From NCBI RefSeq assembly GCF_026988555.1, contig NZ_JALSLB010000057.1:1-39006 (forward strand): DNA of 39,006 nt, read 5' to 3'. This stretch comes from Thermococcus sp. GTDB taxonomy: Archaea > Methanobacteriota_B > Thermococci > Thermococcales > Thermococcaceae. Made by a program: the position numbers and the translations under genes. The stretch's first letter is position 1. Every line of letters begins with the position of its first letter. The notes below the pieces were generated by a model, which saw nothing but the letters and a program-made list of their open reading frames with translations, was not told where the DNA came from and ran no database searches. This document shows positions 1 through 39,006 of the stretch, piece by piece.

Positions 1-78
1 CCGCGTTGGATCATCGCGCTGGCCTTCAAAGATGCCGTGAACTGGACACTAAAACCTCAAAGTGGAAAGAAAAGGAGT
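1..78. other. Left edge, no gene assigned
   Basis: The bases before the porB stop hold no complete gene. Two plus-strand frames are open from the edge, so a tail of a gene from outside the window cannot be excluded, but neither reading is recognisable. On the minus strand, just after the porB stop, the pyrimidine-rich stretch opposite 64-74 reads CCTTTTCTTTCC, a plausible weak archaeal terminator for the seven-gene operon. I infer the terminator only from the T-richness. Confidence 0.3.
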
Positions 79-1074
79 TCACTCCTCCGGCTTCGGGAGT
101 GTGACCTCAACGCCGAGAACCTTCCACATTGCCTTTATCTGCTCGCGGAGCTGGTCAATAGCTTCTGGCCTCTTGAAGAGGTGCTTGAACCTGCCCTGCA
201 ACTTAAGGTACTCTTCAATGGGCTTCTTGAACTCTATGGCAACCACCCTTCCTCCCTCGCGCTTGACCTTCGCCCCTCCACCGGGAGACTGTATCTTGAT
301 GTTGTGGAAGTCACCGTTCTCGATCTCGAAGAGCGGCCAGACACCGGTCTCGATGGCAAGGCGAGCTATCTCAACACCCTTCTCGAGCGGGCTCTTCCAG
401 CCGGTGGGGCAGGTGCAGTGGACCTGGACAAAAGCCGGACCGTCGACCTTGGCGGCCTTCTTCATCTTCCTGACGAAGTCGAAGGGGTTGCCTATGCTCG
501 CCGTTGCCACGTAGGGTATCTGGTGGGCCGCAGCGATTAAAGCCACCCATTTCTTGGGCTTGTCCTCACCGATTGAGTATTTTCCAGGCGGGCTGGTGGT
601 GGTCCAGGCACCGTAGGGGGTTGAGCTCGACCTCTGGATTCCGGTGTTCATATAGGCCTCGTTGTCGTACATCAGGTAAACGACGTTGTGCCAGCGCTCG
701 AGCATACCGCTTAACGCCTGCATACCGATGTCGGCGGTACCGCCGTCACCGCCTATGGCGAGTATCTTGCCCTTCCTTCCGAGCTTCTTCCAGGCGGCCT
801 CGACACCGCTGGCAGCCGCGGCCGCGTTCTCGAAGGCAACGTGGAGCCACGGGGCCTTCCAGGCGGTGTACGGGAAGACGGCACTAACGACCTCCATACA
901 TCCGGTGGCCTGGGCTATCGCGAAGGCGTTAGGATCGCCGTACCTCTCCTCCATGGCCTCGCTGAAGGCCTTGGTGGCGAGCTTAAGAGCGGTGGCACAG
1001 CCACAGCCGGCACAGGCGGCGTGTCCGGGTGCCCAGTACTCGCGAGTAGTAATTGGGGGTTTTCTAACGGCCAT
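79..1074 (-). CDS. porB: Pyruvate:ferredoxin oxidoreductase, beta subunit
   Basis: This is the catalytic, TPP-binding subunit of POR, which oxidises pyruvate with CoA to acetyl-CoA and CO2 and passes electrons to ferredoxin in the cytoplasm. The 331-residue length is normal for archaeal beta subunits. Visible features are the N-terminal CAGCGC cluster motif (Cys21, Cys24), Cys59, Cys220, and the TPP/Mg motif GDGGTADIG (about 109-117) followed by DNEAYMNTG. The start has GAGGTGAGG a few bases upstream. It is the last gene of porG-vorDAB-porDAB, 11 bp after porA. VorB at 2662-3597 is its paralogue with the same motifs. Assignment to POR rather than VOR rests on the gene order known from Pyrococcus furiosus. 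Confidence 0.96.
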
Positions 1075-1085
1075 TTTTCCTCACC

Positions 1086-2273
1086 TCACTCCAGGATCTC
1101 CTTTCTGAGGCCTATCCAGCTGACCTCATCAACTTTCCCGCCCGCAAGGGCTTTCTGGCATATCCCTGTGACCTCGTCGAGGTTCCCGAACGTGACGTCT
1201 CTTCCTCCGAGACCGAGGATGAAGTCCAGGATTATCGGCTTCTCGCTCTCGTTCACGAGTGCCCTGCTGAAGTCCTGGAAGAGGGCCCCGCCGACGCTGA
1301 AGGTGATGTTCTTCTCAAGGATGGCCAGAACCTTGGCCTTCTTCGCCAGTTTTCTGACCTCCTCGGTCGGAAACGGCCTGTAAACGGTGAGCTTCGCCGC
1401 ACCGGCCTTAACCCCCTTCTCGCGGAGGTGGTCGACGTACTCCTTGACGGTTCCGGCGAGTGAACCCATGGTAACGAAGATTACCTCGGCGTCGTCGGTC
1501 CTGTACTCCTCTACCTTCTGGTACTTCCTTCCGAACTTCCTCTCAAACTCGGCGAAGACCTCGTCAATGACCTTCTTGGCGTTTTCGTTTGCCTCCCAGA
1601 CGGTGTATCTAGCCTCCATGTAATGGGCAGGGAATCCAAGGGCACCCTGGGTTATCGGCCTCGTCGGGTCAAGGTAGGCGTGCTTCGGAACGTACTCACC
1701 GAGGAACTCGTCAACAACCTCCTGGTCAGGAATCTCGACTGGCTCGACTGTGTGGGTCAGGATGAAAGCGTCGAATCCAACCATTGCCGGGAGGAGAACC
1801 CTCTCGTCCTCGGCGACCTTGAAGGCTATGAGTATTAAATCGAGGGCCTCCTGGTTGTTCTCGGCGTAGAACTGAAGCCAGCCAGTGTCGCGCTCGCTGA
1901 TGCTATCCTGCCAGTCGTTCCAGATGTTAATGGGGGCACTCAGGGAGCGGTTTCCTATTGCCATTACTATCGGCAGTCTCATTCCCGCGGCAATGAAGAG
2001 AACCTCGTGCATCAAAGCCAGACCCTGGGAGGCGGTTGCGGTGAAGACCCTGACGCCCGCTGCGCTGGCACCGACACACGCTGAGATGGCAGAGTGCTCG
2101 CTCTCAACCTTGATGAACTCGGCATCGAGTTCCCCGTTCGCGACGAACTCACTGATCTTTTCCGGGACGAGTGTCGACGGTGTAATCGGGAAAGCCGCTA
2201 TGACCTTCGGCTTGGCAAGTTTGGCCGCCCAGGCGGCGGCTTCGTTGGCCTTCATAACGGTTCTTATCGGCAT
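1086..2273 (-). CDS. porA: Pyruvate:ferredoxin oxidoreductase, alpha subunit
   Basis: The alpha subunit supplies the domain that forms the active site with PorB. The 395-residue protein has the typical N-terminal segment (EAAAWAAKLAKPKVIAAFPI) and the family stretch with GNRSLSAP, DWQDSISERDTGW and AENNQEALD. I choose the ATG at 2273, not the upstream in-frame GTG at 2282: GAGGTG lies six bases before the ATG, while the GTG is part of that ribosome-binding site. PorD ends at 2284, so spacing to the chosen start is 10 bp. VorA (3603-4790) is the paralogue with the same fold and length. Confidence 0.95.
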   Translation of the reverse strand: MPIRTVMKANEAAAWAAKLAKPKVIAAFPITPSTLVPEKISEFVANGELDAEFIKVESEHSAISACVGASAAGVRVFTATASQGLALMHEVLFIAAGMRLPIVMAIGNRSLSAPINIWNDWQDSISERDTGWLQFYAENNQEALDLILIAFKVAEDERVLLPAMVGFDAFILTHTVEPVEIPDQEVVDEFLGEYVPKHAYLDPTRPITQGALGFPAHYMEARYTVWEANENAKKVIDEVFAEFERKFGRKYQKVEEYRTDDAEVIFVTMGSLAGTVKEYVDHLREKGVKAGAAKLTVYRPFPTEEVRKLAKKAKVLAILEKNITFSVGGALFQDFSRALVNESEKPIILDFILGLGGRDVTFGNLDEVTGICQKALAGGKVDEVSWIGLRKEILE

Positions 2274-2283
2274 CTTCACCACC

Positions 2284-2601
2284 TCACTTGGTCTCCCTCA
2301 CCATGGTTATGGCATCAACAGGGCACTCGTTCGCGCAGATTCCGCAGCCCTTACAGTAGTCGTAGTCGAAAACTGGATAGCTCTCCTCATCGAGGTATAT
2401 AGCCGGCTCCGGGCAGTATATGTAGCAGAGGAAGCAACGGGTGCACTTGTCCCGGTTGAACTCTGGTATAAAAACACGCCAGGAACCGGTCTTGTTTATC
2501 ACACTGCTCCCTGGAATTGTTGCCGTGGCTCCAACGGTCATCTTTTCACTGTACTCTTTCTCAACTCTCTCAATATCGGCCTTAAACGGACTTTCGGCCA
2601 T
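2284..2601 (-). CDS. porD: Pyruvate:ferredoxin oxidoreductase, delta (2x[4Fe-4S]) subunit
   Basis: This 105-residue ferredoxin-like subunit carries electrons out of the POR catalytic core. Two cluster motifs are visible: CTRCFLCYIYCPEP and CKGCGICANECP, each CxxCxxCxxxCP, for two [4Fe-4S] clusters. I start it at ATG 2601 (MAESPFKAD); the reading frame opens further upstream, but GAGGTGATAAGC sits directly before this ATG. A 60-bp gap separates it from vorB, longer than other gaps in the operon, and holds a TATA-like element, so por may also be transcribed separately from vor. Confidence 0.95.
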   Translation of the reverse strand: MAESPFKADIERVEKEYSEKMTVGATATIPGSSVINKTGSWRVFIPEFNRDKCTRCFLCYIYCPEPAIYLDEESYPVFDYDYCKGCGICANECPVDAITMVRETK

Positions 2602-2630
2602 GCTTATCACCTCGGGTGAATTCTTCACTT

Positions 2631-2643
2631 ACAACTTAAACCT
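2631..2643 (-). promoter_or_regulatory. Possible internal promoter ahead of porDAB
   Basis: Read on the minus strand the vorB-porD gap contains GGTTTAAGTTG, a TATA-like element whose centre is about 36 bases before the porD ATG. A transcript starting some 26 bases downstream would carry a short leader including the GAGGTGAT site. This would allow porDAB to be expressed apart from vorDAB. Inferred from spacing and composition only. Confidence 0.4.
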
Positions 2644-2661
2644 TGTGGATAAAGGGAGAGC

Positions 2662-3597
2662 TCAGCCGAAGACCTCGGCGAGCTTCTTAAGTCTCTCCCA
2701 CTCGTAGTTGACCCACCTCTGGAGAACTTCAATGTCCTCTTTGGTCATGTACTTGAACCTGCCCTGGAGCTTAAGGAATTCCTCTATCCGTTTGGGCTCT
2801 CTCTTCGTGCTCGGCATGTTGATCCTGTACCTGCCGTCCTTGTACTCGAAGAGCGGGAAGTACGCGGTCTGGACGGCTAGTCTCGCAAGTTCAATGCTCT
2901 TGTCGGTCGGTGAGCGCCAGCCTGTTGGGCACGGACTGAAGAGCTGGATGAAACTTGGACCGGGCGTCTTCTGGGCTGTCTTGAGCTTTCTCATGAAGTC
3001 CTCAGGGTAGGCTATGCTCGCGGTTGCCGCGTAGGGTGGGTTGTGGGCTATGACGATGTCGATAACTTTTTTCTTCTGCCTCTTTTCGAGGAAGTGCTTC
3101 TTTCCTCCGGGGGTGTTGGTTGTCCACGCTCCGTAGGGGGTGGAGCTTGAGCGCTGGATTCCGGTGTTCATGTAGGCCTCGTTGTCGTACATAATGTAGA
3201 CAGCATCATGGCCCCTCTCGAGGAAACCTGAGAGCGCTTGGAGTCCAATGTCGGCGGTACCGCCGTCTCCGGCCCAACCGACGACCATTATCCCATCCTC
3301 GCCCTTTACCTTGTATCCCTGGGCTTTCAGGGCGGCTTCTATCCCCCCCATGACGGCACCGGTTGTCTCAAACGCGGTGTGGAACAGCGGCGCGTCGAGG
3401 GTGCTGTAAGGCCAGGGACCGGCTATGATGGTTGAACAGCAGGCCGGGATTGTGAATATAGTCTTCTTCCCGTACGCCTTTAGAACGTACCTGAGTCCGA
3501 GGGAAGCCCCACAACCCTGGCAGGCGGTGTGTCCCGAATAGAAGTACTCCTCCGCCGGGAGCGTCAGCTTCTTCTTAATATCCTCTGGAATCTCCAT
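2662..3597 (-). CDS. vorB: 2-ketoisovalerate:ferredoxin oxidoreductase, beta subunit
   Basis: TPP-binding subunit of VOR, which oxidises branched-chain 2-oxoacids from valine, leucine and isoleucine breakdown to acyl-CoA. The 311-residue protein shows GHTACQGCGASLGL near the N-terminus (CxxC pair for the subunit cluster), GDGGTADIG for TPP/Mg, [14 protein letters not shown] and a later CPTGW cysteine. It closely parallels PorB. The ATG at 3597 has GAGGTG six bases upstream; the in-frame GTG at 3606 lies inside that site and overlaps the vorA stop, so I reject it. Specificity (VOR rather than POR) comes from operon order. Confidence 0.93.
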   Translation of the reverse strand: MEIPEDIKKKLTLPAEEYFYSGHTACQGCGASLGLRYVLKAYGKKTIFTIPACCSTIIAGPWPYSTLDAPLFHTAFETTGAVMGGIEAALKAQGYKVKGEDGIMVVGWAGDGGTADIGLQALSGFLERGHDAVYIMYDNEAYMNTGIQRSSSTPYGAWTTNTPGGKKHFLEKRQKKKVIDIVIAHNPPYAATASIAYPEDFMRKLKTAQKTPGPSFIQLFSPCPTGWRSPTDKSIELARLAVQTAYFPLFEYKDGRYRINMPSTKREPKRIEEFLKLQGRFKYMTKEDIEVLQRWVNYEWERLKKLAEVFG

Positions 3598-3602
3598 CTT
3601 TC

Positions 3603-4790
3603 TCACCTCTTAAGGTGGTACCAGTCCACCTCTACATCCAGCTCGCCCTTCTTGATTATGGCCCTCATGTTCTCGGCTATCTTCCTGACATCGCTGACGG
3701 TGAAGTCCCTACCTCCGAGTCCGACGATGTAGTTCTTTATTATCGGCTTTGCGTCGGTGTTGTAGAGCGCTCCCTTCGCTTCGGTGAAGAGGATTCCCTC
3801 CATACCGAACGAGTAGTTCCTGTCGAGAACGGCTATGCCCTCAACGTGTTTGGCGAGTTCATAGACCTCTTCTGTCGGGAACGGCCTGAACCAGCGGACC
3901 TTGGCGGCGCCGACCTTGTAGCCCTCCTCCCGCAGTACATCAACGGCCTGTTTGACGGTTCCCATAAGGGAGCCCATTCCCATGAAGACGAAGTCTGCAT
4001 CTTCCGTCCTGTAGAGCTCGATCATCCGACTGTAGTCCCTGCCGAACTTCTCGCCGAATTCCTTTCCAACCTCCTTAATAACCTTCTTAGCCTTCTCGTG
4101 GGCCTTTGCAAGCTTGTAGCGGAACTCGTAGTAGTCGTTCGGAGTCGCAAGGGCGCCGATGGCCTTAGGGTTCTCGAAGTCGGTGAGGGTGTAGAGCGGC
4201 TTCCTAGGCGGAAGGAACTCATCGACGAGCTCCTGCGGGATCATCTCAACGACGTCGTAGGTGTGGCTAAGTATAAACGCACTCTCAATGACCATTGCGG
4301 GCACGTTGACGGTCTCCGCCACCTTGAACGCCATCAAAACCCCATCGTAGACCTCCTGGTTATTCTCGGCGTAGAACTGCATCCAGCCGGTGTCCCTCTG
4401 GGCAAGGCTGTCGGTCTGGTCGTCCCAGACGCTCCACGGTGGGGCCATTGCCCTGTTGACGTCTACCATGACTACTGGGAGCCTCGCACCGGCGGCCCAG
4501 TGAAGCATCTCGTGCATGAGGGCGAGACCCTGGGCCGAGGTCGCCGTGAATGCCCTTGCACCCGTTGCGGCGGCTCCAATGCTTGCCGCCATGGCGGAGT
4601 GCTCGCTTTCAACGGGGACGTATTCCAGTCCCTCTATCTCCCCACTGGCGAGGAATTCGGCTATCTTTTCAATGATACTCGTCTGGGGTGTGATCGGGTA
4701 AGCCGCCACGACCTGGGTACGGGCGTGCTTGACGGCGTAGGCGGCCGCGTAGTTGCCGCTCACAACCTTTCTGATGGGTTTGTAATCCAT
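3603..4790 (-). CDS. vorA: 2-ketoisovalerate:ferredoxin oxidoreductase, alpha subunit
   Basis: Alpha subunit of VOR, 395 residues, same length as PorA. It has the segment HARTQVVAAYPITPQTSIIE near the N-terminus and the shared family stretch DRDTGW-like RDTGWMQFYAENNQEVYD in the first half. The chosen ATG at 4790 has GAGGTG six bases before it; the GTG at 4799 belongs to the ribosome-binding site. It begins 10 bp after the vorD stop. PorA and VorA are clear paralogues, in line with the duplication of the DAB block known in Thermococcales. Confidence 0.93.
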   Translation of the reverse strand: MDYKPIRKVVSGNYAAAYAVKHARTQVVAAYPITPQTSIIEKIAEFLASGEIEGLEYVPVESEHSAMAASIGAAATGARAFTATSAQGLALMHEMLHWAAGARLPVVMVDVNRAMAPPWSVWDDQTDSLAQRDTGWMQFYAENNQEVYDGVLMAFKVAETVNVPAMVIESAFILSHTYDVVEMIPQELVDEFLPPRKPLYTLTDFENPKAIGALATPNDYYEFRYKLAKAHEKAKKVIKEVGKEFGEKFGRDYSRMIELYRTEDADFVFMGMGSLMGTVKQAVDVLREEGYKVGAAKVRWFRPFPTEEVYELAKHVEGIAVLDRNYSFGMEGILFTEAKGALYNTDAKPIIKNYIVGLGGRDFTVSDVRKIAENMRAIIKKGELDVEVDWYHLKR

Positions 4791-4800
4791 ACCCAACACC

Positions 4801-5118
4801 TCACTTCTCCTCTTTCTCCATAGTTATCGCCTTGGTCGGGCACTCGTTCGCGCAGATTCCGCAGCCTTTACAGTAGTCGTAGTCGACCGCCACGTATCCA
4901 TCTTCTTTTATGTAAATAGCTGGCTCCGGGCAGAACTTCCAGCAGATGTAGCACTTGACGCACTTTTCTTCATCTATCACTGGTATGAACGTTCTCCAGT
5001 CGCCGGTGAAGTTGGACAGGGTCGTTCCGAGCGTTACCGGGGCCTCTGGGTATTCATCCACGCTCTTAAGTACGATTTTGACTGCCCCTTCCTTTTTTTC
5101 ACCAAACAGTGTGTTCAA
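4801..5118 (-). CDS. vorD: 2-ketoisovalerate:ferredoxin oxidoreductase, delta (2x[4Fe-4S]) subunit
   Basis: Ferredoxin-like electron-transfer subunit of VOR, 105 residues from the proposed TTG start. Motifs are CVKCYICWKFCPEP and CKGCGICANECPTKAI, again two [4Fe-4S] sites. I prefer TTG 5118 (giving MNTLFGEKKEG) because GGGGTGAGAAAA lies right before it; the in-frame GTG at 5127 is inside the GGGGTG ribosome-binding sequence. It follows porG by about 40 bp and precedes vorA by 10 bp. Confidence 0.92.
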   Translation of the reverse strand: MNTLFGEKKEGAVKIVLKSVDEYPEAPVTLGTTLSNFTGDWRTFIPVIDEEKCVKCYICWKFCPEPAIYIKEDGYVAVDYDYCKGCGICANECPTKAITMEKEEK

Positions 5119-5159
5119 TTTTCTCACCCCGCTTGTACCAAGGATTAAAGGAAATAGAA

Positions 5160-5717
5160 TCAGAGCTCGTAAACCGTCGTCTTCTCGAAAGCCTCTGCGG
5201 CTGCCCTGGCGTTCTTCTCGCCAAGGTTACCAGAGAAGACGTCCGTTATGGCCGTCTGGACGTGCTCAAGACTGACGATACCGGTGACCTTCGCGATTGC
5301 ACCGAGGATGGCCGTGTTGGTTATCGGCAGGCCGAGCACCTCAAGAGCTATTCCTGTTGCGTCAACGAGGGCGAGCTTGCCTGGTTTCTTCTTGAGTTTC
5401 TCAAGAACTTCATCCCTGCTCTTTTCAGTGTTTATAATGACGATCCCGCCATCTTTGAGCCCGGCGGTGACGTCGACCGTGTCGAGAAGGCTTGGGTCGA
5501 GGACGACGACTATGTCCGGCTCGTATATCTGGGTTTTTATCCTGATCGGCCTCTCGTCGATCCTGGTGAATGCTGTGACGGGCGCTCCACGTCTTTCAAC
5601 ACCGAAGAACGGGAATGCCTGGACGTATTTGCCCTCTTTGAACGCGGCTGAAGCTAGTATGTTGGCGGCAGTAACTGCACCCTGTCCACCTCTACCGTGA
5701 AAACGAATCTCCATCAT
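5160..5717 (-). CDS. porG: Shared gamma subunit of POR and VOR
   Basis: The 185-residue gamma subunit is known in Pyrococcus furiosus to serve both POR and VOR, which explains a single copy ahead of two DAB blocks. The N-terminal [15 protein letters not shown] motif (about residues 8-22) is the hallmark of the oxidoreductase gamma domain, which binds the pantetheine part of CoA. GGAGG stands eight bases before ATG 5717; a second ATG follows immediately (5714) and cannot be excluded. It is the first gene of the operon and has its own promoter upstream. Confidence 0.94.
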
Positions 5718-5758
5718 ATTTCCTGCCTCCTAAATTTGTCAAAACTTATTCACCCGTT

Positions 5759-5776
5759 GCATTTATTTAAGTTTCG
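5759..5776 (-). promoter_or_regulatory. Promoter of the por/vor operon
   Basis: On the minus strand CGAAAC (BRE-like) is followed by TTAAATAAAT (TATA box) centred near 5766. Transcription starting about 26 bases on, near 5740, would give a leader of some 23 bases carrying the GGAGG site of porG. Confidence 0.6.
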
Positions 5777-5907
5777 GTAAGGGGTTAGAGGGCTTTAGAC
5801 AGCTGCCTTTGGGTATAGATGAACTTGGTGGACCTTTGATGGTTAGAAAAAACCATAATTTCTCGAAAAAGGTTCGGAGGTATATCCGCTACGTTCCGTC
5901 CACCTCG

Positions 5908-5943
5908 CCGCTGGATTAATCCGGCGGACAAAATTTTTAAATG
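5908..5943 (+). promoter_or_regulatory. Palindrome plus TATA box ahead of the phosphate permease gene
   Basis: Bases 5908-5927 form a 20-bp palindrome with one mismatched pair, arms CCGCTGGATT and AATCCGGCGG. It ends 6 bp before a TATA-like element TTTTTAAATG at 5934-5943. A second, more proximal TATA-like stretch (TATATA-gac-TATATA, 5965-5979) would instead give a near-leaderless transcript. The palindrome position, just upstream of BRE/TATA, suits a transcription factor site; that role is inferred. Confidence 0.5.
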
Positions 5944-5993
5944 CTTTTGTGGCCTATGTGTTGGTATATAGACTATATATTTGGGGGATGGGC

Positions 5994-6956
5994 ATGGACG
6001 GCCTTGCGATAGCGGTGGTTGCTGTGGCTTTCTACATCGCCTGGAACATAGGGTCAAACGATTCTGCGAACGCCATGGGTACCGCCGTTGGTTCTGGCAT
6101 CCTGAGCTTCAGGCAGGCCACCCTTACCATAGCCATATTCGTGATTATGGGGGCTTATCTGCGTGGGTACCGGGTGATGAAAACCGTCGGCAAAGGCATC
6201 GTTCCGTCCGGTTACCTGTCCATGGAGATGGCTGTTATAGCGCTGCTGGCCGCTGGTATATGGGTCACCATAGCCACCGTTAAGGGCCTGCCGGTGTCTA
6301 CCACCCAGTCCATAGTAGGTGGGGTCATAGGGGTGGGCCTCGCCGTTGGTGCACCCATAAACTGGTTCACCATGTTCAAGATAGCCTCCGCGTGGGTCCT
6401 GTCCCCCATACTATCCGGCGTTCTCGCGATAGTCCTTTACAGATTTTACTCATGGGTGGTTTCCCGGCTGAAGAGTGCGTCCACGATAGAGGCCCTTTAC
6501 AAGGCTCTGGCGGTTCTTGGAGGCTCGTACATGGCGTTTAACTTCGGAACCAACGAGGTTGCCAACGCCTCCGGCCCTATAGTGGGCGCTGGCTTCCTTG
6601 AACCGAAAGTTGCCGGGGTTATGGTGGCCATGAGTCTTGCCATCGGCTCCCTGACGTTCAGCTACGCCGTCATGCACACGGTCGGAAAAAAGATAACCTC
6701 GTTGGGACCCATATCTGCCTTTGCGGCTCAGTTTGGCTCCGCCATCTCCGTGAGTCTCGCGAACGTTCTTGGTCTTCCCGTTAGCTCCAGTCAATCAATC
6801 GTTGGCGGTGTCGTCGGTGTTGGTCTGCTGGTCGGTGAGGGGGTTGAGAGGTCCGTTGTGAGGGACATCCTGTTCGGGTGGGTGGCCACACCACTGACCG
6901 CCATCTTCATCTCTTTCGTCGTGTTCAAGCTCTTCGCCGTGGTGGGGCTTGTTTAG
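5994..6956 (+). CDS. pitA: Inorganic phosphate transporter, PiT family
   Basis: A 320-residue integral membrane permease of the PiT/PHO-4 family, which takes up phosphate by cation symport. Both inverted-repeat signatures are present: GSNDSANAMGTAVGSG near the N-terminus and GTNEVANASGPIVGAG in the second half, each followed later by a PVS(T/S)(T/S)QSIVGGV block. About ten hydrophobic segments are visible. I start at ATG 5994 because GGGG lies six bases upstream; the ATG at 5988 is inside that site. Its last 162 bp lie antisense to the extended hflX frame. A DUF47 protein, the usual PiT partner, is encoded 5 kb away at 12180. Confidence 0.93.
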   Translation: MDGLAIAVVAVAFYIAWNIGSNDSANAMGTAVGSGILSFRQATLTIAIFVIMGAYLRGYRVMKTVGKGIVPSGYLSMEMAVIALLAAGIWVTIATVKGLPVSTTQSIVGGVIGVGLAVGAPINWFTMFKIASAWVLSPILSGVLAIVLYRFYSWVVSRLKSASTIEALYKALAVLGGSYMAFNFGTNEVANASGPIVGAGFLEPKVAGVMVAMSLAIGSLTFSYAVMHTVGKKITSLGPISAFAAQFGSAISVSLANVLGLPVSSSQSIVGGVVGVGLLVGEGVERSVVRDILFGWVATPLTAIFISFVVFKLFAVVGLV

Positions 6957-8222
6957 TGGTTCTATTTTGACCCCAAGTTTCGTGAGCTCTCTCATCATAC
7001 CGGTTTGAACGTACGTGTCTATGACCGTTTCCCTCCCGTAAGAGATGTAGAGTGTCTCCCCTATGGAGTTTAGGAGGGCCACCACATGGGGTACCACATC
7101 TGGGTCTTCCACGTATATCCGAAATAGCCTGTATTTTGGCAGTGTGAGAACAACGTCTTCAAGCGCCTTATGCAGCTCTTCAAGCTGGCCGAACTTCGCC
7201 GAGACGGAGACCACGGCCATGGCGTTGATGGCGGTCTCCTCCGCTACTTCCTTTATCCCCTTTTTCTTGTCTTCAACATCCCCCTCAACCGTTAGATCCC
7301 GTTTTGTGAGCACTATGAGTATGGGCTTGTCCAGTGTCTTTAGTTCTCTGAGAACGTTTATCGATGCCCGGAACTTCCACATTATCTCCACCCAAGGCTC
7401 GCTCACGTCCAAGGTCAGAAGAACAATATCTGCCTTGGTTATCTCCTCCAGCGTCGAGTGGAACGCCTCGACTATGAAAGGGGGTAGGCCGTCTATGAAC
7501 CCAACGGTGTCCGTGAGCAGAACTCGCTTTCCGCCGAGCTTGAACCTCCTTGTCGTTGTGTCCAGGGTCGTGAACATCTGCTCCTTAGCCTCTACCTGCT
7601 CTCCCGCAAGGGCGTTTAAGAGGGTGGACTTCCCCGCGTTCGTGTAGCCCGCGAGGGCGAGGAGTATGAACCCAACCTCTTCACGTCTCTTTCTCTTTAC
7701 CTCCCGGTCCTTCTTGACGCGTTCCAGTTCCTTCCTTATTCTTCCCATCCTGTACCGTACGTGTTTAAGGTACTGCTGGGTCTGATACTCCCCCATCCCT
7801 TTGAAACCCGCCCTGTCACCGAGCTTCATTCTTTTTATAGCCTCCTTGACCAGCGGCACCTCATAGTGAAGGCGGGCCAGCTCCACCTGTAGCTTTGCCT
7901 CTTTTGAGTGGGCCCTTCTCTCGAATATCTCGAGAACCAGCTGCCATCTGTCCATCACATCGACCTTGAGCTCCTTCAATAGGTTGTAGGCCTGGCCAGG
8001 CGTGAGCCTGTTTGCGAACACAACCCTGTCCGGTCCGTACGTTTCAACGAGCTCCTTCAGCTCTTTAAGCTTGCCGGGTCCGATGTTGTATTTTGAGTTC
8101 TCCCTGCGGCTCTGCTCCACTATAATGAGCACCTCGTAACCCGCGCTTCTTAGAAGCTCCTCGAATTCTTCCCTCCGGACATGCTCCCTGTGGGATTTCC
8201 TGATTACTCCTATAACCTTCAT
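6795..8222 (-). CDS. hflX: HflX-type ribosome-associated GTPase with antisense-derived C-terminal tail
   Basis: GTPase of the Obg/HflX group; family members bind the large ribosomal subunit and HflX splits or rescues ribosomes. The frame gives 475 residues: N-terminal HflX glycine-rich domain (about 1-130), coiled-coil linker with GMGEYQ, then the G domain with G1 GYTNAGKST (192-200), FTTLDTT, G3 DTVG (238-241) and G4 TKRD (306-309). From about residue 422 the frame runs 162 bp into the opposite strand of pitA, adding a hydrophilic tail unlike any domain I know. The true end is probably near residue 422 in relatives. The start is likely leaderless: a TATA element lies 26 bases before ATG and no ribosome-binding site is seen. 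Confidence 0.88.
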   Translation of the reverse strand: MKVIGVIRKSHREHVRREEFEELLRSAGYEVLIIVEQSRRENSKYNIGPGKLKELKELVETYGPDRVVFANRLTPGQAYNLLKELKVDVMDRWQLVLEIFERRAHSKEAKLQVELARLHYEVPLVKEAIKRMKLGDRAGFKGMGEYQTQQYLKHVRYRMGRIRKELERVKKDREVKRKRREEVGFILLALAGYTNAGKSTLLNALAGEQVEAKEQMFTTLDTTTRRFKLGGKRVLLTDTVGFIDGLPPFIVEAFHSTLEEITKADIVLLTLDVSEPWVEIMWKFRASINVLRELKTLDKPILIVLTKRDLTVEGDVEDKKKGIKEVAEETAINAMAVVSVSAKFGQLEELHKALEDVVLTLPKYRLFRIYVEDPDVVPHVVALLNSIGETLYISYGRETVIDTYVQTGMMRELTKLGVKIEPLNKPHHGEELEHDERDEDGGQWCGHPPEQDVPHNGPLNPLTDQQTNTDDTAND

Positions 8223-8244
8223 CGCTTCTTTTTCGGACCCTCCG

Positions 8245-8253
8245 TTTATAGTC
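8245..8253 (-). promoter_or_regulatory. TATA box for hflX (leaderless mRNA predicted)
   Basis: The minus strand reads GACTATAAACGG, centred about 26 bases upstream of the hflX ATG. That is the usual TATA-to-start distance in archaea, so transcription should begin at or next to the ATG, matching the lack of a GGTG site there. Confidence 0.5.
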
Positions 8254-8322
8254 GTTTGGGCCGTACACCCTCATCCTGGGCGTCTTGCAGGGAGAATTAT
8301 GGTAAGGAAATGAATGTTATAC

Positions 8323-8658
8323 TTACTCCTCTGTGAGTTTCAGTATCGCCTCTGCGAGGTCGCCGTCTGCTTCCTTCAGGGCCTTCTTTGCGGCCTCGTA
8401 GTCAACGCCGGCCTGTTCCATCACAAGTTTTATGTCCTCCTCGGGGATGGTCACAACGGCCTTTACCTCCTCACTCCCCGGGACTATCTGGTAGCTCTTC
8501 TCCCCCTGTGCCGTTATGACAGTAACGACGGGATCCCTTAGGATTATCTCTTTCCCCTCCATCCTGATAACTACCTCAGTCACGCCTTCAAGCTCCTCCA
8601 TCTTGATGCCCATCTGGCGCATGAGCTTCTTCATCTGCCGCGGGTTCATTCCCATCAT
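8323..8658 (-). CDS. nac: Nascent polypeptide-associated complex protein (archaeal NAC alpha)
   Basis: Archaeal NAC is a homodimeric ribosome-associated chaperone that meets nascent chains. The 111-residue protein has a basic N-terminus ([19 protein letters not shown], ribosome contact), the NAC beta-barrel core ([20 protein letters not shown]) and a C-terminal UBA domain ([20 protein letters not shown]). I start at ATG 8658 since GGTGGTAGCG precedes it; a longer reading to 8706 would run through the promoter. It lies 100 bp upstream of hflX on the same strand, so two ribosome-associated proteins are neighbours. Confidence 0.93.
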
Positions 8659-8688
8659 CGCTACCACCTGGGGAGATTTCCACTCGGA

Positions 8689-8696
8689 TTTTAAAA
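8689..8696. promoter_or_regulatory. Symmetric TATA box between nac and a small membrane gene
   Basis: TTTTAAAA is self-complementary and lies about 34 bases from the nac ATG on the minus strand and about 52 from the 8744 ATG on the plus strand. It could serve both genes in opposite directions. Confidence 0.4.
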
Positions 8697-8743
8697 AGGT
8701 TGGCAAAGTTTAGGTGCCCCGCGAAATCCTATTCGGTGGGAGC

Positions 8744-8926
8744 ATGTTGTATATCCCGCGGACGGTCCCCACGGGTTTTCAGATCCTGTTCGGTTTCCTG
8801 GGTATAGCCATGCTCTTCCTGACAGTCTTGTTCTTCTTTGACTGGATGGAACGCTATGCCGAGAAAAAGGAGAGAGAAATCGAGGAGGAACTGGAGGAGC
8901 TTGAAGACACGGGGGAGCTGTACTAG
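8744..8926 (+). CDS. Small single-span membrane protein
   Basis: A 60-residue protein of unknown function. One hydrophobic segment (about residues 10-32, GFQILFGFLGIAMLFLTVLF) is followed by a strongly charged helix rich in Lys and Glu ending near the C-terminus. The ATG at 8744 has GGTGGGAGC right before it; an earlier GTG-type start at 8714 is less likely. It converges with the TPR gene, with a gap of 5 bp. I do not recognise a family. Confidence 0.6.
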   Translation: MLYIPRTVPTGFQILFGFLGIAMLFLTVLFFFDWMERYAEKKEREIEEELEELEDTGELY

Positions 8927-8931
8927 TCAGA

Positions 8932-9960
8932 TTATTCCCCCTTTTCTCCATGGAACTTCGAGGTCTCTTCGTTGGCCTTCATAATCTTCGCCCTGTACTC
9001 CTCGTACTTCCTTCTTGCCTCTTCTGCCCTCCCCGTCTCGCCCAAGTAGTCGTAGGCCTCAGCAACGTGCTTCCACCACATGGGGTCTTGCTCCGCCTCT
9101 TTCAGGCAGTACTCAAGGAACTTCTGGTATGACTGCATAGCGAGCTCTTCCTTTCCAAGCTTTCTCGCTATGTTTCCAACGTCCTCATAAAAGACTCCTT
9201 CTTCCTGTGCTTCCTTCTGGTAGTATTCAAGCGCCCTTCCCCATGCCTCTCCGGCTTTCTCCTCGTTTCCAAGCTCCTCGTAGAGCTTCGCCACGTCCTC
9301 CCAGAACCACGGCTCCTCCTCGGCGTAGCGCTCAAGGGCTTTGGCGGCCCGCTCCATGTTCCCGGCCTTCTTCCAGTACTCGTGGGCCTCCTTCAGGTAG
9401 TAGGTGTCCTTCTCCTTGTCGTAGAGGGCCTCATAGATCTCGGCGGCTTTCTCGTACTTCTCGGCCTTCTCGTAGGCCCAGGCGGCGCTCTCCATCCAGC
9501 CGAGCTTCATGTACATCTCGGCAGCCTTCAGATAGTTCCCGCCCTTTTCGTATTTTCTGGCGGCCGCCTTGTACTTGCCCGCCTTTTCAAGACTGCCTGC
9601 GCTCTTGAAGCGGTCGCCTATGCTGAGGTCGGGTTCGCTTATGTACCAGATGCCGAAGGCGAACAGGGCCATGAAGAACAGGATGATTCCCCCGATGATC
9701 CTCAGGTCCCGCCAGGCCCAGCTCAGGTACGTGGCGTACCCGCTTATCGCGGTCAGTATGGCCAGGACTGTCCCGTATTTCCAGCTTTCTGCGTAGAGAG
9801 TTAACCCCGTGAAGAACAGCAGGATCAGTGTAAACCCAAGGAATCCAAGTACGAGGACCACCTGGAGGAGCAGTTTCCAGCCCCCGTACCATACTATCCC
9901 CGCGGCTATCCCAAGGATTACAACGAGGAAACCCAGTATGTAGGCTTTCAGCTTATCCAT
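8932..9960 (-). CDS. Membrane-anchored TPR protein
   Basis: A 342-residue protein with four or five hydrophobic segments in the first 110 residues and then about six to seven TPR-like helical pairs to the C-terminus (repeated patterns such as KAGKYKAAARKYEKGGNYLK, ALERYAEEEP and AEAYDYLGETGRAEEA). The repeats are rich in Lys, Glu and Trp and should lie on one side of the membrane as a protein-binding platform. The ATG overlaps the end of ogt by 13 bp with GGGGGTGAAAAA before it, so translation is likely coupled. No partner can be named from sequence. Confidence 0.8.
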   Translation of the reverse strand: MDKLKAYILGFLVVILGIAAGIVWYGGWKLLLQVVLVLGFLGFTLILLFFTGLTLYAESWKYGTVLAILTAISGYATYLSWAWRDLRIIGGIILFFMALFAFGIWYISEPDLSIGDRFKSAGSLEKAGKYKAAARKYEKGGNYLKAAEMYMKLGWMESAAWAYEKAEKYEKAAEIYEALYDKEKDTYYLKEAHEYWKKAGNMERAAKALERYAEEEPWFWEDVAKLYEELGNEEKAGEAWGRALEYYQKEAQEEGVFYEDVGNIARKLGKEELAMQSYQKFLEYCLKEAEQDPMWWKHVAEAYDYLGETGRAEEARRKYEEYRAKIMKANEETSKFHGEKGE

Positions 9961-10481
9961 TTTTTCACCCCCTCTATCTCAAGCAGGAACAGTTTATAGT
10001 CGATTTTCGGCGTGTAGTACCCGATTCCATCTGCGGAAATCACCCTGTGACAGGGAACCACAGGAGGGTATGGATTCCTTCTCATTGCGCCTCCGATGGC
10101 GCGTGGAGATGTTCCGAGGGCCTTTGCAAGCTCGCCGTACGTTATGACGTTTCCTCTTTTAATCCTTTTTGTTAGAAATTCATAAACCATTCGCTCGAAT
10201 GGCGTAACTCCGTTGAAGCTCAGCTCCTTGAGCAACGCCGCGTTCTCGGTCTTCCCCGTGAGGGTCTCCACCACCATCTCGGGGAACGGCGAATTCGTGC
10301 CCACGCGCTGGACTTCCACATCAACCCCCCTGGCGGTTAGGAACGATGTCAGCTCGTGAATCCTCTTCTCCAGGAAGTCCCTCCCGTCTAGAGAAAACAC
10401 TATTCCGTCGATCTTCTCCTCAAATATGACCGCTGTCCATAACTCCACATCTGAGATCCTGAACCTTCTAACGTCGAGCAT
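9948..10481 (-). CDS. ogt: Methylated-DNA--protein-cysteine methyltransferase (MGMT/Ogt)
   Basis: Suicide DNA-repair protein that moves alkyl groups from O6-alkylguanine to its own cysteine. The 177-residue length is normal. The active-site motif PCHRVI is at 143-148 with acceptor Cys144. The helix-turn-helix with the arginine finger is visible as GELAKALGTSPRAIGGAMRR, followed by NPYPPVVPCHR (Asn hinge). GAGGGAG precedes ATG 10481. It overlaps the downstream TPR membrane protein gene by 13 bp, so both are probably on one transcript. Confidence 0.95.
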   Translation of the reverse strand: MLDVRRFRISDVELWTAVIFEEKIDGIVFSLDGRDFLEKRIHELTSFLTARGVDVEVQRVGTNSPFPEMVVETLTGKTENAALLKELSFNGVTPFERMVYEFLTKRIKRGNVITYGELAKALGTSPRAIGGAMRRNPYPPVVPCHRVISADGIGYYTPKIDYKLFLLEIEGVKKWIS

Positions 10482-10591
10482 TTTTCTCCCTCGTAGGTCC
10501 GGTGGGTGCCCCTTTTATGACCTGTTCTGAGGATCGCCTCTATACAGGAAAGTCTTTAAGCTGGAGATTTAAATCACTTTCCGGTGGGCTC

Positions 10592-11245
10592 ATGAGGAGG
10601 GACCGTTTGGCGTGGGTCTTTTATCTTCCGGGTATGGGAGTGTTTCTGTACCTCCTGCTGGCCGTGATAATGCTGATGTTCTCTTCAGAGGGTGCGGTCA
10701 TCCTTGGGAAGCGGGTACCCGCACAGGAGTTTCTGCTTATTGAGCTTCCTCCGCTGTCCTTTGGGTTCCTTTCCCTTGCGGTTGTGGTGAGAAGGACGAG
10801 GTTCTTTGCAATGTTCTCCCTGGGTGCGGCCCTTATGATGTTCGCGTCCCAGCGGCCGGATATCCCCCTGCTTCAATACGTGGCTTTCCTGCCTTTCTTT
10901 GGAGCCGGTGTTCTCAACCCCTCGGAGAACCAGCCGTTGAGCCTCAACGAGAGGGTGGTGAACACGTTCATAGCCGCCGCCTCGATCTTAACGTTCGTGC
11001 ACTTCAGAACCTCCATAGTGGGAACCCTTGGGGCCGTCTACTGGATACCCGTACTGCTGTGTGCGTTCGGTGTTTTTCTCCTGATAACAAAGAACCGGGT
11101 TCTTAGTACGGCGGGTCTCCCTTTGATTGCGGGATTGCTTGGGGTTTTAACCTACGTGCTTTATCCCGCTTTCGTTTGCCCCTTTGCGGCCTCCATGCTG
11201 CTGGCTCTTTATACGTTTGTCCCGTTAAAAAAGCTCGTGAGGTGA
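10592..11245 (+). CDS. Multi-spanning membrane protein, unknown function
   Basis: A 217-residue hydrophobic protein with about six to seven membrane segments and short polar loops. No family motif is recognisable. I start it at ATG 10592 ([10 protein letters not shown]) because GGTGGGCTC precedes this ATG and TATA-like stretches (10554-10574) lie just before it; a longer reading from 10502 would cover the promoter. The panE start follows four bases after its stop, so the two are likely co-transcribed, but nothing in the sequence ties it to coenzyme A synthesis. Confidence 0.75.
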
Positions 11246-11249
11246 GGTT

Positions 11250-12143
11250 ATGAGGATTTACGTGCTCGGTGCGGGTTCAATTGGCTCCCTTTTCGGGGCC
11301 CTTTTGACTAGGGCGGGCCATGATGTCACCTTAATCGGAAGAAAGGATCAGGTGAAGGCGATTGAGGGGAGGGGCCTTAAGGTGGTGGGACACGAGGAGT
11401 TCACCGTCTATCCCAGCGCGGAGCTCCACGTTCCAAGCGAGCCCCCAGACCTCATGATACTTGCCACGAAATCGTATTCCACAAAAGAGGCCCTCAACTG
11501 TGCATCCAGCAGTATCGGGTCTGAAACATGGGTTCTCAGCATACAGAACGGTCTGGGCAACGAAGACCTGGCGCTCAAGTTTACGCAGAACGTCCTCGGC
11601 GGTGTCACGACCAACGGGGCGATGCTGGTTGAGTGGGGGGTTGTGAGGTGGACTGGAAAGGGGGTGACCATCATTGGGCGTTACCCTACGGGAGCTCATC
11701 CCTTCGTCGAGGAGGTTGTCGCGGCGTTCAGGGGGGCGGGTCTTGAGGCAGAGGCAACGGAAAACGCCGTGGGGTGGAAGTGGGTTAAGGCGATAGTAAA
11801 CTCCGTCATAAATCCGCTGGGTGCGATCCTCGAGGTCAAGAACGGTGCCTTGCTTGAAGACCCTTGGCTTGAGGGCATCTCCGTTGAGATAGCCCGCGAA
11901 GGCTGTACGGTTGCCCAGCAACTGGGGGTGGAGTTTGACGTGCACCCCCTGGAACTCCTGTGGGACACCCTGAGGAGGACGCGGGATAACTACAACTCAA
12001 TGCTCCAGGATCTCCGGAGGGGCAGACCGACCGAGATAGACTACATAAACGGCAAAATAGTGGAGTACGCTAAGGGTCTGGGCCTGGAGGCGCCCAGAAA
12101 CGAACTCCTATGGGCTCTCGTAAAGGCCAGAGAGAAAAAATAA
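11250..12143 (+). CDS. panE: 2-dehydropantoate 2-reductase (ketopantoate reductase)
   Basis: Reduces ketopantoate to pantoate for coenzyme A synthesis. The 297-residue protein has an N-terminal Rossmann fold with GAGSIG (7-12), the ApbA/PanE strand [10 protein letters not shown]-like segment with Lys for substrate (about residues 74-80), the mid-chain NG(L)GNE motif, and the C-terminal helical domain with [10 protein letters not shown] and VINPLGA. GAGGTGAGGTT stands before ATG 11250. Length and motifs fit the archaeal enzyme characterised in Thermococcus kodakarensis. Confidence 0.93.
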
Positions 12144-12179
12144 ATAAAGTCCTCTGAGTATCTAAACTGGGGGATGATC

Positions 12180-12827
12180 ATGGGAATATTCGGTGGAAAG
12201 GAGAGCGATGTTTTCAAAGCCATCGACGATCACCTTCGGGTTGTGGAGGAGTCGTTGGTCGCGTTTAAAGCCCTGATGAACGCGTACCTCTCCGGTGACC
12301 TTGAAAACGCCAAGGCTTTTGAAAGGGAGGTCGGGGCGCTTGAAAGTAAGGCCGATGGTCTCAGAAGGAGCATAGAGACGATGCTTTACGAGGGGGCCTT
12401 CCTGCCAGCAAACCGGGGGGACTACGTGCGTCTATCCGAGCTTGTGGATCAGGTAGCGGACGCGGCTGAAAGCGCTGCCCACACGCTGATACTCGCCAAA
12501 CCAAAGGTTTCCGATGAGCTGAAGGGGGAGATCCTCCGTCTCGTGAACTCCACGGTGGAGACATACCGGTTGCTGATGGAAGCCGTGAACGCACTCAACA
12601 TCGACGTCGACAAGGCACTTGAGCTTTCTAAGGCGGTGGAGGATGCTGAAGAAGCCGCTGATGCGGTTGAGTATGACGTCAAGGGTAAACTTTTTGAGAG
12701 TGAGACTGTTACGACCTACGCTAAGGTGATCTGGAACCAGGTGCTCACCAAGGTGGGTGATATAGCCGACAGGGCGGAGGACGCCTCGGATCAGGTCATG
12801 CTCATGGCGATAAAAAGAAGGGGATGA
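12180..12827 (+). CDS. DUF47 / PhoU-like phosphate transport regulator
   Basis: A 215-residue all-helical protein of the DUF47 family, related to PhoU and commonly encoded next to PiT permeases, whose activity it is thought to modulate. The opening MGIFG, the helix with EREVGALESKADGLRR and the later DVVDQ-like acidic helices (LVDQVADAAESAA, IADRAEDASDQV) are typical. GGGG stands six bases before ATG 12180; the ATG at 12174 is within that site. A TATA-like run (AAATAAATAAAG, about 12136-12147) precedes it. Unusually the PiT gene is about 5 kb away and there is no adjacent permease. Confidence 0.88.
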   Translation: MGIFGGKESDVFKAIDDHLRVVEESLVAFKALMNAYLSGDLENAKAFEREVGALESKADGLRRSIETMLYEGAFLPANRGDYVRLSELVDQVADAAESAAHTLILAKPKVSDELKGEILRLVNSTVETYRLLMEAVNALNIDVDKALELSKAVEDAEEAADAVEYDVKGKLFESETVTTYAKVIWNQVLTKVGDIADRAEDASDQVMLMAIKRRG

Positions 12828-12837
12828 GGTGATGGAG

Positions 12838-13755
12838 ATGGTGAAAGTTCTTGTTGCGGCACCTCTGCACGAGAAGGCGATAGAGGTTCTGAAGAACGCC
12901 GGTTTTGAGGTTCTTTACGAGGAGTACCCGGATGAGGGGAGGCTCATCGAGCTTGCTGAAGACGTTGACGCTATTGTCGTCAGGAGTAAGCCCAAGGTGA
13001 CTAGGAAGGTCATCGAGGCCGCCCCTAACCTTAAGGTCATCGGAAGGGCCGGCGTCGGTCTGGACAACATCGACCTTGAGGCCGCCAAGGAGAGGGAAAT
13101 AAGGGTCGTCAACAGTCCCGCCGCCTCAAGCAGGAGTGTTGCGGAGCTTGTTCTGGCGATGATGTTCAACGTCGCTAGGAAAGTGTCCTTCGCTGATCGG
13201 AAGATGAGGGAAGGTGTCTGGGCCAAGAAGCAGTGCATGGGGATCGAGCTTGATGGCAAGACCCTTGGAATAGTCGGCTTCGGTAGGATAGGCTATCAGA
13301 TAGCCAAGATAGCCAAAGCCCTTGGCATGAAAGTCCTGCTCTACGACCCCTACCCGAACGAAGAACGGGCCAAAGAGGTTGAAGGGAACTTTGTTGACCT
13401 CGAGACCCTCCTGGAGGAGAGCGATGTGGTTACTCTCCACGTCCCGTTAGTGGAGCAAACCTACCACCTCATCAACGAGGAGCGCCTTAAGCTCATGAAG
13501 AACACGGCGATACTAATCAACGCGGCGAGGGGAGCTGTTGTTGACACAAACGCTCTCGTTAAGGCCCTCCGGGAGGGCTGGATTGCCGGTGCCGGCCTGG
13601 ACGTCTACGAGGAGGAGCCGCTCCCGAAGGATCACCCGCTCACCAAGCTCGACAACGTGGTTCTAACTCCTCATATAGGCGCCTCAACCGTCGAGGCCCA
13701 GATGAGGGCCGGCGTTCAGGTGGCGGAGCAGATAGTCGAGGTTCTGAAGGGATGA
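12838..13755 (+). CDS. serA: D-3-phosphoglycerate dehydrogenase (short form)
   Basis: NAD-dependent D-2-hydroxyacid dehydrogenase; the best call is SerA, first step of serine synthesis. The 305-residue protein lacks the C-terminal ACT regulatory domain of bacterial SerA, as in other Thermococcales. Visible are VGFGRIG (NAD), the catalytic Arg in NAARGAVVDT, Glu in GLDVYEEEP and His in TPHIGAST, plus GRAGVGLDNID. The ATG at 12838 has GAGGTG six bases upstream; the GTG at 12829 and ATG at 12832 overlap that site. It lies 10 bp after the DUF47 stop, so the pair is co-transcribed. Other 2-hydroxyacid substrates are possible. Confidence 0.9.
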   Translation: MVKVLVAAPLHEKAIEVLKNAGFEVLYEEYPDEGRLIELAEDVDAIVVRSKPKVTRKVIEAAPNLKVIGRAGVGLDNIDLEAAKEREIRVVNSPAASSRSVAELVLAMMFNVARKVSFADRKMREGVWAKKQCMGIELDGKTLGIVGFGRIGYQIAKIAKALGMKVLLYDPYPNEERAKEVEGNFVDLETLLEESDVVTLHVPLVEQTYHLINEERLKLMKNTAILINAARGAVVDTNALVKALREGWIAGAGLDVYEEEPLPKDHPLTKLDNVVLTPHIGASTVEAQMRAGVQVAEQIVEVLKG

Positions 13756-13799
13756 TGCCCTCCTCTTCTTTATCCCGTTTCAACTTCTCTCAAATCTCG

Positions 13800-13890
13800 C
13801 CAGCATACCGGCAAAGTTCGCTGGAAAAGTTTACCAGTATAGTGGTACGATTTTGATGAGAAGTTTGCCAGTATAGTGGTAAACTTTATA
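13800..13890 (+). promoter_or_regulatory. Three operator-like repeats at 34-bp period, over the ATPase promoter
   Basis: CCAGTATAGTGGTA occurs at 13834 and again at 13868, and a degenerate copy (CCAGCATACCGGCA) begins at 13800, so the three starts are exactly 34 bp apart. The last copy is a 26-bp imperfect palindrome (13861-13886; outer arms AAGTTT and AAACTT, inner CCA and TGG). Its right arm runs into the TATA element ACTTTATA (13883-13890), which lies 27 bases before ATG 13914. A protein bound there would block or shape transcription of the ATPase gene; autoregulation is an inference. Confidence 0.7.
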
Positions 13891-13913
13891 GGGAGTTTGA
13901 ACCAGTTCCCCCC

Positions 13914-15223
13914 ATGAACGTTGAAGAACTCAAGAGAGTATTAGCTGATCAGTGGGTACCCTGAGCAGAAAGCTTGAGCGGGAGAACATCGTCGGGAGAG
14001 AGCTGAAGGGGAGGATCGTTGCTAACTTCAACCCAACGGCTCACATAATAACCGGGCCGAGGCGCTCCGGAAAATCCGTTCTCTCGGCAACCCTTCCCGG
14101 CAGACCACTCTATGTAAACTTTGAGGATCCTGCGATGGCGGGTTTCGCGATTGGAGACTATAGGAGGCTTATGCAGGCAGGTTACGAGCTTTTTGGTCAG
14201 TTTGATTACGTGGTTCTTGACGAGGTTCAAGAAGTCGAGGGCTGGGAAAGGATGGTTTCGGTTCTTAGGGACGACTATCCAACAGTCGTTACCGGGAGCA
14301 ATGCCCGGCTTCTTTCACGGGAGTTCGCAACGTATCTGACTGGAAGATACCTGAGCTATACACTCCTGCCGTTCTCGTTCAGGGAGTTTTTAACGTACAG
14401 GGAAATTGAGCCGGATGTTAAGACAACGAGAGACGAGGCTCTGATAAAGAGGGCTTTGATTGAGTACATCGGGCGCGGTGGCTTCCCGGAGGCTCTGCAC
14501 TTCGGCAGGGAGTACCTCATAAATCTCTACAACGATATCATCACGAGGGACGTGGTAGTCCGCTATGGCGTTAGAAACGTCCGCGAGCTGAAGGAAGTCG
14601 CCTTCTACCTCTTCTCGAACTTCGCCGGACGATTTACATACAGCAAGACAAAGAACGCCCTCGGAATCGGCAACATCGAGACGGTGAAGAACTACGTTGG
14701 GTACCTTGAATCCGCCTACCTGATTTTTGAGCTTCCCAAGTTCTCCTTCAAGCCCAAAGAGGTCGTGAGGAGCGATAAGAAGGTCTACGCAGTTGACACG
14801 GGAATGCTCAATGCGGTCCTTCCAAAGGTTTCGGAAAACATCGGTAGGCTCATGGAGAACGCCGTTTTCATCGAACTCCTGCGGTTCAAATATTACAGGA
14901 GACCCGGCCTTGAACTCTACCATTACAGAGACAGCAAGGGCGAGGTGGACTTTGTTGTTAGGGATAAAGGGGAGACCGAACTCATACAGGTTACGTATGC
15001 CTCGGGTGAGGACGAGGTAGCTTCAAGGGAAGTGGAGAACCTTTTCAGGGTTATGAAACTGTTCCGCGTGAAAACTGGGACGCTCGTGACGTGGGACTAC
15101 TCCGGTGAGATAAGGCGAGACAACCTAACCGTTAAGGCTGTTCCGCTCTGGAGGTGGTTTTTAAATTTTCGCGTCAACCTTTTTAATCCCAAACGCAACT
15201 TTCAACAGGTGAATGCCAATTGA
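13914..15223 (+). pseudogene. AAA (AAA_14/DUF4143) ATPase, frameshifted near the start
   Basis: An archaeal AAA-type ATPase with Walker A ITGPRRSGKS, Walker B YVVLDEVQE, sensor VVTGSNARLLSRE, and a C-terminal DUF4143 region (VYAVDTGMLNA; EVDFVVRDKG, nuclease-like in form). The natural start is ATG 13914, 27 bases after a TATA box, giving MNVEELKRVLADQWVP and then TGA at 13962. The rest lies in another frame open from 13949. One extra C in the CCC run at 13959-13961 would join them as ADQWVPLSRKLEREN. The only in-frame start for the main body is a GTG at 13952 with no ribosome-binding site. The last 19 residues run over the fumA promoter, so the C-terminus may also be altered. It could be a real pseudogene, a slippage site or a sequence error. 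Confidence 0.75.
15178..15190 (+). promoter_or_regulatory. Promoter of the fumarase alpha gene
   Basis: ACCTTTTTAATCCC lies about 36 bases ahead of the TTG start of fumA, inside the ATPase reading frame. The expected transcript start near 15210 leaves room for the AGGTGAATG ribosome-binding site. Confidence 0.45.
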
Positions 15224-16071
15224 TTGATGCCGTCGTCGAGGCGATAAGGCTGGCCGTCACGAGGATTCCCGATGATGTCGTTTTGGCCCTCAGGGAGGCT
15301 TACGAGCGAGAGGAGAGCAAAATAGCGCGCTTCAACCTCAGAAACATTCTCAAGGCCATAGAGATTGGTAAAATCGAGTCCATTCCCGTCTGTCAGGACA
15401 CGGGCACGGTGACCTTCTTCGTCGAGGCCGGCGTTGAGAGTCCCTACCTCGGTGGACTCAGAGGCCTGCTCACCGAGGCTACGAGGAGGGCAACTCATGA
15501 GATTCCCCTCCGGCCAAACGCCGTCGACGTCCTTACCGGAGGGAACTCCGGCGACAACACGGGCAGGGACGTTCCCCTAATCCACTGGGAGCTTGTTCCG
15601 GGGGATGCGATAAGGATAGCCGTTCTTCCAAAGGGAGGGGGAAGCGAGAACTGCTCTGCTCTGGCTATGCTGATCCCTGGGGAGGGTTGGGAGGGGCTAA
15701 AGCGCTTCGTAGTCGAGCACGTTAAAGCCTGCGGCGGAAAGCCCTGTCCTCCGGTTATCCTCGGGATAGGTGTCGGTGGGGGCGCAGACCACGCCCTGCT
15801 CCTGGCCAAAAAGGCCCTGCTGAGAAAAGTGGGGGAGAGGAATCCCGACGGGAGAATAGCGAAGATCGAGGCCGAGCTCCTGGAGGAGGTCAACTCCCTG
15901 GGAGTAGGCCCGATGGGCATGGGCGGAAAAACAACCGCTTTGGACGTCAAGATAGAGGTCGCCCACAGGCACCCCGCGAGCTTCCCGGTAGGTCTGGTCG
16001 TCCAGTGCTGGGCCAACAGGAGGGCGTTCGTCGAGATAGAGCCCGACGGGAGTGCTGTGGTCAGGGGTTAG
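15220..16071 (+). CDS. fumA: Fumarate hydratase class I, alpha subunit
   Basis: Catalytic [4Fe-4S] subunit of the two-subunit class I fumarase, which hydrates fumarate to L-malate. The 283-residue length is standard. Cluster-related cysteines are Cys58 in CQDTG, Cys145 in SENCSAL and Cys176 in KPCPPV; GIGVGGGADHALLLAKKALL and GPMGMGGKTTALDV are family blocks. The start is TTG at 15220 with GGTGAATG upstream; no ATG or GTG fits. It overlaps the ATPase stop by four bases and ends convergent with the STAND gene, overlapping by 11 bp. The beta subunit is 4.9 kb away at 20945 instead of adjacent. Confidence 0.93.
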   Translation: MIDAVVEAIRLAVTRIPDDVVLALREAYEREESKIARFNLRNILKAIEIGKIESIPVCQDTGTVTFFVEAGVESPYLGGLRGLLTEATRRATHEIPLRPNAVDVLTGGNSGDNTGRDVPLIHWELVPGDAIRIAVLPKGGGSENCSALAMLIPGEGWEGLKRFVVEHVKACGGKPCPPVILGIGVGGGADHALLLAKKALLRKVGERNPDGRIAKIEAELLEEVNSLGVGPMGMGGKTTALDVKIEVAHRHPASFPVGLVVQCWANRRAFVEIEPDGSAVVRG

Positions 16072-18361
16072 AATCTCTGGAAAGCCAGGAATTGACGTCT
16101 CTTTCGTCGAAGAGCACTGTGAGCTCTTCAAAGAGTCCCCTGTAGAGGTAGTCGTTGTCCCGGAGCTTTTCCAGGCCCGTTTCCAGGTATTCTTCCCCAT
16201 CTTCCCCCCTGAGTTCTCTCAGGATTCCGATGAGTAAGTATGCCGTCCATCCCAGGGGGTAGTTCGTGCTCTGTGTTATCTCCGCCATTTTCTTAGCCTG
16301 GTTCTCGGCTTTTCCGTACTCTCTCAGCCCCATGAGGGACACCGTCAGCCTGAAGAGCGCGTCCAGAGCTCTGCGATAGTTTCTAACCCACAGGAAGTAC
16401 TCAGCCGCCTTCCCTGCGTTGCCAGCGGCCTCGTTGAAGTTTCGGAGGTAATACTGGACTATACCCATCTGAAGGTACCCGAGGTTCATCATGAATGGGA
16501 GGCTGTAGGCCTTAGCCGTCTCAAGGCCCTCCCTGTAGTATGTCAGCGCCCGCTGGAGCTCGCCGAGCTCGACGTAGAGGTAGCCTATGTGGTAGAGGAT
16601 CAGCGCCTCGAGTTCGGGATACGGCTCCGGGTAGCTCCTCACTGCCTCAAGCTCTTTGAAGGCGCTTTCTAGGGCCTTCTCGCGCTCCCTCTTGAACGTC
16701 CGCACCTTCGTGAGCTCGATGTAGTACCCCAGCTTGATGTACGGGTCGTCTCTGTGGCTTCTGAAAATTTCCTCGAGCTCACTGAGAGTCTCTTCCGCCA
16801 GTTCGATGTTTCCCATCTCACAGTGGACGTCGACGAGCATCATTAGGATGTCAAACCTGTGAAAGTCCCCTTCGATGCCCTCCAGGGCTTTATGCCAGAG
16901 ACCCAGCGCCCTCTCGAAGAATCCTCTGTTGAAGTAGAGCCTCGCCATCTCCTTCTTTGCGTAGGGACTATCCTCCACCTTTCTGAGGAGTCTCATGTAT
17001 GCCGTCGGAAAGTCCAGTGCAACCCTCCAGAGCCTTCTTATCCTCAGTTCGGTGATATCAGCTATCATCTCCTCGTCTCCCAGCCTGGTGACATACTTGA
17101 AGGCCGTTAAGAAATCCCTGGCGGTGTTTTTCTCCAGGAGATACGAGATGTACTCCCTGTAATGGCTCTTCTCATCAACCTCACTGATCTCCCTTATGAA
17201 CGCCCTGAGGAGGTCATGGAGGTAATAGTTCTCGCCCTTTCTCTCCACGAGTCCCTTGTTCAGGAGGGAGTACAGGACCAGGAATGCACTTCCGTACGTC
17301 ATCCTCTTGAGGGCCGGTAACTCCACGGGCTCATCGAACAGTGCCAGAACCTGGAGCACAAGCCTCTCCCTCTCGTCCAGCTTCTCGTATATCTCCCCCA
17401 GCAGGTATTCGAAGAGGGAAGCCCTGTCCCCAGCTACTTCCCGGGCCTCCGCGGCGAGGGCGAGGAGCAGGGGATGACCCAGGGTTAAGTGGTGTAACCT
17501 TACTGCCTCCTCGGGTGTTATGCCCGGTATCCTGAGACTCAAAAGCCTGTGAGACTCCTCGACTTTCAACCCCTCGAGGTGTATGAAAAGAACCCTCTCG
17601 TAATCCACCCGTGGTTTTTCCCTTGATATGAGGATGAGCTTTCCCCTCTCGACTCTGGAGGATAGGAACCGCAGGAACGACTCGATTTCACCATCGGTGC
17701 ACTTGTGGACGTCCTCGAAGACGACGACTGAGCGTGTTTTCTCAATCCCCTCGAGAATCAGCCCCTTCATGGATTTGGGATCCCGTCCTCCGGCGCGCAG
17801 GTATTCGATCAGTTCAGGGAACCCCTTCATGTTCAGGTGGAGTGCCATCCGCCAGGCGATGTACTCAAGGCTCTCGCTCCCATCCATTGGATACCAGAAG
17901 GCGTCATCGAAGGCCCTTGCCACGAGGCTGGATTTCCCTATCCCGGCTATCCCGAACACGGCTACGACCGGGGAGCTCCCTTTGAGGAGTTTCAGTTCCT
18001 CATCCCTCCCGACGAAGTTATCCACCTCCGGAGCGCTGGATGCCGAGAGCGGCTGGGGGCGGTGGTAAACGGTCTCCCCCATAACCACCTTGACTCCCCC
18101 CGCTGTAAAACGGACGCTGAACTCATCGCACTTGAGGGAGTATAACTTGACGTTTCTGCCCCTCAGCCGAACCCACCTTCCCTCAACGATGCCCATCCTC
18201 TCAAGGCCCCTTAATCCTCTTGAGATCTGCGTTTCGTCCTTCTGGAGAAGCCGGGCTATCTCCCTTGTGTTCAGGGAGTCTGTCCTGAGGAGTGAGATTA
18301 TCTGGAGGTTCGTCTCGCTGAGAATCGATTTCAGCACGGACACGTCGTTCGAAAAGTTCAC
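16061..18361 (-). CDS. HTH-STAND NTPase-TPR regulator (MalT-like architecture)
   Basis: A 766-residue signal-transduction ATPase. Order: N-terminal winged helix (about 10-80, NTREIARLLQKDETQISRGL), then a STAND-type NTPase with NFVGRDEEL (115-123), Walker A GIAGIGKS (137-144), Walker B VVVFED (212-217) and an LILISRE strand, a winged-helix-like part with LHDLLRAFI, and a C-terminal half of TPR-like repeats from about residue 440. Such proteins bind a ligand through the repeats, oligomerise with ATP and act on DNA; target unknown here. GTG 18361 is preceded by GAGAGGG. Two AT-rich stretches upstream (near 18405 and 18430) could be its own promoter, 91 bp after the 47-residue gene. Confidence 0.82.
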   Translation of the reverse strand: MNFSNDVSVLKSILSETNLQIISLLRTDSLNTREIARLLQKDETQISRGLRGLERMGIVEGRWVRLRGRNVKLYSLKCDEFSVRFTAGGVKVVMGETVYHRPQPLSASSAPEVDNFVGRDEELKLLKGSSPVVAVFGIAGIGKSSLVARAFDDAFWYPMDGSESLEYIAWRMALHLNMKGFPELIEYLRAGGRDPKSMKGLILEGIEKTRSVVVFEDVHKCTDGEIESFLRFLSSRVERGKLILISREKPRVDYERVLFIHLEGLKVEESHRLLSLRIPGITPEEAVRLHHLTLGHPLLLALAAEAREVAGDRASLFEYLLGEIYEKLDERERLVLQVLALFDEPVELPALKRMTYGSAFLVLYSLLNKGLVERKGENYYLHDLLRAFIREISEVDEKSHYREYISYLLEKNTARDFLTAFKYVTRLGDEEMIADITELRIRRLWRVALDFPTAYMRLLRKVEDSPYAKKEMARLYFNRGFFERALGLWHKALEGIEGDFHRFDILMMLVDVHCEMGNIELAEETLSELEEIFRSHRDDPYIKLGYYIELTKVRTFKREREKALESAFKELEAVRSYPEPYPELEALILYHIGYLYVELGELQRALTYYREGLETAKAYSLPFMMNLGYLQMGIVQYYLRNFNEAAGNAGKAAEYFLWVRNYRRALDALFRLTVSLMGLREYGKAENQAKKMAEITQSTNYPLGWTAYLLIGILRELRGEDGEEYLETGLEKLRDNDYLYRGLFEELTVLFDERDVNSWLSRDSNP

Positions 18362-18452
18362 GCAACCCTCTCCGGAACCGGTGGTTAACCCGCGGCCGGT
18401 TTTTAGTTTATTACGCTTTCAAAGTTTTTATAGTTGCCGGAAAATGGGCGGG

Positions 18453-18596
18453 TCATCCGACCCGCCCCAGGGCATCCTGAATCTCGGTCAGGAGGTACCT
18501 CTCCTCCGCCCGGAGAACCTTGACAACTGTTTCCCTGTTCACCCCCGTTTCCCTCGTTATGTAGTCCACCATCTCCCTCTTTATCTCCCTTATCAT
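18453..18596 (-). CDS. 47-residue helical protein in the fumarase-splitting module
   Basis: A short gene missed by usual length limits. Its ATG overlaps the upstream stop as ATGA and has GGGGAGGAGA directly before it, a good ribosome-binding site. The product begins MIREIKREMVDYITRETGV and ends near EIQDALGRVG; it is highly charged and should form two or three amphipathic helices, somewhat like the start of a small DNA-binding or adaptor domain. The overlap with the tail-anchored gene on one side and the STAND gene on the other suggests co-translation. Function unknown. Confidence 0.65.
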   Translation of the reverse strand: MIREIKREMVDYITRETGVNRETVVKVLRAEERYLLTEIQDALGRVG

Positions 18597-19216
18597 TCTC
18601 CTCCCCTCTTTAGGGGCACGTTGAGGAGAATCAGGCCGACGAGCGAGATGATCGCCAGGCCCAGGAAGGCGGGGTTTCTTCCGTTCTCTTTATCGGGAAG
18701 CTCATATCTGAGCATCCCACCGTCAATCCCCACGTTCTTTGCCCCATCCGGGAGGACTATCGTTGCGGTCTCGATGAGCCTCCCATCACCCCCTGAAATC
18801 GGCTGGACCAGGGTTAGGACCACCGTGTTCCCGTTCTGACTTGAGAGGGTCATGTCGCCGTCTCCGAGGTCAAGCTCCCAGTGGTCACCCCTGTTGATAG
18901 CCGCTCCGAGCATGGTGTACGTTGCTTTGACGCCGTTATTGGAGTCGTCCCATTCGATTTTCATGTCCCTATACTCGGTGTCGCTTCTCCTGTTCTCGAA
19001 CTCCCTCCTCAGCATGTATGTGGTCGGGTACGTCTCCTTCATCTGGAGGTAGAGGTTGGGGGTGAGGTGCCATGCCTCCTCCACATGGGCGTTCCCCACG
19101 TTGTCCAGCGTAACTTTCATCGTTCCGTCTATCTTATACTCCACTATCTTGACCTCCCCCGCGACGAGGGGCGCCGCAAGGAGGAGCAGTATAACAAGGG
19201 TCACGATCGTTTTCAT
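18593..19216 (-). CDS. Exported protein with signal peptide and C-terminal membrane anchor
   Basis: A 207-residue protein. The first 20 residues are a signal peptide (MKTIVTLVILLLLAAPLVAG), the middle is beta-rich and polar, and a hydrophobic stretch near the end (FLGLAIISLVGLILLNV) followed by KRGGE anchors it, so the middle domain faces outside. The ATG at 19216 has GGGGGG six bases upstream; the earlier ATG at 19222 overlaps the preceding TGA. It is coupled to the transglutaminase gene before it and the 47-residue gene after it. I recognise no family. Confidence 0.78.
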   Translation of the reverse strand: MKTIVTLVILLLLAAPLVAGEVKIVEYKIDGTMKVTLDNVGNAHVEEAWHLTPNLYLQMKETYPTTYMLRREFENRRSDTEYRDMKIEWDDSNNGVKATYTMLGAAINRGDHWELDLGDGDMTLSSQNGNTVVLTLVQPISGGDGRLIETATIVLPDGAKNVGIDGGMLRYELPDKENGRNPAFLGLAIISLVGLILLNVPLKRGGE

Positions 19217-19218
19217 CT

Positions 19219-20841
19219 TCATCCCCCCAGGTTGAACGTTTCTACGATGTGTTCGCCCATCTGGTTGTACTCGCTGTTTCCGGCAGGGAAATCGTAGATA
19301 ACGGCGAAGCCAACCCCGTTTGCCGTGAAATACCTCGCAGCGGCGGAGTATTTCCCGTAGTCCGTTCTAAGGCTATACGCTACCGCGTACACGCTCTGGC
19401 CCATCAAGCTCGCCTCGCCATCCTGGCGATCTGTTATCTCGACCCCTGCATCTACCAGGCTTCCCTCGAAGGCCTGGGCCATGTCTTCAACGCTTGCCCC
19501 CCGGGAGTAGAGAACAATAAACTCGAATTCCTCGTCGGGGCTCAGGAGATAGACGTAGCCGCCGTAGTCCTCCGGCGCGTCCCAGTTGGCCGGATAGTTG
19601 AATGAGAAATAGGTACCGTGGTAGGAGTCCCACCCACCGTTTCCGACATCATCTCCGCCGTTTCCACCTCCGGGGTTCCCTCCGTTTCCACCGGCGCCCC
19701 CGTTGTTTGCCCCGTTTTCACCCGCGTTGCCCGCTCCAGCGTTCAGGCCTATCCCCCACTTTGAGAGGATATCCGCCTCCAGGGATGGTAGCTCCGGCGG
19801 GACTATTCCGTTGGAGTGTTCCTCCGCGACGTCTATGATGTCGTGCGGGCCGTTCATTGCCATCTTCCAGCTCTTCTCCATGCCGATCTGGACAGCTTCC
19901 TGGAATGAAACCCCTTGGTTTATGGCGGTTGCCTCAACGGGTATTATGGCGCCGCTGGGCAGTTCTATCAGCGGAAAGGCGTGCCCTGGCATGAGGACTA
20001 TGTACGCCTTGAGTCCCTGTGACATCGCCAGGGAGGCGAACCAGAGGGCCAGGTCCACGCAGGTTCCGCTCTTGTCCCGGATCACGTCCCTCGGAAACAT
20101 TATGTGCTCTGCAAACTTGCCCGTCCAGTAGCCTTCTCCCTCGGTCTTGTAGGAGAAACCGTTTCTCACGGCGAGCTCCCACATGCCGCTGAGGCTTTTT
20201 ATCGCCTCATCGTCGCTCAAGCTTGCCCCCGCTCCCCCGGCCAGCTTGTTGCCGAGGTCAGCGAATTCTCTGACAACGGGGTCACTTGGCGTTACCCACG
20301 CAGCAAGAAGCGGGGCGTTGCTGAAGGTGTCGTAGAAGCTCCCCGTGCTCTCTTCGGGGTTGAGCGAGGAAAAGACGAAGTCATTGGCTCCAAGTATTGA
20401 AAGGGGCTTTGTAACGCTCTCCTCTCTTGTTTCACCGTTCACCTCGTAGGTCACGGTTATACGTACGTTTGATGGGGTTGAGGCCGATAAACGGGTGACG
20501 TCACTCGAAAGGATGGGGTAGTAGAGGTCGACTATGGTTTCACCCGGCAGGAGGAGAGGGTATCTCCTCTCGGTCTCTGGAGCATAGTTGTCGATCGAAT
20601 ACTTTATCCGGATGTTCTTTATGGTTCCTTCTCCATCGTTCATCAGAACCGTCTTCGTCGCCCAGAAGTCGAGCTTCGGGTTGCCGTAAACCTTGTAGGC
20701 CCCGGACATTACCTGATCCTTTGAGTATACCTTGTACTCAAGCTTTCCCATGCCGTCCTTCTCGAAGGCCCCGGTGTAGCTGGCTATCGAGACCACGAGA
20801 AGAAGGACCAGCATCGCGGAAGTAACAACTTTGGCTTTCAT
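19219..20841 (-). CDS. Secreted transglutaminase-like protein with Gly/Asn-rich linker
   Basis: A 540-residue exported protein. Signal peptide at 1-25; a beta-rich region; a transglutaminase/protease-like core with Cys261 (GTCVDLALWF), His287 (PGHAFP) and an acidic third residue Glu303 (PVEATA) where Asp is more usual; a Gly/Asn-rich linker at about 366-404; and a C-terminal domain (about 405-540) with FNYPANW, resembling small PsbP-type beta domains. It probably acts at the cell surface on peptides or cross-links; substrate unknown. AGGTGATTCC precedes ATG 20841. First gene of the four-gene module between the fumarase genes. Confidence 0.82.
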   Translation of the reverse strand: MKAKVVTSAMLVLLLVVSIASYTGAFEKDGMGKLEYKVYSKDQVMSGAYKVYGNPKLDFWATKTVLMNDGEGTIKNIRIKYSIDNYAPETERRYPLLLPGETIVDLYYPILSSDVTRLSASTPSNVRITVTYEVNGETREESVTKPLSILGANDFVFSSLNPEESTGSFYDTFSNAPLLAAWVTPSDPVVREFADLGNKLAGGAGASLSDDEAIKSLSGMWELAVRNGFSYKTEGEGYWTGKFAEHIMFPRDVIRDKSGTCVDLALWFASLAMSQGLKAYIVLMPGHAFPLIELPSGAIIPVEATAINQGVSFQEAVQIGMEKSWKMAMNGPHDIIDVAEEHSNGIVPPELPSLEADILSKWGIGLNAGAGNAGENGANNGGAGGNGGNPGGGNGGDDVGNGGWDSYHGTYFSFNYPANWDAPEDYGGYVYLLSPDEEFEFIVLYSRGASVEDMAQAFEGSLVDAGVEITDRQDGEASLMGQSVYAVAYSLRTDYGKYSAAARYFTANGVGFAVIYDFPAGNSEYNQMGEHIVETFNLGG

Positions 20842-20910
20842 GGAATCACCTAATTAAAAATCCGCGGGCTCGTACTTATGGGCTGGGTTTGACTCCACCT
20901 GCCAAACCCG

Positions 20911-20924
20911 AAACTGCTTTAAGG
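20911..20924 (+). promoter_or_regulatory. Promoter of the fumarase beta gene (leaderless mRNA predicted)
   Basis: CGAAACTG (BRE-like) and CTTTAAGG (TATA, centre near 20920) lie 25 bases before ATG 20945, with no GGTG site in between. This fits a leaderless transcript and shows fumB no longer depends on the fumA promoter. Confidence 0.5.
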
Positions 20925-20944
20925 ACTCCATATCAGGGCCTATT

Positions 20945-21460
20945 ATGAGGCTGAGAACTCCCCTGCGAGAGAGGGACGTCCTGAATCTCAGGGCCGGCGA
21001 GGTCGTTTACCTCTCGGGGGAAATAGTTACGGCCCGGGATTTGGCACACAGAAAAATCCTTGAGCTGGCCGGGAAAGAGCTTCCCCTCAACCTTGAGGGC
21101 GCGGTAATCTACCACTGCGGGCCAGTCGTGAGGAAAACCAGCGGGGGTTACGAGATTGTCTCTGCAGGCCCCACGACCAGCGCGAGAATGAACCGCTACC
21201 TAGAGGGGGTTCTCTCCCTCGGCGTCCGCGGGATAATAGGAAAGGGAGGCATGGATGCCGGGCCGTTTAAAGGCCGAGCCGTTTACTTCGCCTTCACCGG
21301 CGGAGCCGGCTCCCTCGCGGCGAAGAGCGTAAAGCGCGTCGTTGACGTTCTCTGGCTGGAAGAGCTCGGTATTCCCGAGGCGGTGTGGGTTCTTGAAGTC
21401 GAGGACTTCCCGCTGATTGTGGCGATAGACGCTAACGGTAGCTCCCTCTACGGTCGTTGA
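20945..21460 (+). CDS. fumB: Fumarate hydratase class I, beta subunit
   Basis: Second subunit of the class I fumarase, 171 residues, carrying residues that bind the dicarboxylate substrate. Typical blocks are LRAGEVVYLSGEIVTARDLAH, the GPTTSARM motif and GIIGKGGMD. It pairs with the alpha subunit at 15220, but the two are separated by a 4.9-kb minus-strand insertion. Its last 29 bp overlap the end of the malic enzyme gene on the opposite strand. Transcription is probably from its own promoter just upstream. Confidence 0.93.
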   Translation: MRLRTPLRERDVLNLRAGEVVYLSGEIVTARDLAHRKILELAGKELPLNLEGAVIYHCGPVVRKTSGGYEIVSAGPTTSARMNRYLEGVLSLGVRGIIGKGGMDAGPFKGRAVYFAFTGGAGSLAAKSVKRVVDVLWLEELGIPEAVWVLEVEDFPLIVAIDANGSSLYGR

Positions 21461-22730
21461 GGGGTGCTATCTCCCGCTCGTAGAACTCCCTCCAGCGCCT
21501 CAGCCTCTCCTCCACCTCTTCCCCGCGCACGCGTATTCTTGCAACGTTTTCACGCATCGCTTCCTCTGCGACCGCTCTGGCCACCCTCGGGTGGACCTCC
21601 GGGTGGAAGGGGGACGGGATTATCTCCTCCTCGCTCGGCTCTATTACCGACGCCATCGCCTTTGAAGCCGCTATTATCATGCCGTCGGTTATGGTTCTGG
21701 CCCTGACGTCAAGTGCTCCCCTAAAAATCGCAGGAAAGCCGAGGAGGTTGTTCACCTGGTTCGGGTAGTCGCTCCTTCCCGTCGCTATTATCCTCGCCCC
21801 GGCTTTCTTCGCCTCCTCCGGAAGTATCTCGGGGGTTGGATTTGCCAGCGGAAAGACTATCGCGTCGTCGGCCATGAGCTCTATCCACTCCGGCTTTATA
21901 ATGCCGGGTCCGGGCCTCGTGAAGGATATGAGCACGTCGGCGCCGTTTAGAGCTTCCACTGGGCCGCCCTCGATTCCCTCACCGTTCGTTTTGGAGAGCA
22001 GTTCTCCCCTGTGGGGAAAGAGTTCCTCAATCGGCAGGTCGGGGGTCAGGACCCTCGGCTTTCCATCGACCAGCTCCACAACCCTGACGTTCTCCGGCCT
22101 TACCCCCGCCCTGGTAATTATCTTCAGCGTCGCGAAGCCGGCCGCCCCGGCACCGAAAAGGGCGACGATTATCCCGTCCAGCCTCTTGCCAACGACATTG
22201 AGGGCGTTTATCAGCCCTGCCAGAACAACCGAAGCCGTCCCCTGCTGGTCGTCGTGGAAGACTGGAACCTCCAGCTCGCTGCGGAGCCTTTCGAGGATGT
22301 AGAAGCACTTTGGCGATGCTATGTCCTCAAGGTTTATCCCCCCGAAGGAGGGCGAGATGGCCTTGACGACTTCGATGAACCTCTCGGGGTCCTTCTCGGC
22401 CAGAACGAGCGGGAAAGCATCCACCCCACCAAAGGCCTTGAAGAGCAGAGCCTTCCCCTCCATGACGGGGAGTGCCGCCGAAGCCCCGACATCGCCGAGG
22501 CCCAGCACCCTCGTGCCATCGCTTACAACAGCGACCGTGTTGCACCTGTTGGTGTACTCGCAGGGGTCTTCTCCGTTTGCTATCGCCATCGATACCTCCG
22601 CCACACCGGGGGTGTAGGCGAGGCTGAGGGTTTCCTTCGTGAGGGGAACCTTGGGGATGAGCTCAATCTTTCCGTTTCCGGGGAAGTTGTCTCTGTGGAA
22701 CTCGAGAGGGGTCTTTGCTTGTGTATCCAT
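21432..22730 (-). CDS. mae: NAD(P)-dependent malic enzyme
   Basis: Oxidative decarboxylation of malate to pyruvate and CO2. The 432-residue length is that of short prokaryotic malic enzymes without a phosphotransacetylase domain. Visible residues are Tyr39 in AYTPGVAEV, Lys93 in VMEGKALL, the metal ligands Glu135-Asp136 in NLEDIASP and Asp160-Asp161 in FHDDQQGTA, and the nucleotide motif GAGAAGFA (193-200). The start lies one base after the mdh stop, with GGCGGTTGAG upstream, so translation is coupled. Whether NAD or NADP is preferred cannot be told from the sequence alone. Confidence 0.94.
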   Translation of the reverse strand: MDTQAKTPLEFHRDNFPGNGKIELIPKVPLTKETLSLAYTPGVAEVSMAIANGEDPCEYTNRCNTVAVVSDGTRVLGLGDVGASAALPVMEGKALLFKAFGGVDAFPLVLAEKDPERFIEVVKAISPSFGGINLEDIASPKCFYILERLRSELEVPVFHDDQQGTASVVLAGLINALNVVGKRLDGIIVALFGAGAAGFATLKIITRAGVRPENVRVVELVDGKPRVLTPDLPIEELFPHRGELLSKTNGEGIEGGPVEALNGADVLISFTRPGPGIIKPEWIELMADDAIVFPLANPTPEILPEEAKKAGARIIATGRSDYPNQVNNLLGFPAIFRGALDVRARTITDGMIIAASKAMASVIEPSEEEIIPSPFHPEVHPRVARAVAEEAMRENVARIRVRGEEVEERLRRWREFYEREIAPLNDRRGSYR

Positions 22731-22731
22731 C

Positions 22732-23835
22732 TCAACCGCCTTCTTCCATGAGCTTCCCGGCCCCTGTTTCCATTCCTATCCTGTTGAGTTCCCTGAGGAC
22801 CCCCAAGTAGATTGGGATGCCGAGTTTGAGCCTCGTCTCCATGGTCAGGAAACCTTTCTCCCCGTGCACCCATATCCTCTCAAAACGCGGATGTTTTTTC
22901 AATGCCTTTAGCTCGGATATCATGGATTCCATCCTCGACTTAAACTCCTCAACCGGGGTGAAGTTCTCGATCTTTATCGCCATGAAGAAGTGGTCGACCT
23001 CGCTGTTTCGCTCTTCGGTGTTCCCCACGTGTCTGCTCCACGTCCCGCCGCTTAGAACGCCCGTGAGAACGTCGACCATGAGACTGAGTCCGTATCCTTT
23101 GTGGCCGCCGAGGAGCTCGCCTAGACCCCCTAGGGGCAGCAGGGCGCCGTTGGAGAAGACATCCTTAACGTCCGTTGTTAACCTCCCCTCCCCGTTAATT
23201 GCCCACCCCTCTGGGATGGGTTCCCCCTTCCTCCTGTAGACCTCGAGTTTCCCTATGGGGACAATGCTCGTTGCCATATCCAGGAGAAACGGTCTTCCAC
23301 GGGTGGGGGCCGCTACTGAGATTGGGTTCGTGCCGAGGAATCTCTCGACGCTTCCGGTGGGTGCAACGAGGGGACGGGAGTTCGTCATGCTGATTCCTAT
23401 CATATCCCTCTCTGCGGCCATGAGGGAGTAGTAGCCCGCTATCCCGTAGTGATTGCTGTTCCTTACGGCGACTACTCCTATTCCGGATTTTTCGGCCTTT
23501 TCAATGGCGAGCTCCATTGCGAGCCTGCCCACAACCTGTCCGAGTCCTTCATCTCCGTCCACTAGGGCGTAACTCGGTCCTTCTCTCAAAACCCGTATTC
23601 TTGGGTGAACGTTAACACCGCCACTCCTTATCCCGTCCACATATCGTCTAAGCCTCTGGACCCCGTGGCTCTCAACACCCCTGAGATCTGCCATCACTAG
23701 GTTGTCTGCAACGATTTTGGCGTCTTCCTTCGGGATACCGATACTCTCGAGCACACGGCTCACGAACGAGAAGAGTCTTTCCTTTGGAACCCTCACGTAA
23801 TCCCCATCCGGGGAACCCTTCTCATAGGAAGTCAT
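22732..23835 (-). CDS. mdh: Malate/L-lactate dehydrogenase, Ldh2 family
   Basis: NAD(P)-dependent 2-hydroxyacid dehydrogenase of the Ldh2/MDH2 family, 367 residues. Blocks ADLRGVESHG (49-58), NSNHYG (126-131, catalytic His), LGTNP (167-171) and DMATS (186-190) are all present. Context with fumarase and malic enzyme favours malate as substrate; related enzymes act on lactate, sulfolactate or ureidoglycolate. GGTGATTCG precedes ATG 23835, and AGTATTTAAC near 23866 is a suitable TATA element. First gene of the mdh-mae pair. Confidence 0.9.
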   Translation of the reverse strand: MTSYEKGSPDGDYVRVPKERLFSFVSRVLESIGIPKEDAKIVADNLVMADLRGVESHGVQRLRRYVDGIRSGGVNVHPRIRVLREGPSYALVDGDEGLGQVVGRLAMELAIEKAEKSGIGVVAVRNSNHYGIAGYYSLMAAERDMIGISMTNSRPLVAPTGSVERFLGTNPISVAAPTRGRPFLLDMATSIVPIGKLEVYRRKGEPIPEGWAINGEGRLTTDVKDVFSNGALLPLGGLGELLGGHKGYGLSLMVDVLTGVLSGGTWSRHVGNTEERNSEVDHFFMAIKIENFTPVEEFKSRMESMISELKALKKHPRFERIWVHGEKGFLTMETRLKLGIPIYLGVLRELNRIGMETGAGKLMEEGG

Positions 23836-23897
23836 CGAATCACCGGGTATAGTTTATGGTTAGGGGTTAAATACTTCTCCCCCGTGGAGACCAAAAG

Positions 23898-23905
23898 CTT
23901 TTAAA
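23898..23905 (+). promoter_or_regulatory. Promoter of the tRNA-Ala gene
   Basis: ACCAAAAG (BRE-like) followed by CTTTTAAA, about 33 bases before the mature tRNA 5' end. Confidence 0.55.
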
Positions 23906-23934
23906 GTCAGGTCGAGTTCACTAATACCGGGTGT

Positions 23935-24012
23935 GGGCCGGTAGCTCAGCCTGGTATGAGCGCCGCCCTCGCAAGGCGGAGGCCGCGGGTTCAAATCCCG
24001 CCCGGTCCACCA
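23935..24012 (+). tRNA. tRNA-Ala, anticodon CGC
   Basis: A complete cloverleaf without intron. Acceptor GGGCCGG pairs with CCGGTCC, including the G3-U70 wobble that identifies tRNA-Ala. The D stem is GCTC/GAGC, the anticodon stem CCGCC/GGCGG with loop CTCGCAA (anticodon CGC), and the T arm GCGGG-TTCAAAT-CCCGC. Discriminator A is followed by encoded CCA at 24010-24012. Confidence 0.97.
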
Positions 24013-24057
24013 CAAATGTTTTTACGCTTATGTGTGATATCCTTTACGGGTGGTGCG

Positions 24058-24609
24058 ATGGGATCTATTGAGGATTTCTTTGGATCCGGAGATTCCAGTG
24101 AGGTCGTTAAGAGCCTTTCCAGCTCATCGCCCAAAGCCATTTTGAGCTATCTGATAACATCATCGAAGCGCGTTTTGTCAATTTACGCTCTCATGAGGGA
24201 TTCACTCCCTAAGGGATATGGCAAGGTGCGGTTTTCCAGATTCGTGGATATGAAGGGCAAGCAGGTTGAAAACCTGTGCAAAATTGCCTTGAAACTCTAT
24301 CCTGAGGCTCTTTCCCATGACCTCCCCGAGGAAGTTCCAAACATATCGTTCTCGACAACTGGGGATTACCTGTCGACACTCAGAGCCGTTATTAGGATTG
24401 AGGGGGATCAACTGGATGCACTCAAAAATCTCGTCGGCAACGTTAGCGACCCTGACGTTCGGGCCATCATAGGGGATACCATTGAGAGTATAAAGAACAT
24501 AGTTTCCCTTCTTTCTATGGAGATCCAGCGGGTTGAAAAGGCCGATAGCAGAGCGAAGTTTGCCGAGTTCGTAAAGGAGCTGGTCGGTGATAGGGATGGA
24601 CGAATTTGA
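24058..24609 (+). CDS. Helical protein, possibly a ferritin-like relative without metal ligands
   Basis: A 183-residue, almost wholly helical protein. Reading it against the ferritin-like protein at 28737 shows a similar spacing of ILSYLI, IYALM and ALKLYPEAL with that protein's LLSYAI, IYEWL and LFKRLYPGM, and both have a following proline-containing loop. The acidic and His residues at the candidate metal positions are absent (SSK for NER; DMKGKQ for EEKRKH). GGTGGTGCG precedes ATG 24058. Its end overlaps the M20 gene by 14 bp. The relationship is by eye and weak; otherwise function unknown. Confidence 0.6.
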   Translation: MGSIEDFFGSGDSSEVVKSLSSSSPKAILSYLITSSKRVLSIYALMRDSLPKGYGKVRFSRFVDMKGKQVENLCKIALKLYPEALSHDLPEEVPNISFSTTGDYLSTLRAVIRIEGDQLDALKNLVGNVSDPDVRAIIGDTIESIKNIVSLLSMEIQRVEKADSRAKFAEFVKELVGDRDGRI

Positions 24610-25708
24610 ACTCCTGAAGAAGCTCGTATCAATTCCCTCGCACTTTGGAAACGAGGAGGAAATCTCGCGCTTTCTGGAGCTTTTCCTTAGAGAGCACGGT
24701 TTCAGCGTCGAGACCGTGGAGGTGGAGGGCTTTGGGAGCGACATAATCGCCCGCCTGCCAGGGTACGGTCCCACCGTTGTTCTCAACGGTCACATGGACA
24801 CTGTGGGCCTCTCCGACGGTTGGAGGAAGAACCCCTGGGGGGAGCTTGAGGGTGACCGCTTCTACGGTCTAGGTAGTGCGGACATGAAGGCCGGTCTGGC
24901 AGCCCTTCTGGCGGCGTTCGTGGAGCTTGGCGAGCTTCCCAGAGACGAGAGGCCGAACGTTATTCTAACCGCGGTCGTTGATGAGGAGGGGTACTCCAGG
25001 GGAACGTGAAAATTGATCGAGGACAGGAAGCTGGACAGGGCGGACGTTGTCCTCGTTGCCGAACCGACGAACGAAACGCTTATGCTGGGGGCTCGCGGAA
25101 GGTTCGTGGTTCAGTTGGAGGCTTTCGGAAAGAAGGCTCATGCCGCCAGGCCTGAACTGGGGGTGAATGCCATTGAAGAACTCGGACGGTTTGTGGGAGC
25201 CCTTGGACGGATTCGTTTGAGGAGACATGGAAAGCTTGGGCGGGGTTCCTACTGCACGCTTCACATTGAAGGTTCCGCGGATGGCCTCAGTGTTCCTGAC
25301 AGTGCTGTTGCCCTCCTGGACAGACACGTTGTGGTTGGGGAGGACTGGGATGGAGTGGTCACGGAACTCACGGGTCTGACGGAGAAGCTGGGGTTAAAAT
25401 CGAACCTTCGGATCTCCCGGTTCCCCAGGCCAACCCCGGATATGCGTCCCTACGTTGTTAGGGAAAACAACCACTTTGTGAACCTCTTTAGGAAGGTTTA
25501 TCGCCGTCTTTTTGGCTCCATACCGGACATCACGTACGGCAGGAGCGTGGGGGACTTCAACTACCTCGCGACCTACCTGGGGGTGCCCACGCTGGTATAC
25601 GGGCCCGTTGGTAGAAACTGGCACTCCGCGGATGAATGGGTCGGCGTCGACTCCTTGAAGAGGGTTAAGAGGTTTTACGTTGAATACCTGAAGGCCCTCG
25701 CAGAATGA
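24596..25708 (+). pseudogene. M20-family metallopeptidase/deacylase interrupted by in-frame UGA
   Basis: An ArgE/DapE/CPG2-type zinc hydrolase, 370 codons. Metal-site motifs are GHMDT (His66, Asp68), GSADMKAG (Asp96), VVDEEG (Glu130-Glu131), AEPT and, near the end, NWHSADEW, so both catalytic and lid domains are represented. Codon 138 (25007-25009) is TGA, and the same frame continues straight on (KLIEDRKLDRAD). A TGG-to-TGA change would explain it (SRGTWKLIED). Translation could restart at TTG 25013, but a 137-residue piece would lack part of the site. Start ATG 24596 has GGTGATAGGG. Selenocysteine is unlikely since Thermococcales are not known to use it. Confidence 0.75.
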
Positions 25709-25721
25709 AAAATGGGGGGCC

Positions 25722-27644
25722 TCACATCTTCTTCCCCACGAGAGCCCCAAGGACGAAGGCGCCAACGGCTATGGAGATCCATAAAGCCTCGTTGTCTGCG
25801 TTTCCCCTGGTCTGGCCCGGAGTTGGACTTGGACTGGAGGTGCTGCTGGGTACGGTCATGGTTGGTAGCGGCGCCGGCGAGCTCGTGTTCGTTGAGGTCT
25901 CCTCGCCCTTTGGTGGGGCACTCAGAAAGAGCTGGGCGGTTTCCCTGGCGTACTGGTAGAATATCATCGCGGTCTGGAGGTCTTCGGGTTTTCCGCTCTT
26001 TTCATAGCTCTCAGCAAACTCATAGTACGCCACCGCAAGAACGGGTACTATCCCCTGCTCCTGGGCGAGTCCTATGGCGGTCCTGGCGTCCTCCTTCATG
26101 GTCTCGAGTTTGTCCATGAGGACCGTCTCGTTGTCTATACCAAGGGTATCCAGGAAGACCTCGGCCCTTATGCGGGCCTCCATGGCGGTGAACAGTGCCG
26201 CGGAGTACTTGCCGTCTTCGTAGTACTGCTCGGCTTTCTCTATCTCGTTGAGGAGGTCGTTCCCTATAACGTTGCCGTACATGGAGTCGATGTAGGTCAC
26301 TATTAGGTTTGAGCTGTCTATGTAGTCCCTGGCTGTTGTCCTCACGACGTCCGGGTTTATGGTCTCCCCCTTCGCGAAGCGCTCACCCAGATTTTTCCAG
26401 AATACCGCCGTCTTGGCCCTTTCGTACGCGTAGGACGCGTCTCCAATGGCATCCCAGTAATCGTCGTTGTAGTAGTACTTCCACGCTTCGTCCAGTGAGC
26501 TCTTGGCGTCCTCCACCCTCTCCTGGGCGGCCGCCACCGCCTGAAGCATTGTGGTGCCCCGTATGGTGACATTCGAAACCTGGGTCTCGGTGGCGTTGAT
26601 CTCCTCGTTGACCTCCTTTAGTACCCTTTCAACGTCTTCCCCGCTATTTATCCCGAGGTACCAGTCAACGTGTCTTATGATAATCCTCGCCTGGAAATCC
26701 TTGCTCAGTGTCGTGTAGTACATTCCATCGTCCAGCGACTCCTTGGAGGAGTTGAGGAGCGTCCCCGCCTGGGTCAGTGCGTTCATGAGCACACTGTACG
26801 TCTCGTAGTTAACGTTGCTGTTCCTGAGCTTCTTGAGGGTGGACTTGTAATAGGCACTTGTGTTGGTGTAGTCGCTCACGGCGTCGCCCTTGAGGAAGCT
26901 GGTGTTTATCCTGATGTTTCCCTTGGGGGTCGGTTTCTGGAGGTGGTGCCCCGTGAAATAGTAAACCGCGTCGTAGATGTCCTTGATCTCGATGACCTTT
27001 AATCCCCAGCGCTCTTTGGCGTACTGGGCCACGTCAACCTTCTCCGTTGTGCTGTGTATCTCAATAACCCCTCCGATCTCCGTTCTGTTGGTCTTTTGCA
27101 CGTACTGAATTCTCTGTCCCTCAGGTATTAGAAACAGATCTGCGCCGGCTTGGTGGGCTGCTGAGGCCTTTTCAAGTATCCCACCAACCGGACCTATAGT
27201 TCCATCGGGGTTTATCATGCCCGTCATCATAACCTTGGGATTGAGCTTCCACCCCTCCAGTGCCGCGATTATTCCAACGGTCATGGTTCCACCTGCGGAG
27301 GGGCCTCCTATGATTGGTGAATCCGCTTTTATCTGAATAAAGACATCGTACTTGTCCATGTTCACCCCCAGCACTTTGCCCGCTACTTGGGCCGCTAACC
27401 TTGCGCTGGCCTGCATGTCAACCTGGGCCAGGGGCCATGTCTCCACGTAGATGTGCCCGCTTCCGGGTGCCACGGTTATGACGAAATCCGTTGCAACCCC
27501 TACCAGTTCTCCGGTTGAAGTTTTTGAGACTGCTGGGGCCTTGAGTATAACTGTGTGCCCTTCGGAGGGACATTGCGCTGCTGTGAGGGCCGCTGAAGAT
27601 GCTATAAACAGAAGTACCAGTATTGATGCCAGTACCTTTCTCAT
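25722..27644 (-). CDS. Exported Lon-type (S16) serine protease without ATPase domain
   Basis: A 640-residue exported protein. Signal peptide at about 1-23; an S16 protease domain with the catalytic Ser116 in GGPSAGG and Lys159 in VGGILEKAS, 43 residues apart as in E. coli Lon (Ser679/Lys722); then about 350 residues rich in helices; a Thr/Ser/Pro-rich linker (STNTSSPAPLP); and a C-terminal membrane helix ending GALVGKKM. It lacks any AAA module, so it should work outside the cell without ATP. GGTGG stands six bases before ATG 27644, and a TATA element lies at 27675-27685. It converges with the M20 gene, gap 13 bp. Substrate unknown. Confidence 0.85.
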   Translation of the reverse strand: MRKVLASILVLLFIASSAALTAAQCPSEGHTVILKAPAVSKTSTGELVGVATDFVITVAPGSGHIYVETWPLAQVDMQASARLAAQVAGKVLGVNMDKYDVFIQIKADSPIIGGPSAGGTMTVGIIAALEGWKLNPKVMMTGMINPDGTIGPVGGILEKASAAHQAGADLFLIPEGQRIQYVQKTNRTEIGGVIEIHSTTEKVDVAQYAKERWGLKVIEIKDIYDAVYYFTGHHLQKPTPKGNIRINTSFLKGDAVSDYTNTSAYYKSTLKKLRNSNVNYETYSVLMNALTQAGTLLNSSKESLDDGMYYTTLSKDFQARIIIRHVDWYLGINSGEDVERVLKEVNEEINATETQVSNVTIRGTTMLQAVAAAQERVEDAKSSLDEAWKYYYNDDYWDAIGDASYAYERAKTAVFWKNLGERFAKGETINPDVVRTTARDYIDSSNLIVTYIDSMYGNVIGNDLLNEIEKAEQYYEDGKYSAALFTAMEARIRAEVFLDTLGIDNETVLMDKLETMKEDARTAIGLAQEQGIVPVLAVAYYEFAESYEKSGKPEDLQTAMIFYQYARETAQLFLSAPPKGEETSTNTSSPAPLPTMTVPSSTSSPSPTPGQTRGNADNEALWISIAVGAFVLGALVGKKM

Positions 27645-27674
27645 ACCTCCCCACCAGTTTTAGTTCCATTGGGG

Positions 27675-27685
27675 CTTAATAAATC
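27675..27685 (-). promoter_or_regulatory. TATA box for the exported Lon-type protease
   Basis: The minus strand reads GATTTATTAAG about 36 bases before ATG 27644, giving a short leader with the GGTGG site. Confidence 0.5.
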
Positions 27686-27802
27686 GTTTGTGGTTCAACG
27701 CTCTAAGGTGTCTTCTTAGCCGGAGGGCCCGCTTAACCTGTGGTTTGGTACCCGGACCACCAGAAATGTGCTGAAATAGAGGTGTTATTATGTACGAGCC
27801 CT

Positions 27803-28057
27803 TCACCGCCGCCACAAGGCCAGGATAAACAGCAGGAGAACTAAGACCTCCAGTAAGTTTATAATCAGCCCGATATCTTTCTCTATGCCCCGTGAGATGG
27901 ATAGGGCTTCTATCACCTTCTTTATCGCGAACAGCAGGAACGCGACGAGCAGGTACAGCGCCGCCCTCAGGTGGCTTTTTTTATACGCTATGAACGATAC
28001 CCCGGCAAGGGTTAATGCTAGGAGCATGACGATCACAGTCATGAGGATCTCAATCAT
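27803..28057 (-). CDS. Small membrane protein, three spans
   Basis: An 84-residue hydrophobic protein with three likely membrane helices (around 3-25, 30-48 and 60-82) and a basic end (WRR). The ATG at 28057 has GGTGATGAGA before it and overlaps the end of the winged-helix regulator gene, so the two are probably co-translated. Pairing of a small membrane protein with a regulator suggests a sensing role, but that is only context. No family recognised. Confidence 0.7.
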   Translation of the reverse strand: MIEILMTVIVMLLALTLAGVSFIAYKKSHLRAALYLLVAFLLFAIKKVIEALSISRGIEKDIGLIINLLEVLVLLLFILALWRR

Positions 28058-28562
28058 TCTCATCACCAAGGCTTGTGAGCATGTCTATTAGCCTATCCGC
28101 CAGTGTTTCCCATATACCCGGACGGTAGTTCCGGATGATGCGGGCTATCAGCTCCGGGTCGTAGTTTAGGGAGTATACCACTTTCTTCCCTTCCCGCCTG
28201 TCGCTCACCGTTCCGAGCTTTTTCAGCTCCCACATGTGGTAACTTACGGTGGGCTGGCTTATTCCCAGGGCGCTCGCTATTTCACTCTGGCTCCTCGGCC
28301 TCTCCATGAGGAGGAGCAGTATCCTCCTTCTGGTCTCAGTTGAGATGGCTATGACCAGCTTCTCGTACTCACCCTCAAATCCCTCTGGAAATATGTAGCG
28401 CCTCTTACCGAGCTTCCTTGAAAACACTTTCCCCTCCCTTTCAAGGACACGGAGGTGGTACTGAAGGTCTCCTATACCCAGCCCAAGTGCCCTGGCGAGC
28501 TCCCTGAACGTTACTCCAGGCCTGTGAGTTATGTAGTTGAGTATTTCACTCCGTCTCTCCAT
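28050..28562 (-). CDS. Tandem winged-helix transcriptional regulator
   Basis: A 170-residue protein with two winged-helix domains in a row. The first (about 5-60) has VTFRELARALGLGIGDLQYH and the second (about 78-140) SQSEIASALGISQPTVSYHM with a basic wing (DRREGKKVVYSL). This double MarR/ArsR-like form is common in archaea. No metal-binding cysteines are visible, so the effector is unknown. It is divergent from the ferritin-like gene at 28737, which is a natural target to consider. No clear ribosome-binding site precedes ATG 28562. Confidence 0.85.
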   Translation of the reverse strand: MERRSEILNYITHRPGVTFRELARALGLGIGDLQYHLRVLEREGKVFSRKLGKRRYIFPEGFEGEYEKLVIAISTETRRRILLLLMERPRSQSEIASALGISQPTVSYHMWELKKLGTVSDRREGKKVVYSLNYDPELIARIIRNYRPGIWETLADRLIDMLTSLGDEND

Positions 28563-28696
28563 TTTGAACCCTTAACTTTAGTGGTTCATCAATCTATAGT
28601 TCTCCAGAGGGATGATGTTTCTCCTTTTTATAACCTCCGGTTCACCAGGCAATGGTTGAACGCTGAATGGCGGCCCTCTTTGAGTATATGGCAAAA

Positions 28697-28721
28697 CGTA
28701 TATATCTTGCGCGTTTAAATC
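28697..28721 (+). promoter_or_regulatory. Promoter of the ferritin-like gene
   Basis: Two TATA-like stretches stand in tandem, CGTATATATC (28697-28706) and CGTTTAAATC (28712-28721). From the first, transcription would start near 28727 and leave a 10-base leader bearing GGTGGGGGG. Confidence 0.5.
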
Positions 28722-28736
28722 CGTATGGTGGGGGGC

Positions 28737-29228
28737 ATGGAGCTTGACATCGGGATCATTGAAGATATTGAGACGTTGCTTAAGAACCTTAACGGTTACG
28801 AGCTGTTGAGCTACGCCATCTGTAACGAGAGATGTGGGGTTGAGATATACGAATGGCTCGCCGAGCGTTCGAAGGGTCCGCTCGCTTCCGAGTTCCGCTA
28901 CATTGCCGAGGAGAAGAGAAAGCATGCTGACATGATGGGGGAGCTGTTTAAGCGTCTTTACCCCGGTATGAAGCCCTTGGAGATGAACGCACCTCCCCTC
29001 GACACCCTTCCCCTGTGTGAGAAAATCATGGAAGCCAGAACCGTTGAGGAGGCCCTTGGTTTGGCCCTCCTGTCTGAGGCCCTTGGAAGGGACATCTACC
29101 GCAAGCTGCAGGGTATGACCAAAGATGAATCCGTGGCCGGCCTTTTCAGGGAGCTGTTCGCGATAAAGGAGGACACATACGAGCGGCTTCGTGCTATCTA
29201 CAATCGTGTTGTTGAGGAATGGGAATGA
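28737..29228 (+). CDS. Ferritin-like (rubrerythrin-type) protein
   Basis: A 163-residue four-helix protein of ferritin-like type. Helix one carries Glu31 (CNERCGVEIYEWL), helix two Glu58/Glu59 and His63 (AEEKRKHADMM); the helix-three/four half has SEALGRD and KEDTYERL, where the usual ExxH is not intact. Spacing from Glu59 to His63 is one residue longer than in canonical ExxH. So iron binding is possible but not certain. There is no rubredoxin domain. The ATG at 28737 has GGTGGGGGG directly before it. Possible roles are peroxide handling or iron sensing; a similar helical protein is at 24058. Confidence 0.7.
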   Translation: MELDIGIIEDIETLLKNLNGYELLSYAICNERCGVEIYEWLAERSKGPLASEFRYIAEEKRKHADMMGELFKRLYPGMKPLEMNAPPLDTLPLCEKIMEARTVEEALGLALLSEALGRDIYRKLQGMTKDESVAGLFRELFAIKEDTYERLRAIYNRVVEEWE

Positions 29229-29235
29229 TCTGACC

Positions 29236-29814
29236 TCAGATCTTCTCCAGGAGCTTTTTTCTCTTCCCCTCGTACTCCTCTTGGTTGATGATGCCCATGT
29301 CGTAGAGCTCCTTGAGCTTCTTAAGCTGTTCCATCGGGTCATTATCTTTCTCCCTCCCGGTGGTGTTCTGATGAGCGGGCATGGTTCTCGTTATGAACTC
29401 CTTGGGCTTCTTGAGGATCCATGTTTCACTGGTTATTCCCTTGTTGACCCCTATAGAAACTGGTTCGATGGCTATCGAGTTGAGGGCATCTTTTATGGCG
29501 TTTATGGCTTTCCTGGCCTCTTCCTTGTTCATCCAGCCGAGCTTTAATGTTATATTTTCCTCACCCTCTATGATGAACTCGGACGACATGATACCCAGTT
29601 TAACCGTCACCCGCTCCAGTTTTTGATAGGGGATGGCCTTCAGGTCGTATCTTCCAAAGACCTTCTCATCAAGGTATATTATCCTGCTGTCCGTTACTAT
29701 GAGCCATTTGGGTTTTTCAAGGCTCATCTTTTTCCGTATCCTAAAGAGAACCTGCTCGCTGGGTTCCAGGTGACGCAGAACATCCTTTGGGAGCTTTTCT
29801 TCTTCCCCATCCAT
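29236..29814 (-). CDS. PH-domain and SHOCT-domain protein
   Basis: A 192-residue cytoplasmic protein. The first part (about 18-110) has the bacterial PH-like pattern: LEPSEQVLFRIRK, then WLIVTDSRIIYLDE and IPYQKLERVTVKLG. A variable linker is followed by a C-terminal SHOCT domain (about 160-192, MEQLKKLKELYDMGIINQEE) of the short helical type found at the end of such proteins. GAGGTGAAG precedes ATG 29814, and TTAATATA near 29851 is a suitable TATA element. Converges with the ferritin-like gene. Function unknown; SHOCT domains are thought to help oligomerise. Confidence 0.8.
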   Translation of the reverse strand: MDGEEEKLPKDVLRHLEPSEQVLFRIRKKMSLEKPKWLIVTDSRIIYLDEKVFGRYDLKAIPYQKLERVTVKLGIMSSEFIIEGEENITLKLGWMNKEEARKAINAIKDALNSIAIEPVSIGVNKGITSETWILKKPKEFITRTMPAHQNTTGREKDNDPMEQLKKLKELYDMGIINQEEYEGKRKKLLEKI

Positions 29815-29939
29815 TCACTTCACCTCTTTAAAAATGGCCGTGAGAGTATATTAACCTTCTTCCCTATACAGGATGAAGAGGGTTCCCCCATCGACACCCC
29901 TGGCGACGGCTTTTAACTCCCTTGTTATGCCCCATCTCC

Positions 29940-30626
29940 TTACCAGAACCTTTCTGGGGGCGTTCCCAACTCCATCTCAATCCTAGTGGGACTGATTCCC
30001 CATCCGGTTATAGGCACCTCCTTCCTCCCATCTCTGCATTCCACGGTTATGCTTCCGGGTCCTGGGTGGGTCTCAATCACAACGACAGCCCTTTTATACT
30101 GCTCCCCCTCTCTCAGCAAGATGAGGATAACCATCGTGAGGATCAGCAGGGGGATTAGCATTGGGCTGACGGTTATTCCGGTTCTCTCTGTTCCGAGAAC
30201 CACCAGCCATCCAATAACGGTTCCTGCAAGCGCAACCAGCAGGCTGTATCCGGTAAAGGAGAGGTTTTCCCAGCCCGCTCGGTGCATAGTGTCATCGTGC
30301 TCAGCGGCTATCCCCAGCCCAATGAGGGTGATAAGGACTGGGAGGAAGACCTGTCCCTGGCTGCCGGCGGCCTTAATGAGGCCCTGGGCGATAGGTGAAA
30401 TCGAAGGAAATGCCGTGGCGAGGAGGCTGGATGCCGTGATTGCGTAGGGGATGGTGTAGAGAATTGTGGCGACCCACACAGTCCGAAACGCCGAGAGGGT
30501 GACCATGAAAATCCCAGCTAGTAACAGCACCGTTCCGAGTCCGGCGACTGCACCCCCGATCTCCCAGTACCCATGCCCCACAATGACTGCGGCGAGGGAC
30601 GCCAGCAGAAAACCCGATACTCTCAT
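29940..30626 (-). CDS. Membrane protein of the TgpA/DUF58 operon
   Basis: A 228-residue protein with about six membrane helices in the first 165 residues and a basic, beta-rich C-terminal tail of about 60 residues that should be cytoplasmic. The start overlaps the DUF58 stop as ATGA with GGGGATGATCGT upstream; a longer reading from 30686 would only extend into the DUF58 gene. Last gene of the four-gene unit. No family recognised. Confidence 0.75.
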   Translation of the reverse strand: MRVSGFLLASLAAVIVGHGYWEIGGAVAGLGTVLLLAGIFMVTLSAFRTVWVATILYTIPYAITASSLLATAFPSISPIAQGLIKAAGSQGQVFLPVLITLIGLGIAAEHDDTMHRAGWENLSFTGYSLLVALAGTVIGWLVVLGTERTGITVSPMLIPLLILTMVILILLREGEQYKRAVVVIETHPGPGSITVECRDGRKEVPITGWGISPTRIEMELGTPPERFW

Positions 30627-31858
30627 ACGATCATCCCCAGCACGATGGAGGCCATATCCCCGGCGCTTGCAGTCCCGGTATTCCACATCACGACCCTGCT
30701 TCCATGACCTATCAGCACCTTTTTGATGGCCTTTCTTTCGAGATTCTCCAGGGTGCCTGTTCCGGTGCCCCGGTCTCCCGTGATGTCTACGATTAGAAGG
30801 GGAGTACGCGAGCGGTACATGCCTTTTAACGTGTAGACCCCCCGTTTAAGACCGACCTCTCTGAAGGGGTTTACGCTGGTTATCAAGAGGATCCTGGGCG
30901 AATAATGGGTTATCTGGTCAGCAATGCTCTTTACTGCTTCGTCCAGTCCTTCCCATCTGGAATAGCCACCACCTTGGGAGGTCATCTCGTGGATTATCCT
31001 CCTGAGGTGCTTGGAGCCGGATGAGGGCAGTATGAACCTTCCCTTTCCCAGTAGGTAAAGTCCCACGTGATACTCGTTTTCCAGGAGATGCCCAGTCAGA
31101 AGGGAGACAAGTTCAACGGCCCGTGAGTACGTACCACCCACGCGCCCCGGTTCCGTGTCGGGATTGGCATCGATTATCATCAGTACCGTACCCCTATTCT
31201 CCCTCTCGTATTCGTTTGCCATAACCTGCCCCATTCTCGCAGTGGCCTTCCAGTTGATGCTCTTCACAGAGTCCCCCGGTTGATAGCGCCGTACTTCCCT
31301 GAAATCCATTGAGAGGGCCCCCCTTAGGGCGGTTGCGCTCCCCGGGACGCCACGTTGGTTTAGGCCCTTCCCGTGCATGGTGAGAACGTTTGCGGGAAAG
31401 CTGATGTTTAATACGCTCTCGTTTCCGTAAACTCCCCAGGAACTTCTTATGCCAAGCGGGTTTAATGACAGTGCTTCCGTTTTGGGTATCACCAACTGCC
31501 CCCACGCCTCCGCCTTGAGTCGGTACTTGACTGTGGTCTTCAGTGGTCTGGGCCCCTTGAACAGAAGCCACCGAGGTTCGTCCTGTGGCACCAACCCTGG
31601 ATGGGGAATCTCCCGGAGCACGATGAGCCCGATTCCTTTCGTCGCTTTTACCCTCAGCGAGATCTCTATCTCCTCCCCTAGTCCCACGTTTCTATCCGGG
31701 AGTGTCCTCTCCACGGATATCCCCTTTGGAGGCTCTAGGAGAAATCCGAGGGCGAGCACGGTTAGAGGCACCACCGCGAGGACCACCATCCCGGGTAGCA
31801 TGAAAAAGACTCCCATCACAACGGCCCAGAGGGCGTAACCCACCAGCCGCCTTCTCAT
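30623..31858 (-). CDS. DUF58 domain protein (VWA-like)
   Basis: A 411-residue protein. Two membrane helices lie at the N-terminus (about 5-40); a beta-rich region follows; the DUF58 signature is seen as DFREVRRYQPGDSVKSINWK, and a VWA-like fold follows with LMIIDANPD at its first strand. DUF58 proteins are usually encoded with a MoxR ATPase and a TgpA transglutaminase; a TgpA-like gene is in the same operon but no MoxR gene is in the window. The ATG overlaps the preceding stop. Confidence 0.88.
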   Translation of the reverse strand: MRRRLVGYALWAVVMGVFFMLPGMVVLAVVPLTVLALGFLLEPPKGISVERTLPDRNVGLGEEIEISLRVKATKGIGLIVLREIPHPGLVPQDEPRWLLFKGPRPLKTTVKYRLKAEAWGQLVIPKTEALSLNPLGIRSSWGVYGNESVLNISFPANVLTMHGKGLNQRGVPGSATALRGALSMDFREVRRYQPGDSVKSINWKATARMGQVMANEYERENRGTVLMIIDANPDTEPGRVGGTYSRAVELVSLLTGHLLENEYHVGLYLLGKGRFILPSSGSKHLRRIIHEMTSQGGGYSRWEGLDEAVKSIADQITHYSPRILLITSVNPFREVGLKRGVYTLKGMYRSRTPLLIVDITGDRGTGTGTLENLERKAIKKVLIGHGSRVVMWNTGTASAGDMASIVLGMIV

Positions 31859-32814
31859 CCCCCTCCCTCCTTCAGCATGAGGTCTATTTCCCCGAGGACT
31901 TCTTCCACAAGTTTCTTTCTGCGCTCAACTTCCTTAAGGGCGTACCTTTTCTTCAACCAGCGTGGCATCAGTCTTGGTACGTCGGTTTCTCGGTAATCTT
32001 CGATCTTGGAGAGCGCTCGTTTCAACTCTTCCCTTGTGGAAAGGGCGTCCCGTCCGTAGTACGCCATGTACGATATCAGATCCGTTTTCCGCCCCGTTAG
32101 TACGAACTTCCTTATGGCTTCCTCCCCCCAGGTTGAGGTCATCCCTGGACCGTCCCATCTGGAGTTTATCTCTTCTGGGTGCTCTCCTGGGATGAAGGAG
32201 TATGCCCACGCCGCTACGATTATCGTTGCGCAGGTAAGGACCAGCCACCTGCCGTAGAACGCCGTTGATGGATACTCTCTCATGAGCCGTCCGCTGAAAT
32301 CGACGTATAGTCCAGCAAGACCCCCGAGAACCCCTGCGGGGATTATCGATGCGTCCGCTTTTGGGCCCCATTCGTATGATTTTGCGTACTCGGCCACCGT
32401 GTAGGATACCAGGAACGCCGCCCCCGCGTACAGAAATGTTTCCTTAACGACGACCACAGCGGGCACCGTGGATACTCCCAAAAGTAAAACGGCAACTCCA
32501 AGCCCCCGAACGAGCCGTTCTGCCCCCGTACTTGTGGCGTTGTCTGCAACAGCCATCCCAACTGCCGTCATAACTGCCGCAGTTTGGAGCCGGAAGCTTT
32601 CCCAGGGGAGCAGTGCAACCGCCAGGATTATCCCGATCCACCTTAGGGCGCTACCCCTCTCATGTCTCCCTACCATCTCGGAGAACACCAGCAGCAGCCA
32701 AAGAACTATGAACGCCCGCAGTGCCCCCTTCAGAATAGAGACATGTTCAATGATGACGTAAACCACCCCAAGCCCGCCGGTGTAGACGGTAACCCTCCCC
32801 AGTCTCTCATACAT
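31855..32814 (-). CDS. Membrane protein with cytoplasmic helical C-terminus, TgpA/DUF58 operon
   Basis: A 319-residue protein with about seven hydrophobic segments in the first 210 residues, then a charged C-terminal region of about 100 residues (YYGRDALSTREELKRALSKI, and a basic stretch RWLKKRYALKEVERRKK). The start overlaps the TgpA-like stop by 8 bp. In bacterial TgpA one protein carries membrane helices, transglutaminase core and DUF4129; here the membrane helices may be on this separate chain, which is an inference. Confidence 0.75.
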   Translation of the reverse strand: MYERLGRVTVYTGGLGVVYVIIEHVSILKGALRAFIVLWLLLVFSEMVGRHERGSALRWIGIILAVALLPWESFRLQTAAVMTAVGMAVADNATSTGAERLVRGLGVAVLLLGVSTVPAVVVVKETFLYAGAAFLVSYTVAEYAKSYEWGPKADASIIPAGVLGGLAGLYVDFSGRLMREYPSTAFYGRWLVLTCATIIVAAWAYSFIPGEHPEEINSRWDGPGMTSTWGEEAIRKFVLTGRKTDLISYMAYYGRDALSTREELKRALSKIEDYRETDVPRLMPRWLKKRYALKEVERRKKLVEEVLGEIDLMLKEGGG

Positions 32815-35800
32815 AACACTCGCCCCTCACCGTCCTTCTGAGGATGTGGTAGAACTCGATGAACTCCCTTCTCGTGATTTTTTCCCTTCCGTATCTTGCA
32901 CGTTCGAAGGTCTTCGTTAAAATCTTCAAACTACCCCTTCCCTGCAGGGAGTGATTCAGGGCCAGGAGAATCTCTCTGGGTGTTTTATCCATCGTTCTCA
33001 CTCCAGTTGACTCAACCCACCTGAGGAAGCACCCCTCGTAAAGCTCGGCTATCCCGTGATTGTACCTCGCCACCACTCTAACCCTTGCCCGTCCTCTGTC
33101 CTTCCCACAGACCGCCTCTATTCCGTGCTCCCCCACTCCCAGCTGGGTTTGGAACCTCCTTCCCGTTCCTAAGAACTTTCCGTTCACGTACACCTCCGCT
33201 TCACAGTTTGTCTCAAACTCCACGGTCTCTCCCTCCTCGAAGAGGGGAACCCCGTCAGGAAAGACTATTGCCACACCTCCCCCCGTTCTGGTCGCGTTCC
33301 GCGTTCTCCTACGTGCTAGAATAAGGAGGGCGGATATCACGGTCGGTACGATTAGGTATTCCCAGTGGGTCCCTTCCCCCTTTACGCTCAGAATCCCCAT
33401 CATCTTCGCCGGGAGGTAGTATCCTGCCCCCGAAAACGTCACCGTTATTGTTAGGTTCTTTTCGTGCCTCCGCAGGGGGACATTGAAAACCGCTATTCCT
33501 GAGCCGTTGGTTATGGAGATAAGGCCCTCTCCATTGGCCTCTGCATTCAATGTGACCCCGGCGATCGGCCTCCCAAGGCCGTCCGTTAAGAGGACGGGCA
33601 CTTTTATAACATCCCCCCCATGGATGGTTGTGTTCAACAGCCGTATTTCGGTCGGAGAGAGGACGGTGAAGTTTAGACTCCCTAGGAGGGTTCTGCCCCA
33701 GTACACGCCAATTGTCTGTCTTCCAACTTCCCGTAGGGGCCCCAAATCCGCGCTGAAGGATCCCCCTTTAACCGTTACGTTGCTGCCCTCCCCGGACGCC
33801 GTCAGTATCCTCAGCACTCCATTTCCAATACCATCCACGTAACCCTCGAGCTTCAATTTTTTCCCAAGAAGGGGTCGGTTGACGGTTCTGACCTCTACCC
33901 TAACTGCGATAACGGTAACATCCGCCGTTGTCCCCTGATATTTTTCATTTCCCCCGTACCAGATCCTCAGGGTATGCATTCCGGGTTTCCTCAAGGTTAG
34001 GGCTATCTCGAACCTCCCGTTGATGGCCGTGACGTTCCCCAGAGGTTTTCCATCGAGGTAGTACGTGAGGTTCCCCTTTATCGGGCTCCCGCTCCCGCTG
34101 TGTAGGGAGCCTCCGAGAAATGCCGGGCCTGCCGTAAAAACTACCTCCTTCTGGATGGAGATTCGAGATGTGCCGCGCACGTAGACTTTTAGGGGTACGA
34201 AGCCCTTCATAACTGGGGAACCCGCAACTGGGATGTAGTGGACGTTGATCGTTCTGTAGCCAGGCGAAACGTCCGGGGGTATCCTACAGTTGAGGAGGAA
34301 GGACCCGTTTCTAACTCTCCCTGTCCCCACAACGTGTAACCTGCCCCCATATGTTAGAGTGGCGTAGACCTCGCCCCCATCGGTGTCCGTTGAACCACTC
34401 AGTACCAGTGCCCTCCCCGCGTCCACTGTACTTCTCTGCGAGAAGACCATAAGGTTCGGTGGCGTGATGATCCTCATCGGGAGGAACAGGATGTATGTGC
34501 CGTTTGCGGTCGAGGCCTTTACATTGAAGATGTACCATCCATGTCTGGTCCTCCATGGGACGTTTAGTATCAGCGTGGAGTCAAATGTCCCCGTGCCGTT
34601 CGCTGGTGTCAGTGTCCAGGGGAAGGGAAGCCTCGCATTGTTAAACGGAGCACTGACCATAAGATGCGTGTCCGTCGTTCCGTTCACGTGCACCTTCAGA
34701 CTCCGTGCATTGCCCGGTGTCAACTGTAGCAGATACCTTTCCACCGTCAGCCGGGGCCTCCCTGGGGCTTCCAGCCAGGCGGTGGTCCACTCGCCCATGG
34801 GGGTGCCGTTAACCTCCACTGACCCATCGATTATTATGGAGTACATCCCGGGAGACTGGAACTTTCCTAGGTTGATCGTGTGCTCTCCGGCTCCCAGGGT
34901 GGTTTGAAACCACCCTTTGGGACTTCCCACGGTCAGGGTGATGTTCCCCTCCACGGCAACGTTCTCCACCGTCAGGTTTACTTTTGCAGTGTCGTTTGGG
35001 TTCAGCTTCTGTACCCGTGGATTCACGCTCATTTCGAAGGGTCTGAAGACGTTTGGATCCTCCCCGGAAAGCGGGTCAAAGGTCAACCATCCGGCACCAT
35101 TGAAGTAGACCTCCGCCCAGAACCACCTGTTTTTTTCGGTGATGGTCTGTGGGAAAGGGAGGGCTTTTATTCTGATACCCTCAACGAGCCTAGCTGGGAG
35201 CCCTATTTCCCTCGCCAAGATGACAAAAGCAGCCGCGAAGTCCTCAGATTCCCCTCTTCTGGTTCCAAAGAGGAATTCCTCAACAGGCACGCTGGCCCTG
35301 GGGTATCCTGCGCTGTAATTGTAGCTGTCCCTCAGGTACCTGACTATTGCCTCAGCCCGTTCGTAGTCGCTCGTGAGGTTGGACGTTATCCTTTCGGCGA
35401 GTTCCCTCAGTCTTTCGTCCGTGGGGGCCCTGAGGTAGCGCGGGATTTCGGGGGCGGTCAGGTTTATCAGGACGTATGGGTCGAATGTGTACTCGAAGCT
35501 ACCAAAGGAGTAATTACTTACACTGCTGTTTGTGGAGAAGATTCCAGTCTCGACGCACCACTTTGAAGGAACGCTGAGGTTGAATGAATAGATGGCCGTG
35601 TAGATGTTCCCGGTCAATGGCGAGGACAAGACCACAGTTATCCTGTCCTCCTGAGTATGGTGGGGAACCGTGGGGATGAAGGGCCGTGCACGCGACCCAC
35701 CTTCCCTTGAGAAGTTGCCCTCAACCCACTTTCCATCCCGGTAATCAACGTAAACCCTCAGTCTAAGGTAGTGGGTATGGGAGGCACCGGTTACTATCAG

Positions 35801-35983
35801 GCGGAGCTGGGAGCTCCCCGGTTCGTTTCCTACCGGGCCGCCTCCATGTTCGCCTGAGAGTAGGGATTCAATGCTCTTCGTTCCGGGCGGTGGCTTTCTC
35901 ATTGGAGAGCTGAGGGCACCTGCAACGAGGAGTGCCGATAGAACGATGAGAAGGACAAACCTAACGTATCTTCCGTCCGCCAT
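32807..35983 (-). CDS. TgpA-like giant protein with inactive transglutaminase core and DUF4129 tail
   Basis: A 1058-residue surface protein. A signal/anchor helix at 8-25; a transglutaminase-like core at about 180-310; then roughly 550 residues of beta-sandwich repeats (Ig/CARF-like, rich in N-x-S/T sites); a membrane helix near 885-905; a small PEGA-like beta domain (EAEVYVNGKFLGTG); and a C-terminal DUF4129-like helix pair (TPREILLALNHSL, KTFERARYGREKITRREF). The core has Ser246 where the nucleophilic Cys is expected (RRGESEDFA) and Trp287 in place of His; Asp303 (FDP) remains. So it probably does not catalyse but still binds. First gene of a four-gene overlapping operon. Confidence 0.82.
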   Translation of the reverse strand: MADGRYVRFVLLIVLSALLVAGALSSPMRKPPPGTKSIESLLSGEHGGGPVGNEPGSSQLRLIVTGASHTHYLRLRVYVDYRDGKWVEGNFSREGGSRARPFIPTVPHHTQEDRITVVLSSPLTGNIYTAIYSFNLSVPSKWCVETGIFSTNSSVSNYSFGSFEYTFDPYVLINLTAPEIPRYLRAPTDERLRELAERITSNLTSDYERAEAIVRYLRDSYNYSAGYPRASVPVEEFLFGTRRGESEDFAAAFVILAREIGLPARLVEGIRIKALPFPQTITEKNRWFWAEVYFNGAGWLTFDPLSGEDPNVFRPFEMSVNPRVQKLNPNDTAKVNLTVENVAVEGNITLTVGSPKGWFQTTLGAGEHTINLGKFQSPGMYSIIIDGSVEVNGTPMGEWTTAWLEAPGRPRLTVERYLLQLTPGNARSLKVHVNGTTDTHLMVSAPFNNARLPFPWTLTPANGTGTFDSTLILNVPWRTRHGWYIFNVKASTANGTYILFLPMRIITPPNLMVFSQRSTVDAGRALVLSGSTDTDGGEVYATLTYGGRLHVVGTGRVRNGSFLLNCRIPPDVSPGYRTINVHYIPVAGSPVMKGFVPLKVYVRGTSRISIQKEVVFTAGPAFLGGSLHSGSGSPIKGNLTYYLDGKPLGNVTAINGRFEIALTLRKPGMHTLRIWYGGNEKYQGTTADVTVIAVRVEVRTVNRPLLGKKLKLEGYVDGIGNGVLRILTASGEGSNVTVKGGSFSADLGPLREVGRQTIGVYWGRTLLGSLNFTVLSPTEIRLLNTTIHGGDVIKVPVLLTDGLGRPIAGVTLNAEANGEGLISITNGSGIAVFNVPLRRHEKNLTITVTFSGAGYYLPAKMMGILSVKGEGTHWEYLIVPTVISALLILARRRTRNATRTGGGVAIVFPDGVPLFEEGETVEFETNCEAEVYVNGKFLGTGRRFQTQLGVGEHGIEAVCGKDRGRARVRVVARYNHGIAELYEGCFLRWVESTGVRTMDKTPREILLALNHSLQGRGSLKILTKTFERARYGREKITRREFIEFYHILRRTVRGECYV

Positions 35984-36018
35984 CTCCGGCCCCCGGTTTA
36001 ATTAGGAATACATCCAGG

Positions 36019-36028
36019 AATTATATAA
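36019..36028 (-). promoter_or_regulatory. Promoter of the TgpA/DUF58 operon
   Basis: TTATATAATT on the minus strand about 40 bases ahead of ATG 35983, with a G-rich GGGGGCCGGAG next to the start. Confidence 0.5.
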
Positions 36029-36075
36029 GGGTTCTCTTACCGGGGCATCCAGCATAGGTGGTTTGAGAATGCAAA

Positions 36076-36083
36076 CTTTAATA
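36076..36083 (+). promoter_or_regulatory. Promoter of the BtpA-family gene
   Basis: CTTTAATA centred about 30 bases before ATG 36110, so the leader would be a few bases at most. Confidence 0.45.
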
Positions 36084-36109
36084 CCTGAGTCGTCTAATAG
36101 GTAACGGTG

Positions 36110-36901
36110 ATGCTTACGGAGTTTGAAAGAAAGCCCCTCATAGGCATGGTCCACCTGCGGCCCCTCCCAGGCTCGTACCTCTACGACGGGAACCTTGATG
36201 GCGTGATCGAGTCTGCCCTACGGGACGCGAAGACCCTCGAAGAGGCCGGATTCGACGCTATAATGGTCGAGAACTTCGGCGACGTCCCATTCCCGAAGTA
36301 CGTTGACAAGACTACCGTCGCAGCCTTCACGGTGGTGGCGAAGGAGGTTAGGGACGGGGTGAACCTTCCCGTTGGAATTAACGTCCTCCGCAACGACGGG
36401 ATAGCCGCCTACTCCATAGCCTACGCCCTCAAAGCGGACTTCGTAAGGGTGAATGTGCTGAGCGGTGTAGCTTACACTGACCAAGGCATCATTGAAGGGA
36501 TTGCCCATGAGCTGGCAAAGCTGAGAAAGCTTTTGCCAGGCAGAATAAAGGTTTTTGCCGATGTGCATGTCAAGCACGCGGTTCACTTCTTTGACTTCGA
36601 AGGTGCCATGAGGGACACCGTTGAGAGGGGTTTAGCCGACGCAATTGTCGTCAGCGGAAAGGCCACTGGAAAACCCGTTGACATGGAAAAGCTCGCCCTA
36701 GCTAAGAGAATCTCGCCCGTTCCTGTCATAGTGGGCTCCGGAACGGGCTATGACAACTTTCCTGAGCTCTGGAAATACACCGATGCTTTCATCGTGGGCA
36801 CGTGGATCAAGCGCGACGGAAAGGTCGAGAACGAGGTCTCGCTTGAGAGGGCAAAGAAGCTCGTTGATCTTGCGAAAAAACTTCGGGGGAATGAACTTTA
36901 G
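36110..36901 (+). CDS. BtpA/SgcQ-family protein
   Basis: A 263-residue TIM-barrel-like protein of the BtpA family, named from a cyanobacterial photosystem I factor; archaeal members have no photosystem and their substrate is unknown. Signature blocks are LIGMVHLRPLPGS at the N-terminus, FDAIMVENFGDVPF, NVLRND, VNVLSGVAYTDQG and the C-terminal phosphate-loop-like SGTGYDN with AFIVGTWIKRDGK. ATG 36110 has GGTAACGGTG before it; an in-frame GTG at 36107 is part of that. A T-rich stretch follows the stop. Confidence 0.88.
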   Translation: MLTEFERKPLIGMVHLRPLPGSYLYDGNLDGVIESALRDAKTLEEAGFDAIMVENFGDVPFPKYVDKTTVAAFTVVAKEVRDGVNLPVGINVLRNDGIAAYSIAYALKADFVRVNVLSGVAYTDQGIIEGIAHELAKLRKLLPGRIKVFADVHVKHAVHFFDFEGAMRDTVERGLADAIVVSGKATGKPVDMEKLALAKRISPVPVIVGSGTGYDNFPELWKYTDAFIVGTWIKRDGKVENEVSLERAKKLVDLAKKLRGNEL

Positions 36902-36928
36902 ATTTTTCAATTTTAAATTTTCTTTTCC
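36901..36928 (+). terminator. T-rich terminator after the BtpA-family gene
   Basis: Several T runs (TTTTTC, TTTTAAATTTTC, TTTTCC) follow the stop codon, the usual form of Thermococcales intrinsic termination. Confidence 0.5.
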
Positions 36929-36991
36929 GAAAGGCTTATTATCCAAGAATGCGTAACATCTTGTCAAGCCCAGGTTACGTTTTCTCTTTGA

Positions 36992-37458
36992 CCGGGGTTT
37001 GAGGAACTCCCGCTCTCTCGGTGGTTCCGTTGGGATAGGGACTGCTTCCACCACTGTCCCGTGTCATGTTATCCCGACCAGAACGAAAACATGGGCTGTA
37101 ACAACACATCAATCTGGGATGGAATATCTGACTGATGCCCGGAGCGGATGTTATACTCAACCGTGCAAGATGCGGAATTCATTGTTGCTGGGAAAGCGGG
37201 CGGAAAAGTCTACCCGGCGAGGGTTCCCGTGGATATGGTTCTGGAGGATGAGCCTGTTCATCAGATGTCTGAGGGCTCATTGCCATTGCTCGCTTTTCCA
37301 AAAGAAACAAAAACGCCCAGGAATCCCGGTTCAGCACAAGCTGGAACATCTAAAGACAGTGGTGTGGAAATAACTTCACCTACGGGCCGGGAATGCTCGT
37401 GCTCCCTGCGGTTGATCCCGGTGGTTTTATCTCAGGTGGAGGAAACGATGTCATTTGA
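36992..37458 (+). pseudogene. Decayed C-terminal remnant of an unrecognised gene
   Basis: This 470-bp stretch reads as protein in one frame with damage. Segments PGFEELPLSRWFRWDRDCFH and CYPDQNENMGCNNTSIWDG are followed by TGA (37133-37135), then continue in frame as STVQDAEFIVAGKAGGKVYP and PVDMVLEDEPVHQM. At about 37361 a GGTGGTGGA-to-GGTGTGGA type one-base loss shifts the frame, and the sequence continues FTYGPGMLVLPAVDPGGF to TGA at 37458. Another in-frame TGA lies at 36989. The Asn-, Ser- and Gly-rich tail suggests a surface protein. Function cannot be told; the parent gene is not here. Confidence 0.45.
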
Positions 37459-37572
37459 ATTACACTTAAGGTTCACATTCTCTCCCTGCCTGGGAGGTGA
37501 TGGCGACCTTCGGGTCGTAAGGATTATATCCTCCTTTCTCAACTTTCCCCCATCGCTTTAAGGGTGATGCCC
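37459..37572 (+). promoter_or_regulatory. Leader region of the phosphohexomutase gene with UUCG-type hairpin
   Basis: CGACC-TTCG-GGTCG (37504-37517) would form a stable five-pair hairpin with a UUCG-type loop. It lies just upstream of GGATTATATCC (37521-37531), the likely TATA element for the gene at 37573. The hairpin may end transcription of whatever precedes it or mark a DNA-binding site. GGGTG stands six bases before the gene's ATG. Confidence 0.4.
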
Positions 37573-38922
37573 ATGGGAAAGTACTTTGGAACGAGCGGAA
37601 TTCGAGAGGTCGTCAGCGAAAAGCTAACCCCCGAGATTGCCCTCAACGTTGGCAGGGCCCTGGGAACATACCTAGAAACCGGAACGGTCGTCGTTGGCAT
37701 GGACACAAGGACGAGCAGTGAACTCCTTAAAAACGCCGTTGTAAGCGGTCTTTTATCGGCGGGGATAGGTGTCATAGACATAGGGCTGGCTCCAACGCCG
37801 CTGACGGGTTTCGCGATAAAACTATACGGGGCGGACGCTGGTGTCATGGTGACCGCCTCTCACAATCCACCCCAGTACAACGGGATAAAGGTGTGGCAGG
37901 CCAACGGGATGGCTTACACGCCCGAAATGGAGAACGAGCTTGAGGAGATCCTCGAATCCGGGAACTTCAGGAGGGCCCCTTGGAACGAGATTGGAAGGCT
38001 CAAAAAGGCCGATCCAAGGGGGGAGTACATCAAACAGGCCCTCAGGATAGTTCAACTTGACGATTCTTATAACGTTGTCATCGACGCCGGTAACGGCGCC
38101 GGGTCGATTCTCAGCCCCTACCTTCAGCGCGAACTTGGAAACATCGTCATCTCCCTCAACTCTCATCCTACGGGCTTCTTCGTACGGGAACTGGAACCGA
38201 ACGCGAGGAGTCTGTCTGCGCTGGCGAAAACCGTTAGGGCAATGAAGGCCGACGTCGGCATAGCCCATGACGGCGACGCCGACAGGATTGGTGTCGTCGA
38301 TGATACCGGCAACTTCGTGGAATACGAGGTCATGCTCTCGCTCATAGCCGGCTACATGTTGAGGAAGTTCGGTAGGGGCAAGATAGTTACCACCGTCGAT
38401 GCCGGCTTCGCCCTGGATGACTACGTCAGGTCGCTCGGCGGTGGGGTCATCAGAACGCGTGTTGGCGATGTTGCCGTCGCGGACGAGCTGGCCAAGCACG
38501 GCGGGGTATTCGGAGGCGAGCCGAGCGGAACCTGGATAATGCCCCAGTGGAACCTCACCCCCGACGGCATCTTTGCCGGTGCTCTCGTACTTGAGATGAT
38601 CGACGAACTAGGCCCGCTGAGCGAGCTGGCAAAGGAGGTTCCGCGCTACGTAACCCTTCGCGCCAAGATACCCTGCCCCAACGAGAAGAAAGCTAAAGCA
38701 ATGGAGATCATAGCGAGGGAGGCACTTCAGAGCTTCGACTACGAGAGGCTCATAGACATAGACGGCGTCAGGATTGAGAACGATGACTGGTGGATTCTGT
38801 TTAGACCGAGCGGGACGGAGCCGATAATGCGCATAACCCTTGAGGCACATACGGAGGAGAAGGCTAAGAAGCTGATGGAGACGGCGGAGGGGCTGGTGAG
38901 GGGAGCAATAAAGAGGGCCTAA
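37573..38922 (+). CDS. Phosphohexomutase (phosphoglucosamine/phosphomannomutase type)
   Basis: A 449-residue alpha-D-phosphohexomutase. The phosphoserine loop TASHNPP has Ser96; the metal loop DGDADR is at 233-238; the sugar-binding loop GGEPSG at 314-319; and the phosphate-binding loop RPSGTEP lies near the C-terminus. All four domains are present. The GEPSG form fits archaeal GlmM-like enzymes, but phosphomannomutase, phosphoglucomutase and phosphopentomutase paralogues in Thermococcales share this fold, so the substrate is not fixed. ATG 37573 has GGGTG six bases upstream; GTG 37564 and ATG 37567 belong to that site. Confidence 0.92.
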
Positions 38923-39006
38923 CCGACGAAGTGAGTTTGTTTTAACCTTCTTGCAATCTATTTCTTGAACCGAAATATATATATATACCCCTTAAAGTTC
39001 TAATAA
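38923..39006 (+). promoter_or_regulatory. Right edge: terminator-like T run and outward promoter
   Basis: After the phosphohexomutase stop comes a T-rich stretch (GTTTGTTTTAACC), then ACCGAAAT (BRE-like) and a long ATATATATATATA element (38974-38987), a strong-looking TATA box facing right. The gene it serves begins beyond the window. Confidence 0.5.

What the first reader, a model, noticed from the sequence alone, without database searches (positions are those of the whole stretch)
13800..13890. Triple operator with exact 34-bp period over a TATA box
Two near-identical copies of CCAGTATAGTGGTA and one degenerate copy start at 13800, 13834 and 13868. The last is palindromic and runs into the TATA box. 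A period of 34 bp is about 3.2 turns, suggesting multimeric binding. Nothing else in the window has this motif as far as I can see. It may be an autoregulatory operator of mobile-type DUF4143 ATPases.
Basis: partly seen in the sequence, partly recalled or inferred. Interest (0 to 1): 0.7.

Follow-up and report, generated by a model that had tools for sequence, protein, structure and literature searches.

The report
Self-operator array of a defence-type ATPase
The three evenly spaced palindromes found here sit in the promoter of a candidate anti-virus ATPase gene, and relatives of that gene across archaea and some bacteria carry their own, differently spelled palindromes at almost the same 32-35 base spacing, which suggests that this large unstudied protein family binds and regulates its own genes.

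Summary
Observation confirmed: near-palindromes at 13828 and 13862 (34 bp apart), a degenerate one at 13794, the last abutting the TATA box. The motif recurs in 32 congeneric genomes, always at one syntenic locus between serA and fumarase: in 21 before an orthologous AAA_14/DUF4143 ATPase, in 11 as an orphan where that gene is lost or relic.
Decisive test: promoters of 88 other DUF4143 ATPases of the same family of genomes carry different palindromes at the same spacing. All 56 significant repeats lie at 33, 34 or 35 bp. Outside that family, in archaea and bacteria, 29 of 37 lie at 32-34 bp, with a few at 23 and 41-43. Promoters of other genes, including another ATPase family, rarely show it.
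The protein is predicted as AAA+ ATPase, winged helix and PD-(D/E)XK-like fold and is PADLOC's PDC-S01, a very common, untested phage-defence candidate (PMC12988326).
Best reading: each ATPase binds its own phased operators and autoregulates. Binding is inferred, not shown. Orphan operators, more degenerate than occupied ones (p=0.009), are the main loose end.

The parts
13794..13817 (.). operator copy 1, degenerate (ATCTCGCCAGCATACCGGCAAAGT)
   Evidence: 8 mismatches to the consensus but exactly in the 34-bp register; copy 1 is often better preserved in orthologues
13828..13851 (.). operator copy 2 (AGTTTACCAGTATAGTGGTACGAT)
   Evidence: 3 mismatches to AGTTTACCANTATANTGGTAAACT
13862..13885 (.). 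operator copy 3, best palindrome (AGTTTGCCAGTATAGTGGTAAACT), abutting the TATA box
   Evidence: 1 mismatch; most conserved register in most orthologues
13884..13891 (+). TATA box (CTTTATAG) of the ATPase gene, touching copy 3
   Evidence: sequence inspection; conserved in ATPase-bearing orthologous loci
13914..15223 (+). AAA_14/DUF4143 ATPase (PADLOC PDC-S01): starts at ATG 13914, reading frame broken near 13956 (one base fewer than in orthologues); the rest is open as 13952-15223
   Evidence: Pfam AAA_14 7.9e-28 and DUF4143 1.1e-27; PADLOC PDC-S01 2e-105; intact orthologues
15220..16071 (+). fumarase alpha-type subunit (PF05681), start overlapping the ATPase stop codon; the operator lies directly before it in most genomes that lost the ATPase
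12829..13755 (+). 2-hydroxyacid dehydrogenase (serA-like), conserved upstream neighbour that anchors synteny

Best explanation
The array is the operator of the AAA_14/DUF4143 (PDC-S01) ATPase gene that follows it, and the ATPase itself most likely binds it. Steps shown by computation: palindromic sites repeated at a fixed 33-35 bp in front of DUF4143 ATPase genes; a different palindrome for each paralogous group but the same spacing; for the two groups tested (the window type and one other), sites restricted almost entirely to the cognate locus or its empty counterpart; a predicted winged-helix module in the protein. Steps inferred: a dimer or larger assembly of the ATPase places winged helices on each palindrome; neighbours three helical turns apart touch each other, which fixes the spacing; the site next to or flanking the TATA box blocks TBP/TFB or polymerase, so the protein represses its own synthesis and, in this locus, probably that of the downstream fumarase gene. 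Nucleotide state or an infection-linked signal would release it. Repression rather than activation is a guess from site positions.
For: Conservation: 32 congeneric genomes carry the motif at one syntenic locus, copies at multiples of 34 bp in nearly all, 0 reversed-pattern hits. Spacing rule: 88 paralogue promoters, 56 significant, all at lags 33 (24), 34 (20) or 35 (12), in about ten unrelated motif classes. Outside this family of genomes: 29 of 37 significant at 32-34, further ones at 23 and 41-43, i.e. roughly one helical turn shorter or longer; other families of the same class share TACTCATTGCCAATGAGTA at period 33, and L204 has four copies at period 32. Independent measure: pairs of palindrome centres peak at 33-35 (z 12-20) and at 33 outside (z 11). 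Controls: PF01637 ATPases of related genomes 1 of 27, window promoters 2 of 29, other genes in the same loci 18 of 179 with mixed lags against 61 of 123 for DUF4143-like genes. Site specificity for another group: TGGTACNNTATNNNGTACCA is found before that group's ATPase or at empty versions of the site. Operator similarity tracks protein similarity (Mantel-type test, rho 0.39 with the AAA part, 0.34 with the winged helix). Structure: pLDDT 89, pTM 0.90, AAA 30-165, winged helix about 223-276, PD-(D/E)XK-like fold 289-411; best PDB match is the AAA+-winged-helix Cdc6/Orc1 bound to origin DNA. Operators without an ATPase are more degenerate (p=0.009).
Against: No binding data. Eleven genomes keep recognisable sites without this ATPase and without an orthologue elsewhere, and the same is seen for a second group, so a different binder or very recent loss must be invoked. 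Partial tests do not single out the winged helix as the specificity module (wHTH given AAA 0.105, p 0.035; AAA given wHTH 0.23, p 0.002). In the window the gene is frameshifted. In ten cultured plasmid-borne relatives the signal is weaker and lags vary (23, 32, 33, 40). About a third to a half of the genes tested show no significant repeat at this threshold.
Confidence: 0.7

Rival explanations
1. The array is an operator for a host transcription factor that controls the fumarase gene (or serA-fumarase region); the ATPase gene merely landed between operator and fumarase.
For: In eight ATPase-less genomes the operators lie directly upstream of fumarase; orphan sites persist with 1-3 mismatches in the best copy.
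Against: Loci with neither ATPase nor long intergenic region have no operator although serA-fumarase is intact; the motif occurs at no other host gene; it is kept with the ATPase where fumarase was not found (L024, L025, L027); the same design with other sequences precedes DUF4143 genes with no fumarase near.
Confidence: 0.12
2. The neighbouring STAND-type regulator (HTH-ATPase-TPR, window 16061-18361) binds the array.
For: It is adjacent to and convergent with fumarase here and in several other genomes, and regulators of that type bind multiple sites (own knowledge).
Against: It is absent from many genomes that have the operator (e.g. G018, G022) and present next to fumarase in a genus without the operator.
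Confidence: 0.03
3. The repeats belong to the movement or upkeep of the ATPase gene (attachment or iteron-like sites, or a landing site left after loss) rather than to transcription.
For: Clean empty sites with operators retained in two groups; up to 13 paralogues per genome; relatives on plasmids.
Against: In the loci read, repeats lie at the promoter, abutting or flanking the TATA box or start codon; spacing keeps helical phase; no transposase-like domain in the protein.
Confidence: 0.08
4. Chance or shared ancestry of local sequence, without function.
For: Orthologues are not independent; some promoters show no signal.
Against: About ten unrelated motifs in one family of genomes plus archaea and bacteria outside it share the spacing, controls do not; reversed-pattern controls are zero.
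Confidence: 0.02

Closest known systems
Ss-LrpB of Sulfolobus solfataricus on its own promoter
   Same: [quoted passage not shown] autoregulation (PMC4046817). Archaeal Lrp sites are two or three helical turns centre to centre (PMC2995911).
   Different: Lrp proteins are small HTH-RAM regulators with several targets; here the gene is a 420-450 aa ATPase with a nuclease-like domain, and the sites of the two groups tested occur only at the cognate locus or its empty counterpart.
PDC-S01 phage-defence candidate (PADLOC)
   Same: The protein matches PDLC04787 at E 3e-107; ATPase fused to a PD-(D/E)XK-type domain, very common in archaea and bacteria (PMC12988326).
   Different: No regulation is mentioned for PDC-S01 in that paper; antiviral activity is untested; the operator arrays are new to it as far as the held library shows.
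Cdc6/Orc1 initiators on origin repeats
   Same: Best solved-structure match (2qby, E 9e-6): AAA+ module plus winged helix on DNA repeats.
   Different: Weak global match (TM 0.28-0.33); initiators act at replication origins, here the repeats sit at promoters.
MalT-like STAND regulators
   Same: ATPase that binds arrays of sites at promoters (own knowledge); 8bob is among the structural matches.
   Different: No TPR sensor here; nuclease-like C-terminal domain instead; the target is the protein's own gene.

Membership tests
AAA_14/DUF4143 ATPases (Pfam PF13173 + PF13635) | both Pfam domains above cut-off | tested here: met
   97.5 and 97.2 bits against cut-offs 27 and 28.1
PDC-S01 (PADLOC) | match to a PDC-S01 profile over most of its length | tested here: met
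   PDLC04787, profile 26-408 of 412, E 3e-107
PDC-S01 (PADLOC) | protects against phage or virus | not testable with these tools
   experimental validation is described as pending for most such candidates (PMC12988326)
Autoregulatory operator of the downstream gene | sites overlap or abut the gene's promoter and are conserved with it | tested here: met
   all intact orthologues; paralogues with their own versions
Autoregulatory operator of the downstream gene | sites are lost or decay when the gene is lost | tested here: inconclusive
   more degenerate in ATPase-less genomes (p 0.009) but still recognisable in eleven
Autoregulatory operator of the downstream gene | the gene product binds the sites and changes transcription | not testable with these tools
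   needs gel shift, footprint and reporter assays
Lrp-type cooperative operator | regulator is an Lrp/AsnC protein | tested here: not met
   no Lrp gene next to the array; the downstream product is an AAA_14/DUF4143 ATPase

The most novel reading that the evidence does not exclude
One of the most abundant candidate defence families in prokaryotes (PDC-S01/DUF4143 ATPases) is a new class of self-specific operator-binding ATPases: each paralogue recognises its own palindrome, while the protein assembly fixes the three-turn spacing, so that up to 13 paralogues per genome run insulated self-repression circuits that could be released by nucleotide state or viral infection.
Probability: 0.4. Interest if true: 0.85.

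Novelty: new variant of a known kind. Interest (0 to 1): 0.72.

Why it matters
DUF4143/PDC-S01 ATPases number in the tens of thousands (about 10,000 archaeal and 29,000 bacterial systems counted in PMC12988326), and I found nothing in the held library on what they bind or how they are controlled. A family-wide, phased and paralogue-specific operator gives each protein an immediate DNA substrate, so its DNA binding, ATP dependence and induction can be tested at once. It would also be an unusual case of regulatory specificity diversifying within a paralogous family while geometry stays fixed.

Tried and rejected
1) Fourth half-site downstream of the TATA box: 2 bp out of register, dropped. 2) The adjacent HTH-ATPase-TPR regulator as binder: no co-occurrence. 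3) Operator as primarily a fumarase operator: suggested by the ATPase-less genomes, set aside after the paralogue promoters were read. 4) Two pattern hits in another genus (G006, G011): isolated single sites away from any ATPase, treated as chance. 5) Assigning specificity to the winged-helix recognition helix by partial correlation: inconclusive. 6) Solved relatives by sequence: none. 7) Viral structure library: mostly generic AAA+ matches. 8) First version of the promoter control wrongly included DUF4143 genes; redone with profile-based exclusion. 10) Literature: 'DUF4143' in one paper that, from its title and abstract, concerns Argonaute (not read further); other searches unproductive.

Full report
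Observation. The repeats are real and at the stated places. CCAGTATAGTGGTA is exact at 13834 and 13868 and 10/14 at 13800. The unit is a 24-bp near-palindrome, AGTTTACCANTATANTGGTAAACT, in registers 13794, 13828 and 13862, exactly 34 bp apart. In the intergenic stretch 13756-13914 the lag-34 repeat scores 20, against at most 15 in 3000 dinucleotide shuffles over all lags 20-60. The last copy abuts the TATA box. No other match with up to 3 mismatches exists in the 1.97-Mb genome.

What is downstream. The next gene is an AAA_14/DUF4143 ATPase, starting at ATG 13914. In this assembly its frame breaks near 13956 (one base fewer than in orthologues), so the copy in the window is either a young pseudogene or carries a sequencing error; intact copies exist in many relatives. 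Fumarase follows, overlapping the ATPase stop codon.

Orthologous loci. Searching 94 genomes of the same family, 34 match the palindrome with up to 3 mismatches and the reversed-pattern control gives 0. Two are isolated hits in another genus, away from any ATPase. The other 32 are all at the serA-fumarase locus, nearly always with copies 34 or 68 bp apart. In 21 the ATPase orthologue follows (in three it is broken or at a contig end); in 11 it is gone or a relic, and in eight of these the array was seen directly before fumarase in the first set of loci. Every full-length orthologue found by protein search has the array, including one (G066, L044) whose copies are too divergent for the pattern search. 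Where serA and fumarase are separated by a short spacer without ATPase, no operator is seen.

The decisive comparison. If the array belongs to the ATPase, other members should have something similar. Promoters of 88 other DUF4143 ATPase genes (about 33-60% identical to the window protein) were fetched from the same family of genomes. They carry repeats of different palindromes: TTTGTGGTTGCTAATCACAAA, TTGGTACGGTATAGTGTACCAA, TGGTAAAGTTGAGTTTACCA, TTGTGTATTAGTAATACACAA, TTGCTGGATATAATTGGCAA and others. Scoring ungapped self-similarity at every lag from 20 to 60 against shuffles, 56 of 88 are significant, and all 56 have lag 33, 34 or 35. They are not independent (about ten motif classes), but each class found the same spacing. 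Sites typically sit just upstream of the TATA box, with another copy over the transcription or translation start.

Beyond the family. Genes of other families in the same class show the same design (L191, L192, L194, period 33), and a more distant DUF4143 gene, L204, carries four copies at period 32. A collection scan brought 79 further DUF4143 loci from Methanoperedens, Thermoplasmata, DPANN archaea, Bacteroidota, Omnitrophota, Patescibacteria and others, with a few more from Thermococcus itself. Of 77 promoters tested, 37 are significant and 29 of these have lag 32-34; five lie at 21-23 and three at 41-43, close to one helical turn less or more. Counting palindrome centres instead of repeats gives the same peak, as does a combined score. 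In many of these the core is ATT-N3-AAT. In ten plasmid-borne relatives from cultured organisms the signal is weaker and more varied: 23, 32, 33 and 40.

Controls. Arch-type ATPase genes (PF01637) from related genomes: 1 of 27 significant. Promoters in the window: 2 of 29, neither being an operator-like array. Other genes in the same fetched loci: 18 of 179 at mixed lags, of which five are one orthologous dehydrogenase and one is an orphan operator, against 61 of 123 for DUF4143-like genes.

Who binds. No single regulator can easily account for unrelated palindromes that share only spacing and the identity of the downstream gene; the economical binder is the ATPase. Operator similarity tracks protein similarity, though the test cannot say which domain reads the DNA. 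The predicted structure (pLDDT 89, pTM 0.90) has an N-terminal helix, an AAA domain (30-165), a helical linker, a winged-helix-like unit (about 223-276) and a PD-(D/E)XK-like fold (289-411) with conserved ExD and Q residues; the domain names are my reading of the secondary structure, the conserved residues and the matches. Its best solved match is Cdc6/Orc1 on origin DNA, with RuvB, Can2 nucleases and STAND proteins further down, all weak globally. For a second paralogous group the palindrome was searched in 94 genomes: most hits are pairs 35 bp apart in front of that group's ATPase, or single sites of which six were fetched and lie at empty versions of the site.

Loose end. Sites persist in genomes without the cognate ATPase, in both groups examined. 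In the window's group they are significantly more degenerate than occupied ones (sum of mismatches in the best two copies 7.6 against 5.5, p 0.009), as expected for decay after loss; most of these loci were found by a mismatch-limited search, which works against finding that difference. Whether a second factor, or fumarase regulation, slows the decay is open.

What it is called. PADLOC names the protein PDC-S01. According to PMC12988326 this is the fourth most common defence system across prokaryotes, ATPase plus PD-(D/E)XK, with validation pending for most such candidates; that paper does not mention promoters or operators. In two of the plasmids the gene lies between restriction-modification genes (L328) or between cas3 and cas4 (L337), which fits a defence role. 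The functional parallel is Ss-LrpB, which binds three regularly spaced palindromes in its own promoter (PMC4046817), and archaeal Lrp sites are two or three turns apart (PMC2995911); it works like that but is not a member.

Verdict. The mechanism (ATPase binds own operators, probably repressing) is inferred at about 0.7.

Noticed in passing
window 13950-13964: The ATPase reading frame is broken by one missing base relative to orthologues; other genomes have stops, splits or relics of the same gene, so this orthologue is often being lost.
   Followed up: partly
window 15160-15223: The last codons of the ATPase (FRVNLFNPKRNFQQVNAN) are encoded by sequence that in ATPase-less genomes lies in the promoter and leader region of fumarase (CGTCAATCTTTTTAAC...CAGGTGA), so the ATPase gene sits between the operator and fumarase's own promoter.
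   Followed up: partly
window 16061-18361: A large STAND-type regulator (ArsR/TrmB-like HTH, AAA_16/NB-ARC, TPR) lies convergent with fumarase and is next to fumarase in several other genomes and another genus; function unknown.
   Followed up: partly
L320-L325: Orphan operators of a second ATPase group (TGGTAC...GTACCA) with a TATA-like stretch and no ATPase gene, in six genomes, four of them with a closely similar empty site.
   Followed up: partly
L204: Four copies of TGAAAG-N4-CTTTCA at period 32 before a more distant DUF4143 gene, the longest array seen.
   Followed up: no
L191, L245, L259, L275, L276: Many archaeal and bacterial operators share a core ATT-N3-AAT, perhaps the ancestral site of the family.
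   Followed up: no
L242, L245, L274, L276, L285: Several loci, most titled as DPANN archaea, have the sites 23 bp apart, about one helical turn less than the usual 33.
   Followed up: no
L328 and L337: In a Treponema plasmid the ATPase gene lies between hsdR and a methyltransferase gene; in an Arcobacter plasmid between cas3 and cas4.
   Followed up: no
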